A DNA stretch of 62,290 nucleotides from an uncultured Bacteroidia bacterium. Its GTDB lineage: Bacteria; Bacteroidota; Bacteroidia; Bacteroidales; UBA932. Within the stretch, counting starts at the first letter, position 1, and every line of letters begins with the position of its first letter. This document shows positions 1 to 62,290 of this stretch, piece by piece. The stretch lies in NCBI GenBank assembly GCA_902762435.1, contig CACWOH010000026.1, forward strand, positions 1-62,290, in the 5' to 3' direction. A program made the translations under genes and the position numbers. The notes below the pieces were generated by a model. That model was not told where the DNA came from. It made no database searches and saw nothing but the letters and a program-made list of their open reading frames with translations.

Positions 1-4
1 GGGA

Positions 5-1006
5 CTAGCGGGCCTTGCCGTTGGATCCGAGGACGTTGATGATCTTGTGGATGTACATCTTCTTCATCTCCTCACGGGCCGGCTTGAGGTACTGGCGAGG
101 ATCGAAGTGACCCGGGTTCTCGGCGAGGTGACGGCGCACGGCGGCGGTCATCGCGAGACGGCTGTCGGAGTCGATGTTGATCTTGCAGACGGCGCTCTTC
201 GCAGCCTTGCGGAGCTGCTCCTCGGGAATGCCGATGGCGTTGGGGAGCTTGCCGCCGTACTTGTTGCACATATCGACATACTCCTGCGGCACGGAAGAGG
301 AGCCGTGGAGGACGATCGGGAAGCCCGGAAGCTTCTTCTCGATGGCCTTCAGCACGTTGAAGGCGAGGGGCGGCGGAACGAGCTTGCCGTTCTCGTCGCG
401 GGTGCACTGCTCGGGCGTGAACTTGTAGGCGCCGTGGGAAGTGCCGATGGAGATGGCGAGGGAGTCGCACTTGGTCTTCTTGACGAAGTCGATGACCTCT
501 TCCGGCTTGGTGTAGTGGGAAACCGCGGAGGACACCTCGTCCTCGACACCGGCGAGCACGCCGAGTTCGGCCTCGACGGTCACGTCATACTTGTGGGCGT
601 AGTTGACCACCTTGCGGGTGAGCTTCACGTTCTCCTCGTACGGGAGGGAGGAGGCGTCGATCATCACGGAAGAGAAACCGAAGTCCACGCAGCTCTTGCA
701 GAGCTCGTAGCTGTCGCCGTGGTCCAGGTGAAGGACGATCTGCGGCTTCTTCCAGCCCAGTTCCTTGGCATATTCGACGGCACCCTGGGCCATATAGCGG
801 AGCAGGGTCTGGTTCGCGTAGTTGCGCGCACCCTTGGAGACCTGCAGGATCACCGGGGACTTGGTCTCCGCGGCGGCCTGGATGATGGCCTGGAGCTGCT
901 CCATGTTGTTGAAGTTGAAAGCGGGGATGGCGTAACCGCCCTTGACGGCCTTGGCGAACATCGCACGGGTGTTCACGAGGCCCAGTTCTTTGAATGAAAC
1001 CTTCAT
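5..1006 (-). CDS. fba: Class II fructose-bisphosphate aldolase
   Basis: Cleaves fructose-1,6-bisphosphate to dihydroxyacetone phosphate and glyceraldehyde-3-phosphate in cytosolic glycolysis, and works in reverse in gluconeogenesis. The 333-residue protein has the zinc and catalytic motif LDHGDS (Asp95, His96), a second zinc histidine in IGTSHGAYK and a third in VLHGSS, which are the class II hallmarks. It is monocistronic as far as the window shows and diverges from gmk. A TAnnTTTG box about 40 bases upstream would drive it. The stop codon lies five bases from the window edge, so nothing can be said about downstream genes. Confidence 0.95.
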   Translation of the reverse strand: MKVSFKELGLVNTRAMFAKAVKGGYAIPAFNFNNMEQLQAIIQAAAETKSPVILQVSKGARNYANQTLLRYMAQGAVEYAKELGWKKPQIVLHLDHGDSYELCKSCVDFGFSSVMIDASSLPYEENVKLTRKVVNYAHKYDVTVEAELGVLAGVEDEVSSAVSHYTKPEEVIDFVKKTKCDSLAISIGTSHGAYKFTPEQCTRDENGKLVPPPLAFNVLKAIEKKLPGFPIVLHGSSSVPQEYVDMCNKYGGKLPNAIGIPEEQLRKAAKSAVCKINIDSDSRLAMTAAVRRHLAENPGHFDPRQYLKPAREEMKKMYIHKIINVLGSNGKAR

Positions 1007-1046
1007 AAAAGTACTATGATTTGTGTCTTACTTTCAGTAAATCGTG

Positions 1047-1064
1047 CAAAAATAACTATTTTTG
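1047..1064. promoter_or_regulatory. Back-to-back divergent promoter boxes for fba and gmk
   Basis: CAAAAATA (minus-strand TATTTTTG) at 1047-1054 and TATTTTTG at 1057-1064 form an 18-base palindrome with a two-base centre. Each matches the Bacteroidota -7 consensus TAnnTTTG and points outward, to fba on the left and gmk on the right. Confidence 0.7.
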
Positions 1065-1081
1065 CGGAAAAGTCCACATAA

Positions 1082-1651
1082 ATGTCCGGCAAAGTCATCA
1101 TCTTTTCTGCGCCGTCCGGTGCCGGCAAAAGCACCGTCGTAAACCACCTCCTGGGCCTGCACCCGGAGTTCGAATTTTCCGTCTCCGCGACCTCGCGCCC
1201 GCCGCGCGGGACCGAGCAGGACGGCGTGGAGTATTACTTCATCTCCGCCCGGAAATTCCGCTCCCTGATCCGCAAGGACGCCTTCGTGGAATACGAGGAA
1301 GTGTATCACGACCGCTTCTACGGCACGCTCAAGAGCGAAGTGGAACGCATCTGGGGCAACGGCCACGTGATCGTCTTCGACGTGGACGTCAAGGGCGGGG
1401 TGAACCTCAAGAAATACTTCGGCGACGCCGCCCTGTCCGTGCTCATCGTCCCGCCCTCGATGGAGGTCCTGGAGAGCCGCCTGCGCGGCCGCGGGACCGA
1501 CAGCGAGGAGGCCATCCTCGAGCGACTGGCCAAGGCGGCCTCGGAGCTGGAATTCGCCCGCGGCAAGTTCGACTTCGAACTCGTCAACGACAAGCTGGAA
1601 GACACCTTCCGCATCGCGGAGGAGACCGTAAACGCCTTCCTATGCGGATAG
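1082..1651 (+). CDS. gmk: Guanylate kinase
   Basis: Phosphorylates GMP to GDP with ATP in the cytosol. The 189 residues match the normal family length. The P-loop APSGAGKS is at residues 10-17, followed by the GMP-binding stretch (SRPPRGTEQDGVEYYF). The start lies 17 bases after a TAnnTTTG box. The last ten bases overlap the start of nadD, so the two are translationally coupled. Confidence 0.95.
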   Translation: MSGKVIIFSAPSGAGKSTVVNHLLGLHPEFEFSVSATSRPPRGTEQDGVEYYFISARKFRSLIRKDAFVEYEEVYHDRFYGTLKSEVERIWGNGHVIVFDVDVKGGVNLKKYFGDAALSVLIVPPSMEVLESRLRGRGTDSEEAILERLAKAASELEFARGKFDFELVNDKLEDTFRIAEETVNAFLCG

Positions 1652-2199
1652 CGGTCTATTCCGGATCCTTCGACCCGCTCCACACCGGCCACCTGGCCAT
1701 CATGGAGCGCCTTTCCGCGAGCCCGGACTACGACTGGACCTACCTGGTCATCTCCCCGCAGAATCCCCTCAAGGATGCGTCCAAGGCCCTGTCCGCCGAG
1801 CGCCGCTACCGCGCGGCCGTCGAGGCCGTCCGGCGCCATCCCGGGCTGTACGTCTGGGTGGACGACATCGAACTGAAGATGCCCGCCCCCACCTACACGA
1901 TCAAGACCCTGGACGCGCTCCGGGAGCGCGAGCCCGGGAATGAATTCACCCTCGTGATCGGGGCGGACAACCTGGACATCATCCACCGCTGGCGGGAGGC
2001 GCCGCGCATCCTCCGGGAGTACGGCGTGGCCGTCTATCCGCGCAGTGGGTACGACGCTCCCCGCCTCCGGCAGGCCCTGCTGGAAGAGTGTCCGGACTAC
2101 CGCATCCGCCTGATCGACGCGCCCCTGGTGGACATCTCCTCCACGCAGATCCGCGAGATGCAGGCGCAGGGGCTGGACGCTTCCGCCTGGCTGATGTAA
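1642..2199 (+). CDS. nadD: Nicotinate-nucleotide adenylyltransferase
   Basis: Adenylates nicotinate mononucleotide to deamido-NAD in NAD synthesis. The start chosen gives a protein beginning MRIAVYSGSFDPLHTGH, which carries the nucleotidyltransferase HxGH motif (His14, His17). The C-terminal DISSTQIR motif is also present. At 185 residues it has the usual length. An open frame continues far upstream through gmk, but that part is gmk read in another frame. It overlaps gmk by ten bases in a gmk-nadD operon. Confidence 0.93.
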   Translation: MRIAVYSGSFDPLHTGHLAIMERLSASPDYDWTYLVISPQNPLKDASKALSAERRYRAAVEAVRRHPGLYVWVDDIELKMPAPTYTIKTLDALREREPGNEFTLVIGADNLDIIHRWREAPRILREYGVAVYPRSGYDAPRLRQALLEECPDYRIRLIDAPLVDISSTQIREMQAQGLDASAWLM

Positions 2200-2212
2200 G
2201 TTCCTGTTACTT

Positions 2213-4516
2213 ATGAAGTTCCGCATCCTGTTGGCGGCGCTCGCCGTCCTGCTGGCGCCGGGCATCCCCGGCGTCCGGGCGCAGGACGCCGGGTCGGGCC
2301 GCCTGGCCTGGATGCTGGAGAACCTGCCCGAGTGCCCCGCTTTCGAATCCTGGCTCACGCGGACCGGCGCCCTGCCGCCGGATTTCGAGGCACTCCCGCG
2401 CACCAACCTGCTGCCCGACGCTTTCACCTTCGCCGACGGCAGCCCCGTGGTGACGGACGAGGACTGGGAGCGGCGCCGCGCCGAGATCCTGGACCTGTTC
2501 ATCCGCTACGAGTTCGGTACCCTGCCGCCCCGGCCCGCCATCAGGAGGGTTGAAGTGCTGGAGGACCGGGAAAACCGGTCCGGACGCACGCTGAACGTCT
2601 GCCTCTGGTTCGGTCCGGACGTCCGGAGTTCCGTCCGCGCCAGCGTGACCATCCCTGCGGGAGAACCGGGCACAAAGTATCCGGTGGTCCTGTCCCCGCG
2701 GCTCGGGGGCCTGGGCGGCGTGGTCCTGCAGCGCGGCTACATCAGCGCCGGCTTCGCGGCCAGCGACGACCTGGACGACAGCTGCGAGCTGCGGGACGTG
2801 TACCGGGACTGCACCTTCTCCAAACTGACCCGCCGGGCCTGGCTGACCGGCATCGTGCTCGACTGGCTCGAGACGCTGCCGGAAGTGGACCCGGAACGGA
2901 TCGCCCTGTACGGCTATTCCCGGGACGGGAAGATGGCGGCCATCGCCGCCGCCCTGGACAGCCGCATCGCCGCCCTGGTGGCCGGCAGCACCGGCGTGGG
3001 CGGCTTCATCCCCTGGCGCTACGCCGGCGAACGCGGCGGCGGGGAGAGCATCGAGAGCACCACGCGGATGTTTCCGGACTGGTTCATCCCGGACCTCCGC
3101 TTCTTCAGCGGCCACGAGGACCGGCTGCCCGTGGACGCCAACCTGCTGCTGGACCTGATCGCCCCCCGCGCCGTGCTGATGGAGTGGGGGCTGAACGACG
3201 AGGTGGCGAACGGATGGGCGCTGGAGCGCGTCTATGAGGCTTCCCTGCCGGTGTACGCGCGCTACGGGGCCGAAGACCGCCTCGGCCTGCTGCGCGGGAA
3301 CGGCTTCCACGGGAGCATCGACCTGGAGGCCTGCCTCGATTTCCTGGACATCCAGTTCGGCCGCAGCGGGCGCAGATGGGACTACGACCCCACCTTCCCC
3401 TGGGACTGGGACGCCTGGGCCGCCGGACACCCCCTGGATGTGGCAGACTACCCCGCCCACCGGAAGGACGAGCCCCTCGCCCGCAACCGGCGGGACTGGG
3501 AGCGCCGCCGCCCCGCGCTGCTGGACGCCGTCCGGCAGATGCTCGGCAAGGCCCCGGTCGCTCCGCCCGCGCAGGCGCCGCCGCCCGCCCCGGCCGCCCC
3601 CGACATTCCCGCGTGGGTGATCGGGCGCGGGATGCCCGAATTCGGCTGGATTCCGGCCGACAACGAAGGGATGGCCAGCCGGCGCATCAGCTTCGGCCCC
3701 GACGGCGTGCGCGGCGACCTCTACTATCCGGCGGACACCCCCGAGGGGACCCGCCTGCCCGTGGTCATCTGGCTGCACGGCTACCATTTCCCGCTGGGCT
3801 ATATGTGGGTGTACCACGCCGATACGCATCCGGTACCGGCCCTGGTCCGGGAAGGCTTCGCCGTGCTGGCTTTCGACCAGACGGGCTTCGGCTCCCGCTG
3901 CGGAGAGTATGCGCCGTTTTACGACCGCTGGCCGCAGTGGTCGCGCCTGGGGCGGATGGTCGCCGACGTTCAGGACGCCATCACGGCCTTGGAGCAGGAC
4001 CTCCTGGTGGATCCGGAACGGATCAACCTGCTGGGCTTCGCGCTCGGCGGGACGGTGGGCCTGTACGCCGCCGCCCTGGATACGCGCGTACGCAACGTGG
4101 TGTCCGTGTGCGGCTTCACGCCGATGCGCAGCGACACCGGCGCCGACGGCCTGTCCGGGATTACGCGCTACAGCCACCTGCACAACCTGCTCCCCCGCCT
4201 CGGCTGGTTCGCCGGGCAGGAAGAGCGGCTGCCCTATGATTTTGGGGACCTGATTGCCCTGACGGCGCCGCGCGGGGTGCTGATCGTACAGCCCTCGATG
4301 GACCGGGACGCCGACCCCGCCGCGGTCCGCCGCGCCGTGGAATACGCTTCGGCGGCCTACGCCTGGGAAGGGACCGCGACGCGCATCGGCCCCCGCATCC
4401 TGGGACCGGGCGGCGGCTCACGCGTCCGGCTGGAACTCCGCGAGCCGGAGGATTACGCGCGCCTGACGGCCATGATGCAGATCCCGGCTTTCATCTGGCT
4501 GCTCGACAGGCAGTGA
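2213..4516 (+). CDS. Secreted two-domain esterase: CE15-like domain plus a hydrolase domain lacking its serine
   Basis: A signal peptide (residues 1-23) directs the 767-residue protein to the periplasm or beyond. The first half (about 30-400) resembles CE15 glucuronoyl esterases: the nucleophile elbow GYSRDGK places Ser236, and His366 in NGFHGS is a candidate catalytic histidine. CE15 enzymes cut ester links between lignin and glucuronoxylan. A proline/alanine linker near 450 joins a second α/β-hydrolase domain (about 465-767) of acetyl-xylan-esterase type. Its elbow reads GFALGG, so Ala610 sits where serine is expected. That domain may be catalytically dead or act as a binding module. The gene follows nadD by 13 bases. 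CE15 assignment is moderately sure; substrate is inferred. Confidence 0.75.
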   Translation: MKFRILLAALAVLLAPGIPGVRAQDAGSGRLAWMLENLPECPAFESWLTRTGALPPDFEALPRTNLLPDAFTFADGSPVVTDEDWERRRAEILDLFIRYEFGTLPPRPAIRRVEVLEDRENRSGRTLNVCLWFGPDVRSSVRASVTIPAGEPGTKYPVVLSPRLGGLGGVVLQRGYISAGFAASDDLDDSCELRDVYRDCTFSKLTRRAWLTGIVLDWLETLPEVDPERIALYGYSRDGKMAAIAAALDSRIAALVAGSTGVGGFIPWRYAGERGGGESIESTTRMFPDWFIPDLRFFSGHEDRLPVDANLLLDLIAPRAVLMEWGLNDEVANGWALERVYEASLPVYARYGAEDRLGLLRGNGFHGSIDLEACLDFLDIQFGRSGRRWDYDPTFPWDWDAWAAGHPLDVADYPAHRKDEPLARNRRDWERRRPALLDAVRQMLGKAPVAPPAQAPPPAPAAPDIPAWVIGRGMPEFGWIPADNEGMASRRISFGPDGVRGDLYYPADTPEGTRLPVVIWLHGYHFPLGYMWVYHADTHPVPALVREGFAVLAFDQTGFGSRCGEYAPFYDRWPQWSRLGRMVADVQDAITALEQDLLVDPERINLLGFALGGTVGLYAAALDTRVRNVVSVCGFTPMRSDTGADGLSGITRYSHLHNLLPRLGWFAGQEERLPYDFGDLIALTAPRGVLIVQPSMDRDADPAAVRRAVEYASAAYAWEGTATRIGPRILGPGGGSRVRLELREPEDYARLTAMMQIPAFIWLLDRQ

Positions 4517-4533
4517 GATTCCTGAATTATCAT

Positions 4534-4541
4534 TATCTTTG
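4534..4541 (+). promoter_or_regulatory. -7 box of the RNase P RNA promoter
   Basis: TATCTTTG matches TAnnTTTG and ends about eight bases before the predicted 5' end of rnpB. It lies just after the stop codon of the preceding esterase gene. Confidence 0.65.
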
Positions 4542-4548
4542 CGCCAGA

Positions 4549-4868
4549 ATTGGAACAGGTGGGGCGATCTGCCGCCCGAAAGGGAGGAAAGTCCGGACAG
4601 GACAGGGCATCCCGCTGCGGAAAGCGCAGGTAGGGGCAACCTTACGCCAGTCGTAACAGAAAAAAACCGGCTTCCAAGGGTAGCCAAGGGTGAAAACGCG
4701 GGGCAAGAGCCCACGACGTCCGGCAGCGATGCCGGGCGGGTACGACACCGGGACCTGCAAGACCAAATATACTGGCAGACGAGGGCTGCCCGCCCGATGC
4801 CAGGGGGTAGGTTGCGAAGATAAATGGCAGAGAATCAGTGAACAGAAACCGGCTTACGGCTCCACCTT
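4549..4868 (+). ncRNA. rnpB: RNase P RNA (bacterial type A)
   Basis: The catalytic RNA that matures tRNA 5' ends. The universal motif GAGGAAAGTCCGG lies near 4585. The distal conserved segment with AGATAAATG and the P4 partner ACAGAAACCGGCTTA lies near 4818-4856. AGGTGG (4556-4561) pairs with CCACCT (4861-4866) to close helix P1, which sets both ends within a few bases. A TAnnTTTG box precedes it. The 3' end overlaps, on the opposite strand, the last codons of the convergent acyltransferase gene. Confidence 0.95.
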
Positions 4869-5990
4869 TTCCTTTTTGTTCTTGCGGCTGAGGTTTTTCC
4901 GAAGCCGTCTTTCCGCTTTCTGCACGGCCTCTTTCTGGCGCGTGAGGAAGTCGTTGAAACGACGCGACCGCTCGACCTCCTTCTTCTCCTTGAGTTTTTC
5001 GGCCATCTCCTCCGGCGCCTGGCGGATGCCCGGGAAACGCTTGCGGATGGACTCGGCGAGATGCCGGAAATACGGCTCCTTGTGGCGGTCGCGCTTCTCG
5101 GCGTACATCTCGTCGTAGCAGACCAGGATGCCCGTCTCGTAGGCATCGAAGAATTCGTCGTTGATGCCCATGCCCAGCATCTTCAGCGTGGGCGAGGTGT
5201 TCATATAGCTGTTCACCAGCGGCGGGATGCCCGAACCGAGTTTGCGGATCGCATCCTTAAGGTTCCGGTAGTCCGCCTTGAAATCGTCGTCCTTGAGGAT
5301 CAGGTCCAGCAGGCGGCCGTCCGCCTCCTCCTTCAGCGGCTGCTTGGGACGCACCAGTTCGTCCGGATCCGGGAAATGCTTCCACAGGAAGTGCTGGATC
5401 AGGTCGCGGCAGGACTTGTCGTAGGAAGGATAGATGGTCATCTTGCCCAGCAGGTACATGATGTTGGGATGCTGCAGGATGACCGCGGCGATGCCGTCCC
5501 ACAGGTTGTCCAGGGCGAAGATCGCCTTGGCGCCCGCCTTGGAACTCTGGTACTCGGGCGTCACGAACGAGCGGCCCAGTTCCATCGTATGCGGCAGGTA
5601 GTCCCGGATGAAGCGCTCGGAATACCGGAACATATGGGCGGACGTAATGTGCGGCTGTCCGTCCTCCTGCATCAGGACGTCCGGGCCCAGGATGAAGCGA
5701 TAGCCGCCGATGATGGCCGACGCATCCGGATCCCAGATGATGATCTGCTTGTAGGGATGGTCCGTCGTGGTATCGAATTCGTCGATGTCGAGCGGCTGGC
5801 CGGTGCCGCCGCCGGAATCGCGGAAGGCGATCTCACGCAGGCGGCCGATCTCACGCAGCACGTTGGGTGCCTCGATCCCGTCCACGACATAAATCTCGTT
5901 GCCGGCCTTGTTGGTGTTGCAGAGTTTCTTATCAGGGGTAAGTTCCGCTTTGAGCAGGTCCACGCTTACCGGATCGATGATCTTTTCCAT
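4854..5990 (-). CDS. GNAT-family N-acyltransferase, glycine-lipid (GlsB) type
   Basis: Probable N-acyltransferase that attaches a fatty acyl chain to an amino acid in aminolipid synthesis. The N-terminal 250 residues have the hemolysin/OlsB-like GNAT pattern (IIGGYRFILG, then MELGRSFVTPEYQ). The C-terminal 60 residues are a lysine/arginine-rich helix typical of Bacteroidales homologues. It lies six bases downstream of a PlsC-type acyltransferase. In Bacteroides an adjacent pair of this kind (glsB/glsA) makes glycine lipids, so the pair probably does the same here. The last codons overlap the antisense 3' end of rnpB. Family is clear; substrate is inferred. Confidence 0.75.
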   Translation of the reverse strand: MEKIIDPVSVDLLKAELTPDKKLCNTNKAGNEIYVVDGIEAPNVLREIGRLREIAFRDSGGGTGQPLDIDEFDTTTDHPYKQIIIWDPDASAIIGGYRFILGPDVLMQEDGQPHITSAHMFRYSERFIRDYLPHTMELGRSFVTPEYQSSKAGAKAIFALDNLWDGIAAVILQHPNIMYLLGKMTIYPSYDKSCRDLIQHFLWKHFPDPDELVRPKQPLKEEADGRLLDLILKDDDFKADYRNLKDAIRKLGSGIPPLVNSYMNTSPTLKMLGMGINDEFFDAYETGILVCYDEMYAEKRDRHKEPYFRHLAESIRKRFPGIRQAPEEMAEKLKEKKEVERSRRFNDFLTRQKEAVQKAERRLRKNLSRKNKKEKVEP

Positions 5991-5996
5991 ACTGCG

Positions 5997-6809
5997 TTAC
6001 AGTTGATATACTTTTTCACGGACCCACGCCGCCCATTCGAGCGGTTTGCGGGATTTGTCGAAGACAGAGGCCGGTATCGGCTGGCCGAAAACGATCCGGA
6101 ACGTCTTGTGCTGGGCGTGATACAAGGCGTCCGGCAGGAAGAGCATGGGGATATTGAACTTGATTTTCAAGAACTTGCGGAAGAACCAGTCCGCCCGGTA
6201 GAAACGGGCGGGATTCCGGCCCACGAAATGCACCGGCACCACGGGCCGGCCGCTCTCCACACTCTTGGTGATGAAGGTCTTCGTCCAGGGGAAATCCTGG
6301 ATCTTTCCTTTGATCCGGCGGGAACACACGCCGGCGGGGAAAATCAGGATCTGGTCCTGGGAGCGGAAGGCTTCATCCAGCAACTGGGGCAGGTTCCGCA
6401 CCTGGCTCCCCACCTTGTTGACAGGCACGCAGAGCGGCGCCAGCGGCTTGATGAAGAGCAGGAAGTCGTTGACCGGCATCTTCACCTGCCCGAACTCGCG
6501 CGAGATGATACCGCACAAGGCGATGCCGTCCGCGCCACCGAGCGGATGGTTGGATGCGAACGTATAGCGGGTACCGTCGCGGGGCACATTCTCCAGGCCC
6601 TCCACCTCGATCTTGATATCCATCTGCTCCAGGGTGTCGTCGCAGAAAGCGGCCCCCTGATAGCCCCGCGAAAGGATGCTGTTCAGCCAGTCCTGATGGA
6701 TGAAGCGCTTGAAGAAACGCACGACGAACCCGGGGAGTTTCTTCCCCTTGAACTTGCTGGCAATGATAGCGTCCAGGTCTATACGGCCTTCGAAATCTTC
6801 GTCTGCCAT
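5997..6809 (-). CDS. PlsC-like O-acyltransferase, glycine-lipid (GlsA) type
   Basis: A 270-residue membrane-associated acyltransferase of the LPLAT/PlsC superfamily, expected to add the second acyl chain to a monoacylated aminolipid. The motif reads SNHPLGGADG, with five residues between His and Asp instead of the canonical four. A substrate-pocket motif (IFPAGVCSRR) follows, then PVVPVHFVGRNPARFY. It is first in a two-gene operon with the GNAT gene, with a TAnnTTTG box upstream. It could instead serve phospholipid synthesis, but the pairing favours aminolipids. Confidence 0.75.
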   Translation of the reverse strand: MADEDFEGRIDLDAIIASKFKGKKLPGFVVRFFKRFIHQDWLNSILSRGYQGAAFCDDTLEQMDIKIEVEGLENVPRDGTRYTFASNHPLGGADGIALCGIISREFGQVKMPVNDFLLFIKPLAPLCVPVNKVGSQVRNLPQLLDEAFRSQDQILIFPAGVCSRRIKGKIQDFPWTKTFITKSVESGRPVVPVHFVGRNPARFYRADWFFRKFLKIKFNIPMLFLPDALYHAQHKTFRIVFGQPIPASVFDKSRKPLEWAAWVREKVYQL

Positions 6810-6832
6810 GATCGGTCGGGTTTTAGTACCTT

Positions 6833-6840
6833 CAAATATA
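6833..6840 (-). promoter_or_regulatory. -7 box for the acyltransferase operon
   Basis: CAAATATA on the plus strand is TATATTTG on the minus strand, ending 23 bases before the start codon of the PlsC-like gene. Confidence 0.6.
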
Positions 6841-6847
6841 CGAAAAA

Positions 6848-8134
6848 TTATGAAACGAGAACAGCGTTCAGATCATAATCTTCCGCCCCCGTGACACGCA
6901 CCCGGACAAAGTCCCCGACCGCCACTTTCCCGGCGGCGCCGGCCACCAGGATCTCGCCGTCCACGTCGGGGCTCTCGTACTGGCTGCGGCAGACCGCGGT
7001 GCCGTCGACGATGTCGTCCACCATCACGGTGAGCTCGGTCCCCACGCGGGACCGGTTGTATTCGAGCGAAATCTCGCGCTGGACCTCCATCAGGGCGTCC
7101 AGGCGCGCCTGCTTCACTTCTTCCGGTACGTCGTCCTTCAGGTGCGCCGCGCCCCAGGTTCCCTCCTCCTCGGAATAGGTAAAGGCGCCCAGGCGCTCGA
7201 AACGGGCTTCGCGCACGAAATCCAGCAGTTCGGCGAACTCCTTCTCCGTCTCGCCGGGATGCCCCACGATCATCGTGGTGCGCAGCGCGACGCCTGGCAC
7301 CTCCCGGCGCAGGCGGGCGATGAGCGTCCGCGTCCAGGCGCCGTCCACGTGCCGGTGCATGCGGTCCAGCACCGGGTCGGAGATGTGCTGCAGGGGGATG
7401 TCGAGGTATTTGCAGACCTTGGGATTGGTTGCCATGATCTGCAGGACGTCTTCCGGGAAATCCGCCGGGTAGGAATAATGGATGCGGATCCACGCGATTC
7501 CAGGAATGGCCGACAGGCGCCCGATGAGTTCGCCCAGGGCCCGCCGGTGATACAGGTCCAGCCCGTACCAGGTCGTATCCTGCGCGATCAGGATCAGTTC
7601 CCGCACGCCGCGGGCCGAGAGCGACTCCGCCTCGGCCACGAGGTCCTCCATCGGCACGGAGCGGTGGGCGCCGCGGATGAAGGGGATGGCGCAGTAGGAG
7701 CAGCGTCGGTCGCAGCCCTCGGAAATCTTCAGGTAGGCGTAGCCCTTCGCTTCGCTCAGGCGGCGGGTGACCGCCGGACCGGGCTGCACGCCCAGGTGAC
7801 GCAGGACGGGCGAAAGGTCGCGGGCACCGAACCAGGCGTCCACCTCCGGGATTTCCCGGGGCAGTTCGGCGGCATAGCGCTGCGCCAGGCAGCCGAACAC
7901 GACCAGTTCCCCGGCCTCGCCCCGTTTCTTGGCCTCGACGGCCTCCAGGATGGCATTCACCGACTCCTCCTTGGCGTCGCCGATGAAGCCGCAGGTGTTC
8001 AGCAGCAGGCAGTCCACGGGCCCGTTCCCGTCCACGATGTCAAAAGCATCCGCCGGCAGCTGGGCCAGCAGATGCTCCGTGTCGACCGTGTTCTTGGAAC
8101 AGCCGAGGGTGATGACCTTAATCCTGCGGCGCAT
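6848..8134 (-). CDS. rimO: Ribosomal protein uS12 methylthiotransferase RimO
   Basis: A radical SAM enzyme that methylthiolates an aspartate of ribosomal protein S12. The N-terminal UPF0004 domain supplies Cys12, Cys48 and Cys82 for one iron-sulfur cluster. The radical SAM motif CDRRCSYC supplies Cys141, Cys145 and Cys148 for the other. A TRAM domain fills about residues 360-428. The opening VITLGCSKNTVDTE is RimO-like rather than MiaB-like. The start overlaps the preceding DUF5606 gene by 17 bases. It is the last gene of the nusB operon. Confidence 0.93.
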   Translation of the reverse strand: MRRRIKVITLGCSKNTVDTEHLLAQLPADAFDIVDGNGPVDCLLLNTCGFIGDAKEESVNAILEAVEAKKRGEAGELVVFGCLAQRYAAELPREIPEVDAWFGARDLSPVLRHLGVQPGPAVTRRLSEAKGYAYLKISEGCDRRCSYCAIPFIRGAHRSVPMEDLVAEAESLSARGVRELILIAQDTTWYGLDLYHRRALGELIGRLSAIPGIAWIRIHYSYPADFPEDVLQIMATNPKVCKYLDIPLQHISDPVLDRMHRHVDGAWTRTLIARLRREVPGVALRTTMIVGHPGETEKEFAELLDFVREARFERLGAFTYSEEEGTWGAAHLKDDVPEEVKQARLDALMEVQREISLEYNRSRVGTELTVMVDDIVDGTAVCRSQYESPDVDGEILVAGAAGKVAVGDFVRVRVTGAEDYDLNAVLVS

Positions 8135-8543
8135 CGCCCTGCTCCTCCTCCTTCACGAAATCGAACGAGGCATACTTGGCGATCTGGTCGTACCAGCCCA
8201 CCACCTTGCGCATATGGGAGACGTAGAAGCGATCGGCGTCGTAGTTGGGGATGGCCTTGCTGAAAAGGGCGGTCAGCTCTTCGTCGGAGGCCTTGGCGGA
8301 AGGGGCTTCGGCGTCGCCGAGCACCTTCTTGAGGGCCAGGAACACCTCGTCGAGTTTCATCTCGCCTTCGCTGGTATAGATGGCGATGTCGGCCAGGGTG
8401 GAGATGCGGCTGCTGGCGTTGAATACCTTGCGCTGGCCCGTCTCCATATTTTCGCCGATGGCGCCGCCGCGGGCCTGGGCCACGTAGCGGAACAGGCCGT
8501 GCTGGCCGGCGACGGACATGATGCGTGCTAAATCAGTTTGCAT
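8118..8543 (-). CDS. DUF5606-type protein of unknown function
   Basis: A 141-residue cytosolic protein conserved in Bacteroidota. Recognisable features are the opening pattern (MSVAGQHGLFRYVAQ after a short leader), a central strand-rich part with ISTLADIAIYT, and a helical C-terminal half. No enzymatic motif is visible. It overlaps coaE upstream by 16 bases and rimO downstream by 17, so the three are tightly coupled. No function is known to me. Confidence 0.75.
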   Translation of the reverse strand: MQTDLARIMSVAGQHGLFRYVAQARGGAIGENMETGQRKVFNASSRISTLADIAIYTSEGEMKLDEVFLALKKVLGDAEAPSAKASDEELTALFSKAIPNYDADRFYVSHMRKVVGWYDQIAKYASFDFVKEEEQGDAPQD

Positions 8544-9049
8544 ATCAGTTTTCTAATTTGAATGAACATTTCTTCGGGTGTCGTGTCGTTCACGACCGTA
8601 AAATCGATGCGTGCGGGATCGAAAGACTGCAGGGCGTCGCGTTCCGCGGCCTTGGGGTTGCGCGCGAGCCGCACTTCGTACGGGGCGGTGACGAGCACCA
8701 CCCGGTCGAACAGGCCGTCGAACTGCGGCTTGCCGAGGGCGATGGCCGATTCCACGAAGCGCAGCGGCGCCGTCTGGGCGGCAATCCAGCCGCGCAGGTC
8801 CTCCAGGACATACGGATAGACGACGGACTCCAGCCTGGCGAGTTTCGCGGGGTCGGAGAAGACCGTTCCAATCTGCTCCCAGCGCAGTTCCAGCGCGTCT
8901 TCGATCCGGCATTTCAGGCCCGGGACGAGCGAGTACAGCAGCTTGGTGCGGGAATCGCAGTCATACACGGGAAAACCCAGCGAGGCCAGATAGCGGCAGG
9001 CCTCGGATTTTCCGCTTCCGATCGGACCGGTGACCAGGATCGTCTTCAT
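8528..9049 (-). CDS. coaE: Dephospho-CoA kinase
   Basis: Catalyses the last step of coenzyme A synthesis, phosphorylating the 3'-hydroxyl of dephospho-CoA. The P-loop GPIGSGKS is at residues 8-15 and the substrate motif FPVYDCDS follows. The start chosen (MKTILVTG) lies two bases after the end of the upstream gene. An in-frame ATG ten codons earlier would sit inside that gene and adds no conserved sequence. At 173 residues it is slightly short for the family, which usually has about 190-200. Confidence 0.92.
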   Translation of the reverse strand: MKTILVTGPIGSGKSEACRYLASLGFPVYDCDSRTKLLYSLVPGLKCRIEDALELRWEQIGTVFSDPAKLARLESVVYPYVLEDLRGWIAAQTAPLRFVESAIALGKPQFDGLFDRVVLVTAPYEVRLARNPKAAERDALQSFDPARIDFTVVNDTTPEEMFIQIRKLICKLI

Positions 9050-9050
9050 C

Positions 9051-9980
9051 TTACTCTGCCGTACGGACCAGACAGTCAAACACTTCCGGCGTAATCACAT
9101 AGTCGATCACCCCGTCCGGCAGGCCGTCGCAGCGGGCCACGCAGCGGCCGGTGCGCGAGCCGTTGAAATCCTGCCAGTCGATATAGAAGGACACCTGTCC
9201 GGCGGGGTCGGCAGTCAGCGGGAATACACAGCGGAACACCACCGTGGCGGTGGAAGGGAGGACCGACAAGTCCACCCGAGCCGGCACGTTGCGCGTACCG
9301 ATCCGCTCTTCGCTGCGTATCTCCACGAAACGGGACACCTCCATCGAGTAGATGGACTCCTGGTGGGAGAGACGCACCCCGGAGGGCGGCTCCAGGCGCA
9401 CCTTGCCGTGGACGCTGCTGCGCAGTTCGCTGAGTTCCAGCGGCTTCGTCTGCACGTAGGACAGGTTCTCCAGGCGCGAAGGCTCCCCGTACACGAGCAC
9501 GGAGTCGGGCTGGAGGGTCAGCGGCTTGACGGCCATGTACTGGGGCTCGAAATCGATCGAGGCCACGGGCCGCACGGGGACCTTCTTGTAGGTCTCCTCC
9601 GGGAAGGAGAACTCAAGGTCGTCGGAGATGAAGTTCTCCACCGTCACACCGTCCCCGAACAACTGGGGAACGTAACGGTAGAGGCTGGCGTTGGCAATCG
9701 AGTACCATTCCCCCCTGACGTGCCGGAATTCGGCGGCGCCGAACTGTACCTGGACCGGCCGCTTGTGCCGGCGCCCCAGGACGAGGTGCCGGAAGCCGGA
9801 AGCGTCCACCTGCGCGGTCGCGGTCGCTTCCGAGGTGGACACGGCGGCCCGCCCCTCGATGTTGCTGACGGCGACCACCGGCACGCTCACGATCGAGGCG
9901 TAGTTCTGCGACAGGTTGTGTACGATCCAGAAACTGGCCGACAACAGCACGCAGAGCAGGAATTGCACCCACTTCTTCAC
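9051..9980 (-). CDS. YbbR-domain envelope protein
   Basis: A 309-residue protein with one N-terminal membrane segment (residues 4-22) and a β-rich extracytoplasmic part. The part reads as YbbR-like repeats (for example YKKVPVRPVASIDF, then DSVLVYGEPSRL). In Firmicutes the YbbR protein CdaR modulates the diadenylate cyclase CdaA. No cyclase gene is in this window, so that role cannot be transferred. It sits between yajC and coaE, a usual Bacteroidota order. Confidence 0.75.
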   Translation of the reverse strand: MKKWVQFLLCVLLSASFWIVHNLSQNYASIVSVPVVAVSNIEGRAAVSTSEATATAQVDASGFRHLVLGRRHKRPVQVQFGAAEFRHVRGEWYSIANASLYRYVPQLFGDGVTVENFISDDLEFSFPEETYKKVPVRPVASIDFEPQYMAVKPLTLQPDSVLVYGEPSRLENLSYVQTKPLELSELRSSVHGKVRLEPPSGVRLSHQESIYSMEVSRFVEIRSEERIGTRNVPARVDLSVLPSTATVVFRCVFPLTADPAGQVSFYIDWQDFNGSRTGRCVARCDGLPDGVIDYVITPEVFDCLVRTAE

Positions 9981-10307
9981 CTACTTCTTCTCTGCAGGGG
10001 GCTCGGCGGTGGTGTCCTTGTTGATGGAGGTCTTGTCCACGCGGATCTTGACTTCGCCGTCCACCTTCACGAGCACGGTGCGCTCGTCGATGTCGGCCAC
10101 GGTGCCGTAGATACCGCCGGCGGTGATGACCTTGTCACCCTTCTTAAGGGCGTTGCGCATCTCCTCCAACGCCTTCTGCTGCTTGCGCTGCGGGCGGATC
10201 ATGAAGAGCCAAATCACCAGGAACATCAGGGCGAGCATCAGCAGGAAGCTCCAGCTCGAGCTGCCGGCAGCAGGCTGGCCGGCTGCCTGTAAAATCATGG
10301 AAATCAT
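9981..10307 (-). CDS. yajC: Preprotein translocase auxiliary subunit YajC
   Basis: A single-span inner-membrane protein associated with SecDF and the SecYEG translocon. The 108 residues contain one transmembrane segment (about 21-37), the RPQRKQQK motif right after it, and a conserved small domain with VITAGGIYGTVADID. It directly abuts the ybbR stop and follows nusB by one base. Confidence 0.93.
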   Translation of the reverse strand: MISMILQAAGQPAAGSSSWSFLLMLALMFLVIWLFMIRPQRKQQKALEEMRNALKKGDKVITAGGIYGTVADIDERTVLVKVDGEVKIRVDKTSINKDTTAEPPAEKK

Positions 10308-10308
10308 A

Positions 10309-11232
10309 TTATTGATTGTTTTGGTTGATCAGTTTGTCCAGCAGGCCGTTCACGAATCCGCTGCTCTCCGGGGTACTGTAGTACTTGGAAATCTCCACGT
10401 ACTCGTTGATGATGATGCGCGGCGAGACGGCCGGCCAGGCCTTCGCTTCGGCCATGCCGCAGGCGATGAGCGCCAGGTCCGTGGTACAGAGGCGGTCGCG
10501 GGTCCACTTCGGCGTGAGCTCCGCCACGCGGGCGCTGAATTCGTCATAACCCGTGTAGGCCGTACGCAGCAGCGTCACGACGAACTTCCGGTCGCTCTCG
10601 AATCCCTCGTGTCCGGGGAGTTCGCTCTGGTAGAGCGGCGGCAGCTGCCAGGTCTCGCCCTTGCCGAGCGCGTAGAACGAGCGGCAGCACCAGCCCAGGG
10701 CGTAGCCCAGGTCGTCGTTCCAGTGGATGGACAGGTCTTCGAGGATGTCGGCCAGGTCGCGGTCGTCCTCGAGTTCGCGCTCGAAGATCTTCACCCACAG
10801 GCGGGCGTCCTCCTCCAGCGAGGATTCCCCGCTGTCCAGGTACTCCTTGAAATACTTCCGGCTGCGGATGCGTTCGTACAGGCGGCGGAGCAGGACGTCG
10901 TACTGGTCCCAGGAAAACTTCTTCTTGGCGACGAGTTTGGTGAAATCGGGATCCTGCGACAGCAGGGACGCGATCCGGTTTTCGACGAACTTGAGATTGG
11001 GATGGAGTTCCTCCTCCGTGGGATTGAACTTGGAACGGGCCGCTTCGATGCGGGATTTCGCCTCCGCCGTGAGGGGGCCGCACAAGGCCATCAGGAACAG
11101 GTACAGGTCCCGGGTGGACTCACACGAGATATCGAGAAGGGCTTCCGCATCCTTGAGAGTCATACCGTGGTTTTCCGCGTAGCAGTAAACGGCCTTGAAA
11201 GCCTTGATACGGAGAATTCTTCGGTTGAGCAT
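10309..11232 (-). CDS. nusB: Transcription antitermination factor NusB
   Basis: An RNA-binding antitermination factor that acts with NusE (S10) at rRNA operons. At 307 residues it has the long Bacteroidota architecture: an extra N-terminal helical half, then the classical NusB fold at the C-terminus (DRLCTTDLALIACGMAEA, ISKYYSTPESSGFVNGLLD). The start MLNRRILRIK is chosen because the promoter box lies between it and the next upstream ATG. It heads the operon nusB-yajC-ybbR-coaE-DUF5606-rimO. Confidence 0.9.
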   Translation of the reverse strand: MLNRRILRIKAFKAVYCYAENHGMTLKDAEALLDISCESTRDLYLFLMALCGPLTAEAKSRIEAARSKFNPTEEELHPNLKFVENRIASLLSQDPDFTKLVAKKKFSWDQYDVLLRRLYERIRSRKYFKEYLDSGESSLEEDARLWVKIFERELEDDRDLADILEDLSIHWNDDLGYALGWCCRSFYALGKGETWQLPPLYQSELPGHEGFESDRKFVVTLLRTAYTGYDEFSARVAELTPKWTRDRLCTTDLALIACGMAEAKAWPAVSPRIIINEYVEISKYYSTPESSGFVNGLLDKLINQNNQ

Positions 11233-11253
11233 ACTTTCAAACAAATTTGTCTG

Positions 11254-11261
11254 CAAAGATA
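11254..11261 (-). promoter_or_regulatory. -7 box for the nusB operon
   Basis: CAAAGATA is TATCTTTG on the minus strand, 21 bases upstream of the nusB start. It rules out an in-frame ATG at 11265, which would lie upstream of transcription start. Confidence 0.65.
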
Positions 11262-11283
11262 GCAAGTAATCCAGAAAAAAACT

Positions 11284-11291
11284 TATTTTTG
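11284..11291 (+). promoter_or_regulatory. -7 box for the PUR-alpha-like gene
   Basis: TATTTTTG matches TAnnTTTG, 27 bases before the start codon. It is divergent from the nusB promoter 22 bases away. Confidence 0.6.
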
Positions 11292-11318
11292 TAAGAACAT
11301 ATCCATAAATTATTCGCT

Positions 11319-11663
11319 ATGTACAGAGAGGATTACGACTCGGCGAGATTTGAGAGCCGGGATGCGGAAGATGTCTATTCCAAGCCTGTGCGGGCCGGAA
11401 AACGGACCTATTTCTTCGACGTGAAGGCGACCAGGGGCCGCAAGGATTTCTACCTCACCATCACGGAGAGCAAGCGCCGGACCAACCCGGACGGATCTTT
11501 CAACTACGACAAGCACAAGATCTTTCTCTACAAGGAGGACTTCGAGAAGTTCGCCGAGGGTTTGGACGAGGTGATCGCTTACATCAGGGACAACTGCTTC
11601 CACGGAGAGATTCCGCAGCGGACGGCGGAGGGATTCGGCGAAGCGGATTTCGAGGAGCTCTGA
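11319..11663 (+). CDS. DUF3276 / PUR-alpha-like nucleic-acid-binding protein
   Basis: A 114-residue protein of the bacterial PUR family, which adopts a Whirly-like fold and binds single-stranded DNA or RNA. The single PUR repeat runs from about residue 20 to 95, with KRTYFFDVKATRGRKDFYL, the ESKRR turn and the KIFLYKEDFEKF strand-helix. The acidic tail is usual for Bacteroidota members. Its TGA overlaps the ATG of the next gene by one base (TGATG), so the deaminase is probably translated by reinitiation. Confidence 0.82.
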   Translation: MYREDYDSARFESRDAEDVYSKPVRAGKRTYFFDVKATRGRKDFYLTITESKRRTNPDGSFNYDKHKIFLYKEDFEKFAEGLDEVIAYIRDNCFHGEIPQRTAEGFGEADFEEL

Positions 11664-12937
11664 TGGGTTCCATCCTGCTTCGGGATGTCACGGTCGGAGG
11701 CGACCGCAAGGACATCCTGATCTCCCGGGGGCGCATCAGCAAGATCGGTCCGGCCGGCGATTCCGTCCGCTGGGAAATGGCCGGCGACCTTGAGATGATG
11801 GACTGCTCCGGCAAGGTGGCCATCCCCGGATTCATCAATATGCACACCCACTCGCCGATGTCGCTCATGCGCGGTATCGGCGAGGATATGCTTTTCTACG
11901 ACTGGCTCGCCAAGATCTGGAAGATCGAGGATCACCTCGACCACGATTTCGTGTACTGGGCCACGAAGGTCTCCTGCCTGGAGATGATCCGCACCGGCAC
12001 CACGGCCTTCAACGACCAGTACTGGTTCTTCGATTCCTCGGTCAAGGCCGCCCGCGAAATGGGCCTGCGCATCGCCACCGGCTATGACGTGATGGACAAG
12101 GGCAGCCACGAAGAGGCGGAGCGCCAGAAGGAGCAGTGCATCGCCAAAAGCGAGGCCTTCCTGCACGCGGGCGACCCCGGGCACATCTACGGGCTCGCCT
12201 TCCACGCCATCTATTCGGTCAGCGAGGAGATGATCCTCTGGACCAGCGAGCTGGCGCGCAAGTACGACGTCAACCTCCACATCCACCTCTGCGAGACGCA
12301 GAAGGAGGTGGAGGACTGCAAGGCCGCCCACGGCGGGCTCACCCCGGTCGAATACCTCGACCGCCTCGGCGTGCTCTCCCCCCGCCTGCTCGCCGCCCAC
12401 ACCCTCTGGCTCACCCCCCACGACATCGAACTGCTCGCCGAACACGGCGTGCACTGCATCCACAACATCAACTCCAACGCCAAGCTCTCCTCCGGCTACC
12501 GCTTCCTCTACAACGAGATGCGCGACGCCGGCATCAACCTCTGCCTGGGCACGGACGGCTGCGCGTCGTCCAACAACCTCGATATGCTCGAGGCGATGAA
12601 GACCTCCGCCCTCTTCCAGAAGGCCTGGCGGCAGGACCCTTCCGCCCTGCCGCTGCAAGAGCTGATGGACATGGCGACGGTCAACGGCGCCCGGGCCCTG
12701 CGCCTCGACGCCGGCCGTATCGAGGAAGGCGCGGCCGCCGACCTGTCGATCGTCGATACCGACAACACCTTCTTCCTCTCCCCCGGCCCGTTCCTGGCGA
12801 ACCTGGTGTATTCCGCACATTCGGACTGCATCGACTCCGTCATCTGCGACGGCCGCTTCCTGATGCGCCACCGCGAGATCCCTGGCGAGCAGGAAATCGT
12901 CGAGCAGGCCCGCAAGGTCATCTCAAAAATCATCTAA
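11663..12937 (+). CDS. mtaD: 5-methylthioadenosine / S-adenosylhomocysteine deaminase
   Basis: A metal-dependent amidohydrolase predicted to deaminate methylthioadenosine, S-adenosylhomocysteine or adenosine to inosyl products. Metal ligands are visible in MHTHSPMS (early strand), in HIHLCET, and in the late GTDGCASSNN motif. At 424 residues it has the normal length. The downstream nucleoside phosphorylase would accept a purine nucleoside product, so the pair forms a salvage route. Other amidohydrolases such as guanine deaminase are possible, but the motif set fits the MtaD/SsnA group best. Confidence 0.82.
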   Translation: MGSILLRDVTVGGDRKDILISRGRISKIGPAGDSVRWEMAGDLEMMDCSGKVAIPGFINMHTHSPMSLMRGIGEDMLFYDWLAKIWKIEDHLDHDFVYWATKVSCLEMIRTGTTAFNDQYWFFDSSVKAAREMGLRIATGYDVMDKGSHEEAERQKEQCIAKSEAFLHAGDPGHIYGLAFHAIYSVSEEMILWTSELARKYDVNLHIHLCETQKEVEDCKAAHGGLTPVEYLDRLGVLSPRLLAAHTLWLTPHDIELLAEHGVHCIHNINSNAKLSSGYRFLYNEMRDAGINLCLGTDGCASSNNLDMLEAMKTSALFQKAWRQDPSALPLQELMDMATVNGARALRLDAGRIEEGAAADLSIVDTDNTFFLSPGPFLANLVYSAHSDCIDSVICDGRFLMRHREIPGEQEIVEQARKVISKII

Positions 12938-12956
12938 CCAATTAACACTGAACTAT

Positions 12957-13784
12957 ATGGACAGCAGAATCCGCACCTACCAAGTCGCCGCAGACTACAT
13001 CCGCCAGCAGATCGGCGGATACACCCCGCTGGTCGGCATCGTGCTCGGCAGCGGCCTCGGCCGGCTCGCCGACCGGATCCAGGAGCCCGTCGTCATCCCG
13101 TACAAGAGCATCCCCGGCTTCCCGGTCTCCACGGCCGTGGGCCACAAGGGCAATTTCATCGTCGGCCGCCTGGGCGGCAAGATCGTGATGGCCATGCAGG
13201 GCCGTTTCCACTATTATGAAGGCTATCCGATGGAGCTGGTGACCATCGGCGTGCGCACGATGGCCGTGCTCGGCGTACAGGACCTGTTCGTGTCCAACGC
13301 CGCCGGGGCCGCGAATCCGGATTTCCGCGTGGGCGACCTCGTCATCATCCGGGACCACATCAGCATGTTCCCGAATCCGCTGATCGGGCCGAATCTCGAG
13401 GAGATGGGACCGCGTTTCCTGGATATGACCTGCGCCTATGACACCGAACTGCGTGCGCTGGCCGAGAAATGCGCGGACGGCCTGGGGATTCCGCTTCAGA
13501 AAGGCGTGTATTTCGGCAGCACGGGTCCGACCTACGAGACCCCGGCCGAAGTACGCTTCTACCGCACCATCGGCGCCGACCTGCTGGGCATGTCCACCAT
13601 CCCGGAGGTCATCGTGGCCCGCCACTGCGGCATGCGGGTGTTCGGCATGTCGGTCGTGACGAACTGCGCCCATTTCGACAATGTTACGGAGAATCTCAAC
13701 GACGGCGACGACGTCGTGAAGCAGGCGGACGCCGCTGCGGAGCGGATGAGTTCCCTCTTCGCCGCGATGGTGGCCGCACTGTAG
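12957..13784 (+). CDS. punA: Purine nucleoside phosphorylase
   Basis: Phosphorolyses purine nucleosides to the free base and ribose-1-phosphate in the cytosol. The 275 residues show the trimeric-type signature: phosphate loop VLGSGLG near residue 25, GRFHYYEGY, FVSNAAGAANP, STGPTYETPAE, and FGMSVVTNCA. It follows the deaminase by 19 bases without an apparent promoter. It ends nine bases from the convergent dsbD. Confidence 0.93.
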   Translation: MDSRIRTYQVAADYIRQQIGGYTPLVGIVLGSGLGRLADRIQEPVVIPYKSIPGFPVSTAVGHKGNFIVGRLGGKIVMAMQGRFHYYEGYPMELVTIGVRTMAVLGVQDLFVSNAAGAANPDFRVGDLVIIRDHISMFPNPLIGPNLEEMGPRFLDMTCAYDTELRALAEKCADGLGIPLQKGVYFGSTGPTYETPAEVRFYRTIGADLLGMSTIPEVIVARHCGMRVFGMSVVTNCAHFDNVTENLNDGDDVVKQADAAAERMSSLFAAMVAAL

Positions 13785-13793
13785 CGGGGCTCG

Positions 13794-15704
13794 TCAGAGA
13801 GCCTGATCCAGGAAGTCTATAAAACCTTGGATGTCAAGGTTATAGGGACGGGGGCCGGCAATCCGGCTCCCGTCGCCGTTCAGGAGGAAGTAGTTCGGCT
13901 GCGCATTCACGCCGAAGTCGTGCAGGGCGATGTATGAGTTGACGCGCCCCACGTCCTTGAGCGGTTTCCCGTGTTCGTTGAGCACCCACTCGGACTCCGG
14001 CAGTTTGGTCTTATCGTCCACGTGGAGCGCGACGATCACGAAGTCGTCCCGCAGGCGGCGGAGCACCTCGGGATCGGACCACACGCGGCTCTCCATCTCC
14101 CGGCAGTTCACGCAGCCGTAGCCCGTGAAATCCAGGAATACCGGCTTCCCGCTTTCCCGCGCGGCAGCAAGGCCGTCGTCCAGCCGCTCATAGGCCGGCA
14201 GGCCGTGGGCCACGCGGATCATCCCGTCAGGAAGCGCTTCGTCCGGAACCGCGGCGTTCCGGGCCTGTCCCGTCGCCCCGGGCGCAAGCACGAAGTCCTG
14301 CGTCTCCAAGGGCGGCAGATAGCCGGAAATGGCCTTCAGCGGCGCGCCCCACATCCCGGGAACCAGATACACCACGAAAGCGAACACGGCGATCGAGAGC
14401 GCCAGCCGGGGCACGGACAGGTACTCCAGGGGCGTGTCGTGCTTGAAACGGATCTTGCCGATCAGGTAGAGCCCCAACAGGAAGAAGACCGCGATCCAGA
14501 TGGCCAGGTAGACCTCGCGGTCCAGCAGGTGCCAGTGGTAGGTCTGGTCCGCCGTGCTGAGGAACTTCAGGCCCAGGGCGATCTCGATGAAACCGAGCAC
14601 GACCTTGACCGAATTGAGCCAGCCGCCGCTCTTGGGCAATTTCTTCAGCAGCGAGGGGAAGAGCGCCAGGATGGTGAACGGCAGGGCGAAAGCCACGCTG
14701 AACGCCAGCATAGTGACCATCGGGGTCCAGAACTCGCCCTGCGTGCTCTTGATGAGCACGGTGCCCACAATCGGGCCGGTACAGCTGAAACTGACCAGCA
14801 CGAGGGTGAGCGCCAGGAAGAAGATGCCGCCGAGGCCCTTGCGGTCGCTGTTCTTGTCGGCGCTGTTGGTCCAGCTGGACGGGAGCGTAATCTCGAAGGC
14901 GCCGAAGAAACTCGCGGCGAAGACCATGAACACCAGGAAGAAGATGAGGTTGGGCAGCCAGTGGGTGGACAGCCAGTTGAAGATGTCCGCCGTGACGCCG
15001 CTGCCACCCACGATCCACGTAATGCCGATTATCAGGCTGATCGGGACGGTATAAAGCAGGATGATGAAAAGTCCGTACAGGAAGGCTTTCAGGCGGCCCT
15101 GACGGGGGTTTTCGCTGCCCTTCATGAAGAAGGAGACGGTCATCGGGACCATCGGGAAGACGCAGGGCGTGAGGAGCATCGCGAAGCCCCACAGGATCGC
15201 CTCCAGAATCAGGGCCCAGAGGCCCCCGGCCGCGGTGTTCTGCTGCTCCCGGCCGGAAACGTCCGACTGCGTCGGACCCCACCGCTGCGCTTCGCTTGCG
15301 GTCCCCCCTCTTAACGTGCCGAGGGTGGCAGTGTTTCCTGCCGGGACAGCAGAACTACCGCTACGGTCGCCGGAGGCACCACCTTCACCGGTTAACTCCG
15401 GGACAGCAGAACCACCGCTACGGTCGCTGCCAGGCGAGACGTTTCCCAGGCCGATACGCCCTTCTCCCGCAGCCTCAGTAGCTTTGCTGATATACAGATC
15501 GAAGTCCCAGTCGACGGGCATATAGCACGCGTCGCCCTTGCAGGGCATATACGTGACCGTGCCGGTCACGTGGTCGATCCCCTCGTCCAGATCGCCCGTC
15601 AGGACGATCTGCTGCCCCTCCGGAGACTCCTTGACCTCGGACTTCCAGTGGATCTGCGGCGTCAGCTGCAACAGCAGCGCGGCAAGCAGGAGAAAGCGGG
15701 ACAT
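13794..15704 (-). CDS. dsbD: Thiol:disulfide interchange protein DsbD with shortened N-domain and repeat-derived linker
   Basis: Moves electrons from cytoplasmic thioredoxin to the periplasm. A signal peptide is followed by a short α-domain that still has a Cys pair (MPCKGDACYMP). It is about 50 residues shorter than usual in my recollection of Bacteroidota homologues. Next comes an unusual low-complexity linker of about 65 residues, encoded by a repeat cluster. The eight-helix membrane domain keeps its redox cysteines (LLTPCVFP and SFSCTGPI). The C-terminal thioredoxin-like domain has GYGCVNCREM. It is 13 bases downstream of rny. The membrane and C-terminal parts look intact; α-domain function is uncertain. 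Confidence 0.9.
   Translation of the reverse strand: MSRFLLLAALLLQLTPQIHWKSEVKESPEGQQIVLTGDLDEGIDHVTGTVTYMPCKGDACYMPVDWDFDLYISKATEAAGEGRIGLGNVSPGSDRSGGSAVPELTGEGGASGDRSGSSAVPAGNTATLGTLRGGTASEAQRWGPTQSDVSGREQQNTAAGGLWALILEAILWGFAMLLTPCVFPMVPMTVSFFMKGSENPRQGRLKAFLYGLFIILLYTVPISLIIGITWIVGGSGVTADIFNWLSTHWLPNLIFFLVFMVFAASFFGAFEITLPSSWTNSADKNSDRKGLGGIFFLALTLVLVSFSCTGPIVGTVLIKSTQGEFWTPMVTMLAFSVAFALPFTILALFPSLLKKLPKSGGWLNSVKVVLGFIEIALGLKFLSTADQTYHWHLLDREVYLAIWIAVFFLLGLYLIGKIRFKHDTPLEYLSVPRLALSIAVFAFVVYLVPGMWGAPLKAISGYLPPLETQDFVLAPGATGQARNAAVPDEALPDGMIRVAHGLPAYERLDDGLAAARESGKPVFLDFTGYGCVNCREMESRVWSDPEVLRRLRDDFVIVALHVDDKTKLPESEWVLNEHGKPLKDVGRVNSYIALHDFGVNAQPNYFLLNGDGSRIAGPRPYNLDIQGFIDFLDQAL
15261..15427. 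repeat. Palindrome and direct-repeat cluster inside dsbD
   Basis: Four elements lie together in the linker-coding part of dsbD. GTCCGAC-tgc-GTCGGAC (15261-15277) is a perfect seven-base stem. A second hairpin at 15281-15302 has ACCGC/GCGGT arms. Two 30-base copies beginning CCGGGACAGCAGAAC (15341-15370 and 15398-15427) differ at one base and are offset by 57 bases, or 19 codons. The frame is kept, so the repeats are translated, giving twice a block like DRSGxSAVP. This resembles a dispersed palindromic element that landed in a tolerant linker. Confidence 0.75.
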
Positions 15705-15716
15705 AAGCGGCGCGGA

Positions 15717-17252
15717 TTACTTGGCGATGGCGACGGAACGGGTCTCGCGGATCACGGTGATCTTCACCTGGCCCGGATAGGTCATCTCGTCCTGGATACG
15801 CTGTGCGATATCGGTGGACAGGCGGGCGGCCTGCTCGTCGGACACCTCTTCGGCGCCCACGATCACGCGGAGCTCGCGCCCCGCCTGGATGGCGTAGGAC
15901 TTGGTCACGCCCGGATAGGAGGCGGCCAGGTCTTCCATTCCCTTGAGACGCTTGATATAGGACTCGATCACCTCGCGGCGTGCACCCGGACGGGCGCCGG
16001 AGATGGCGTCGCCCACCAGCACCAGCGGCGCATAGATGGAAGTCATCTCCATCTCCTCGTGGTGCGCGCCCACGGCATTGCAGATTTCGGGACGCTCCTT
16101 GTACTGCTCGGCCAGTTTGGCGCCCAGGATGGCGTGCGGAAGTTCCGGATCCTGGTCGCTGACCTTGCCGATATCGTGCAGGAGGCCGGCGCGGCGGGCC
16201 ACCTTCGGGTTCAGCCCCAGTTCGGAGGCCATGATGGCGCAGATGTTCGCCACCTCGCGGGAGTGCTGCAGGAGGTTCTGCCCGTAGGAAGAACGGTATT
16301 TCATGCGGCCGATGAGCTTGACCAGCTCCAGGTTGAGGCCGTGGATGCCCATGTCGATGCAGGTGCGTTTGCCCGTTTCCAGAATCTCGTCCTCGAGCTG
16401 CTTGCTCACCTTCGCGACCACTTCTTCGATGCGGGCGGGATGGATGCGGCCGTCGATCACCAGCTGGTGCAACGACAGGCGCGCCACCTCGCGGCGGACC
16501 GGATCGAAAGCGGAGAGCAGGATGGCGTCGGGGGTGTCGTCCACGACGATCTCGACGCCCGTAGCGGCCTCCAGCGCGCGGATGTTGCGGCCTTCCCGGC
16601 CGATGATGCGGCCCTTTACCTCATCGTTCTCGATGGGGAAGGTGGTGACGGCGTTCTCGATGGCCGTTTCCGTCGCGGTGCGCTGGATCGTGTTGATGAC
16701 GATGCGCTTCGCTTCCCGGGCGGCATTGAGCCGCGCTTCGTCCATCGTATCGTTGATATAGGCCTGCGCTTCGCTGCGCGCCTCGGCCTTCATATTCTCG
16801 ACCAGCATCTTGCGGGCCTCTTCGGCGGTCATTCCGGCGATGTTTTCAAGCTCCTTGTTGACCTGTGCCGTGATGCGGTCGCATTCCTCCATCTTGGCGT
16901 CGAGCTTGTTCTTCAGGGCGTTCACCTGGCCTTTCTGGGAATCCAGGTCGTGCTGCCGGCGGTCCAGTTCCCCCTGCTGCTGCTTCAGCTGGCCTTCCCG
17001 GGACTTGATATTGTTCTCCCGGTCGCGGAGTTCGTTGTTCTTCTTGCCCACGAACGCCTCGTGCTCGCTCTTCATCTGGAGGAATTTCTCCTTGGCCTGC
17101 AGGATCTTCTGCTGCTTGACGTTCTCGGCCTCGAGATTCGCCTTTTCGATGATGGCGTCGGCGCGTCCCTTGGACGCGGCGCGGCTGACCAGTATATAAA
17201 TTGCAAGGGCCAGGACAGCGCCTGCAACTGCTGCTAGGATATAGTACAACAT
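15717..17252 (-). CDS. rny: Ribonuclease Y
   Basis: A membrane-anchored endoribonuclease that initiates mRNA decay. The order is one N-terminal transmembrane segment (residues 1-24), a long coiled coil to about residue 200, a KH domain ([17 protein letters not shown]), and an HD domain with the metal motif LLHDIGK. The start MLYYILAA gives 511 residues, the normal length. Upstream in-frame ATGs would read through the structured leader. It lies between a probable 6S RNA and dsbD. A hairpin in the leader ends 13 bases before the start codon and may control translation. Confidence 0.93.
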
Positions 17253-17265
17253 AGTATATAAATTA

Positions 17266-17300
17266 AACAGTATCCACCTGTATGTCAAGCAGATACTGTT
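17266..17300 (-). repeat. Hairpin in the rny leader
   Basis: AACAGTATC (17266-17274) and GATACTGTT (17292-17300) are perfect inverted repeats. On the minus strand the stem ends 13 bases before the rny ATG and is followed by an AU-rich stretch. It could act on translation, or as the terminator tail of the upstream RNA. Confidence 0.55.
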
Positions 17301-17302
17301 AA

Positions 17303-17460
17303 AATAAAAAGCCGTCAGCCGAGCTTTCAGAAAAGCCTGCAATTAGGTTTTGGGCTCCGTCCTGTTTCGGGCTTCCCGTCGTAGCGGGCCTGCCTTCCTC
17401 AGTCCGAGTAGACCCGGTTCCGAAGAACTTGTTGTTTTCAGAAGATGGGCCTGACGGCTT
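17303..17460 (-). ncRNA. ssrS: Probable 6S RNA
   Basis: A gene-free region of about 155 bases between zapA and rny. On the minus strand AAGCCGTCAG (from 17460) pairs perfectly with CTGACGGCTT (ending 17309). This closes the whole segment into a long rod, and TTTTTATTTT follows directly. A closing stem, a purine-rich interior and a location right after zapA match 6S RNA, the regulator that binds σ-factor holoenzyme; zapA-ssrS is also the order in Enterobacteria. No canonical promoter box is seen, so it may be processed from the zapA-rny transcript. The class is inferred from structure and position only. Confidence 0.55.
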
Positions 17461-17461
17461 A

Positions 17462-17749
17462 TCACTTTTTCAGCGCCTCCAGATAAGCGGCGACGTCCGC
17501 ACCCAGGGATTCCACCTCCTCGGCCAGGCGGGCGATCTTTTTCTGCGCGAAGAGCTTTCCGGCAGCCTCCTGGATGGCGACAAAGACGAGTTTGTCCTCG
17601 GGATTGCTCTCCGGGAAGCGGGAGTCGAAGCGGGTCAGCATATCGGAAACCTCCTGGGCGGCCACCCGCATCAGCTGCTCCATTTCAGGAGTAGCGGCAC
17701 TGAGGCGGTAAGGCTTGCCGGCAACGTTCAGCGTAATATCCTGAGCCAT
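17462..17749 (-). CDS. zapA: Cell division protein ZapA
   Basis: A 95-residue cytosolic protein that bundles FtsZ filaments. The N-terminal small domain (ITLNVAGKPYRLSAATPEMEQ) and the C-terminal coiled coil (AIQEAAGKLFAQKKIARLAEEVE) are the standard ZapA order. It starts one base after the coiled-coil gene ends. The probable 6S RNA begins one base past its stop codon. Confidence 0.88.
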   Translation of the reverse strand: MAQDITLNVAGKPYRLSAATPEMEQLMRVAAQEVSDMLTRFDSRFPESNPEDKLVFVAIQEAAGKLFAQKKIARLAEEVESLGADVAAYLEALKK

Positions 17750-17750
17750 A

Positions 17751-18020
17751 TCAACTCTCCAGCAGTTTTATACACCTGTCAATCTCCTTGATCAGCTTGC
17801 CGATACGCTCGCGGGAACCGGCAGGGTCCCCGGAAGCCTGGAAAGCGTGCATCAGTTCAAGATTGGCTATCTGTTGGTTTAAATCAGTAATCTGCTTTTT
17901 GTATTCCAGGGACTTCTCCTCACACTGCCGAAGCCGTTCCTCGAGCACGGTGGCCTTCTGGTGTTCAGCTTCATACAGAGCGACCAGCTTTGCGATATTT
18001 GACTTGATATCTTCGAGCAT
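17751..18020 (-). CDS. Small coiled-coil protein upstream of zapA
   Basis: An 89-residue, almost fully helical protein with heptads from about residue 5 to 55 (MLEDIKSNIAKLVALYEAEH, then LEERLRQCEEKSLEYKKQI). Location and shape suggest a ZapB-like divisome partner, but no sequence signature proves this. The start is set by the promoter box 27 bases upstream, which excludes an earlier in-frame ATG. It is the first gene of the zapA-6S-rny-dsbD transcription unit. Confidence 0.75.
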   Translation of the reverse strand: MLEDIKSNIAKLVALYEAEHQKATVLEERLRQCEEKSLEYKKQITDLNQQIANLELMHAFQASGDPAGSRERIGKLIKEIDRCIKLLES

Positions 18021-18047
18021 GCGGATCAGTATCTGGTCAACAATATG

Positions 18048-18055
18048 CAAATATA
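18048..18055 (-). promoter_or_regulatory. -7 box for the zapA-rny-dsbD unit
   Basis: CAAATATA is TATATTTG on the minus strand, 27 bases before the start of the coiled-coil gene. Confidence 0.6.
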
Positions 18056-18085
18056 TAAAAAAAACGCAGATTGACAAACCGCATA

Positions 18086-18118
18086 TAAAAAGGACCTGCG
18101 AACCGAAGTCCGCAGGTC
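18086..18118 (-). terminator. Rho-independent terminator after the OmpA-family gene
   Basis: On the minus strand a perfect nine-base stem (GGACCTGCG / CGCAGGTCC) with a ten-base loop is followed by TTTTTATATG. It lies about 30 bases past the stop codon. Confidence 0.85.
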
Positions 18119-18146
18119 CAACGAATAATATTTATCTAAAGAATTA

Positions 18147-19307
18147 TTATTCAACAGGTTTCAGGATGACGGTACGGCTCAGGACGTCCTTGTTGAAGAA
18201 CATCGCGTCGACGCCACCATTGGCAGAGGTCACGAGACGGTCGGCAGGGACACCGCAGCTGACGAGGTAGTCGTAGACGACCTTGGCACGCTGCTCGGAC
18301 AGGGTCTGGTTGCGCTTGACGCTACCCGTAGCCTTGTCAGCATAACCGGCGACAGAGAACTTGGTGTCGGTGTTGCTGGCCTTGATGGCATCGGCGTACA
18401 TCTGCAGACGGACCTTGTCGCGGTCGGTCAGGTTGGCCTTGTTGATCTCGAAGAACACGGCGGTGGAGGCAGGGATCTCGTTGTTGATCAGCTTGTCAAC
18501 ATACTTGATGACTTCCTTCTCGACAGTGTCGCGAACGATTCTCGGGTGCTTGTCGGCATACTCGCGGGCGAGGGCCTCGGCAGCCTCCTTGGAGAGGTAA
18601 CCGGCGGCGGCAGCGGCAGCGGCGGCACGGGCGAACTTGCCATGCTTGCCACCGATGGTCCAGACACCATTGAGGGTCAGGCGGCCGGTGGTGGAAGCCT
18701 TGCGGAACTTATCGGCATCGCCGAAGACGGACGGGGTCACGCCGACGCGGCCTTCCACGCCAAGGGCGAAAGCGTTGGTGATGTTGTAGGCCAGACCGAG
18801 ACCGGCGGTAGCACCGAAGCGCACCTTGAGGTCGTCGTTGTAGTCAACAGCAAGAATCTTGTCATCGAAGGTGTCACCGGTGAACACGGTGCCGGCGGTG
18901 GAAAGATTCATGGTCGGACCGACGAACATATAGACATCGAAGCGGGCAAGATCCTCGGCCCAGATGTTGGAGAAGTTGACGAGACCGTCAAGATTCAACT
19001 CACCGAAAAGCTTGTTCTTGTACTCGACGACGTTGTCAGCGGTCATCTTGAAGGCATTGCCGTTGACCTTGCCGATGGACTGGAAAGGACCACCGATGAC
19101 AGCGCGGACACCCCAAACCGGAGTGATGTAGCGGCCGATCTGAAGCTGGCCGTAGACGGACGGAGCATTGAACTCCGGAGTGAGCACGGTGTGGACACCG
19201 CCACCGAGACCGATGAACACGTCGTTGCCCTTGTAGGCGGCCTGGCCGTTCGCAGCGAACGTAGCGGCTGCCAGAGCGATAGACAAAGCGATAATTCTAA
19301 GTTTCAT
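18147..19307 (-). CDS. OmpA-family outer-membrane protein
   Basis: A signal peptide (residues 1-22) is followed by an eight-strand-type β-barrel (about 25-225). A helical, alanine-rich hinge precedes a C-terminal OmpA-like peptidoglycan-binding domain (about 275-386). That domain has AVFFEINKANLTDRDKVRL, then SVAGYADKATGS and LSEQRAKVVYDYL. It anchors the outer membrane to peptidoglycan. It lies 42 bases downstream of the DUF3869 lipoprotein gene and ends at a strong terminator. Its codon use looks very biased and regular, consistent with high expression. Confidence 0.9.
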   Translation of the reverse strand: MKLRIIALSIALAAATFAANGQAAYKGNDVFIGLGGGVHTVLTPEFNAPSVYGQLQIGRYITPVWGVRAVIGGPFQSIGKVNGNAFKMTADNVVEYKNKLFGELNLDGLVNFSNIWAEDLARFDVYMFVGPTMNLSTAGTVFTGDTFDDKILAVDYNDDLKVRFGATAGLGLAYNITNAFALGVEGRVGVTPSVFGDADKFRKASTTGRLTLNGVWTIGGKHGKFARAAAAAAAAGYLSKEAAEALAREYADKHPRIVRDTVEKEVIKYVDKLINNEIPASTAVFFEINKANLTDRDKVRLQMYADAIKASNTDTKFSVAGYADKATGSVKRNQTLSEQRAKVVYDYLVSCGVPADRLVTSANGGVDAMFFNKDVLSRTVILKPVE

Positions 19308-19349
19308 ATCTGTGCTTTTTTAATTTCGTTGAACAAAGGGTCAGAAGGA

Positions 19350-20228
19350 TTACTCGGCATCGACAAGACCACCACCGGCGTTGGGACCGGTCTTCTCGCC
19401 ATGACCGTGGCCAGGAGCCCAGTGACCGGCATAGTCCGGATGCTGGATTTCCTCCCACTCGGCCTGGGAAACCTTCGTCTTACCCTCCATGGTGGCGATC
19501 ACGCCATTCTCACCGACGGTGCGGGCGTCGCCCGTGGGCGTAGCGGTAATCTTGAAGAGGACGTCAGCCGGGGTAATGGTGGCGAACACGTTGTAGAGAG
19601 ACCAGGCGGAGATGGTATAGTCGATGGTAGCCTTGGACTCCACCATAGGATTGTAGTTGTCGTAGATGGCGGAAGCGACGAGGATGATGTCGGACTCGAA
19701 GGTCGGCTCGAGGATATCGAGGGACTCGGGATCGACGTCGACACCCTCATAGTCAGGATAGGTAGCGCTGTCCTTCAGGATGAACTCGCTGGCGTTCTCG
19801 GCCCACATGGCACCTTCATAGTGCAGGTTGGCACCGGCAAGCTGGAGAAGGCTGGGAGTACCGGGGGTAACCTCGGTTTCGACATTCAGTTCATAGTCGA
19901 GGATGGTTCCACCGACGGGGATGACCACGGAATAGTTGGCCTTTCCACCGGGACGGAGGGCGTTGATGTGGACGGTAGCGGAGCCCTTGCCATCCTTATA
20001 GGTGGCGGAGACCGTGTAATCCTGGGCGGCGAGGGCCGGGGTACCGGTCAGCGTCGTCTCGGAAGTGATGGTAGCGGCAGAGGTGACGTCCTCGCCAGTG
20101 AGGATGTCCACTACCTTGGCGTTGATCGTTGCCTGGGCGGGAGCGACCTCGAACGCGGTGGTGAGCTTTTCAGGCTGGCAGGCGGCAAATACACCTACTA
20201 ACGCAATGAGTGAAAAAAACTTTTTCAT
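19350..20228 (-). CDS. DUF3869-like surface lipoprotein
   Basis: A 292-residue lipoprotein. The signal peptide ends in a lipobox with VGVFAACQ, putting the lipidated cysteine near residue 17. The rest is β-rich with repeated Ig-like strands (AFEVAPAQATINAKVVDI, SVTAT-type patterns) and a His/Gly-rich tail (HWAPGHGHGEK) that could bind metal. The start is placed at the MKKFF codon; eight codons of in-frame sequence upstream belong to the leader. It is in an operon with the OmpA gene. DUF3869 assignment is by overall resemblance only. Confidence 0.65.
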   Translation of the reverse strand: MKKFFSLIALVGVFAACQPEKLTTAFEVAPAQATINAKVVDILTGEDVTSAATITSETTLTGTPALAAQDYTVSATYKDGKGSATVHINALRPGGKANYSVVIPVGGTILDYELNVETEVTPGTPSLLQLAGANLHYEGAMWAENASEFILKDSATYPDYEGVDVDPESLDILEPTFESDIILVASAIYDNYNPMVESKATIDYTISAWSLYNVFATITPADVLFKITATPTGDARTVGENGVIATMEGKTKVSQAEWEEIQHPDYAGHWAPGHGHGEKTGPNAGGGLVDAE

Positions 20229-20322
20229 TTCTTTAAAATAAATATTAAACATTAAACTTGCTTTTCAACCTAAGGCAAAGCGGCATTTCCGCACTCGCGG
20301 ATGCATACTACTTTACGATTTG

Positions 20323-20330
20323 CAAAGATA
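20323..20330 (-). promoter_or_regulatory. -7 box for the DUF3869-ompA operon
   Basis: CAAAGATA is TATCTTTG on the minus strand, 94 bases before the start codon. The resulting leader is unusually long for this window and contains the hairpin CCGC-actc-GCGG near 20289-20300. Confidence 0.55.
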
Positions 20331-20374
20331 TTGCAAGAAAACATAAAAAACAAATATTTTTCCAAAATATTATG

Positions 20375-21580
20375 CTATCGGGCAATCATACCGTCTATAT
20401 AATAGGGGTTGAAATAAAACTTGCTCAGGATGTTGTCGGAGGCCTCCGTACGGAACTCCTTGTAGTAGTAGCGCTCGTTGTTGGCGTTGTAGGAAATGCC
20501 CATCTGGCCGGAAGTCCTCAGGCGCGGAATGTACCCGTAACGTTTCTGCCGGAAAGGCGGCAGCGCGATCTGGAAACGGAACCCGCCGTTGACGTGCGCC
20601 GCCTTGGAAAAGCCCTTCATCGCATAGAAGCCGACGGAGCAGCGGCGGAAATGCCGGATCATCTCGTATTTGACGCCCATGTCCCCGATCAGGAACCGTT
20701 CCGCCCGCAGGAGGAACTGCGTCTGGATGGCCGGCCAGTAGTAATTGGCCGCAATGTTCCAGTAGAACTGGAAATCATAGGTCGCATTGGGCACCAGCAC
20801 CATCCCGTGCGTATCGCACAGGTCCAGTACGCCGATCTTGCCGTCCACCCAGAAGCGCTCGTTGGGAAAATGGTAGGCCGCTTCCAGCGCGACGCCGTAA
20901 TGCTTGTTCGAAAAACGGCCCAGGGACAGTTTCCCGAGGATATTCAGGTTCCAGGGGTCGCGGAAGCGCTGGGACAGCGTGATGATTCCGGGGTGGATCC
21001 AGTCTTCCAGCATGCCGTAGCCGTCGTTGATAACGGGGATCTGCACCTGGTAGGACAGTTTCGCCCCCGGCCACAGGGACACCTCGACCGCGGGGCTGAT
21101 CTGCCACAGGGACTGGTACACCTGCGTGATGATCAGGTTCATCAGGCTCACCTGGGGATATACCACGATGTCCACCTTGCCGAAGGAACTGTTCATCCGG
21201 GGCTGCTTCCGGACCAGGTCCCAGGATGCGTCCAGCCGCCTGGTCGTGCGCCAGCGGTCCACCGCGGGGTCGTAGGTAATGGTCACCTCCGGAACGTTGA
21301 AGTTCAAGCCGATGAGCTTGACGGGCTTGTTCAGGCCGAGACCCGCCTCCCGGATGATCTCCGTCGCGCGGGCGAAGCCCTCTCCAGGTATCTTGTACAG
21401 GTCGTTCTCGAGCGCGAAGACCGTATAATCCTCCGACTCGGCGGCGCGGACGTTGGCGAACCCCTCTTCGACGAGCCGCTGCGCCACCTCCTCCGTCCGG
21501 AGCGATGACTGGGCCGCCGACGTCAGGGACGCCAGCGCAGGCAGCAGGGCCGCGAGCAGGATCTTCCGGAACTTCCGCAT
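20375..21580 (-). CDS. Outer-membrane β-barrel-like protein, possibly YjbH-type
   Basis: A signal peptide (residues 1-23) is followed by a short α/β segment (TEEVAQRLVEEGFANVRA, a BON- or SPOR-like pattern). About 300 residues of alternating amphipathic strands follow, ending in an aromatic-rich terminus, as in barrel proteins. The order resembles YjbH exopolysaccharide-export proteins, but I see no decisive motif. It is separated from the next gene upstream by 18 AT-rich bases and probably co-transcribed with it. Confidence 0.5.
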   Translation of the reverse strand: MRKFRKILLAALLPALASLTSAAQSSLRTEEVAQRLVEEGFANVRAAESEDYTVFALENDLYKIPGEGFARATEIIREAGLGLNKPVKLIGLNFNVPEVTITYDPAVDRWRTTRRLDASWDLVRKQPRMNSSFGKVDIVVYPQVSLMNLIITQVYQSLWQISPAVEVSLWPGAKLSYQVQIPVINDGYGMLEDWIHPGIITLSQRFRDPWNLNILGKLSLGRFSNKHYGVALEAAYHFPNERFWVDGKIGVLDLCDTHGMVLVPNATYDFQFYWNIAANYYWPAIQTQFLLRAERFLIGDMGVKYEMIRHFRRCSVGFYAMKGFSKAAHVNGGFRFQIALPPFRQKRYGYIPRLRTSGQMGISYNANNERYYYKEFRTEASDNILSKFYFNPYYIDGMIAR

Positions 21581-21598
21581 AAGGTTTAATTTACAAAT

Positions 21599-22285
21599 TT
21601 AATAATTTTTCAGCACTTCCGTCGTCTCGAGCCGGAGATTTTTGTCATAAGTGTCGTGCCGGACATAGCCGAGTCCCGCGACATACCAGCTCTCCGAAGT
21701 CGTCGTCCGGTTCCGCCCCGGACCGCGCTCCACCTTGTGCTCGCGGACAACCAGGCAGTCGAATCCGCCGGCGGGCGTGTCGAGGTGCTCTTCCCGGACC
21801 ACCTTCCGCTGCGTGACGGAGATGCGGTATTTCGCCCCCTTCACCTCAACGGTACAGGAGGCGTCCGGCAGGCTGTCCCCGACCTTCATCCCGGGCGGGA
21901 GCAGCGCCGGAGTCCCCTCCGAACGCATCTCGGCGTTAGGGAACAGGCCCTGCAGGACCGCCTTCAGCGAAGCGCCCAGGTCCATCCGGGCCCCGCCGTC
22001 CGCGTCCACCGTCACCGTCATCGGCGCGGGTCCACCGAACATCGGCGCTCCCCCGGGCCGGCCGAGCTGGAAGGTATAGTCCACCACCCGCCGCGGGCCG
22101 TCCTGCCGGACGGACACGATCTGCAGGGTGGTCGTCCGCCGGAGCCGGCCGCTGCCGGCGTCGTAACGCTCGTAGTACAGTTTCCGCCCCGGCTGCATGC
22201 AGAAATACGGCTCGCCCGCCCCGGCGGAGAAGGCCGGAAGCGCGAGCAGCAGGATCGCCAGGCAGACGGTACGGACAGTTTTCAC
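21599..22285 (-). CDS. Periplasmic DUF3108/TapB-like protein
   Basis: A 228-residue exported protein with a signal peptide (residues 1-23). It is a single β-rich domain, starting with YFCMQPGRKLYYERYDAGSG and finishing with SESWYVAGLGYVRHDTYDK. This arrangement, with a late WYxxGxGxV motif, is typical of DUF3108 and TapB-like lipocalin-type folds. It sits just upstream of the barrel-like protein, so the two may act together in the envelope. No function is established. Confidence 0.6.
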   Translation of the reverse strand: MKTVRTVCLAILLLALPAFSAGAGEPYFCMQPGRKLYYERYDAGSGRLRRTTTLQIVSVRQDGPRRVVDYTFQLGRPGGAPMFGGPAPMTVTVDADGGARMDLGASLKAVLQGLFPNAEMRSEGTPALLPPGMKVGDSLPDASCTVEVKGAKYRISVTQRKVVREEHLDTPAGGFDCLVVREHKVERGPGRNRTTTSESWYVAGLGYVRHDTYDKNLRLETTEVLKNY

Positions 22286-22310
22286 GCTGCAAAGATGCGA
22301 ATTTTTTCTC

Positions 22311-22318
22311 TATCTTTG
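22311..22318 (+). promoter_or_regulatory. -7 box immediately before the HD-domain gene
   Basis: TATCTTTG ends only four bases before the ATG, so transcription should start at or next to the start codon and give a leaderless mRNA. A near-match in the opposite direction (CATCTTTG, minus strand, 22289-22296) faces the DUF3108-like gene. Confidence 0.6.
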
Positions 22319-22322
22319 CCTT

Positions 22323-22952
22323 ATGAGTCCGTTCCCCAGCCTGCACGCCTACGTAGAAGCGGAAATCCTGCCGCGTTACGACGCCTTCGACAAGGCGCAC
22401 CGACGCCCCCACGTGGAGCGCGTCATCCGCGACGCCCTCGCCCTGGCGGCCTTTTACCCGGTCGATCCGGAGATGGTGTACGCCGCAGCCGCCTTCCACG
22501 ATACCGGGCTCTGCGAGGGGCGGGAGACCCACCACCTCGCCTCCGGGCGCATCATCCGGGAGGATCCCGAACTCCCCCGCTGGTTCACCCCGGAGCAGAT
22601 CGAGACCGTCGCCCGGGCCGCCGAGGACCACCGAGCCTCGCTGGCGAGCGCCCCGCACAGCATCTACGGGCGCATCATCGCCGAGGCCGACCGGCAGATC
22701 GAGCCGGAAACCATCATCCGGCGCACCGTGCAGTACGGACTCGCCCACTACCCGGAAATCGACCGGGAAGGACACTGGCGGCGTACGCTGGAGCACCTGC
22801 ACGAAAAATACGCCGAAGGCGGTTACCTTCGGCTCTGGATTCCGGAATCGCCCAACGCGGAGAAACTCGCGCAGCTCCGGGCGCTGATCGCCGACGAAGC
22901 GCGCCTCCGCACCCTGTTCGAAACCTTCTTCGCGGAAGAAACGGCCCCCTGA
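22323..22952 (+). CDS. HD-domain metal-dependent phosphohydrolase
   Basis: A 209-residue HD-superfamily protein. The metal ligands are in RRPHVERV (first His), AAAFHDTGL (His-Asp pair) and a later ADRQ aspartate. The order matches small HD phosphohydrolases that act on nucleotides. Substrate is unknown. The ATG lies four bases after a promoter box, so the message is probably leaderless. Its stop codon is three bases before the first palindrome of the transposase element. Confidence 0.8.
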   Translation: MSPFPSLHAYVEAEILPRYDAFDKAHRRPHVERVIRDALALAAFYPVDPEMVYAAAAFHDTGLCEGRETHHLASGRIIREDPELPRWFTPEQIETVARAAEDHRASLASAPHSIYGRIIAEADRQIEPETIIRRTVQYGLAHYPEIDREGHWRRTLEHLHEKYAEGGYLRLWIPESPNAEKLAQLRALIADEARLRTLFETFFAEETAP

Positions 22953-22955
22953 AAC

Positions 22956-22997
22956 GGAATCCATCCTTATTTCAGCGCATTTTTGAGGATAGATTCC
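22956..22997. repeat. Left palindrome 1 of the RAYT element
   Basis: GGAATC-c-ATCCT (22956-22967) and AGGAT-a-GATTCC (22986-22997) form an 11-pair stem with one mismatch around an 18-base loop. It starts three bases after the HD gene stop. Confidence 0.75.
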
Positions 22998-23008
22998 TTT
23001 TTTCTTCC

Positions 23009-23056
23009 TTCCATCCTCAAATACGGGCTAAAATGAGGATGGAAACGTATTTTAGC
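23009..23056. repeat. Left palindrome 2 of the RAYT element
   Basis: TTCCATCCTCA (23009-23019) and TGAGGATGGAA (23034-23044) are perfect 11-base inverted repeats with a 14-base loop. A competing perfect inverted repeat, GCTAAAAT (23028-23035) with ATTTTAGC (23049-23056), overlaps it, so two alternative folds exist. Confidence 0.8.
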
Positions 23057-23137
23057 TCTGTTTTTTTTCGTTTTCCGAAAAAAAACCTTACTCTTGCGGC
23101 GTGAGGCCTGGTTTAAACTTTTAATAAAACTTCGATT

Positions 23138-23662
23138 ATGGAAAATTTTGATTCCCGCATCCGCGAGATCCTGGACGATTACCGGTCGCTCGCGTACAAG
23201 ACCTTGGATGACATGATGCAGGAGGCTTATCTTGAAATCGGCCGGGTCCTTTCCGAAGGGACGGATCCTACTCCGGCACGATCCATTCACGGGCTTTCTC
23301 CTTTTGTGCTGCGACAAATCCGCAAACACACGGACGACGGCGATCTGGAAAAATGGCTGACGTCAAGCGGCCCCGGCGAAAAGGAACAGTGTCTTCTTGA
23401 TTTCCTGCATTTCGGCAGTCTGCAAATGAAATCTGTCCGGGCCCGGTTCCCCCGCGCTTTTACTAAATGGACTGAAGAGGAGGATGAAACTTTGCTTGAG
23501 GCATACCATGAACAATTGGAAATGAAGCATCCTGTCCGCTGGGGCGACTTGTCCGACCGACTGGGCCGCAACCCGAATGCGTTGAAGCTTCGTCTGGAGC
23601 GTCTGGGCGAGAACCTGGGCTCAAACGCCGGCCATTCCAGGAGAGCCGGAACTGGCAGATGA
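23138..23662 (+). CDS. Myb/SANT-like DNA-binding protein paired with RAYT
   Basis: A 174-residue protein. The N-terminal 100 residues are helical with no motif I recognise. Residues about 108-157 form a Myb/SANT-like domain: FTKWTEEEDETLLEAYHE, then WGDLSDRLGRNPNALKLRL, with the spaced tryptophans of the family (W111, W135). A basic tail ends the protein. Its stop overlaps the transposase start (ATGA), so the two are translationally coupled. It may guide the transposase to palindromic DNA or repress the pair. The fold is moderately sure; the role is inferred. Confidence 0.7.
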   Translation: MENFDSRIREILDDYRSLAYKTLDDMMQEAYLEIGRVLSEGTDPTPARSIHGLSPFVLRQIRKHTDDGDLEKWLTSSGPGEKEQCLLDFLHFGSLQMKSVRARFPRAFTKWTEEEDETLLEAYHEQLEMKHPVRWGDLSDRLGRNPNALKLRLERLGENLGSNAGHSRRAGTGR

Positions 23663-24621
23663 ATCCTGAATCGGTCCGCGAAGCCGCAGTTCTGAGCGGC
23701 GGTCCATTCTGGCATCTGTACACCTCCGGCGAAACGATGGAGATCATCTTCGCCGGGACGGGAGATTTCTTGTTTGGAATCACGCTTCTGGGTATCTGTG
23801 CGGCGGCTTTTCCGCGCTGCCGCATCTTGACTTTCGCATTAATGAACAATCATTTACATATTGTTTTAGCAGGGCCGGAAGTGGATATCCCCAAGTTTTT
23901 CGAACTGTTTAAAAGAAGGCTGCAACGATATGTAAGCATCTGTGGGCGGGACTGCTCGCTGCGCCGTTTCGATGCAGAATTCTTCCGGATTCCCGACTTG
24001 CAGGCGCTGAGGAACGAAATAGTATACGTCAACCGGAACGGATTTGTAGTCCACCCGGAATGTACTCCTTTCTCATATTGGTGGAGTGCCGGGATATTCT
24101 TTTTTAATCCGATGGCGGAATTGCTCCCATCCATTCCTTTCGCTTCCCTGACTTTCCGGCAAAGGCGGGAAATGTGCCATTGTCGCGACGTGGCTCTGCC
24201 TGAGAAATATCGGGTATTTCCCGATTTTCCCATGGATAAAGACGGGAGCGTGGCACCCTTACTGCTTCCAACCAGTTTCTGCGCCATTCAGGAGGCCGAA
24301 AACTACTTCCGGGACGCTCATCAGTACTTCCAACGTCTGGGAAAGGATCATGAATCGCATGCCGAAGTGGCCCGACGGCTTGGCGACAAGGTATTTCTGA
24401 CGGATGAAGAAATGTATAGGGTTGCCTGCTCGATATGCGCCAAGGAGCATGGGTTCCCGCGGCCGGGCGTGTTGAGTCCTGCACAGAAAATGGATCTGGC
24501 CAGAAAGATGCATTTCGAATATAATGCTTCCAACAAACAGATCCGGAGGATTGTAATGCTACCGCAAGAGTTGGTAGACGAATTGTTCCCGGCAAAGCGG
24601 TTTCCATCCTCAAAACAATAA
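23659..24621 (+). CDS. REP-associated tyrosine transposase (HUH, Y1_Tnp family)
   Basis: A 320-residue Y1 nuclease of the IS200-like/RAYT superfamily. The HUH motif is HLH at residues 65-67 (in MNNHLHIVL). The candidate catalytic tyrosine is Tyr123 in the helix EIVYVNRNGFV. RAYT enzymes cut and join single strands at REP palindromes and usually have no flanking insertion-sequence ends. A C-terminal helical region (about 275-310, with YNASNKQIRRI) looks like a helix-turn-helix. The last codons form one arm of the right palindrome. The two required motifs look intact. Confidence 0.82.
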   Translation: MNPESVREAAVLSGGPFWHLYTSGETMEIIFAGTGDFLFGITLLGICAAAFPRCRILTFALMNNHLHIVLAGPEVDIPKFFELFKRRLQRYVSICGRDCSLRRFDAEFFRIPDLQALRNEIVYVNRNGFVVHPECTPFSYWWSAGIFFFNPMAELLPSIPFASLTFRQRREMCHCRDVALPEKYRVFPDFPMDKDGSVAPLLLPTSFCAIQEAENYFRDAHQYFQRLGKDHESHAEVARRLGDKVFLTDEEMYRVACSICAKEHGFPRPGVLSPAQKMDLARKMHFEYNASNKQIRRIVMLPQELVDELFPAKRFPSSKQ

Positions 24622-24690
24622 AGATTTGAGGACAGAAAGCGATTGATTCGCAATCTGTCCTCAGATATGCTTCAAAACGAGGATGAAACC
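24599..24690. repeat. Right nested palindrome of the RAYT element
   Basis: Outer arms GGTTTCCATCCTC (24599-24611) and GAGGATGAAACC (24679-24690) pair with a one-base bulge. Inner arms TGAGGACAG (24627-24635) and CTGTCCTCA (24655-24663) pair perfectly around a small GCGA/TCGC stem. The left outer arm lies in the last codons of the transposase gene. The right arm ends two bases from the aminotransferase stop codon. Confidence 0.8.
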
Positions 24691-24692
24691 GG

Positions 24693-25775
24693 TCAGATGC
24701 GGCCGGGGTAGGCCTCGAGGGCCTTCTGCAGCACCACGAGGGCCTTGGCGAGGTCCTCCTTGCAGAGGACGTAGGCGATGCGCACTTCCTGACGGCCTTC
24801 ATCACCGTCGCGCCTTCGTACTGGAAGTCGCTCAGGCACCAGCAGCAGAATTTCTCGGCGTCGTCCACGGGCAGCTTGGCCATCGTGTAGAAGGCGCCCA
24901 TCGGAATCGGGGAATACACGCCGGGAATCTTGTTGAGCCCGTCGATCAGGAAGTTGCGGCGCTCCAAGTACTCCTCATAGACACTGCTGAGGTACTCTTT
25001 CTGCACGCCCAGGGAGGCCTCGGCGACGACCTGGCCGAGCAGCGGCGGGGACAGGCGCGCCTGGCAGAACTTCATCACCGCAGTCGAACAGGACGACGTT
25101 CTGCTCGATCCCGTCCAGGTGGAAGGCCGAGATATAGGGCATGCCCGTGTAGATGAACTCGCGGTAGACTTCGTCACTGAAAAGGAACAGGTTGTGCTTC
25201 TTGACGATGTCGCGCAGCCGTTGCATCTCCTTGCGGGTGTAGAGGTATCCGGTCGGGTTGTTGGGGTTGCAGATGAGGATGGCCTTGGTCCGCGGGGTGA
25301 TCTGCTCCTCGAAAGCCTCCACCGAAGGCAGGCGGAAACCGTCCTCGATGCGGGTTTTGACGCTCTTGACCACGGCACCCACGGAAATGGCGAAGGCCAT
25401 GTAGTTGGCGTAGAAGGGATCCGTCACGATCACCTCGTCGCCCGGCCCCAGGCAGGACAGGAAGGCGAACAGCACCGCCTCGGAGCCGCCGCTGGTGATG
25501 ATGATCTCTTCCGGCGACAGGTAGATGCCGTACTGGGCATAGTACTGCACCATCTTGGTACGCAGGGAGAGGTAACCGTCGGAGGGGCTGTATTCCAGGA
25601 TCGACCGGTCCAGGTTCTTCACGGCGTCGATACCGCACTGCGGCGTCTTGATGTCGGGCTGTCCGATGTTCAGGTGATACACATGTACGCCGTTGCGCTT
25701 GGCGGCGTCGGCAAGGGGAGCCAGCTTCCGGATCGGGGAAGAAGGCATGTTCTGTGCGCGTTGCGAAATCTCCAT
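24693..25775 (-). pseudogene. PLP-dependent aminotransferase with two internal deletions
   Basis: The N-terminal 220 residues read as an intact fold-type I aminotransferase of the aspartate aminotransferase class (NIGQPDIKTPQ, NPNNPTGYLY, FLFSDEVYREF). Near 25077 the text jumps from NVVLFDC to a different frame with AVMKFCQARLSPPLLGQ. The roughly 24 missing residues would include the SxSKRYS segment with the PLP lysine. Near 24807 it jumps again from EGATVM to GRQEVRIAYVLCKEDL, losing about 14 residues. It ends normally with AYPGRI and a TGA at 24693-24695. As written it cannot be active. Decay and assembly error are both possible. Confidence 0.8.
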
Positions 25776-25794
25776 CTGCTGAATGAAATGTGCG

Positions 25795-25802
25795 CAAAGA
25801 TA
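25795..25802 (-). promoter_or_regulatory. -7 box for the aminotransferase
   Basis: CAAAGATA is TATCTTTG on the minus strand, 19 bases before the start codon and ten bases past the stop of the VKOR gene. Confidence 0.6.
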
Positions 25803-25812
25803 AGAAAAAAAC

Positions 25813-26958
25813 TCAATCCGCTACCAGGGAAGCCACCAAAGCGGCCAGTTCCTCCGCGGAATCCGTTTCCGGCACCAGCCAGCGCTGTCCGGCAATCAGC
25901 CGGGGCACTCCGCTCTTTTCCGAAGTCGAACTGCGACCGAACAGCTCGTACACCTTGTCCAGGTACGCCTTGATGCGGGGGTCCTGCAAGGCGCTTCCGT
26001 ACGCGTCGCCGAGGATCTCCCGGGCCCGCCGCTCCGCTTCGGCCAGGTCCACCTGCAAACGGGGCTCGCCCGCTCCCAGCAGGTAGTCCCAATATGCGGC
26101 GCAGGCCTCCGGCCGGTTGTACCAGACGGCGAGGGCCAGTCGCGTGAGCGTGCAGGAACCGGAGAAGCGGTCGACGCCCGATGCGGGAATATAGGGGTTG
26201 CAGGCACTGCTGAGCGGCACCGGGCAGAGCCGGATGCGGTAGCGGCCTTGCGTCAGTTCCAGGAATTCCGGCAGCGCGCGGTGCAGGCGGCGGCAGTGGA
26301 TGCACTGGAAATCGAACAGGAGCGTCAGCGCTTCGCCGTCCGGGCTCCCGGCGGAGGCGGCCTCCAGCACGGGCACCTCGCCGTCGGCGAAAACGGGCAG
26401 GTCGGCGGCGGCGCGGCCGCTGTCATAGACGGCATCCGGCAGGGTGCGCGTCTGCACGAAGGCGAAGACCGCGGCGGCGGCCAGCCCCGCGGCGAACCAC
26501 GGCAGCGGCCGTCCCCCCTCCCGCCGGGCGCGCAGGCAGACCAGCAGGGCGAGTACGCACCCCAGGACGTGCAGCGCCGTGCAGTATTTGCAGAAGGCGT
26601 GCAGCACGCCGGCCTGCAGCCAGGCGAACCAGACGGCGGCGCCCGCGATACAGCCGCCGAGCAGCGGCATCAGGCGCCACAGGAAGCGGTCCAGCGAACG
26701 GTCTTCGGGACGGGATCCCCCCTGGAAAAGGAGGCAGAGCAGCAGCAGGACATAGAGCACGCCGGCAGGAAGGGCCACCGGGACGCGCCCGAGCACGTAG
26801 GCCCACGGGCTGCCCGTCACGAGGTCGCAGCCGCTGCCCGCCGCGCAGCCTGCCAGCCGCTCCCCCGTCAGGGAATGGATCAGCATCCAGACGGAGAGCA
26901 GCAGGCAGGCGGCGCAAAGCGGCAGCGCCCACGCCTTGAAACGGCGGAGCGGGGTCAC
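25813..26958 (-). CDS. VKOR-thioredoxin fusion, envelope disulfide-forming enzyme
   Basis: An integral membrane oxidoreductase. The vitamin K epoxide reductase domain (about residues 5-160) has several helices, loop cysteines in GCAAGSGCDLV and the active-site FCKYC. A fused periplasmic thioredoxin-like domain (about 195-375) has FDFQCIHCRRLH. VKOR makes disulfides at the expense of quinone and passes them through the fused domain to exported proteins. A GTG start at 26956-26958 is chosen, one base after the stop of the GH54 gene. An ATG further upstream would overlap that gene by 62 bases. Co-transcription with cysteine-rich GH54 suggests it helps fold that enzyme. Confidence 0.8.
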   Translation of the reverse strand: MTPLRRFKAWALPLCAACLLLSVWMLIHSLTGERLAGCAAGSGCDLVTGSPWAYVLGRVPVALPAGVLYVLLLLCLLFQGGSRPEDRSLDRFLWRLMPLLGGCIAGAAVWFAWLQAGVLHAFCKYCTALHVLGCVLALLVCLRARREGGRPLPWFAAGLAAAAVFAFVQTRTLPDAVYDSGRAAADLPVFADGEVPVLEAASAGSPDGEALTLLFDFQCIHCRRLHRALPEFLELTQGRYRIRLCPVPLSSACNPYIPASGVDRFSGSCTLTRLALAVWYNRPEACAAYWDYLLGAGEPRLQVDLAEAERRAREILGDAYGSALQDPRIKAYLDKVYELFGRSSTSEKSGVPRLIAGQRWLVPETDSAEELAALVASLVAD

Positions 26959-26959
26959 G

Positions 26960-29900
26960 CTAGAAGGCGTTGGCGGCACCCGGCGTCGGCTGGCCCGTAG
27001 CGACGGGAGCCCCGGGTTCAAAAGCTGCCTTGAGCGGCGCAGAAAGGGTCACGCCCGTACCGGAAACCTCCTCGGAGGCCTTGTGGGACTGGCGCAGCGG
27101 CGCTTTCAGGACCAGTTTGTTGTCCTGCGGACCCACGGGGCCCCACCAGCGCCGGGGCACGATTACCTGGTCCACGACGGCGCTCTCCCCGCCGACCAGC
27201 AGTTCCTGGCCGGGAGTAAAGCCCTGGGCGGAAGCGACGATGAGGGTCTTCGCACCGGGACCGGCGGCGGAAAGCAGCCGGGTACCACCCGCGCTGCCCA
27301 CCTTCACGACGTTCACGACCTCGGCGTCGGCGCCGCGGCCGATTACGAGCGAAGCGCCTTCCCGCACGCCCTGCACGGTGGCGAGTTTGACGTTGTCGTC
27401 GCCGGCGCGGGCGGCCAGGGCCAGGTTGAAGGCCTGCTGGACACGGAAGTCGTTCTTGTTGTCATCCAGGTCCGCCCCGTCGGGGAACCGGCCCGCGCTC
27501 AGCGAAGCCACCGCGCCGGGAGCCGCTCCGAAACGGCGGCCGGGATACGGCACCGCTGCGAAGTTGCCCGGCTCTTCCAGGCCGGAGTCGGCCTGATAGC
27601 CTTCGGAAAGCCAGGGATCGGTCACCAGGCCGTAGTTGAGCGCATCGGCGACGTTGCCGCGCGCGTCACGCAAGGTAATGTTGCCCGCGGACTCGGACAG
27701 GGCCGGCCCGCCGAACAGCTGGTCAGGCGCCACCGCACCGCGGTAGCCGCCCGTACCGGCCGCCACCGCCTCATCGATCGGGTGCGCCGCAGAGAGCGGG
27801 CTCTCGAGTTCGACGGCGAAGCAGAGCGCGAGGACCGGTTCGTTGCTATAGTGGACGAACTTCGTCGCGGGCTCGAAGCTGATGCCCGTTCCGTTGACGC
27901 TGTACGGCATGTTGGAGGCGTGGGCGAACTTCAGCGGCTCGGCGATGTCCAGGCCGGTACCCGGATCCTCGCCCGGCTTCAGCGGGCCGTTCAGGGTATT
28001 GCGGGCGGAAGCGGTACCGACCTTCGTGACGGTCACGGTCTCGATGCCGTGGCCCTCGCTGGCAATGTCCAGCCGGATCTTGTCGCCCACCGAGATGTTC
28101 GCCACGGAAGACACCTTGATATTGGTGTCGCCGGGCTTCGCGTCCATCGACAGATAACCCTGCGTGCCGGGCTTGCCTACTTCCGTAACGGTCACGACCT
28201 CATATTTCTCGAGCGAGTTGGACACCGCGGGACGGTCGGTTCCGTAGCCGATCGCCATCTTCTGGCCCACGGCGAAATGCGCGACGGAAGTGACGGGGAT
28301 ATTGGTCGAGCCGACGGGGATTTCGATGCCGTGGCCGCCCGGAAGCGGCTGCCAGACCGTGGTCGGTGTCCCGGCTGGCTGCATGCCCCGGCCGAACGGC
28401 GGGACTGCCGGGTTCGTCTCGGCGACCGCCGGAGCGGTCACCGCCTTGACGCGGTGCTTCTCCCCGCCGACGAGGATCTCGTCGCCGGGCCGGATGCCTT
28501 CCACACTGCGGACATAGATGACCTCATCCCCCTTCGCGGCATCCACCGCGAGGCCGGAGCCGGCCAGGCCCAGCAGGTAGTACGCCTTCGGGGCGAGCTT
28601 CGTCCCGGACGGGATCCGGATGTCGGAGAAATACGGGATGTTGGCCGCGTGCTGGCGAACCGTCCAGCCGGACAGGTCCACCGCCTTCTCGGATGCGTTG
28701 TAGAGCTCGATGAAGCCGTCCGTGACGCTGAATTCATTGATCTTGACGGCCTCGGTGTTGCGCACCTTGAGCCGGGCGCTCTCGCGCTTCGGGCCCCAGG
28801 CGGCCAGGGCCACCAGGTCACCGTTGAAGGAGGCGCTGCCGGAAGTCACGGCAAACTCGGCCACGACCGTCTGGCCGGGGGCCACGGCGTAGTTTACGCG
28901 CATCTGCTTCCCGTCCTTGCCGGTCACCTTCCAGCCCCTCGGCGCGTCGAGCGCAAGGGTCAGGCCCTCGATGGGTTCGTCGGTGGTGTTCACGAAACGG
29001 ACCACGGCCTGGCGGGTGGCGCCGGGCGCAAAGCTCATCACGTTGGACGGACGGCCGTCCTCCAGCGACGGGAACACTTCCAACGTCGCCACGCGGTAGC
29101 GGGCCGCCACCACGTTCGCCTGGACTTCCTGGTTCAGCGCCTCGGTCGGGAAGGTGCCCGCAGCCGTCATCGCGCCTTCGTAGAAGGTACCGGACGAGCC
29201 GTTGGAGTTGTCGCCGCCGTTGCCGAGCAGGATGGCGCCCTGCTTGCGCATCGGGTCGTAACTGTTGCGGTCGTTGCGGATGCGTCCGCCGTCATAATAG
29301 ACCTTGAGTCCGCCTTCCTGGGCGTTGCCGCCCATCGAACGCCAGTGGTGCGGCTCGCCGTCGGCGGTCGCCGTGACGAAGCGCCAGGTAATGGACTCGA
29401 GCCCCTCGCAGAACTTGTCGTTGGGGTCGTCGTTCACGCAGCCCACCAGGTTGTTCTCCTGGTCCGTCATGATCCAGGGTCCGGGAGGATCGCCGTGGTA
29501 CCACGCCGGCTGGTTGCCGAAATAGGTGGTCTCCATCGTACCGTCGCCGTCATCGCGGCTGTCCGTCTCGGCGTTGCCGTAGTCGAAGCAGCAGCCGGAA
29601 TTGTAATGATGGCCGCTGATCACCCAGTACTGGCCTTCGGCCTGGTCGTCCACGGCAGTGCCCGTGGGGTCATTCAGGCGCAGGCCCATGCCCGGGGCGA
29701 TGAACACGCCGTACACCTTGTGTCCCAGCACGTTCACCGGGGCCCAGTCGGCCACGGGGACGTTGTTGTAGCCGCCCATCGCGGGGCCGCTGAAGCCGCC
29801 GCGCGGAGCCTGGTACAGGTGGTTCCCCTTGCCGGACTGGTCATACAGGACCGTAATCCAGCAATAAGTATCCTTGCAGAATGCGTCCTGGGCCGCCGCG

Positions 29901-30184
29901 TCGGCATAGCCGCCGGCATCGGCCGCGGTGGCCTTCACCACGCCGATGTCCAGCTTCCTGCCGTCCGAGGCGCGCATCACCTGATACAGCGGACCGTCGT
30001 ACGCGGCGTACAGGGCCCGGGTGGTGCTGTGGGCGGCCACACAGGGGGCGCCGCCCCGTTCATACACGTCGCAGGGACCTTCCGGGCGCGGAAGCGCATG
30101 GCCCCCGGAGATGTTGTTGCAGGCAATCGCCGCTCCGACAAGCACGAGGACGACAGCTGCTCCGAAAAGAAATTTCTTCATCAT
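26960..30184 (-). CDS. GH54 α-L-arabinofuranosidase lipoprotein with NEW3 and lamin-tail domains
   Basis: A 1074-residue exported protein; GAAIAC near residue 22 is a plausible lipobox. Residues about 35-370 match the GH54 catalytic domain, including adjacent cysteines in NSGCCFDYGNAE (the vicinal disulfide of this family), CEGLESITWRF with a candidate catalytic glutamate, and GNGGDNSNGSSG with a candidate catalytic aspartate. An NPCBM-associated NEW3-like domain (about 385-470) and a lamin-tail domain (about 475-590) follow. The rest is β-rich repeats with VGDKIRL and PGDEILVGG blocks. GH54 releases arabinose from arabinoxylan or arabinan. The tail is probably for surface attachment or binding. 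Confidence 0.82.
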   Translation of the reverse strand: MMKKFLFGAAVVLVLVGAAIACNNISGGHALPRPEGPCDVYERGGAPCVAAHSTTRALYAAYDGPLYQVMRASDGRKLDIGVVKATAADAGGYADAAAQDAFCKDTYCWITVLYDQSGKGNHLYQAPRGGFSGPAMGGYNNVPVADWAPVNVLGHKVYGVFIAPGMGLRLNDPTGTAVDDQAEGQYWVISGHHYNSGCCFDYGNAETDSRDDGDGTMETTYFGNQPAWYHGDPPGPWIMTDQENNLVGCVNDDPNDKFCEGLESITWRFVTATADGEPHHWRSMGGNAQEGGLKVYYDGGRIRNDRNSYDPMRKQGAILLGNGGDNSNGSSGTFYEGAMTAAGTFPTEALNQEVQANVVAARYRVATLEVFPSLEDGRPSNVMSFAPGATRQAVVRFVNTTDEPIEGLTLALDAPRGWKVTGKDGKQMRVNYAVAPGQTVVAEFAVTSGSASFNGDLVALAAWGPKRESARLKVRNTEAVKINEFSVTDGFIELYNASEKAVDLSGWTVRQHAANIPYFSDIRIPSGTKLAPKAYYLLGLAGSGLAVDAAKGDEVIYVRSVEGIRPGDEILVGGEKHRVKAVTAPAVAETNPAVPPFGRGMQPAGTPTTVWQPLPGGHGIEIPVGSTNIPVTSVAHFAVGQKMAIGYGTDRPAVSNSLEKYEVVTVTEVGKPGTQGYLSMDAKPGDTNIKVSSVANISVGDKIRLDIASEGHGIETVTVTKVGTASARNTLNGPLKPGEDPGTGLDIAEPLKFAHASNMPYSVNGTGISFEPATKFVHYSNEPVLALCFAVELESPLSAAHPIDEAVAAGTGGYRGAVAPDQLFGGPALSESAGNITLRDARGNVADALNYGLVTDPWLSEGYQADSGLEEPGNFAAVPYPGRRFGAAPGAVASLSAGRFPDGADLDDNKNDFRVQQAFNLALAARAGDDNVKLATVQGVREGASLVIGRGADAEVVNVVKVGSAGGTRLLSAAGPGAKTLIVASAQGFTPGQELLVGGESAVVDQVIVPRRWWGPVGPQDNKLVLKAPLRQSHKASEEVSGTGVTLSAPLKAAFEPGAPVATGQPTPGAANAF

Positions 30185-30200
30185 ATGGTTAATAATTGGT

Positions 30201-32864
30201 TCACTTGCGGGCCAGCGCGGCCGTGATTTCCTCCGCCGCCAGCGCGATGGTCACGAGCTGCACCACGTTGCGCGTGCAGCATTCGTTCTCGCCCCAGTGG
30301 AAAGGATAGTCGTCCTTGTTCTCCATATAGTCCGGCGCCATCAGCAGCAGGCCCGGGACGAGACCGCCGGGAATGACGGTATAGTCCGCGCGGTTGTTGC
30401 CGTAGGCGACCTTCTTGGTGTTCACGCCCACGGACGTGATGAAGGACACGTTGCTGTAGGGGTGGCAGCCGTACAGGTAGTTCAGGCCGGAGAGCACCAG
30501 TTCGGGGTCGATCGCATCCGGGAAGAGCTTCCACACCGCATAGCAGTTCAGGGCCCATCCGAGGATCTGCTCGTTGCCGCCCCAGCTGCGCCCGGAGATG
30601 GGCACGCCGTAAGGGGTGCTGGCAGCCTGCGCCTTCAGGCCTTCCACATAGGCGGGCAGGGCCGCACGGACCTGCTCCCGGAAGGACTCGTCCATCTCGT
30701 TATAGATCGACAGGGCCGTGGAGAGGTTGGGACCGCCGCCAAAGCCGCCCCAGCCGCCGGTACCGGAGATAAGCGGTCCCTGGGGGACCTCGACGCCGCG
30801 GGCCACGCCCTGACGGCCGCCGCCGGACCACCGCATCGAACGCGGAGCGACTTCCACCGGCTTGATCTGGGCGAGCACCTTCGGCTCGAAGAAGTCACGG
30901 TACTTCCTGTCGCCCGTGGTGCGCCACAGCTGGATGGCGGCAGCCACCCGGCCATCGCCGAACATCATGCCGCCGGCAAAGCCGCCAAAGCCGTTCAGCG
31001 CGGGGTCGGCCTTCTCGAAATTCTCGTCCCAGAGCTTGAGCGCATTCTTCAGGGAACGCTCGGCCAGCTCGGGGTTGTAGGGTTTCAGCACGCGGGCCGC
31101 CGCGGCCAGCGCGGCGATGGTGGACATCTGGCCGGCCGCATTGCCTCCGTTGGAGGTGAAGGCGAAACGGTCGTCGCGGGTGCCGGAACGCAGCCCCTGC
31201 TGCTCGTAGGGAGCGAGCGAGGCGTCGTACACCAGGCCGTCGGTGATGGTGGATGCGTCGCCGAGGTGGTGATACTGGTGCATCGTGCCCTGGACGATGC
31301 CCTGGGCCACGAAGCCGATGTTCTCCACCTGCGCATTGATGTTGAGCACGCCGTGCTCGCACTGCTGGATCACGTCGGGAACGCCGTCCGGACGGTGGAT
31401 GTCCACGAACTGGGTCTTCTGGTCGATGTAGGTCTGGTCACGCTCCGGGCGGAACTCCTCCCACAGCGTGGCGAACTGCTGGGTCAGGCCGATCACGGTG
31501 CCGGACTGGATGTCGAAGTCGCCGGCGTCATACCAGGCGCCCACCGCCAGGTTCGGAATGTGCTCATAGGCGGCGTATTTCGTGTTGGTCTCGGCCCCCT
31601 GGCGGTAACCGTCCATCTCCTCGTAGCCCGGAGGGGCCTGCAGCGCGTCGTCCATATGCGAACGGCCGTGCCAGATGCGGTAGCCCTCGTTGACCTCCAT
31701 ATGGTCCATCTGGACCGGCAGCCACACGTCCATCGTGGGGTACCAGGTGCCGGCATAGACGCCGGCATCGACCGGGAACGGATTGGTCCGGGTACCCTTG
31801 TACTCGATGCAGTAGAGGCCGGGTTCACGCACGTCGGAGAAGTCGACGGTGGCGTAGTTGTAGCGGTTGTTGAACACGCCCCACTCCGTCACGCGGGCCT
31901 CCTTTGCCAGCTGGCGGGAGCCGTCCTCCGCAATGCGCCAGATGCTTGCCAGCGGCGCCAGGGCGTCCCGACGGTCCAGTTCGAGCACGGCCACCTTCTT
32001 CTGCGCCGGGGTGTAGCCCACCTGCGAGAAGCCGATGTTCGGCTTGCGGATCCAATTCGCGTCATAGGCGGGCTGGACCGTCCACTCCACCACCTTGCCG
32101 GTCTTGCCGGCCGGCAGCAGGGTACGCAGGACGAAGGTGCCGTTCTGCGCCAGGTTGCGCCCGTCGAAGAGATTGATCTCCGAGTCGGAACTGACGGCCA
32201 CGCGGAGGTCGTCGTCCTCCGGCGCCAGCACGAAGCGGTGTCCCCTGGCGAAGGGCTCCGGGTCGATGAACTCCCCGCGGCCGCGGTCGTCGAAGGTGGA
32301 CAGGCCGAAGAACTGGGAGATTTTCTCGCTGACGGGACGCATCTGCGTGTCGCCCGCCGGGTAGTTCGGCAGGATCTGCGACTTGCCGTCCACGAACACC
32401 GTCTTGCCGACGTAGCTGGCCGGGAAGAACTCGAAGTTGAGTCCGGCCTTGCCTGCCAGGCGCTCCGGCAGCGGCTCGTCCAGATACACGCTCATCGTGA
32501 AGCCGGTTCCCTTGGCCGCCACGACGATGCGGGGCCTGAAGGCGAAATCGGGATACTCGAAGGTCATGTCCACGGACTGGGCGTTGCGGTCGAGGTCGCG
32601 CCGGAGGATGTCGGCGTAGATATCCCACTGTTCGGGCGTATCCATCAGGCGGATGCCGCCGCCCGTCGCGATGCGTTCGCCGTGCTGGATGAGCTCGACG
32701 CCCGCCGTCTTCTCGTCGCAGAACATCCCGTTGTACTGGTTGCTGTACACGAGGACACTCACGCCCGTCTCCTCGAACACTTCGAATTCGTTGAGGCGGA
32801 GCCCCTGTCCGGACGCGGCGGCGCCCAGGAGCAGGAGGGAAAGGAGGAGGATCGTTTTTTTCAT
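30201..32864 (-). CDS. GH9 glycoside hydrolase with N-terminal CelD_N-type domain
   Basis: A signal peptide (residues 1-20) and an N-terminal β-domain of about 270 residues are followed by the Ig-like CelD_N domain (IGFSQVGYTPAQKK). The (α/α)6 GH9 catalytic domain fills the rest. It shows the GAWYDAGDFD motif with the two catalytic-base aspartates, the NYLYGCHPYSNVSFITSVG motif and a C-terminal ENE with the candidate acid glutamate. GH9 enzymes cut β-1,4-glucans, xyloglucan or mixed-link glucan. It lies 16 bases upstream of the GH54 gene in one operon. Endo- versus exo-action cannot be told. Confidence 0.85.
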   Translation of the reverse strand: MKKTILLLSLLLLGAAASGQGLRLNEFEVFEETGVSVLVYSNQYNGMFCDEKTAGVELIQHGERIATGGGIRLMDTPEQWDIYADILRRDLDRNAQSVDMTFEYPDFAFRPRIVVAAKGTGFTMSVYLDEPLPERLAGKAGLNFEFFPASYVGKTVFVDGKSQILPNYPAGDTQMRPVSEKISQFFGLSTFDDRGRGEFIDPEPFARGHRFVLAPEDDDLRVAVSSDSEINLFDGRNLAQNGTFVLRTLLPAGKTGKVVEWTVQPAYDANWIRKPNIGFSQVGYTPAQKKVAVLELDRRDALAPLASIWRIAEDGSRQLAKEARVTEWGVFNNRYNYATVDFSDVREPGLYCIEYKGTRTNPFPVDAGVYAGTWYPTMDVWLPVQMDHMEVNEGYRIWHGRSHMDDALQAPPGYEEMDGYRQGAETNTKYAAYEHIPNLAVGAWYDAGDFDIQSGTVIGLTQQFATLWEEFRPERDQTYIDQKTQFVDIHRPDGVPDVIQQCEHGVLNINAQVENIGFVAQGIVQGTMHQYHHLGDASTITDGLVYDASLAPYEQQGLRSGTRDDRFAFTSNGGNAAGQMSTIAALAAAARVLKPYNPELAERSLKNALKLWDENFEKADPALNGFGGFAGGMMFGDGRVAAAIQLWRTTGDRKYRDFFEPKVLAQIKPVEVAPRSMRWSGGGRQGVARGVEVPQGPLISGTGGWGGFGGGPNLSTALSIYNEMDESFREQVRAALPAYVEGLKAQAASTPYGVPISGRSWGGNEQILGWALNCYAVWKLFPDAIDPELVLSGLNYLYGCHPYSNVSFITSVGVNTKKVAYGNNRADYTVIPGGLVPGLLLMAPDYMENKDDYPFHWGENECCTRNVVQLVTIALAAEEITAALARK

Positions 32865-32893
32865 TTTCGTTCGGTTGTTATCGTCTCGGGAAT

Positions 32894-32923
32894 GGATCCG
32901 CCGGCCCGGCGGCCGGCGGATCC
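32894..32923. repeat. Strong 13-pair hairpin between GH43 and GH9 genes
   Basis: GGATCCGCCGGCC (32894-32906) and GGCCGGCGGATCC (32911-32923) are perfect inverted repeats with a CGGC loop. There is no T-run on either strand, so it is more likely an mRNA-stability or processing hairpin within the operon than a terminator. It starts seven bases past the GH43 stop. Confidence 0.8.
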
Positions 32924-32930
32924 AGAGGGT

Positions 32931-34058
32931 TTACGGATACCAGCGTTTCAGGAGGACCAGCTTGTCGCCGCTGTCGTCAACCTCCCAGAACTGCGGCTTG
33001 CGCGGGCCGTCGCCCTCCACGTGGTGCACCACGTAGAGCAGCTTGCCTTCGAAGGTGCGGAAGAGCATCCCGTGGCCGGAGTTGTTCGCGAGGAAGGGTT
33101 CCGGTTCCTGCACCCACGGGCCCGAGATCTTGCCGGACTCGGAGTAGCAGACGGCCTGCAGGTAGCGCTCCTTGCCCCAGGTGGACCAGAGCATACCCAG
33201 GCGGCCGGTCTGCGTACGGAACATCTGGGGACCGTCGGTCACCCAGCCGGGCATCTTGAGGCCGAAGGTGGCCTCACCCAGGCTGTTCATCTCGCCGCAG
33301 CAAGGCAGTTCGCTCGCGCGGAACATCGTCACCGGATGCGGGGACACGGTATAGGAAAGGTCCGGGGAGAGCTCGATATAGTCCATCGTGCCGTCAATGA
33401 GCTGCGTCCACTCGTGGACGAAGATCATATAGACCTTGCCGTCCTCCTCATAGAGGGTGCCGTCGATGCAGTCCCAGTCGTGGGGCTGATAGTCATAGCC
33501 GGGCGTCACGGCGAAGTCGGTGAAGGGGCCGTCCGGCTTGTCCGAACGGAGCAGGTAGGTCTGGTTGTGGGGCACATTGTAGCGGCGCGGAACCTGCTGG
33601 ATGAGGTCGCTGTGGTCGCTCCAGGTGCCGGCGTAATAATACCAGGGGCCGATCTTGTGGACTTCGGCCGCGGCGGCGAAACCGGCGCGCTCCAGCCACA
33701 GTCCCTTGATGTCGATCACGTTGTAGGGGCCGGTCCACATCTTCAGGTCGGTGCTCTTGTACATCCGGCCGCCGGAAGAAGTCAGATAGTAAGTTTTCGT
33801 AGCCTCGTCCGCGAGGATGTACGGGTCGCTCATGGAGAGTTCCTCGAAGGGTACGGTGCGGATGCGGTTCATCTCCGCCATGCGGGCGCGCATCATCGCC
33901 GCGCGGCCGGTCGTGTCGACATTCGCGGAGATCATACCGCCGAAATTGCGCTGGCCGGGCGTTGCGGGAGGAGCCTGCTCGCCCGGACGTATCTGGGCGA
34001 AAGCCGCTGTGCCGAGCAGCAGCGCGGCCGTGGCGGACAAGAGGATTCTTTTTTTCAT
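32931..34058 (-). CDS. GH43-like glycoside hydrolase (arabinosidase/xylosidase type)
   Basis: A 375-residue exported enzyme with a signal peptide (residues 1-21). The five-bladed propeller shows the catalytic-base motif MSDPYILADEATKTYY, a middle DWDCIDGTLYEEDGKVYMIF segment with the pKa-modulating aspartate, and the later GEMNSLGEAT segment with a candidate acid glutamate. GHGMLFRTFEGKLLYVVHH closes the fold. GH43 members remove arabinose or xylose from hemicellulose. It is the first gene of the operon GH43-GH9-GH54-VKOR, divergent from the hybrid sensor. Confidence 0.85.
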   Translation of the reverse strand: MKKRILLSATAALLLGTAAFAQIRPGEQAPPATPGQRNFGGMISANVDTTGRAAMMRARMAEMNRIRTVPFEELSMSDPYILADEATKTYYLTSSGGRMYKSTDLKMWTGPYNVIDIKGLWLERAGFAAAAEVHKIGPWYYYAGTWSDHSDLIQQVPRRYNVPHNQTYLLRSDKPDGPFTDFAVTPGYDYQPHDWDCIDGTLYEEDGKVYMIFVHEWTQLIDGTMDYIELSPDLSYTVSPHPVTMFRASELPCCGEMNSLGEATFGLKMPGWVTDGPQMFRTQTGRLGMLWSTWGKERYLQAVCYSESGKISGPWVQEPEPFLANNSGHGMLFRTFEGKLLYVVHHVEGDGPRKPQFWEVDDSGDKLVLLKRWYP

Positions 34059-34110
34059 GTGCTTAAATATTAAAAGGTTATACTTTGTTCCGGTTTATGT
34101 GGAAAAATAA

Positions 34111-34265
34111 AAACGGGTTACGCTCACGCGGAACCCGTTTCCCACAATACAATTAACCAAAATCTACCACCCGGTATTAAATAAGCAGCGGGGTTCACGG
34201 GTGTTTGCCCCGCTGTCTCTCTCATTTCAAAACAAATTCAGCAGTTTTACTGCGATACAAAATTA
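34111..34265 (-). promoter_or_regulatory. Structured leader and promoter upstream of the glycosidase operon
   Basis: This fills the 313-base gap between GH43 and the sensor gene. CAAAATTA at 34258-34265 (minus TAATTTTG) is a candidate -7 box for leftward transcription. Downstream on the minus strand is a stem of CAGCGGGG/CCCCGCTG (34186-34215). Next is a stem of AAACGGGTT/AACCCGTTT (34111-34140) directly followed by TTTTTATTTTT, the form of an intrinsic terminator. It lies about 52 bases before the GH43 start, so it may be an attenuator. It could also end a small RNA. Confidence 0.55.
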
Positions 34266-34371
34266 TTTTATTAAAATGAAAACTAATTTCAAATGAGGAC
34301 CAAAAATCATCAATCGTGAATCAACTTTAATGGATTTTTCACTACCTTGCAGTCCGAAACGAAAAGCATTG

Positions 34372-37300
34372 ATGAAAAAGCTTCCCACCCTGTTTTCACT
34401 CCTGGCAGTGCTCTTCTGTCATGCGCTGCAGGCAGGTCCCTATTATTCCTTCGAGCATTACACCACCTACGACGGGCTTCCGTCCAATACCATCCATTGC
34501 ACCTATCAGGACCGCTTCGGCTTCGTCTGGATCGGCACCCGTGACGGCCTGAGCCGCTTCGACGGCTATGATTTCCGCAGTCCCGGCGGCCCCTACGGCA
34601 CCGGGATGACGCACCTGGCCAGCATGGACCTGGAAGAGGACGAGGACGGCCTGCTTTGGTTCACCACGTCCGATGGGGTGGGCTATTACAACCCCTTCAC
34701 CGGCCATACGCACGACGTGGGCCGGCTCGGGCAGGCGCTCGTCTTCGACCTCGCCACCGACCGCAACGGCAGCGTCTGGTTCGCCGGCGACAAGATGTAC
34801 CGCCACGTCAAGGAAACGGGCGGGATCCAGGAATACGCCTTTGAAAGGAGCACCCCGTCCCGGGTGGCCGTGGACTCCTACGGCGCCGTCTGGACCGTCC
34901 TGAACGACGGATCCCTTTACAGTTACGACAGGCGGACGGACAGCTTCCGCCCCGCGCCCTTCCCCCGCGCCCTGACGGATATCCGCACCGCCGAGAACGG
35001 GAAACTGCTCGCCGCCACCGCAGACGGCGAGGTCCTGCTGATCGAAACCAGCAACATGGCCGCCACGAAGATCTTCTCCGCCGGCGGGCGGGAGATCCGC
35101 AAGGTCCTGGAACGCCGGCCGGGCGAATTCTGGATCGGCACCAATTCCGGCCTCTTCGTCCGCCAGAGCGACGGCGAGCTGTCCGAAATCCTGCACGACG
35201 CCCGGGATCCGCATTCCCTGTCCGCCAACTTCATCACCAGCCTGGACAAAGACAAATACGGCAACGTCTGGATCGGTACCTACTACACCGGCATCGACAT
35301 GTGGCAGGACAACCAGGGCGAATTCACCGTTTTCTACCAGAACCCGACCGAGCGCTCCATCAAGGGCACGATCGTCCGTTCCATCGCCGCCGACGTCGAA
35401 GGCAACATCTGGTTCTGCACCGAGGACGGCGGGTTGAACTGCCTGGCGCCCGACCACCAGGACGGGAGTTCCTACGTCGTGGAGCCTGACCTGAACATGC
35501 AGGGGCTGACCATCGTCGGGGACGAGATCTGGATCCACACCTTCGGCCGCGGCGTGTTCCGGTACGACCGCATCCGCCACCGCGTCCTCAGGCACTACGA
35601 TCTTCCGAACTCCAGCGGCTGCGGCCTGCGCACCGCCGACGGCCGGATCTGGTCCGGCTCGATGGCAGGACTGTATGTATATGACCCGGTGCAGGACGCC
35701 TTCGTCTCCGCCGACCCGTCCGTCAGCAGTTTCGTGCACTGCCTCTTCCAGGACAGCCGCGGCATCATCTGGGTGGGGACCTACGGCAACGGCCTGCTCT
35801 GCCTGGACAGCGGCGGGAACGTCCTGGCCCGGCTGACCCAGGGTTCCCGTGAACGCGGCCTGTCGGCCGACCGCATCACCTCCTTCTTCGAAGACAGCCA
35901 CCGGCGCATCTGGATCACCACCGAGGGCGGCGGCGTCTGCTATACCGACCCCGAGCCGAACCTCTCCAACCTGCAGCTGAAGAGCATCCGGCGCGCCGAC
36001 GGGCTCATCTCCAACGTGACCTGCTCCGTGCTGGAAGACGAGGAAGGCACCCTCTGGGTCACCACGACCCGCGGCATTTCCCGCCTCGACGGCGAAACAC
36101 TCTCCGTGCTGGACTACATCTTCGACCGGCAGCAGATCCTCGGCAGCCAGTTCTCCTACGGGGCCGCGCTGGCCACCCCGGGCGGACAGTTCTACCTGGG
36201 CAACACCAGCGGCATGGTCGCCGTGTCCCCCGCCAAGCTCAAGCGGGCGGCCCGGAGCTATCCGCTGTACATCACAAGCATCGAGGCGACCAACGCCAAC
36301 CGCACCGTCCAGCTGCACGAGGCGGGCCGGTCCACGCTCCAGACCGAGCGGATCCGCATCAAGGCCAAGGACGCCTCCCTGCTGTCCATCAGCTTCGCCT
36401 CGCCGAACTACTCCATCCTCCGCCAGGTGGCCTACAGGTACACGCTGACCCAGGGCCGCCGCAAGGTCCTCAACGCCGTCCTTACCGACAACCAGGTCAA
36501 TTTCTCCGGCCTGCGTCCCGGACGCTACCGCTTCGACGTTGGCATCGTCGGCGCCGACTCGGACAGCTCCCGGCAGAGCCTGGAGTTCGACATCCTGGCT
36601 CCCTTGCTGTGGAGCCGCGGCGCCCGGATCATCTACCTGGTCCTGCTGGCCGGCCTGGTCGCCCTGTTCCTCCGGGAACTGGAAAAGAAGCGCCTGCGCG
36701 ACCGCGCCCGCCATCTGTCCAAGGTGGAGCACCAGAAGGAAAAGGAACTCTACGACGCCAAGATCAATTTCTTCACCAACATCACGCACGAGATCCGCAC
36801 CCCGCTGACGCTCATCAAGATGCCGCTGGACAAGCTGATCGCGGCGAAGGAATACACGCCCGCGGCGGAAAAGGACATGCTGACCATCCAGGCCAACACG
36901 GACCGCCTGCTCACGCTGACCAACCAGCTGCTGGACCTGCGCAAGATGGACAAGAACGACATCAAGCCGGTCTTCCTCAAGGAGGACCTCTGCGCCGTCA
37001 TCCGCAAGGTCTGCCACTACTTCGAACAGATGGCCCGCGAACAGAAGATCGTCCTGAACGAGGACATTCCGGACGCCCCCTTCGAGGTAATGTGCGTGCG
37101 GGATTCTGTGGAGAAGATCGTCAGCAACCTGCTGTCCAACGCCGTCAAGTACTGCCAGGGCCGGATCGACCTCAGCCTGCGTCCTTCGGAGGACGGCAAG
37201 ACCGCCATCCTGCGGGTCAACAGCGACGGCGCCATGATTCCCGCCCGCGACGCCGAAAGGATCTTCGAGATCTTCTACCAGGTGGGCGATTCCCGCAAGG

Positions 37301-38268
37301 GCAAGGGGACCGGCCTGGGCCTGCCTTTCGCCCGCACCCTGGCCAGCCTGCACAACGGCAGGCTCTTCCTGGACACCGGCGTGCGCGACTTCAATTCCTT
37401 CGTGCTGGAGCTGCCGGTCGTGCAGCCCGAGAATTTCAGCCTGGAGGAGGAACAGCCCGAGGCCGAACCCGTCCGCGAAAGCGACGGCGTGCAGGACCAC
37501 GACGGCAGCCGACATACCCTGCTGCTCGTGGAGGACTCCGCCGAGATGCGCGAATACCTGGCGGACGAGCTTTCAGACGAATACAACGTCATCACGGCCG
37601 TCAACGGCCAGGATGCCGTGGAAAAGCTCAAGGAAGAGCGTATCGACCTGGTGATCAGCGATATCATGATGCCCGTGATGGACGGTTGCCAGCTGTGCAA
37701 CTACGTCAAGACCAACATGGAATACAGCCACCTGCCGGTCCTGCTCCTTACCGCCGCCGTCGGCATGGAGACCCGCCTGCAGACGCTGGAGGTCGGCGCG
37801 GACGGCTACATCGAGAAGCCTTTCCCGATCGAGCTGCTGCGCGCCAACATCGCGAACCTGTTCAAGAACCGCGAGATTTCCTACAAGCAGTTCACCAACT
37901 CCCCGCTCACGCACTTCAACAGCGTGAACACCAGCAAGATGGACGAGGAGTTCATGGACAAGCTGCACGGCATCGTGATGAAGCATATGGCAGAGCAGGA
38001 CCTCAGCATCGAGACCCTCACCGGCCTGATCGGCACCAGCAAGTCCACCCTGTACCGCAAGGTCAAGGCCAACACCGGCCTCAACATCAACGAGTACATA
38101 CGGCTCTGCCGCCTGAAGCAGGCGGCAGAGATGCTGTCTTCGCAGAAATACCGGATCAACGAGGTGGCCTACATGGTGGGCTTCTCCTCCCCTTCCTATT
38201 TCGCGACCAGTTTCCAGAAACAGTTCAACATCTCGCCCTCCGCGTTCGTCAAGAACCTGAAGGACTGA
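34372..38268 (+). CDS. Hybrid two-component system sensor/regulator (HTCS)
   Basis: One 1298-residue chain carries a complete signalling path. A signal peptide precedes two seven-bladed Reg_prop propellers (repeats such as GFVWIGTRDGLSRFDGYDF, to about residue 660). A Y_Y_Y domain and one transmembrane segment near 755 follow. The histidine kinase has phospho-acceptor His806 (ITHEIRTP), and an ATPase domain has GTGLGL. A receiver has Asp1097 (VISDIMMP), and an AraC-type helix-turn-helix ends the protein. HTCS proteins sense oligosaccharides in the periplasm and activate adjacent glycosidase genes, here the divergent GH43-GH9-GH54 operon. The start MKKLPTLF is chosen for its signal peptide; an ATG 14 codons upstream is less likely. 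Confidence 0.92.
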   Translation: MKKLPTLFSLLAVLFCHALQAGPYYSFEHYTTYDGLPSNTIHCTYQDRFGFVWIGTRDGLSRFDGYDFRSPGGPYGTGMTHLASMDLEEDEDGLLWFTTSDGVGYYNPFTGHTHDVGRLGQALVFDLATDRNGSVWFAGDKMYRHVKETGGIQEYAFERSTPSRVAVDSYGAVWTVLNDGSLYSYDRRTDSFRPAPFPRALTDIRTAENGKLLAATADGEVLLIETSNMAATKIFSAGGREIRKVLERRPGEFWIGTNSGLFVRQSDGELSEILHDARDPHSLSANFITSLDKDKYGNVWIGTYYTGIDMWQDNQGEFTVFYQNPTERSIKGTIVRSIAADVEGNIWFCTEDGGLNCLAPDHQDGSSYVVEPDLNMQGLTIVGDEIWIHTFGRGVFRYDRIRHRVLRHYDLPNSSGCGLRTADGRIWSGSMAGLYVYDPVQDAFVSADPSVSSFVHCLFQDSRGIIWVGTYGNGLLCLDSGGNVLARLTQGSRERGLSADRITSFFEDSHRRIWITTEGGGVCYTDPEPNLSNLQLKSIRRADGLISNVTCSVLEDEEGTLWVTTTRGISRLDGETLSVLDYIFDRQQILGSQFSYGAALATPGGQFYLGNTSGMVAVSPAKLKRAARSYPLYITSIEATNANRTVQLHEAGRSTLQTERIRIKAKDASLLSISFASPNYSILRQVAYRYTLTQGRRKVLNAVLTDNQVNFSGLRPGRYRFDVGIVGADSDSSRQSLEFDILAPLLWSRGARIIYLVLLAGLVALFLRELEKKRLRDRARHLSKVEHQKEKELYDAKINFFTNITHEIRTPLTLIKMPLDKLIAAKEYTPAAEKDMLTIQANTDRLLTLTNQLLDLRKMDKNDIKPVFLKEDLCAVIRKVCHYFEQMAREQKIVLNEDIPDAPFEVMCVRDSVEKIVSNLLSNAVKYCQGRIDLSLRPSEDGKTAILRVNSDGAMIPARDAERIFEIFYQVGDSRKGKGTGLGLPFARTLASLHNGRLFLDTGVRDFNSFVLELPVVQPENFSLEEEQPEAEPVRESDGVQDHDGSRHTLLLVEDSAEMREYLADELSDEYNVITAVNGQDAVEKLKEERIDLVISDIMMPVMDGCQLCNYVKTNMEYSHLPVLLLTAAVGMETRLQTLEVGADGYIEKPFPIELLRANIANLFKNREISYKQFTNSPLTHFNSVNTSKMDEEFMDKLHGIVMKHMAEQDLSIETLTGLIGTSKSTLYRKVKANTGLNINEYIRLCRLKQAAEMLSSQKYRINEVAYMVGFSSPSYFATSFQKQFNISPSAFVKNLKD

Positions 38269-38272
38269 CGCC

Positions 38273-40885
38273 TCAGTCCTGGATGACGTGGATGTCGCGC
38301 TGCGGGAACGGTATCTGGATGCCGTTCTTGCCCAGGGCGTTGTAGATGACCTCCTTGGCGCGGTCGATGTAGGCGATCCGCTCGGGAACGAGCACGAACT
38401 GCTTGACCGCGATTTCCACGGCGCTGTCCCCGAAGTCGCTGAACACCACGTAGATACCCTTCTTCGGATCCACCACTTCGCGCCCGTAGGCGTCCTTCGT
38501 CCGGAGGACCTGCAGTTCCTCTTCGAGGATATCCCGCACCCGTTGGACGTCCGTGCCGTACGGCACGCCCACGGAGAGCTTGAGGAACTCGTAGGAATTC
38601 CCGCGCGTCAGGTTCGTGAAGTTTTTCGCAAAGAGCGTGGCGTTCAGGAAGGACATCGTGGCGCCGCTGACCGTCTCGATCTGCGTGCTCTGGTAATTGA
38701 TGGACGTCACGCGCCCGCGTACGCCGTCGCACTCGATCCAGTCCCCCACCCGCAGGCGTCCGGACATCAGCTGGATGCCGTAGATGAAGTTGTTGAGCAC
38801 GTCCTTCATGGCGAGACCGATACCGGCAGACAGACCGCCGGCCACCAGCGAGAGCGACCCGGTCGGGATCTTCAGCGTCACCACCACGATCACGATGTAG
38901 ATGAACCACACCAGCACCTGGACGAGGCTGTTGCCCAGGGACAGGTTGATCTCGTTGCTGCGCACCACCCGGCGGCCGTTCTTGCGCAGGAAAGCCTTGT
39001 AGCTCAGGGAGAGATACAGGCTGCGTGCGGCGTAGCTGATGTAGCGGAACACGAAGAACAGCCCCAGCACCAGCACGATGCGATAGAATGAGATCTTGAG
39101 GATCTCGGTGCCGTCCGCCCGGGTGATGTTGACGAACGGCGTGGTGAAGATGCCCTCGTAGAGGTCGGAGAAGTCGAAGATGTTCAGCGACATTCTCAGG
39201 CAGAACGGGATGGACATCAGGGAGAGGACCGGAATCAGCGTCATCCGCACCAGGTCGTAGAACCAGGTGGCGGGCAGCAGGAGCTTGTCGCGCTCGGGAC
39301 CGGTCACGAAGTTGACCGTCTTGCGGTACTGCTCGACCCGCTCCGACAAACGGTGTTCCTTATAGTAATTCAGTTGGTTCCCGACGGCCACCAGCGTCTC
39401 GATACAGGCCAGTTGGAAGAACCACCACAACATCACGAGCAGCGCCACGAAGATGTAGCCCAGGCTGGCGGTCAGAAGCGCCGCCGCAATCACGGCAAGG
39501 GAAATCCAGCCGATGATCCGGTCGCTCTCCTGCAAGTAGGGGCCCACCCGCAGGCAGACCAGCAGCTGCCAGACCAGGAAGCCCAGCAGGACCGGCGGGA
39601 AGAGGATGTTCATCATCCGGTTCGGCATGAAGACCATGCGGAATCCGAAGACGATCAGCGCCAGGATTATCATCGGCAGGTACATCCGCAGGCCGCGGCC
39701 GAGCTGGACCGGTTCGAGCCGCATCAGCAGGGAAAGCAGGATGGCCGCCACCAGCCAGGAGTAGGTAAGCACCACCGAGGTGGACGCCCGGGCGACGTAG
39801 CTGCCGCCGGGGTTGAGCATCATCAGCAGTGCGAAGAGCACGATGCCCAGCAGCAGGGAAAGCGTGAAGCGCCGCTGCTTGTAGCCCACCGTCCGCAGGT
39901 TCGTGAAGAAACGGGGCAGCAGGAAGAGCACGCCCGCCGCCACGAGCACGCCCGCCAGGAGCACCAGGATGAACATGATGATGAACAGCAGGAACACGTG
40001 CCCGCCCCACTGGCTGTCCTCCACATGTTCCGCCTCCTCGTCATGCACGTGACGCGTCACGATATAACGGTCCTCCATCGCGGAGAGCGCCTGCTTCCAC
40101 TCCCGCTTGAAATTGCCCAGGATCGCGGGATAGGCGGTCTGCCCTTCGAAGAAGATCTGGTTCTGCAGGATCTTGTAGCGGTTCTGCGCATAATCGTAGG
40201 ATTCCTTGAGGCGGAGATAGACGTTCACGTAATGCAGGCTGTCCTCCACGATGTATTCCTTGTTGGCGGAGTACATTTTCAGCAGGGTCGTCGCGAAAAA
40301 GATGCAGGAATCCCGCTCCAGCTGCCCCTCGTCGTCCAGGACGAAGGCGTCGTCCTCCAGGGCGAGGGCTTCGTCTTCGGTCAGGCCCAGCTGCCGCTCG
40401 ATCTCCAGGATGTCCAGCTTGATGCTGTCGTTCCGGTAGCGGAGGCTGTCGGGCAGGTCCGCGATCTCCTGCAGCTGCGGCGGCAGGCGCCGCAGGGACT
40501 CGATCAGGCGGGAGTAGCGGTCGATCTCGACGTCCAGCTGGCCCACGATGCGGTCGAAGGGCATGCGGTTGCGGTTGAAGTCGTTGTATTCGTCGGTCAC
40601 GGACTCCAGCGCATACGTCAGGTCGAAGGTATACTCCTGCTTCTGGGAATACAGCATCAGGGCCAGCTCGTTGCACTTCTTCATGATGGAGATCATCTGG
40701 TCGTGCTGGCGGCCGTGCCGTTCGGCGAGCTGCCCCTGGGAAGTGAATATCTTCTCGTAGTCCTGCTCCAGCTCCTCCCGCAGCGCGTGCAGGGTCGAGG
40801 CGAGGTTCCGTTCGTTCAGCACCGCGAACAGCGGCAGCGCCACCAGGAACACGGCAAGCAAGGCGGTGATTTTCTTCTTTTTCAT
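38273..40885 (-). CDS. Large MscS-family mechanosensitive channel
   Basis: An 870-residue inner-membrane protein. A signal-like first helix is followed by about 250 residues of helical periplasmic domain, then about ten transmembrane helices, and the MscS core (about 640-870). The pore helix with GGLSAGIGLAMKDVLNNFIYG and the β-domain with RVGDWIECDGVRGRVTSI are clear. It releases solutes on hypo-osmotic shock. The layout is like MscK-type channels. It converges with the hybrid sensor gene, four bases apart, and is unlikely to be functionally tied to it. Confidence 0.88.
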   Translation of the reverse strand: MKKKKITALLAVFLVALPLFAVLNERNLASTLHALREELEQDYEKIFTSQGQLAERHGRQHDQMISIMKKCNELALMLYSQKQEYTFDLTYALESVTDEYNDFNRNRMPFDRIVGQLDVEIDRYSRLIESLRRLPPQLQEIADLPDSLRYRNDSIKLDILEIERQLGLTEDEALALEDDAFVLDDEGQLERDSCIFFATTLLKMYSANKEYIVEDSLHYVNVYLRLKESYDYAQNRYKILQNQIFFEGQTAYPAILGNFKREWKQALSAMEDRYIVTRHVHDEEAEHVEDSQWGGHVFLLFIIMFILVLLAGVLVAAGVLFLLPRFFTNLRTVGYKQRRFTLSLLLGIVLFALLMMLNPGGSYVARASTSVVLTYSWLVAAILLSLLMRLEPVQLGRGLRMYLPMIILALIVFGFRMVFMPNRMMNILFPPVLLGFLVWQLLVCLRVGPYLQESDRIIGWISLAVIAAALLTASLGYIFVALLVMLWWFFQLACIETLVAVGNQLNYYKEHRLSERVEQYRKTVNFVTGPERDKLLLPATWFYDLVRMTLIPVLSLMSIPFCLRMSLNIFDFSDLYEGIFTTPFVNITRADGTEILKISFYRIVLVLGLFFVFRYISYAARSLYLSLSYKAFLRKNGRRVVRSNEINLSLGNSLVQVLVWFIYIVIVVVTLKIPTGSLSLVAGGLSAGIGLAMKDVLNNFIYGIQLMSGRLRVGDWIECDGVRGRVTSINYQSTQIETVSGATMSFLNATLFAKNFTNLTRGNSYEFLKLSVGVPYGTDVQRVRDILEEELQVLRTKDAYGREVVDPKKGIYVVFSDFGDSAVEIAVKQFVLVPERIAYIDRAKEVIYNALGKNGIQIPFPQRDIHVIQD

Positions 40886-40907
40886 CCCGTTTTCTTTCTC
40901 GTATCGG

Positions 40908-40915
40908 CAAATTTA
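40908..40915 (-). promoter_or_regulatory. -7 box for the MscS gene
   Basis: CAAATTTA is TAAATTTG on the minus strand, 22 bases before the start codon. Confidence 0.6.
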
Positions 40916-40945
40916 ACTAAATTCGCTTGAAAACCGTTAACTCCC

Positions 40946-42865
40946 ATGAATATCTTGACCCTGCTCCTTGCGCTCGCCCCGGTCCTCACCGGTCCCGACG
41001 CGCGCCTCCAGGTCCGCATCGACGACTCCGCGGACCAACTCCGCTATTCCATCGCCTATGACGGGAAGACCCTGCTCGAGCCCTCCGCCCTCGGCCTGGA
41101 GACCAACGACGCCGACTACACCCGGCTCAGCGTGGTCTCCGTGGATACGGAGGAGATCCGCGACCGCTATACCCTGGACCGCATCAAGGCCTCCCGCATC
41201 GACCACGCCGCCGTGCGCGCCGTGCTGCACTGCCAGAACCCCGCCGGGCGGCCCCTGGACATCGAATGGCACCTGACCGCCAATGACGCGGCCTTCCGCT
41301 ACCTCATCCCGCGCGACACCGAGACCGGCAGCGTGCGGGTGCTGCGCGAGACCAGCGCCTTCCGCTTCCCGGAGGGAACGCGGACCTGGCTGACCCCGCA
41401 GAGCCACGCGATGATCGGCTGGAAGCGCAGCAAGCCCAGTTATGAAGAGTTCTATACCCTGGACGCCCCGCTGGACGCCCGTTCCCAATACGGCCACGGC
41501 TACACCTTCCCCTGCCTCTTCCGCGTCGGGGAGGACGGCTGGGTGCTGGTCAGCGAGACCGGTGTGGACAGCCGCTACTGCGGTTCGCACCTGAGCGACT
41601 GGGACGCCGCCGAGGGCTACACCATCGCCTTCCCGATGCCGGAGGAGAACAACGGCAACGGCACGGTGGAACCGGCCTTCGCCCTGCCCGGGGCCACGCC
41701 CTGGCGCACGCTGACCGTCGGGGCGGACCTCGCCCCCATCGCCGAGACCACGATCGCCTTCGACGTCGTGGAGCCCCGCTATGAGGCCACGCACAGTTAC
41801 CGCTACGGCAAGAGCACCTGGAGCTGGATCGTCTGGCAGGACGCCAGCATGAACCACGACGACCAGGTGGCCTACATCGACCTCGCCGCCGAGATGGGCT
41901 TCCCCTACATCCTCATCGACGCCGGCTGGGACCAGGAATTCGGCCACGCCGGGATGGAGGAACTGGTCCGCTACGCCCGCAGCAAGGGCGTGGAGGTGTT
42001 CCTGTGGTACTCCTCCAGCGGCTGGTGGAACGACATCGTACAGAGCCCGGTGGACATCATGTGCGACCCGCTGCGGCGCAAGCCGGAGATGCGCTGGATG
42101 GAGAGCATCGGCGTCCGGGGCATCAAGGTGGACTTCTTCGGCGGGGACAAGCAGGAGACCTTCCGCCTGTATGAGCACATCCTCAGCGACGCCGACGACC
42201 ACGGCCTGATGTGCATCTTCCACGGGGCCACCCTTCCGCGCGGCTGGGAGCGGATGTATCCCAACTACGTCGGCAGCGAGGCGGTGCTCGCCTCCGAGAA
42301 CATGGTCTTCGGCCAGAACCACTGCGACCTGGAGGCCCAGAGCGCCTGCCTGCACCCCTTCATCCGCAACACCGTGGGTTCGATGGAATTCGGCGGGGTG
42401 TTCCTGAACAAGCGGCTCAACCGCGCGAACGGCGCTCCCGGCCGGGGCGGCCGCGTCTTCGGCACCCAGCGCAAGACCACGGACGCCGCGGAACTCGCAA
42501 TCGCCGTGCTGTACCAGAACGCCATCCAGAACTTCGCCATCACCCCGAACAACCTCACGGACGCCCCGGCGGCCGCCATGGACTTCCTGCGGGAGGTCCC
42601 GACCACCTGGGACGAGACGCGCCTGATCGACGGCTTCCCCGGGAAGTATGTCGTACTGGCCCGCCGGCACGGCCTGACCTGGTACGTGGCGGCCATCAAC
42701 GCGGACGAAAAGCCGCTCGCGCTGGACGTCCGGGCCGTGGAGGCCCGCCTGGGCGGGACCGCCTGCGTGCTTTCCACCGGAAAGGACGGCCTGCAGACCG
42801 GCCCGGCCGCCAAGAAGCCGCTCAGCATCCCGAAGGACGATGGCGCGGTCCTGGTCATCCGCTAG
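40946..42865 (+). CDS. GH97 glycoside hydrolase, retaining α-galactosidase type
   Basis: A 639-residue enzyme with a short N-terminal hydrophobic segment that may be a signal peptide. The N-terminal GH97 β-sandwich (about 20-270) includes TWLTPQSHAMIGWKRSKPSYE. The (β/α)8 barrel (about 280-560) has GIKVDFFGGDKQ, with Asp396 in the position of the retaining-type nucleophile, and candidate acid/base Glu445 in VGSEAVLASEN. A C-terminal β-domain closes it. The aspartate nucleophile marks the α-galactosidase-like subgroup rather than the inverting α-glucosidase (SusB) subgroup. It may trim galactosyl branches. Confidence 0.88.
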   Translation: MNILTLLLALAPVLTGPDARLQVRIDDSADQLRYSIAYDGKTLLEPSALGLETNDADYTRLSVVSVDTEEIRDRYTLDRIKASRIDHAAVRAVLHCQNPAGRPLDIEWHLTANDAAFRYLIPRDTETGSVRVLRETSAFRFPEGTRTWLTPQSHAMIGWKRSKPSYEEFYTLDAPLDARSQYGHGYTFPCLFRVGEDGWVLVSETGVDSRYCGSHLSDWDAAEGYTIAFPMPEENNGNGTVEPAFALPGATPWRTLTVGADLAPIAETTIAFDVVEPRYEATHSYRYGKSTWSWIVWQDASMNHDDQVAYIDLAAEMGFPYILIDAGWDQEFGHAGMEELVRYARSKGVEVFLWYSSSGWWNDIVQSPVDIMCDPLRRKPEMRWMESIGVRGIKVDFFGGDKQETFRLYEHILSDADDHGLMCIFHGATLPRGWERMYPNYVGSEAVLASENMVFGQNHCDLEAQSACLHPFIRNTVGSMEFGGVFLNKRLNRANGAPGRGGRVFGTQRKTTDAAELAIAVLYQNAIQNFAITPNNLTDAPAAAMDFLREVPTTWDETRLIDGFPGKYVVLARRHGLTWYVAAINADEKPLALDVRAVEARLGGTACVLSTGKDGLQTGPAAKKPLSIPKDDGAVLVIR

Positions 42866-42889
42866 ATTCCGGCAAACACGGCGACGAAC

Positions 42890-43783
42890 ATGAGAACCCT
42901 CAGCAAAATCTTCCTGATCATGGCCATCGGATCCATCGGGACGGCCTGCCTGGCGCGCGTGCCCAGAGGCAGACTCATCTACTGCAGTTACTCCTGCTCC
43001 GGCTCCGCCGGGCTGGGCAAGGACTATTGCGAACTGATCGCAGACCCGGGCGCCGAACCCCGGATCAACGTCGTGCTGAAAGAAGGCAACCGCTTCGAGG
43101 AACCGGAGATCCGGGCGGAGTATTTCGCCGACGAGGCGGACGTGGCCCGGCTCCAGGACTGGCTGAAGAAGAACAAGGTGTACAAACTGGACGGCTACCA
43201 CCTCGAAGAGCCCATCTCCGGCGGCTATGCATACCGGATCTATATGGAATACGATGACGGCCAGAAAGTGAACGTGCGCTGGTACGGGCACAACGTGAAG
43301 GACAAGGCCGTCGCCGCATACAACTACATCGAAGCCTTCTTCGCACCCTGGCGGGACCAGGCCACGGAGGAAAGCATCCCCGTCGTCGAGTGCCTGGTCG
43401 AAACCCGGAACACGGCCACCCGCGCCACGGACGCCTGCCGGCTGCTCTGCCAGCCCGGATTCGTCCCCACCGTCATCGTCGACCTCAACGTGGGCAACAT
43501 CCGGAACGCGAAAGAGGCCCACGGGCAGTTCAACGCGGACCCGGAGAGCGTCCGGGCGCTGCAGCAGGACTTGATCAAGCTGGGCTCCTCCACGCTGGGC
43601 GACTATTCCAACGACGAGTTCATCGAGGGCGGCACCCTCACAACGGTCCGGCTGACCTACGCCTCCGGACGCAGCCAGACGCTGTCCTGGCACGCCCGCG
43701 ACGTGGACCCCCTGGTCCGGGCCGTCTTTGACCGCCTGGACACGTTCTTTACACCCTGGAAGGCGAAAGCGAAGGAAGATTAA
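42890..43783 (+). CDS. Exported protein with two copies of an unknown domain
   Basis: A 297-residue exported protein with a signal peptide; GTAC near residue 20 could be a weak lipobox. It contains two related halves of about 120 residues (about 30-155 and 168-292). Each has a Cys-rich start, a helix pattern (EADVARLQDWLKKNKVYKLD versus ESVRALQQDLIKLGSSTLGD), a strand with the same turn (SGGYAYRIYMEYDDGQKVNVRWYG versus EGGTLTTVRLTYASGRSQTLSWHA), and an ending of F/LxxFFxPW. I recognise no family. It follows GH97 by 24 bases and may be co-transcribed with it. Confidence 0.7.
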   Translation: MRTLSKIFLIMAIGSIGTACLARVPRGRLIYCSYSCSGSAGLGKDYCELIADPGAEPRINVVLKEGNRFEEPEIRAEYFADEADVARLQDWLKKNKVYKLDGYHLEEPISGGYAYRIYMEYDDGQKVNVRWYGHNVKDKAVAAYNYIEAFFAPWRDQATEESIPVVECLVETRNTATRATDACRLLCQPGFVPTVIVDLNVGNIRNAKEAHGQFNADPESVRALQQDLIKLGSSTLGDYSNDEFIEGGTLTTVRLTYASGRSQTLSWHARDVDPLVRAVFDRLDTFFTPWKAKAKED

Positions 43784-43786
43784 CGG

Positions 43787-44257
43787 CTACCGGTTCGGGT
43801 CCAGCCCCTTGTGCCAGAAGCGGAAGGTGATATCCTCGCCGTGGTGGTACAGCCGCTGGTTGGTGGTGCGCTCGTTGAGCGGGCCCAGTTCGGCCACGTA
43901 GGGACCCACCTTCACATAATCGAACGCGGCATAGATCTCGGGCTCCACCTCGGGACGGCCCGAGTACACAGCCCGCTCCAGGTCCGGATGGTGCACCCGC
44001 AGGTGTTCCGCGATCCGCAGCAGGGCTTCCGGGTCCTTCCCCTCCCCGAGCAGCAGGAAGCAGTTGACGCCGAAGTTGTCCGCGATCAGGCGGTCCACCG
44101 CGTCCGGGGTCAGTTCCACGCCGATATCCTGCTTGAGGAAGGGAGAGTGGCACCCGATACACGAACCCCGGCAGTTGGAGATCTCCACTGCCAGGGTTAC
44201 CTTGTCCGGTATTTCCTCCAGGACGACGTCCGTGAGTTCCGGAACGTACTTAATCAT
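43787..44257 (-). CDS. nrdG: Anaerobic ribonucleotide reductase activase
   Basis: A radical SAM enzyme that installs the glycyl radical on NrdD. The 156-residue protein has the CRGSCIGC cysteine triad (CxxxCxxC) near residue 29 and the VYSGRPE and DYVKVGPY motifs of NrdG. Its start overlaps the nrdD stop by eight bases, so the two are coupled. It converges with the duplicated-domain gene, three bases apart. Confidence 0.9.
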   Translation of the reverse strand: MIKYVPELTDVVLEEIPDKVTLAVEISNCRGSCIGCHSPFLKQDIGVELTPDAVDRLIADNFGVNCFLLLGEGKDPEALLRIAEHLRVHHPDLERAVYSGRPEVEPEIYAAFDYVKVGPYVAELGPLNERTTNQRLYHHGEDITFRFWHKGLDPNR

Positions 44258-46414
44258 TCTTCGGCGCGTAGAAGCGGTGCGCCGCCTCGATCTGGCGCGG
44301 TTCCGCGAAGGAGGACACCCGCTTGAGGTAGCCGATCACCCGGGTCAGGTAGTCCAGGTTCTTGCTGCCGCACTTCGGGCACTCCGTCAGCGTGTCCTTG
44401 CTGATGTAGCCGCAGTCGTTGCACACGGTGTTGCGACAGTTGAAGGTGAAGTAGTTGGTGCCGTAGTGGGCGGCCGTCTTCAGCAGGCTCCGGTACTGCT
44501 CCTTCGTCAGGTGCTCCGCGATGTTCATATGCAGGGCGGAACCGCCGTCGAGGTACTTGACGAAGTCTTCGCCGTGCAGCTTGAACTTGTCGATCATCGA
44601 CACCTCCGTGTCCTCGGGGTTGTAGAAATAGGAACTGTAGAGGTTGTGCTTGTCGGAGACGAAATAGCCGTCCTTCTTGTCCCACTTGTAGTTCTTCGCG
44701 GCCAGGTTCTCGGCCGGGACGAACTCGGTGTTGAACATCGCGTCCGGGGTGCGGTCCTTGCGGTTGGCCACGTTGATGGTCTCGAGGATGGTGTTGACGA
44801 ACTCGCCGTACTCCGGATTCGGGGAGACCTTCAGGCCGAGGAACTCGGCGGCCTCGGTCAGGCCGTTCACGCCCACGGTCAGGTACTGCTTGCGCATGTC
44901 GATGAAACCGGCCTTGTACACGTCCAGCATGTCCGCCTTGAGGAAATCCTTGATGATCTCGTTGAAGGCGATCTGGTACTTGTGCACGCGCTCGGTCATC
45001 TCGCGGATGTCCTTGTCGATGTAGTTGTTGTAGAGGTCCTCCTTGTCGTAGAACTGGGAAACGGGGTTGAGGGGCTTACCGGCCTCGAGGTTGACGCCGC
45101 GGCGCTCCAGGAAGTAGCGGCGGACGGCGTCCTGGATGAGGCGGTTGAGGTTGATCGTCATCACGGACTTGGAGCCCGTGGCCACGGAGGCGGTACCCAT
45201 CGAGTACTGGTGGGTGGTGTGGTTGTGGCCGTCCTCCTTCTGGATCTCGTTGCGCAGGCGGCAGCAGCTGGACAGGGAATCCGGGCTGTTGGATTCGCCC
45301 ACATCTCGGCGGTGAAGTCCGCATAGTCCTTGTCGGCGAAGTCGTCGCCGCCGTCGGTCAGCAGGGCCATCGTCTCCACCGGGAAGGTGAGGATGTAGTG
45401 GTTGCGCTCCTCGTTGAACCAGTTCATGAAGTGCTTCTGGAGCCAGTTGAGGGTCTCCCACTTCGGCTTGCTGCCGTCGGGGAACACGAAGTCGCCGAAC
45501 ACGCCCTCGAAATAGGGCTTGTCGAAGTAGCCGATGTTCCAGAACACGGTCTGGTAGCCGCGGTTGCCGGCGGGCATGTTCATCGAGTGCACGACCTGCT
45601 GGAAGCAGTTGTCGATCACCTTGACCAGGGTGCGCTGCTTGGCGTTGTTCTCCACCACGTCGTTCAGGTGCGCGAGGTAGTCGTCGCCGTAGTCCTTGCG
45701 GATGAAGTAGTCCAGGTACATCAGGAACTCGGGCGTGGCCACGGCCCCCATGAACTGGGACGACACGGAATAGACGAGGTTGATGAACTCGCCGCAGAAG
45801 GACTTCAGGTCGGTGGGAGCGATGGACACGCCGCCCAACTCGCGCAGGCCGCTCACGAGGAAGGGATACATCGTAATGGCGACGCAGTACGGGAAGCCCG
45901 GGGTTCCGCTCTCGTCGTGCTTGTAGAGGACGTGCGACTCGAGGTCCTTGATGTACTGGTCCGCGAGGGCGCGGCCGTACAGGGCCTTGATCTTGTCCTG
46001 CATGATGTAGCGGTTCTGCTTGATGTTGTTCTCCTTGTAGAGTTCGTTGCCCAGCGTCACGATGTTCTTGCGGGTGACGTTGGCGTTGGCGTCGAACTTG
46101 GAGCCCGTCGCCGCGTTGGAAGCCTTGATGTAGTCCTTGATGAAGTCGCGCTTCTTGCGCAGGTCCAGGTCCGCGTCGAACTTCTCGATGTACGCCAGTG
46201 CCACGCGCTTGTTCACGGACATCAGGGATTCCTCTACCTGGCGGCGGATTTCCCGGCTGGTGATGCCGTCATAGACATATAGGTTGTTGATGATCGAGAC
46301 GACGATCGCATCCTCACAGTATTCCCCCGCCGTCTTGTATGCCTCGTGGATGCCACGGGCGAGTTTGGCCTTGTCGTACTCTTCAAAAGAGCCGTTGGTT
46401 TTACGTACGTCCAT
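44250..46414 (-). pseudogene. nrdD: Anaerobic ribonucleoside-triphosphate reductase, broken by a deletion frameshift
   Basis: Makes deoxynucleotides under anaerobiosis. Residues from the ATP cone (MDVRKTNGSFEEYDKAKLAR) to FTAEMWA read in one frame, and SNSPDSLSSCCRLRNE to the end reads in another. The switch is near 45300, where roughly ten residues of the conserved EGHSFF-type segment appear to be missing. The C-terminal part keeps a zinc motif (CNDCGYISKDTLTECPKCGS) and the glycyl-radical RVIGYLKRV. The missing text is a small deletion, as in the aminotransferase. NrdD is usually essential in anaerobes, so an assembly error is a strong alternative. Confidence 0.85.
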
Positions 46415-46476
46415 TATATATGTTGTCTTTGAATCTCCGTGGTCCGGGACGGGCTGAACGACTCACGTCCGGATGA

Positions 46477-46484
46477 CAAATTTA
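46477..46484 (-). promoter_or_regulatory. -7 box for nrdDG
   Basis: CAAATTTA is TAAATTTG on the minus strand, 62 bases before the nrdD start. Confidence 0.55.
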
Positions 46485-46513
46485 GCCCTAATCCGGGGCA
46501 AAAGCCCGGCGCG

Positions 46514-47779
46514 TCAGCTTAATTTTTCAACAGAGTTATGAACAACATACCAGGCGTAAGCCAGAACCACGCAAAAACACACCAACGGGACCAGATAGGA
46601 CGCGTTCACGCCGAACAGGTCGGAGATTTTTCCCTGCAGCGGGGTCAGCAGCGCGCCGCCCAGGATCGCCATGATCAGGCCGCTCGCGCCGATCTTGGCG
46701 TCGTCCCCTACACCGCCCAGGGCGATGCCGTAGATGGTCGGGAACATCAGGCTCATGAAGAAGCTGACGGCGACGAGCGCGACCACGCAGGGCCAGCCGG
46801 TGCCCTTGCACAGGAAGACCAGCAGGCAGAGCACGATATCCGCCGCCGCGGCCCATGCCAGCAGCTTCGACGGGCGGATCCATTTCATCAGGCAGGTGAA
46901 CAGGAAGCGCGCCGCGCTGAAGCAGATGATGGACGCCAGGTAGATGGTGGCGGCCTTCGCCTCCAGGATGCCGAGTTCCTGCATCACCAGGCGGATGGTA
47001 AAGCTCCACACGCCGATCTGCGCCCCCACATAGAAGAACTGCGCCACCACGCCCCAGACATAGGGTTTGTTGGAGAGCAGCCGCCGGAACGCCGCCTTCA
47101 GGCCGCCGGCGGAAGCGCCGTCGCCGCCTTCGGGCATCTTCACGAGCAGCATCAACACCAGAATCGCGAGCAGCACGAAGCCCAGGGTCATGTAGGTGCC
47201 GGTGACGGCGCCGAGTTCGTGGGCCTGCAGGGCCTCCAGGCGCTCGGGGCTCATCGCGGCCCGTTCCGCGGCCGACGCGGCGGACAGCTCGCCCAGGATG
47301 AAGTACTGGCTCAGCAGGATACCCGTGATGGAGCCGAGCGGATTGAAGGACTGGGCGATGTTGAGCCGGCGCGTGGCCGTCTCCGGCGCGCCCATGCTCA
47401 GGATATACGGGTTCGCGGTTGTCTCCAGGATGGAGCAGCCGCCCGCCAGGATGTAGATGGCAGCCAGATAGAAGCCGTACGAGGCCACTTTCGACGCGGG
47501 GAAGAACAGGATCGCGCCGGCGGCGTACAGCGCGAGGCCCAGGATCACCCCGCTCTTGTAGGAATACTTGCGGATGTACAGCGCGGCAGGCAGCGCGAAG
47601 CAGAAATAGGAGCCATAGAAGGCGAACTGGATCAGCGAGGTCTGCGTGTCGGTCATCGACATGATGCGCTTGAAGGCGCTGAGCAGGGTGTCCGTCATAT
47701 TGTTGGCGATCCCCCACAACAGGAACAGCACTGTCACCAGGCAGAACGGCAACAGGTACCTTTTCTCAATGGTCTTCAT
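46514..47779 (-). CDS. FucP-like sugar:proton symporter (MFS)
   Basis: A 421-residue inner-membrane transporter with about 12 hydrophobic segments. The opening LFLLWGIANNMTDTLL and the ETTANPYILSMG motif with the key glutamate match the FucP family of fucose or related hexose symporters. No fucose catabolic gene is nearby, so the sugar is not fixed; galactose or glucose are also carried by relatives. It is nine bases downstream of a lipocalin-like lipoprotein gene. Confidence 0.85.
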   Translation of the reverse strand: MKTIEKRYLLPFCLVTVLFLLWGIANNMTDTLLSAFKRIMSMTDTQTSLIQFAFYGSYFCFALPAALYIRKYSYKSGVILGLALYAAGAILFFPASKVASYGFYLAAIYILAGGCSILETTANPYILSMGAPETATRRLNIAQSFNPLGSITGILLSQYFILGELSAASAAERAAMSPERLEALQAHELGAVTGTYMTLGFVLLAILVLMLLVKMPEGGDGASAGGLKAAFRRLLSNKPYVWGVVAQFFYVGAQIGVWSFTIRLVMQELGILEAKAATIYLASIICFSAARFLFTCLMKWIRPSKLLAWAAAADIVLCLLVFLCKGTGWPCVVALVAVSFFMSLMFPTIYGIALGGVGDDAKIGASGLIMAILGGALLTPLQGKISDLFGVNASYLVPLVCFCVVLAYAWYVVHNSVEKLS

Positions 47780-47788
47780 AGGGCCGGC

Positions 47789-48331
47789 TTATTCTGAACG
47801 GGAAAGCGAAAGTGCGCGCAGGCCCTCTTCCTGCGGCCGGATGACGAGGGAATCGGCGCCGAGCGACTCGATCCGGTACATCAGGACGCGGCCGTCGGAG
47901 GCCGTCAGGGCGAGGTTGTCGCCGTCCAGGCTCCAGTCGCGGAGCTCGGGGCCGTCCGCGCCGACATACTTGGCCGAACCGTCTTCCGCGAGCACCAGGC
48001 CCACTTCCTCCGCACCGGTGCAGTCGCGCCAGATACCCGGCACCAGGCGGTAAGGAGACGGCACGTCGATATCCAGCTGCACCGCCCGGAGGGTCTCCCC
48101 GTCCGGCAGCAGCTCATAGATGACGCGGACCTCGTCGCCGGGCAGCACGCCCGGCACCATCATCGGATTGGTGCCCCGGGTGCTGACCACGCAGGTGTCG
48201 CCGGCAGGCGTCAGCAGGGTGACGCTCGCGATGGTGGTATCGATGACTCGGCCTTCCACGGCCGGCACTTCCCGCTTGCAGGCCGCCAGGGCGAGCAGCG
48301 CGAGGGCAAGGAGAACAAGGGCTCTTTTCAT
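47789..48331 (-). CDS. Lipocalin-like lipoprotein
   Basis: A 180-residue lipoprotein: LLALAACKRE is a good lipobox with the lipidated Cys near residue 18. A first small β-domain (about 25-90) is followed by a lipocalin-like domain (about 92-178). That domain has the pattern GIWRDCTGAEEVGLVLAEDG, WSLDGDNLALTASDG and ADSLVIRPQEE, seen in small Bacteroidota lipocalin-like proteins. It heads a two-gene unit with the transporter. Ligand unknown. Confidence 0.7.
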   Translation of the reverse strand: MKRALVLLALALLALAACKREVPAVEGRVIDTTIASVTLLTPAGDTCVVSTRGTNPMMVPGVLPGDEVRVIYELLPDGETLRAVQLDIDVPSPYRLVPGIWRDCTGAEEVGLVLAEDGSAKYVGADGPELRDWSLDGDNLALTASDGRVLMYRIESLGADSLVIRPQEEGLRALSLSRSE

Positions 48332-48353
48332 AACGTCGGGATGATGGTTTCTG

Positions 48354-48361
48354 CAAATATA
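48354..48361 (-). promoter_or_regulatory. -7 box for the lipoprotein-transporter unit
   Basis: CAAATATA is TATATTTG on the minus strand, 22 bases before the lipoprotein start. Confidence 0.6.
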
Positions 48362-48390
48362 AACAATTTTTCTTCAAGGTAAACGGCCCC

Positions 48391-49536
48391 CTACAGCACG
48401 GCGAGCAGCTGCGCCATCAGGAAGCCCAGGTAGTTGCCGGCCGCATAGCCGACGACGCCCACGGCAAGCCCCCCGGCGAGCACGCTGCGGTTCTTCATCG
48501 CCGCCGCCATCATCGGCACGAAGGGCGGCGAGCAGATGTAGGCAACGGAACTGACGGTCATCGTGTCGGCGTCGATCTTCAGCAGCTTCGCCAACAGGAT
48601 TTCCAGCAGCAGGGAGCCGAAGATGACGAAGCTCAGCCAGCCCAGCAGGCGAAGGCTTCCGCCGGCGTCGAGATTGCGCAGGTCGGCCATCGAAGCCACC
48701 ACCACGGAGAAGACATAGATGAAGTACATCCCGATGTCGTAGCCGTGCTTCCTGCGTTTGAGCGGCTTCCAGAACGAAGCGGCGATGCCGAGCGTGGTGA
48801 GGCACAGGATCAGCACGGTCATGAAGGCGCCGTCCCCGGCGAGCAGGCCGAGTCCGGCGGAAACGCCGATGATCAGGACGTCCACGCCCAGCAGGACACC
48901 CGCATCCCGCAGTCCCTGCCGGGTGAACAGGCCCCGGAAAGGCCTTTCCGCCGCTTCGGGGGACGACCCGGCAGCAGTGCCGCCGTCGGAGAGGCTCTCC
49001 ACAGGCAGCCAGCGCCGAAACAGGCGGATGCCGACGGACAGCAGGAAGGTCAGGTACAGGAAACTCACCGCCATGTCGAAGGAGTTCAGTAGGATAAAGG
49101 TCTCCTCCGGCACACCCAGCATCGCCTGTAGCGACGCCAGGTTGATGGTTCCGCCGGTGTACACGCCCGTGAGCATCCCGCCCACCTTGGCCCCGTCGTC
49201 CAGGTCGCGGCCGAAAAGGAAGAAGCCGGCGACCACGGCGGCCATGACCGAAACCAGGCCGGCGATGAGCGCGAGCAGCTGGCTGCGGGTGCCGCTCCGG
49301 CGGAAGGTGCAGGAGAAGAGCATCAGCGGGATGGCCAGCGGGACCATCGCGCTGGAGAGGATCTCCTGGATCTGCGCCATCCCGGGCGGATGGAAGAGGT
49401 TCCCGGCCAGGATCCCCAGGATGTAGAGGATCAGCACCGGGCCGACCTTGTCCAGCAGCGGGAAGCGCCGGCACAGCCACAGCACGCCGGCGGGTATCAG
49501 CAGGAAGAACAGGATGATGAGGATGTTTCCGAACAT
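48391..49536 (-). CDS. DUF819-family membrane protein
   Basis: A 381-residue polytopic protein with about ten helices and the internal two-fold pattern of DUF819 (YjcL-type) proteins. Characteristic stretches are MLTGVYTGGTINLASLQAML and the C-terminal VSSVAYICSPPFVPMMAAAM. The fold is related to sodium/solute carriers, but no substrate is known to me. It lies 32 bases downstream of the GH2 gene and is probably on the same message. Confidence 0.75.
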   Translation of the reverse strand: MFGNILIILFFLLIPAGVLWLCRRFPLLDKVGPVLILYILGILAGNLFHPPGMAQIQEILSSAMVPLAIPLMLFSCTFRRSGTRSQLLALIAGLVSVMAAVVAGFFLFGRDLDDGAKVGGMLTGVYTGGTINLASLQAMLGVPEETFILLNSFDMAVSFLYLTFLLSVGIRLFRRWLPVESLSDGGTAAGSSPEAAERPFRGLFTRQGLRDAGVLLGVDVLIIGVSAGLGLLAGDGAFMTVLILCLTTLGIAASFWKPLKRRKHGYDIGMYFIYVFSVVVASMADLRNLDAGGSLRLLGWLSFVIFGSLLLEILLAKLLKIDADTMTVSSVAYICSPPFVPMMAAAMKNRSVLAGGLAVGVVGYAAGNYLGFLMAQLLAVL

Positions 49537-49568
49537 GGCGATTAATTAATTTCAGATGCTCCGGACCG

Positions 49569-51947
49569 TCAGCGGGCGGTAAGCGTCAGTTCCGCATCGG
49601 GCAGGCCGTCCGCGGAGACGACCACCCGCAGGGGGCCGGCCGAACGTCCGGCCTGCACGACCGCCTGCGCACGGCCCAGGAAACTGGGCTTGTCGGCGCG
49701 CAGCTGCGCACCGCCGTCCGCCGTATCGCCGTTGTCCATGCAGAGGAAGCGTCCGGCACCTTCCACGCGGACGCGCAGCGGACGGTCGGCATCCGGCACC
49801 GTGCACCCTTCCGCATCCACCAGGTCGATATCGACATAGCAGAGGTCCTGCCCGTCGGCGGAGAGAGCCTCCCGGTCGGCACACAGGCGCAGCGAGACGG
49901 CTTCACCCGCGGTCCGCAGTTCGTCACGGGCCGCCTCGGCGCCGCCGTTGCGGCCTACCGCCACGAGCGTACCCGGCTTGTAGGGCAGGCGCCACTTAAC
50001 GGTGTTGTTGGGGTAATCCGACAGGCGCCGGACCCCGAGCGAGGTTCCGTTGGAGAAGAGTTCCACCTCCTCGCAGTTGGTGAAAACGTTCAGCGTGACC
50101 ATCTGCGGATTGTCGTGGCGCGGGAAGTTCCAGTGCGCGGCGAGCAGCGGCCATGTCCACATATCCTTGCCGCGGTCCAGCGGCAGCGAAGGATCTTCCA
50201 CAGCCAGTTTCACGACGGGTTCATCCTCCTTCCACACGGCCCGGAAAAAGGCCGCCTGCGGCTTCTCGTGCATGCAGACGTCATAGATGCCCGTCGGCCA
50301 GCCCTTGCTCGGCCAGCCGGACGACTCGCCCCAATAATCGATGGCCGCCCACATGAAATAGCCGAAGATGAAATCCCGCTCCACATAGTCGTACCACGGG
50401 TTCCGCTCGATGTACTCGCGCATACGCTCCCGGCCCGCGGAATAATACGGGAACACTTCCGAACCATAGATGATGCGCTCCGGGTACAGGCGGTGGTCTT
50501 CGTCGTAGAAGGGTTCCTGATAGTTGTAGCCCACCACCTCGACGGCGGCGTTGAAGCCGTTCTGGTTGAATTTCCGCTCATAATCCGGCATCGTGGTCAC
50601 GGCCACCCGGCGGGTCGGGTCCAGGCGCTCGCATTCCGCACGCAACGCCTGCAGGCGGGCCGTTCCCTCCCCGCTCATGTCGCCTTGCTCGACGGTCTCG
50701 TTGCCCACGCTCCAGAGCACCACCGAAGGGTGGTTGCGGTCGCGCAGCACCATCGCGGCCAGGTCTTTCGCCCACCACTCGTCAAACCATTGCGCATAGT
50801 AGCCGGACTTCCATTTGTCGAACGATTCGTCGATCACCAGCATGCCCAGGCGGTCGCAGGCGTCCAGGAACTCCCGGGCCGGCGGATTGTGGCTGCAGCG
50901 GATGGCGTTGAAGCCCGTCTCCTTCATCAGCGCGATGCGCCTTTCGTGGGCGCGGTCGGGAATCGCGGCGCCCAGCGAACCGGCGTCCTGATGGATGTCG
51001 CCGCCTTTCATCTTGACGCTGCGCCCGTTGAGGAAGAAGCCTTTGTCCGGATCGAAGCGGATGTCGCGGATGCCGAAGGTGGTCTCATAGCGGTCCACCA
51101 CCTGCCCGCCCCGGCGCACGCTGGAAACCAGCGTGTAGAGCTGCGGGGAATCGATGTCCCACAAGGCCGGCGCATCCAGGGTGAATTCCTGGGGCAGCAC
51201 CGTCTGCGCGCCGGCGGCGAGGGGCGCCTTGGCCGCCGCCTTCGCCACCACCCGCCCGGCGGGATCCCGGAGCTCGCTGGTCAGCGAGACCTGCACGGCC
51301 TTCGCCCCGTCGTTGACTACCGTGGTCTCCACGCGTACGGCCGCGCGCGCCGCGCTGACCAAGGGCGTGGTTACGCTGGTGCCCCAAAGCCCGACGTGGA
51401 CGGGATCGGTGACGTTCAGCCAGACGTGGCGGTAGATGCCGCTTCCGGAGTACCAGCGGGAACTCGGACAGTCGGTATGGTCCACCTTGACGGCCACGAC
51501 ATTCTCCCGGCCGGGAATCAGGTAATCCGTTATGTCATAAGCAAATGCAGTGTATCCGTAGGGGTGGAAGCCGACCTCCCGGCCGTTCACGAAAACCGTG
51601 GCGCGGTGATACACCCCGTCGAACTCGAGGCTCACCCGGCGTCCTTTCCAGGCCGCCGGCACCGTGAAATGCTTGCGGTACCAGCCCAGGCCGCCCTGCA
51701 TGAAACCCATCGAGCCTTTCCCGCCTTCCTCCGGAGACAGATAAGGCAGCGTCATGCTCCAGTCATGGGGCAGCTGGACAGGCGTCCAGGCGGCATCGTC
51801 GAAGCCCGGGGCCTCCGCCCCGGCAGGAGCCGTCAGCGTGAACTTCCAGTCGAAATCAAAGGATTGGTGGAGACGATCCGCGGCAGGGAGCGCCCGTGCG
51901 CCCAGGCACAGGGTCAGCAGGCATAGAAGAATACGTCGGTAAAGCAT
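49569..51947 (-). CDS. GH2 glycoside hydrolase, β-galactosidase type
   Basis: A 792-residue exported enzyme with a signal peptide (residues 1-23). It has the GH2 sandwich (about 25-190), an Ig-like domain, and a TIM barrel with the acid/base LWSVGNETVEQ and the nucleophile glutamate in IIYGSEVFPYY. C-terminal DUF4982-like and Ig-like domains follow. This is the common Bacteroidales β-galactosidase layout. Promoter box is upstream and DUF819 downstream. β-glucuronidase is a less likely alternative. Confidence 0.85.
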   Translation of the reverse strand: MLYRRILLCLLTLCLGARALPAADRLHQSFDFDWKFTLTAPAGAEAPGFDDAAWTPVQLPHDWSMTLPYLSPEEGGKGSMGFMQGGLGWYRKHFTVPAAWKGRRVSLEFDGVYHRATVFVNGREVGFHPYGYTAFAYDITDYLIPGRENVVAVKVDHTDCPSSRWYSGSGIYRHVWLNVTDPVHVGLWGTSVTTPLVSAARAAVRVETTVVNDGAKAVQVSLTSELRDPAGRVVAKAAAKAPLAAGAQTVLPQEFTLDAPALWDIDSPQLYTLVSSVRRGGQVVDRYETTFGIRDIRFDPDKGFFLNGRSVKMKGGDIHQDAGSLGAAIPDRAHERRIALMKETGFNAIRCSHNPPAREFLDACDRLGMLVIDESFDKWKSGYYAQWFDEWWAKDLAAMVLRDRNHPSVVLWSVGNETVEQGDMSGEGTARLQALRAECERLDPTRRVAVTTMPDYERKFNQNGFNAAVEVVGYNYQEPFYDEDHRLYPERIIYGSEVFPYYSAGRERMREYIERNPWYDYVERDFIFGYFMWAAIDYWGESSGWPSKGWPTGIYDVCMHEKPQAAFFRAVWKEDEPVVKLAVEDPSLPLDRGKDMWTWPLLAAHWNFPRHDNPQMVTLNVFTNCEEVELFSNGTSLGVRRLSDYPNNTVKWRLPYKPGTLVAVGRNGGAEAARDELRTAGEAVSLRLCADREALSADGQDLCYVDIDLVDAEGCTVPDADRPLRVRVEGAGRFLCMDNGDTADGGAQLRADKPSFLGRAQAVVQAGRSAGPLRVVVSADGLPDAELTLTAR

Positions 51948-51971
51948 CGGGTTGTAGATAGGTTATTTCAA

Positions 51972-51979
51972 CAAAAATA
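51972..51979 (-). promoter_or_regulatory. -7 box for the GH2 gene
   Basis: CAAAAATA is TATTTTTG on the minus strand, 24 bases before the start codon. Confidence 0.6.
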
Positions 51980-52028
51980 CGAAATCTTCTTCCCTTTCGC
52001 AAACCACCTCCTTCCGGCGCAAAGAGCA

Positions 52029-52060
52029 TTTGGCAATCCCGGAAATAATCCCTATCTTTA
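52029..52060 (+). promoter_or_regulatory. Promoter of purA with both boxes
   Basis: TTTG at 52029-52032 and TATCTTTA at 52053-52060, 20 bases apart. This is the expected spacing for the Bacteroidota -33 TTTG and -7 TAnnTTTG elements, with one mismatch in the -7 box. Confidence 0.6.
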
Positions 52061-52093
52061 AGGTTTGGATTGTAGAACCTAATTATTGTTGAA

Positions 52094-53359
52094 ATGAAGA
52101 AAATCGATGTCGTGCTCGGGCTCCAGTGGGGCGACGAGGGCAAAGGCAAGGTAGTAGATGTATTGACCCCGGACTACAAGGTGATCGCCCGCTTCCAAGG
52201 CGGCCCCAACGCCGGCCACTCGCTGGTCTTCGACGGCGAGGGCTTCGTGCTCCATACCGTTCCTTCCGGCATCTTCCGCAAGGATTCCGTGAACGTGATC
52301 GGCAACGGTGTCGTGATCGACCCCGTGATCCTGATGGATGAGATCCGCGCGATCGAAGCCAAGGCCGGCGACATTACCGGCAAGCTGCAGATCGCCAAGC
52401 GCGCCCACCTCATCCTCCCGACGCACCGCATGCTGGACGCCGCAAGCGAGGCCGCCAAGGGCAAGGGCAAGATCGGTTCCACCCTGAAGGGCATCGGCCC
52501 CACCTATATGGACAAGACCGGCCGCAACGGCCTGCGGGTCGGCGACATCCTCTCCCCGGAGTTCAAGGACCGCTACGAGGCGCTCAAGAACAAGCACTTC
52601 GGCCTGCTTTCGCAGTACGATTTCCAGTATGACATCACCGAGTACGAGAAGCAGTGGCTGCAGGCCATCGAGGAGCTGAAGCGCTTCCCCTTCATCGAGA
52701 GCGAGATCGTGATCAACGACTACCTCGCGAAGGACGTCCCCATCCTCGCGGAAGGCGCCCAGGGCTCCATGCTGGACATCGACTTCGGCACCTATCCCTT
52801 CGTGACCTCTTCCAACACGATGACCGCCGGCGTCTGCACCGGCCTGGGCGTGGCCCCGAACCGCGTGGGCAAGGTGATGGGCATCTTCAAGGCCTACTGC
52901 ACCCGCGTGGGCAGCGGCCCCTTCCCCACCGAGCTCTTCGATGAAACCGGCGAGCGCCTGCGGCAGATCGGCCACGAGTTCGGCGCCACCACGGGCCGTC
53001 CGCGCCGCTGCGGCTGGCTGGACCTCGTGGCGCTCAAGTACGCCGTGATGATGAACGGCGTGAGCGAGCTCATCATGATGAAGGCGGACGTAATGAACGA
53101 TTTCAAGACCATCAAGGTCGCCACCGCCTATGAGATCGGCGGCAAGCGGGTGGATTATTTCCCCTTCGAGAGCGGAGAGGAGGTCACCCCGGTTTATGAG
53201 GAGTTCGCCGGCTGGGACTGCGACATCACCGGCGTGCGCCGCTACGAGGACTTCCCGCAGGCGTTCCGGGACTACGTCGCCTTCATCGAGAAAGAGACCG
53301 GCTGCCCCGTCAGGATCATCTCCGTCGGTCCCGACCGCAGCGAGATCGTCCTCAGATGA
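52094..53359 (+). CDS. purA: Adenylosuccinate synthetase
   Basis: Joins IMP and aspartate with GTP to make adenylosuccinate in AMP synthesis. The 421-residue protein begins with the GTP loop WGDEGKGK (residues 12-19), then GGPNAGHS with the catalytic histidine, and keeps the family motifs [22 protein letters not shown] and [14 protein letters not shown]. Its stop overlaps purB on the opposite strand by eight bases. Confidence 0.95.
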
Positions 53360-54647
53360 TGCCGACACGCTTGAAGATGTAGTCGACGTTCTTGAAGTAG
53401 TACTCGAGGGTGAAACAATCCTCGAGTTCTTCTTTTGTGAGCTGCGCCGTCACGCCTTCGTCGGCGAGCAACAGCGTCTTGTAGTCCAGGCCCTCGGACC
53501 AGGCCTTCATCGCGATGGGCTGCACGGTATCGTAGGCCTCCTCGCGGGAAAGTCCCTTGCCGATCAGGGCGTTCATCACGCGCTGGGCGAAGATGACGCC
53601 GTTGGTGCGCCAGATGTTCTTCAGCATGTTCTCCGGATAGACCGTCAGGTTCTCGAGGATCCCCTTGAAGCGGACCAGCATATAGTCCAGCAGCTCGGTG
53701 GCGTCCGGCAGGATGATGCGCTCGGTGGACGAGTGGGAGATGTCCCGCTCGTGCCACAGGGCCACGTTCTCGCAGGAAGCGGACATATAGCCGCGCATCA
53801 CGCGGGCGCAGCCGCAGATGTTCTCGCTGCTGATGGGATTGCGCTTGTGCGGCATCGCACTCGACCCCTTCTGGCCCTTGCGGAAAGCCTCTTCGGCCTC
53901 GCGGACTTCGGTACGCTGGAGGTTGCGCACCTCGAAGGCCATCTGCTCCAGGGTGGAGGCGATGACGGCGAGCGTGGCGATGTAGAAGGCGTGGCGGTCG
54001 CGCTGCAGCACCTGCGTGGAGATGTCGGCGGAGGCGATGCCCAGTTTCCCGCACACATAATCCTGGATGAAGGGCGGGATGTTGGCGAAGTTGCCCACGG
54101 CGCCGCTCATCTTGCCGGCCTCGACGCCCTTGCGGGCATACTGGAAGCGCTCGATGTTGCGTTTCATCTCCTCGTACCAGAGGGCCCACTTCAGGCCGAA
54201 GCTCGTGATGTCGGCGTGGATGCCGTGCGTGCGGCCGATGCAGGGGGTGTCCTTGAACTCGATGGCGCGCTTCTTCAGCACCGCAAGGAAGTCCTCCAGG
54301 TCCTGCAGCAGGATGGCGTCCGCCTGTTTGAGAAGGTAGCCGTTGGCGGTGTCCACCACGTCGGTGGAAGTCAGGCCGTAATGCACCCACTTGCGCTCCT
54401 CGCCGAGGCTCTCGGAAACGGCACGGGTGAAGGCCACCACGTCGTGGCGGGTCAGTTCCTCGATTTCCCGGATGCGCTCCACTTCAAAACCCGCGTTCGC
54501 GCGGATCTTCGCCACGTCTTCCGCAGGGATGACACCCAGTTTGCTCCAGGCTTCGCAGGAAAGGATTTCGACTTCGAGGTAGGCGTTGAACTTGTTCTCC
54601 TCGGTCCAGACGTCCCGCATGACCTGGCGGGAATAGCGCGTGATCAT
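53352..54647 (-). CDS. purB: Adenylosuccinate lyase
   Basis: Cleaves adenylosuccinate to AMP, and SAICAR to AICAR, releasing fumarate. The 431-residue protein has the superfamily signature [10 protein letters not shown], plus [11 protein letters not shown] and the GRTHG substrate loop. It converges with purA and overlaps it by eight bases. It lies five bases downstream of purC, so purC-purB is an operon. Confidence 0.95.
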
Positions 54648-54652
54648 AACTG

Positions 54653-55594
54653 CTATTTTTTAAGGAACTCGTTGATATTCTTCTCGATACGTGCGGCGGC
54701 GTCCTCCCCGGCGGCCGGGACGAAGGTCTCGCCTGTGATGTGCTCGTAGAGCTCGATGTAGCGTTCGGTGATGCCGGCGACGACGGCGTCGGTCATCTCG
54801 GGCACCTGCTGTCCGGCCTGGCCCTGGAAACCGCCGGCCATCAGCCACTCGCGCACGAACTCCTTGGAAAGCTGCTTCTGGTGCTCGCCCTTCGCCAGGC
54901 GCTCCTCATAGCCTTCCGCGTAGAAGTAGCGGGAAGAGTCGGGGGTATGGATCTCGTCCATCAGGATGATGCGCCCGTCCCGCTTGCCGAATTCGTATTT
55001 GGTGTCCACGAGGATCAGGCCGCGGGCGGCGGCGATCTCCGTGCCGCGCGCGAACAGGGCGCGGGTGTACTTCTCCAGCTGCTCATAATCCTCGCGCGAA
55101 ACGATGCCCTGCGCGATGATCTCCTCCTTGCTGATGTCCTCGTCGTGGCCCTCGGCGGCCTTGGTGGTCGGGGTGATGATGGGTTCCGGGAAACGCTGGT
55201 TCTCGACCATCCCCTCCGGCAGGGCGACGCCGCACAGGCTGCGCTTGCCGGCCTTGTACTCGCGCCAGGCATGGCCCGTCAGGTAGCCGCGGATGACCAT
55301 TTCCACCTTGAACGGCTCGCAGCGCCAGCCGACCGTGGCCATCGGGTCCACCTCGGCGATCTTCCAGTTCGGGAGGATGTCGGCGGTCGCGTCCAGGAAG
55401 CGCGAGGCGATCTGGTTGAGTACCTGGCCCTTGTAGGGGATGCCCTTGGGCAGGACGACGTCGAAGGCGGAGATGCGGTCCGTCGCGACCATCACGAGGT
55501 AATCGGATCCGATGCTGTACACATCGCGGACCTTGCCGGTATATTTGGCAACCTGGCCCGGGAAATGGAAATCAGTGCTGAGAATGGCTTTCAT
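54653..55594 (-). CDS. purC: SAICAR synthetase
   Basis: Condenses CAIR with aspartate to give SAICAR. The 313-residue protein has [23 protein letters not shown] and [11 protein letters not shown], and the longer form seen in Bacteroidota with a C-terminal helical tail. The start at MKAILSTDF is chosen; an ATG eight codons earlier adds nothing conserved. It is first in the purC-purB operon and divergent from the radical SAM gene. Confidence 0.93.
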
Positions 55595-55656
55595 GACGAA
55601 TGAAGTTATTGCGATCACGAAGTTACTCGTTTTTTCTCACTCCGCGAAAAAAATAT

Positions 55657-55664
55657 TACATTTG
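55657..55664 (+). promoter_or_regulatory. -7 box immediately before the radical SAM gene
   Basis: TACATTTG ends four bases before the ATG, so the message is probably leaderless. Confidence 0.55.
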
Positions 55665-55668
55665 AGGG

Positions 55669-56424
55669 ATGATACGCGAAGAAACGGTATTCGGGCCCAT
55701 CCACAGCCGCCGGCTGGGGTCCTCGCTTGGCATCAACCTGCTGCCGAGACACGGAAAGATCTGCAATTTCGACTGCATCTACTGCGAATGCGGCTGGAAC
55801 CGGGACGGCCGGGACGACCGGGTGCTCCCCACCGCCGCCGAGGTCCGCTCCGCGCTGGAGGACAAGCTGGCGCAGTGCCTGCTGGACGGCACCCGGATCG
55901 ATTCCATCACCTTTTCCGGCGACGGCGAGCCCACCCTCAACCCGGAGTTCCCGCGGATCATCGACGACACCCTGAAACTGCGCGACGCCTACTTCCCTTC
56001 CGCGAAGGTCTCCGTACTCTCGAACGCCACCCGCGTGCACATCCCGGAGGTCGCCGCCGCGCTCCGCCGCGTGGACAATCCCATCCTGAAGATCGACGCC
56101 CCCACCGACGGACTCGTCGGCCGCATCAACCATCCGGCCCCCGGCTACTCGCTGGAACGCGTCCTGGAGGCCCTGCGCGGCTTCGGCGGCGACTTCGTGC
56201 TGCAGACGATGTTCCTGCGCTGTCCGGATTTCGATTCCGCCGCGCCCGAAGTGCTGGACGGCTGGATGAAGATCGTCCGGGACCTCAGGCCCCGGAAAAT
56301 CATGGTCTACACCATCGACCGCCCTACCCCGCAGGAAGGCCTGCAGAAGTTCACCCCGGCCGAGATGCGCACCCTCGTGCAACCCCTGCTGGACGAAGGT
56401 TTCAACATCGATATCAAAGGTTGA
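55669..56424 (+). CDS. Radical SAM protein of unknown substrate
   Basis: A 251-residue cytosolic enzyme. The CNFDCIYCEC motif near residue 32 binds the [4Fe-4S] cluster and SAM, followed by FSGDGEPTLNP, a GGE-type SAM-contact motif. The C-terminal half has no accessory cysteine cluster, so it is a minimal radical SAM fold. The substrate cannot be told. The ATG lies four bases after a promoter box. Confidence 0.8.
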   Translation: MIREETVFGPIHSRRLGSSLGINLLPRHGKICNFDCIYCECGWNRDGRDDRVLPTAAEVRSALEDKLAQCLLDGTRIDSITFSGDGEPTLNPEFPRIIDDTLKLRDAYFPSAKVSVLSNATRVHIPEVAAALRRVDNPILKIDAPTDGLVGRINHPAPGYSLERVLEALRGFGGDFVLQTMFLRCPDFDSAAPEVLDGWMKIVRDLRPRKIMVYTIDRPTPQEGLQKFTPAEMRTLVQPLLDEGFNIDIKG

Positions 56425-56456
56425 CGCCGTCCTGGCACTGAAAACCGTCGAAATCG

Positions 56457-56490
56457 ATGCGACCCCCGGCATTATGGCTGGGGGTCGCAT
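56457..56490. terminator. Hairpin between convergent radical SAM and XRE genes
   Basis: ATGCGACCCCC (56457-56467) and GGGGGTCGCAT (56480-56490) pair perfectly. Three more pairs extend the stem inward to about 14 pairs around a six-base loop. T-runs are weak on both strands. Position between convergent genes makes a bidirectional terminator most likely. Confidence 0.6.
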
Positions 56491-56529
56491 TGAAAAAGGG
56501 CGGTTTCGTGCCCGGCGGGCAAGCGCGGG

Positions 56530-56739
56530 CTACGGACTATCCGGACGGAATTCGAGCAGGTCGCCGGGCTGGCAGTCCAGCGCCTGGCAGAGGGCCTCGA
56601 GCGTGGAGAAACGGATCGCCTTGGCTTTTCCGGTCTTGAGGATCGACAGGTTTGCAGCTGTGATTCCCACGCGTTGGGCGAGCTCCCCGGAGGACATCTT
56701 CCTCCGGGCCAGCATCACATCTACATTGATGACGATCAT
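56530..56739 (-). CDS. Small XRE-family transcriptional regulator
   Basis: A 69-residue protein that is one Cro/CI-type helix-turn-helix (MLARRKMSSGELAQRVGIT, then NLSILKTGKAKAIRFSTLEALCQAL). It resembles the short YozG-like regulators. It lies four bases downstream of the flotillin gene on the same strand, so it is probably co-transcribed and may regulate its own operon. Confidence 0.85.
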   Translation of the reverse strand: MIVINVDVMLARRKMSSGELAQRVGITAANLSILKTGKAKAIRFSTLEALCQALDCQPGDLLEFRPDSP

Positions 56740-56743
56740 ACCG

Positions 56744-58147
56744 TTACTCCTCCGACTTCGCGGCTTCGGCGGGGGCCGCTTCCGCGTTGCCCTTCAAGTA
56801 GTTCGGCAGGCTCATGCCGGCCATCTTCAGCAGGTCCTCGAGCGGGGGCACGGAACCCATCAGGCCGGAAACGAAGTTCGCCGTGGCGGTCTTGCCGTTC
56901 TCGCCCTTGCCTCCGTCCCAGACGGTGACCTTGTCGATGTTGATGCCCTTGACGGCCTCGACCTGCGTCTTCACGAGCTCAGGCAGCTTGTCAGTAATGA
57001 GCATCGTGATGGCCTGCTGGGCGTCTCCGCCGGCGGCGGCCACGAGCTGGCCGAAACCTTCGGCCTGCTTGGCCAGGATCTCGAGGGTACCGCGGGCCTG
57101 TGCGTCCATCTTGGCGAAGATGGCGTCGGCCTCGCCCTTCGCCCTGCGGCGGAGCTGTTCGGCCTCGGCCTCGGCTTCGATGATGGCCTTCTCCTTCTCG
57201 ATCTGGGCGGCCACGACGATGTTGGCCTGCTGGGTGGCCTTCTCGCGCTCGGCGCGGGCGAGCTCGGCGTCGCGCTCGCTCTTGTACGCCTCCTCGAGGG
57301 CCTTCGCGGCCTGCACCTTCTCCGCAGCCACGGCAACGCGCTCGGCCTCGGCCTGTTTCTCGCGGCGCTGGGCGTCGGACTGGGCGATGGCGATCTTGGA
57401 GCTGTTCTCGCCCTCGACGGCCTTGGCATTGGCCAGGGCGGTGTTGATACGGGTGTCGCGGCTGGTCTCGGCGATCCGGATGTCCTTGTCCCGGTCGGCC
57501 TCGGCCTTGCCGATCTCACCGTAGCGGTTCTGCTCGGCGACGCTCTTCTTCGCGTCGTTGATGGCCTTGGCGGCGGCTTCCTTACCGAGGGCCTCGATGT
57601 AGCCGGACTCGTCGCGGATATCCGTGACGTTCACGTTGATGAGCTTCAGGCCGATCTTGCGGAGTTCGGCCTCCACGTTCTGGCTCACGGCGGCGAGGAA
57701 CTTGTCGCGGTCGGCGTTGATCTCCTCGATGTCCATCGTCGCGATCACGAGACGCAGCTGGCCGAAGAGGATATCCGTGGCGATGCCCCGGATCTCGTCC
57801 TGGGAGAGCCCGAGCAGGCGTTCAGCGGCGTTGGTCATCACTTCCGGCTCCGTGGAGATACCCACGGTGAAGCGGCAGGGCACGTCCACGCGGATGTTCT
57901 GCTTGGACAGGGCGTTGGTGAGGTTGCACTCGATGGAGATCGGGTTGAGGTCCAGGAACTGGTAGCTCTGGAAAACGGGCCAGATGAAGGCGGCGCCGCC
58001 GTGGATGCACTTGGCCGAGGCGTCACGGCCGGTCTTTCCGTAGATGACCAGCACCTTGTCGGAGGGGCAGCGTTTGTAGCGGGCGAGGATGGCCGTGAAG
58101 GTCACGAAGAGCACGCCCACGATGATGAGGATGAGGTAGAGTTCCAT
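56744..58147 (-). CDS. Flotillin-like SPFH protein
   Basis: A 467-residue protein with an N-terminal membrane helix (residues 2-21), the SPFH/band 7 domain (about 30-190) and a long alanine/glutamate-rich coiled coil (about 190-370) typical of FloT/YqiK flotillins. A short C-terminal domain follows. Flotillins scaffold membrane microdomains. It follows the NfeD-like gene by 15 bases, the pairing known from FloT-YuaF systems. Confidence 0.9.
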   Translation of the reverse strand: MELYLILIIVGVLFVTFTAILARYKRCPSDKVLVIYGKTGRDASAKCIHGGAAFIWPVFQSYQFLDLNPISIECNLTNALSKQNIRVDVPCRFTVGISTEPEVMTNAAERLLGLSQDEIRGIATDILFGQLRLVIATMDIEEINADRDKFLAAVSQNVEAELRKIGLKLINVNVTDIRDESGYIEALGKEAAAKAINDAKKSVAEQNRYGEIGKAEADRDKDIRIAETSRDTRINTALANAKAVEGENSSKIAIAQSDAQRREKQAEAERVAVAAEKVQAAKALEEAYKSERDAELARAEREKATQQANIVVAAQIEKEKAIIEAEAEAEQLRRRAKGEADAIFAKMDAQARGTLEILAKQAEGFGQLVAAAGGDAQQAITMLITDKLPELVKTQVEAVKGINIDKVTVWDGGKGENGKTATANFVSGLMGSVPPLEDLLKMAGMSLPNYLKGNAEAAPAEAAKSEE

Positions 58148-58162
58148 ACTATTGGTAATTAA

Positions 58163-58822
58163 TTAGATGATGACGGAATTGATTTCTTCGACCAGCAGGG
58201 TGGTGGCGCTCACCACGTCCACCACGCGGATGCGGGTGCCGGTCTTGAGCGTGGGGCCGTCGGTCAGGGCGGCATATTCACGCACGGCGTTGTTGATGGT
58301 GATCTGCACTTTGCCTTCGCCCGCCCGTTCGCCCGGAACGGTCAGGTAAACGGTGCCCTGGCAGTCCACGGCGGACTTATACACATTGATGTTGCCGGAT
58401 TCCTGCATGCCGGTCAGCCACTTGAAGAGCAGCATCACCAGGGCGACGAGCAGCACGCCCACCACGATGGCGATCAGCATGCGCAGGCCCGTGGCCGGGA
58501 CGCTTTTCTGCAGGAGGATGGCCGTCCAGCCGAAACCGATCAGGAAATTGATGAAGTTGCGGAAGGTCAGCAGGTTCATCCCCGTGCTCGGATGGGCCGC
58601 GTCGTGGCCGCCGGCGTCGGGACCGCCGCCCACGTCCACGGAACCGTCGGCGATGTCGCCGGGGGTGTCCGCACTCACGTCGGAGTTGATGTCGAAGTCG
58701 CTGTCCCCGGCGGCGCCGAGGAAGGTCATGACGGTCTGGATGACGAAAACCAGCGAAGCCGAGAGCGTCACGGCCCAGAGGACTTTCATCGCCGGTTCAA
58801 GGGAGTTCCACCATTCAATCAT
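58163..58822 (-). CDS. NfeD-like membrane protein
   Basis: A 219-residue protein with an N-terminal transmembrane segment, a low-complexity acidic/glycine loop (about 40-75), two further transmembrane helices and a C-terminal OB-fold of the NfeD type (CQGTVYLTVPGERAGEGKV, then GTRIRVVDVVSATTLLVEE). It is first in the operon NfeD-flotillin-XRE. The start MIEWWNSL is supported by the promoter box just upstream, which excludes an earlier in-frame ATG. Confidence 0.85.
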   Translation of the reverse strand: MIEWWNSLEPAMKVLWAVTLSASLVFVIQTVMTFLGAAGDSDFDINSDVSADTPGDIADGSVDVGGGPDAGGHDAAHPSTGMNLLTFRNFINFLIGFGWTAILLQKSVPATGLRMLIAIVVGVLLVALVMLLFKWLTGMQESGNINVYKSAVDCQGTVYLTVPGERAGEGKVQITINNAVREYAALTDGPTLKTGTRIRVVDVVSATTLLVEEINSVII

Positions 58823-58847
58823 AATTCGTAAATTGGTTTTGTTTCTG

Positions 58848-58855
58848 CAAAGATA
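58848..58855 (-). promoter_or_regulatory. -7 box for the NfeD-flotillin-XRE operon
   Basis: CAAAGATA is TATCTTTG on the minus strand, 25 bases before the NfeD start. Confidence 0.6.
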
Positions 58856-58914
58856 TAAATATTTATTGAAAAACAATATATTTTTGTTGATTTTTTCATT
58901 AGACATCTTTTTAT

Positions 58915-58922
58915 TAACTTTG
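58915..58922 (+). promoter_or_regulatory. -7 box of the cobalamin-riboswitch transcript
   Basis: TAACTTTG matches TAnnTTTG and ends about seven bases before the aptamer begins. Confidence 0.6.
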
Positions 58923-58929
58923 CAGGGAA

Positions 58930-59036
58930 GTTTGTGGTGTGTTGCTTTGCAACCGTAAAGGGGAATCCGGTGAGAGCCCGGAGCTGTGCCCGCAACGGTA
59001 AGATTTCCATCGAGTCCGAATACCTGCCACAGACAA
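58930..59036 (+). promoter_or_regulatory. Cobalamin riboswitch
   Basis: The B12-binding aptamer is clear: GGGGAATCCGGTGAGAGCC followed by CGGAGCTGTGCCCGCAACGG, and AGTCCGAATACCTGCC near the 3' side. TGTGG (58933-58937) pairs with CCACA (59027-59031) to close P1. About 47 bases of expression platform follow before the BtuB start. Bound cobalamin should lower expression of the uptake genes. Confidence 0.95.
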
Positions 59037-59083
59037 GTTGATACCGGAGGCCCGGGGTCAGGCCGCCCTAGCGACGCACAAAT

Positions 59084-60883
59084 ATGTTCTTATCTACCCT
59101 TTTGTTTGCGGCGGGTCTGCTGGTGGCAGAAACGCCGGACACCCTGCAGGCCGTCACCATCGTGGCCGACAAGGGTGTCGTCGTGTCCAGGACGGACACG
59201 CTCGCGCTGCGGGCCGACGGGACGGCCACCCAGGCGCTTCTCCGCATTCCCGGACTCGGCATCAGCGACTACGGCGGACTCGCCGGCCTGAAAGGTGTCA
59301 GCCTCCGCGGCCTCGGCACCGCCCACACCGACATCTACCTCGACGGCGTACGCGTCAGCAATTTCCAGAGCGGACAGAACGACCTCGGCATGCTGCCGAT
59401 GGAGGCCCTGGGCAGCGCCGTGGTGGACTATGCACAAAACAGCGTATCCTTCCGGACCGCGAAGCCGGTCTTCGGCGACAGCCCCTTTGCCGGGCAGATC
59501 GGCCTGCAGGCCGGTTCCTTCGGCACCTGGATGCCTGCCATCCGCTTTGACGTGAAAGCCTCGGAGCGCGTGGCCATCAGCACCTATGCCTCCGGCATCC
59601 TCAGCAAGGGCGATTTCCCCTACGGGGACGCAGCCGACCGCCGTGCGGGCAATGACATCCGGCAGCTCCGCGCCGGATATGACGTCTTCGGCACGCTCCG
59701 GGGCGGCGAATGGCAGATCAAATCCTACCTCAACGCCTCCGACCGCGGTACGCCGGGTTCGGTTTCCTGGCCCTCCACCGACCGCCAGCAGGACAAGAAC
59801 TACGTCATGCAGGGCACCCTGCGCAAGGCCTTCTCCGACCTGTACACCCTCAGCATCAGCGCCAAGGGCGCCTGGGATGACATCTATTACAAGAGCAGCT
59901 GGGGCGACAGCGAATACGATTTCACGGACCTCCAGCTCAACAGCTCCCACACCTTCCGTCTGACGGACTGGTGGGGCGTTTCGCTGGCCGCCGACATCGA
60001 GCGCGGCACGCTGAAGTCTCCCGGCCTGTATGACGCCGCCCGCACGGCGGTCATCAGCGCCCTCGCCACCGCCATCCGCCTCGAGCGTTTCCAGGCCGAT
60101 CTGGCCCTGGAATACCGCGGCACCTTCGACAAGGGCGCGGAAGGCCTCAACAGCCTCTCCCCTTCCGTGGACCTGCGTTTCACCCTCTTCGAGGGCTTCG
60201 ACCTGGTCGGCTTTGCCCGCCGCGCCTTCCGCGCGCCGACCTTCAACGAGCTTTACTACCCCGGCTACGGCAATCCGAACCTCAGGCCGGAGGACGCCTG
60301 GCTCTTCGATCTCGGATTCGACTGGCACCCCGAGCTCAGTGAGGACTGGACCCTGGGGCTGAAGGTGGACGGATACTGCAACAAGCTCAAAGACAAGATC
60401 ATATCCGCCCCTTCGAGTGACGATCCATACATCTGGCTGCCTTACAATGTCGGCAAGGTGGACGCCAAGGGCATCGACGCATCCCTCGGCCTGCGCTATG
60501 ACAACGGCACGTTCGCCGGCGGTCTGTCCGCCCGCTACGCCCGCCAGTCCGCCCTCGACAAGACGCCGGACAGCTACACCTACGACCAGCAGATCCCCTA
60601 TGTGGCCAAAAACACGGTCGTGCTTGCCGGAGACGCTTCCCTGTCCGGGTGGCGCCTCGACGCCGTCTGGAACTTGCGCAGCGGACGCTTCGACGCCAAC
60701 GGCGAGATGCCGGACTGGAATACGCTCGACCTTTCGCTCAGCAAGGATTTCCGCCTGGGCCGCGTCGGCGTCCTGGGCCTGAATGTCACCGTCCGCGACC
60801 TGCTGGACTGCCGGTACGAACTGGTACGCGACTACCCGATGCCGGGCCGCTCCGTGCTGGGCGGACTCACGTTCAAGTTCTAG
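59084..60883 (+). CDS. btuB: TonB-dependent cobalamin receptor (BtuB-like)
   Basis: An outer-membrane receptor of 599 residues. A short signal peptide (residues 1-15) precedes the plug domain (about 25-130, with LRIPGLGISDYGGLAGLKGVSLRG) and a 22-strand barrel ending in phenylalanine (GGLTFKF). Location directly behind the cobalamin riboswitch identifies the substrate as B12 or another corrinoid. There is no N-terminal carboxypeptidase-like extension, so it is not SusC-like. It is co-transcribed with btuC four bases downstream. Confidence 0.9.
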   Translation: MFLSTLLFAAGLLVAETPDTLQAVTIVADKGVVVSRTDTLALRADGTATQALLRIPGLGISDYGGLAGLKGVSLRGLGTAHTDIYLDGVRVSNFQSGQNDLGMLPMEALGSAVVDYAQNSVSFRTAKPVFGDSPFAGQIGLQAGSFGTWMPAIRFDVKASERVAISTYASGILSKGDFPYGDAADRRAGNDIRQLRAGYDVFGTLRGGEWQIKSYLNASDRGTPGSVSWPSTDRQQDKNYVMQGTLRKAFSDLYTLSISAKGAWDDIYYKSSWGDSEYDFTDLQLNSSHTFRLTDWWGVSLAADIERGTLKSPGLYDAARTAVISALATAIRLERFQADLALEYRGTFDKGAEGLNSLSPSVDLRFTLFEGFDLVGFARRAFRAPTFNELYYPGYGNPNLRPEDAWLFDLGFDWHPELSEDWTLGLKVDGYCNKLKDKIISAPSSDDPYIWLPYNVGKVDAKGIDASLGLRYDNGTFAGGLSARYARQSALDKTPDSYTYDQQIPYVAKNTVVLAGDASLSGWRLDAVWNLRSGRFDANGEMPDWNTLDLSLSKDFRLGRVGVLGLNVTVRDLLDCRYELVRDYPMPGRSVLGGLTFKF

Positions 60884-60887
60884 CGGA

Positions 60888-61676
60888 ATGTTCCTGAGTC
60901 TTCTCTACGTGCTGCTGTCGGGCATCGCCCTGCCCGTCGGAGGCATCCAGATGCAGTATCTGTGGCGGAACCAGCTCGGGGACGTCTATTCCCTCGGGCT
61001 GGGCAGCGCCGCCTGTCTGGGCGCCGCGGCCGCCACGATGTCGGGCTGGTGCTCGCTCACCGTCGGCTCCTTCGTCTGCACGCTGATCTGCACCATCATC
61101 TGCTTCTTCGTGACCCTGAAGGTCTCGACGCAGAACCTGATCACCTTCGGCATCATCTTCGGCACCTTCATCGGCTCGCTAGGCACCATCGTGGTGACGA
61201 ACGCCCCCACCGGCGACCTGCTCAAGCAGTACTACCTGTGGGGCGCCGCCAACTTCCACCTGGAGGGCGTGACCACCGGCGACATCCTCTTCTCGCTGGC
61301 GCTGTTCGCGCTGGGCCTGGGCGCCGCCATCGGCAGCCACCGGGACCTCACGCGCCATTTCAACGGCGAGATCGAACTGCCCGCCTGGCGCAAGGCCGTG
61401 GCCCTGACGATGATCATGTTCCTGGTGACCTCCGCGGTAAGCATCTGCGGCACCATCGGCTTCATCTCGCTGGGCGTGCCGAACCTCAGCCGCATCATCT
61501 GCAAGAGTACGGACATCCGCAAGCACTACCTGCTCTCCAGCGCGATGGGGGTCGGGCTGCTGCTCATCACCTACGTGGTGGTGGAGTATGTGAATTTCGG
61601 GATCTACCTGCCGGTCAGCGCAACGATGGCCATCATCGCGCTGCCGCTGACGATCTTCCTGTTTACAAGGAAATAA
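60888..61676 (+). CDS. btuC: BtuC-like cobalamin ABC permease, N-terminally short
   Basis: A 262-residue FecCD-family permease. It opens at the motif that normally lies in TM3 (LLSGIALPVGGIQMQYLWRNQLGD), so about 70 residues with the first two helices are absent. The conserved SICGTIGFISLGVPNLSRI loop, which contacts the ATPase, is present. ATP-binding and periplasmic-binding subunits are not in the window. Upstream, the BtuB stop is only four bases away, so no missing start can be recovered. It is either a real minimal form or a remnant. Confidence 0.75.
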   Translation: MFLSLLYVLLSGIALPVGGIQMQYLWRNQLGDVYSLGLGSAACLGAAAATMSGWCSLTVGSFVCTLICTIICFFVTLKVSTQNLITFGIIFGTFIGSLGTIVVTNAPTGDLLKQYYLWGAANFHLEGVTTGDILFSLALFALGLGAAIGSHRDLTRHFNGEIELPAWRKAVALTMIMFLVTSAVSICGTIGFISLGVPNLSRIICKSTDIRKHYLLSSAMGVGLLLITYVVVEYVNFGIYLPVSATMAIIALPLTIFLFTRK

Positions 61677-61681
61677 ATGTC

Positions 61682-61702
61682 ATTCCGGGCTTGACCCGGA
61701 AT
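61682..61702. repeat. REP-like hairpin ATTCCGGG-cttga-CCCGGAAT
   Basis: A perfect eight-base stem with a five-base loop, between the convergent btuC and FMN-binding genes and abutting the latter's stop codon. Very similar sequences are widespread dispersed repeats in many bacterial genomes. No T-run, so any terminator role would be bidirectional and Rho-independent only weakly. Confidence 0.7.
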
Positions 61703-62080
61703 CTACTTCGCCTTCTTGGCGGCCTCCTGCAGGCCCAGGCGGATGTTCTCGATGACGGCCTTCGAAGAGAATGTGGCACCGCTCACGGCGTCCAGTTTCA
61801 CTTCGGAGGCTTCCTTGACGGTCTTGCCGATGAGCGCCGTGAAAATCGGACTCTCCTGCACCCGCTGGAAGAAACCGGGGGTCTCGGAGTTCGGCAGGGC
61901 CTCGATCTTCTCGATCTTGCCGTCAGTAACGGTGATCTCCACCGGCGTATTCCCGGCAAAGCCCATCACTTCCTTGCCGAGTTTCTCGGTATTGACCACG
62001 AAGGATTTCGGTTTTTTATTGGCAGCGGCGGCGTTCAGGCACACGGCCGCGCACAAAAGAAGGGTAAGGATTCGTTTCAT
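61703..62080 (-). CDS. Small secreted FMN-binding-domain protein
   Basis: A 125-residue exported protein with a signal peptide (residues 1-19) and one FMN-binding domain (NqrC/RnfG C-terminal type). It has VTDGKIEKIEALPNSETPGFF and the flavinylation-like DAVSGATFSSKAV motif near residue 100. Such small proteins carry covalent FMN and pass electrons across the envelope, often to outside acceptors. No ApbE flavin transferase is in view. The ATG is five bases from a promoter box. Confidence 0.85.
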   Translation of the reverse strand: MKRILTLLLCAAVCLNAAAANKKPKSFVVNTEKLGKEVMGFAGNTPVEITVTDGKIEKIEALPNSETPGFFQRVQESPIFTALIGKTVKEASEVKLDAVSGATFSSKAVIENIRLGLQEAAKKAK

Positions 62081-62085
62081 GCCTG

Positions 62086-62093
62086 CAAAGATA
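62086..62093 (-). promoter_or_regulatory. -7 box immediately before the FMN-binding gene
   Basis: CAAAGATA is TATCTTTG on the minus strand, five bases before the ATG, so the transcript is probably leaderless. Confidence 0.6.
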
Positions 62094-62158
62094 GCAAGAA
62101 TAATGCCTTTGTTTTTACGTCATTTTTCAAAAAATATTTCTTTTTCTAAAAAATTGCG

Positions 62159-62166
62159 TATATTTG
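62159..62166 (+). promoter_or_regulatory. -7 box of the tRNA-Ala promoter
   Basis: TATATTTG is an exact TAnnTTTG match, 11 bases before the mature tRNA. Confidence 0.7.
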
Positions 62167-62177
62167 CAGTCCCAAAC

Positions 62178-62250
62178 GGGGTATTAGCTCAGTTGGTAGA
62201 GCGTTTGAATGGCATTCAAAAGGTCAGGAGTTCGATTCTCCTATGCTCCA
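62178..62250 (+). tRNA. tRNA-Ala (anticodon GGC)
   Basis: A 73-base cloverleaf: acceptor GGGGTAT/ATGCTCC with two wobble pairs, D-arm with AGCTCAGTTGGTAGAGC, anticodon stem TTTGA/TCAAA with loop ATGGCAT (anticodon GGC), and T-arm AGGAGTTCGATTCTCCT. CCA is not encoded. A terminator follows within a few bases. Confidence 0.95.
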
Positions 62251-62253
62251 CAG

Positions 62254-62287
62254 AAATCCCTCTCAGGTCAGCCTGAGGGGGATTTTT
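62254..62287 (+). terminator. Rho-independent terminator after tRNA-Ala
   Basis: AAATCCCTCTCAGG (62254-62267) pairs with CCTGAGGGGGATTT (62272-62285) in a 14-pair stem with a four-base loop and runs into TTTTT. Confidence 0.9.
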
Positions 62288-62290
62288 CGT

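Follow-up and report, generated by a model that had tools for sequence, protein, structure and literature searches.

Most descriptions of RAYTs present domesticated transposases that stand alone, and why they are kept is a puzzle. We describe here a locus, within a 62-kb stretch of DNA (the window) from a Bacteroidales genome, where a RAYT-like gene has a coupled Myb/SANT-like neighbour that is conserved in one lineage, while lone relatives of the transposase serve as controls, an arrangement that lets one ask what a partner adds. In its published outline the REPtron, known for example from E. coli, is a RAYT (TnpA_REP) gene with flanking REPs (PMC6006769, PMC8266576), and our locus resembles it in its HUH motif with one Tyr, its RAYT-like fold and its flanking palindromes, as well as in the dispersal of palindrome doublets in some genomes with the gene itself staying at one locus. 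In contrast to the REPtron so described, the locus has no GT[AG]G enrichment at the hairpin foot, Y---N[GA] in place of Y---NP, a longer C-terminal extension and a coupled Myb-like gene. Similarly, TIRtrons with their TIRYT transposases (PMC3733652) and TnpA_Y1 subclass 2.1 (PMC6006769) are outlined as long RAYT relatives that, as here, carry extra C-terminal sequence and are flanked by inverted repeats, which are non-GTAG-REP and can form dimers or clusters. However, GGGGWSAS, a motif reported not to be present in all TIRs (PMC3733652), was seen in none of the four window hairpins with 10 nt on each side of them (read by eye), Y---NP is absent here, and the coupled partner gene has no equivalent in the portion of PMC3733652 that describes the TIRtron. 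TIRYTs are further characterised by a C-terminal helix-turn-helix domain; the C-terminus of the window transposase is helical in its AlphaFold2 model and has no HTH match in Pfam.

Also close by description is TnpA_Y1 subclass 2.6, reported from Bacteroidetes with atypical flanking structures that, as here, have copies elsewhere in the genome; these structures may be related to the window palindromes, the comparison being one of descriptions only (PMC6006769). Its members are given a median length of 179 aa and an HUH-Tyr distance of 82, whereas the window enzyme has 320 aa and a distance of about 58. Among eukaryotes, Harbinger is described as likewise joining a transposase gene and a Myb/SANT-like gene in one unit (PMC9179366). 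Its transposase is a DDE enzyme, however, in contrast to the HUH/Y1 fold and residues here, and neither transposition of the whole unit nor binding of the repeats by the Myb-like protein has support at this locus. No description of a RAYT-Myb pairing, searched for also as a bacterial HUH transposase with a Myb-like gene, was found in the titles and abstract openings of papers listed from an open-access library, and the word Myb is absent from the main text of PMC6006769. The enzyme and its hairpins are a unit of a known sort, but the Myb-like neighbour appears to be new. Our preferred reading, which we hold to be probable though far from secure, is that the locus is a REPtron/TIRtron-like unit to which a Myb-like protein has been added as regulator or accessory.

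A coupled gene pair between palindrome doublets

The original prediction, made from the letters of this stretch, had described a Y1 HUH transposase translationally coupled to a Myb/SANT-like protein, bracketed by structured DNA and fitted between two convergent stop codons, and each of these features is present. The pair with its flanking palindromes spans 22962-24685 of the window, with a doublet of ~30-nt palindromes on each side, and sits between two genes that converge on it: upstream an HD-type gene with its stop at 22952, and on the minus strand an aminotransferase gene with its stop at 24693-24695 and its match starting at 24696. This aminotransferase gene (24693-25775, minus strand) aligns to its relative as three pieces in shifted frames, as in a broken gene or one with assembly sequence errors. 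Stem scans and folds place the left palindromes at 22962-22991, this one imperfect, and at 23012-23041, 50 nt from the first and with the stem CATCCTCA...TGAGGATG. On the right, the first palindrome (24605-24634, also recovered by pattern search) overlaps the 3′ end of the transposase gene, and the second (24656-24685) lies 51 nt from it.

Downstream of the left doublet, similarity across upstream regions of the locus points to a putative promoter and leader on the plus strand (23060-23109), with an AT-rich dyad (23060-23086), the sequence TACTCTTG (23089-23096), which we take to be a putative -7-like promoter element, and the leader GTGAGGCCT (23101-23109). The first ORF (23138-23662, plus strand, 174 aa) encodes the Myb/SANT-like protein, which scores 27 bits against Pfam Myb_DNA-binding (cut-off 24.4). 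Its AlphaFold2 model (mean pLDDT 92.0) has a long N-terminal helix at 4-40, helices in 55-103 and the Myb domain at about 110-155; a Foldseek search with this model gave a best E of only 0.5. In PHROGs it matched a single family that has no assigned function (E 1.4e-5). A second, weak match (E 0.014), to D5-like transcription regulators of phages, fits a regulator role.

The second ORF (23659-24621, plus strand), which overlaps the first by ATGA at 23659-23662, encodes the transposase of 320 aa. HLH is present at 65-67 and Tyr at 123, and H65, H67 and Y123 are invariant among 34 aligned sequences, the window's included; the HUH motif and single catalytic Tyr that mark a RAYT or TnpA_REP (TnpA_Y1 class 2) are both there. 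The AlphaFold2 model (mean pLDDT 88.6), which ends in the helical C-terminal extension, has as its best PDB match 4er8, the E. coli RAYT bound to a REP hairpin (Foldseek probability 1.00 and E 1.0e-3 over 135 columns, with a TM of 0.58 by target and of 0.32 by query), with mostly IS200/IS605-type transposases and some unrelated proteins ranking after it. Profile matches fall below their cut-offs, at 13.6 bits against 23 for Pfam Y1_Tnp and 16.3 bits against 80 for NCBIfam REP_Tyr_transpos. Class 2 TnpA_Y1 proteins are said to have Y---NP in common (PMC6006769); this signature is found in none of the 34 aligned sequences, 33 of which have Y---N[GA] and one Y---HG. By its anatomy the enzyme looks RAYT-like, as had been predicted, and with Y---N[GA] and no GT[AG]G foot it looks like a subgroup of its own. 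It probably cuts and rejoins its own palindromes as folded single strands.

Both genes bear marks of constraint in the comparison of genomes G080 and G322, the only pair close enough to measure, with dN/dS of 0.07/0.74 for the RAYT and 0.059/0.425 for the first 140 codons of the Myb-like gene (NG86). The transposase of G065 (L015 / L053) is cut to 246 aa. Four further diverged RAYT relatives of 25-28% identity (L002, L003, L004, L005) are held by the window genome.

Palindromes across the transposase family

Scanning the whole window for the family stem revealed four palindromes, all at the pair locus. Folded as single strands, the two doublets gave z scores of -5.64 and -5.98, a stability that none of 200 shuffles reached, and each doublet folds as one hairpin, as REP doublets do in REPINs. 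To set these in a family context, 35 RAYT loci were examined, two of which were set aside from the same-stem test for short flanks. Hairpins with the same stem on both sides were present at 22 of the remaining 33 loci (four of the 22 being near-copies, L045-L047 and L069), as compared to 0 of 330 dinucleotide shuffles. The palindromes look like cognate repeats of the enzyme, in agreement with the prediction. The window itself fails the strict same-stem rule (score 5) because its palindrome arms are imperfect, yet it has a doublet on each side. Hairpin detection forced pairs 3-8 and required 8 of 11 pairs; since pairing was demanded, the resulting pair table is no independent test of pairing, whereas the same-stem shuffles are. 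Four hits (L061, L070, L044, L047) were dropped by eye before the stem tables and the GT[AG]G count.

Neighbouring hairpins less than 120 nt apart keep a start-to-start distance of 51 nt in 22 of 25 cases. The stems vary by lineage, with TCCTC, TCCAC, AGCAC, GCCAC, TTCCC and others among the 66 hairpins, and this turnover offers matched nuclease-hairpin pairs for the study of how HUH enzymes read folded DNA. GT[AG]G was found at the foot of 3 of the 66 hairpins against a background of 148 in 1320, showing no enrichment. Lone RAYTs bear similar inverted arrays, which rules out the palindromes as a property of the Myb pair; they go with the transposase family. For example, the lone RAYTs of G113 and G048 (L153, L154) are bracketed by TCCAC hairpins, and neither the stretch around them nor the rest of those genomes gave a Myb hit.

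Dispersal of the palindromes was surveyed with strict patterns in 400 genomes of the genus, using reversed patterns as a control. The TCCTC type is commonest in G322 (44) and G080 (19), both of which bear the pair, followed by G232 (13), G217 (7) and G086 (6), and the TCCAC type is commonest in the pair-bearing G108 (17), followed by G070 (15), G303 (13), G109 (10) and G300 (9); the control gave 0 in all of these genomes except G217 (1). In G322, G080 and G108, which are three of the eight pair-bearing genomes, the dispersed copies have the same stem type as the palindromes around the genome's own pair. Strict TCCTC counts for the other five are 3 in G200, 2 in G065 and 1 each in G000, G150 and G251. 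The different stem that G200 has of its own was found at its locus only, the own stem of G251, CATCCATGAA, was left out of the dispersal counts, and the two strict hits in G065 are both at its own locus, with one match elsewhere when two mismatches were allowed.

For the genome that holds the window, the strict family pattern gave a single match, at the locus. A looser ATCCTC...GAGGAT pattern matched at 5 places, the locus being one, versus 2 in the control, and one of the four others (L010) was inspected. Allowing two mismatches gave 4 matches (control 0), two at the locus and the others at C21:7362 and C11:78575. Another degenerate hairpin follows each of these last two, at distances of 49 and 51 nt respectively, making two degenerate doublets. 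Taken across genomes, the counts suggest that doublets can spread to other sites and have done so in some relatives. The original prediction had named two findings that would speak against it, a Myb-like gene absent beside most homologous transposases and palindromes occurring nowhere else in the genome. The gene is indeed absent beside most of them and the palindromes are rare elsewhere in the window genome; they are, however, dispersed in G322, G080 and G108. Beside dispersed TCCTC doublets in G080 there are also degenerate hairpins with GTGCGC-like or TCCAC-like stems (L086, L088, L089, L090), which look as if older versions of the stem lay side by side.

Linkage of the Myb-like gene to the transposase

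At 8 of the 35 loci the Myb-like gene lies directly upstream of the RAYT, and all eight are at one chromosomal locus. They comprise all seven RAYTs of at least 60% identity among the 400 genus genomes, the window's included, and one 48% relative; at the other 27 no Myb was found in the fetched stretch, which was about 1.5 kb on each side for most and was ended by the contig for some. The dedicated partner of the prediction is conserved and coupled within one lineage, and it was not found at most loci. In the tree, a single branch separates the eight paired RAYTs from the others (support 86/85; present in 84% of 200 bootstrap trees), and the shuffled mean was 7.3 changes. An ATGA-type overlap is present in 7/7 close orthologues; for G080 it was read in the second frame of the disrupted gene, and for G150 in a gene truncated where its contig stops. 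In G200 the two genes are separated by 12 nt.

The chromosomal site, near the same aminotransferase gene, is shared by all nine genomes inspected, which were chosen for holding the pair or its Myb. The aminotransferase gene is adjacent in eight and about 5 kb off in G251, and the HD-type gene was found in six, in five of them directly on the other side. The orientation is one way in G000, G251, G150, G200 and G097 (Myb only) and the opposite way in G108, G080, G322 and G065, as would be expected if the inverted arrays allowed flips in place.

Such confinement to one chromosomal locus might be expected if the Myb were a passenger, that is, a member of a host gene family lying beside a RAYT by chance, with an overlap that arose from compact packing. 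We regard this as improbable. It would fit the survey of 398 family genomes, 13 of which gave a full-length Myb match, in 8 cases with no RAYT beside it. In the window genome, the only match to the window's Myb protein is its own. The passenger reading would also fit G097, which keeps an intact Myb frame and the leader, and has neither the transposase nor family hairpins at the locus (one strict match lies elsewhere). Because its Myb nests among the paired Mybs (support 91/85 and 90/75), G097 seems to have lost transposase and palindromes together. The idea is further kept alive by G080, where 19 hairpins are present though the Myb reading frame is disrupted towards its end, which could mean a dispensable Myb or an assembly error, and by the weak correlation of Myb and RAYT distances (Mantel r 0.56, with 57 of 720 permutations as high). 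Against a chance neighbour, the overlap is kept while Myb identity to the window's protein drops to 43-51%, and a separate tandem-Myb family also occurs just upstream of RAYTs in five loci. In addition, the palindromes enclose both genes in five of the eight paired loci (the window, G108, G080, G322 and G200). One side is cut, lost or ambiguous in the other three: the upstream side is cut in G150, G065 has upstream hairpins only, no family palindromes having been found downstream of its RAYT (L015 / L053), and the downstream side is ambiguous in G251.

Likely role of the Myb-like protein

The suggestion that the Myb-like protein gives the unit its hairpin specificity was not supported. Its recognition helix, RNxNA[IL][KR][LI]RLx[RH]LG, is kept at six paired loci bearing four stem types; the solo Mybs of G097 and L017-L022 (seven in all) nearly keep it, and five more distant solo Mybs and L026 differ. 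Since the lone RAYTs of G113 and G048 use the same TCCAC stem without a Myb, and since the helix is near-constant across stems, the Myb is unlikely to set stem specificity. Site 32 of the RAYT separates two TCCAC loci from four TCCTC loci, which are too few loci to mean anything.

The same evidence bears on whether the Myb could be an obligatory recruiter, as in eukaryotic Harbinger, which would bind the palindromes as double-stranded DNA and load the transposase. For the Myb-like protein of Harbinger, binding to the transposase as well as to the terminal repeats is reported, together with a lower conservation than that of the transposase (PMC9179366), and here too Myb distances equal or exceed RAYT distances in 15/15 comparisons. 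The overlap in all seven close orthologues is in keeping with such a partner, and the palindrome dyads would suit a dimeric DNA binder. We nevertheless judge a recruiter unlikely, since L153 and L154 have their stems on both sides and no Myb hit in the stretch, the recognition helix is unchanged while the stem changes, and dispersed palindromes occur where no full-length Myb match was found, as in G070 and G109, neither of which gave a match, and in G232, where the match covers the Myb domain alone.

Returning to the preferred reading of a REPtron/TIRtron-like unit with an added regulator or accessory, the putative promoter-leader between array and Myb is alike in 7 of 8 aligned upstream regions of the locus, the exception being G200. 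The RAYT-less G097 is among the seven, and we therefore put regulation of the operon first among possible roles of the Myb. The sequence itself shows how the two genes are ordered and overlap, the catalytic residues, the fold as predicted, the layout of the palindromes, their dispersed copies in relatives and the conserved locus. We infer that a vertically kept Y1 HUH transposase would nick and rejoin the palindrome doublets as folded single strands, and that the doublets would be able to move to other sites. The Myb-like protein, as first cistron translationally coupled to the transposase in this lineage, may bind double-stranded promoter-leader DNA or another constant target, and would thereby control or assist the transposase without choosing the hairpin stem.

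A broader proposal is more speculative, and we rate it as conceivable but doubtful: the locus could be the bacterial equivalent of Harbinger, in which a Myb-like protein dedicated to the HUH transposase gates its action on folded palindromes, within a wider Bacteroidales RAYT family whose stems turn over by lineage on a nearly fixed 51-nt frame and would represent a natural series of orthogonal nuclease-hairpin pairs. Readings of the locus as cargo or defence were not supported, as the transposase had no tblastn match in either the plasmid or the phage collection, a scan of viral contigs (which detects close relatives only) did not support viral cargo, and PADLOC gave no match for the transposase and four weak PDC-S02 matches for the Myb (E 0.00056 to 0.0051), all in its N-terminal helix region.

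Other small genes were also seen next to RAYTs. The tandem-Myb small protein mentioned above, different from the window's, lies just upstream of another RAYT lineage (L030, L032, L038, L039, L139) and may represent a second association of Myb with RAYT; these loci were left out of the pair count because they are not bracketed by hairpins of the family type. At L130 and L131 a Myb of the tandem type has no RAYT in the stretch, and further Myb-RAYT neighbours were noted at L026, L035 and L126. Finally, in another RAYT clade (L045, L046, L047, L069, L076) the transposase gene is immediately preceded by a conserved ORF of 80-90 aa, which could be a different small partner.
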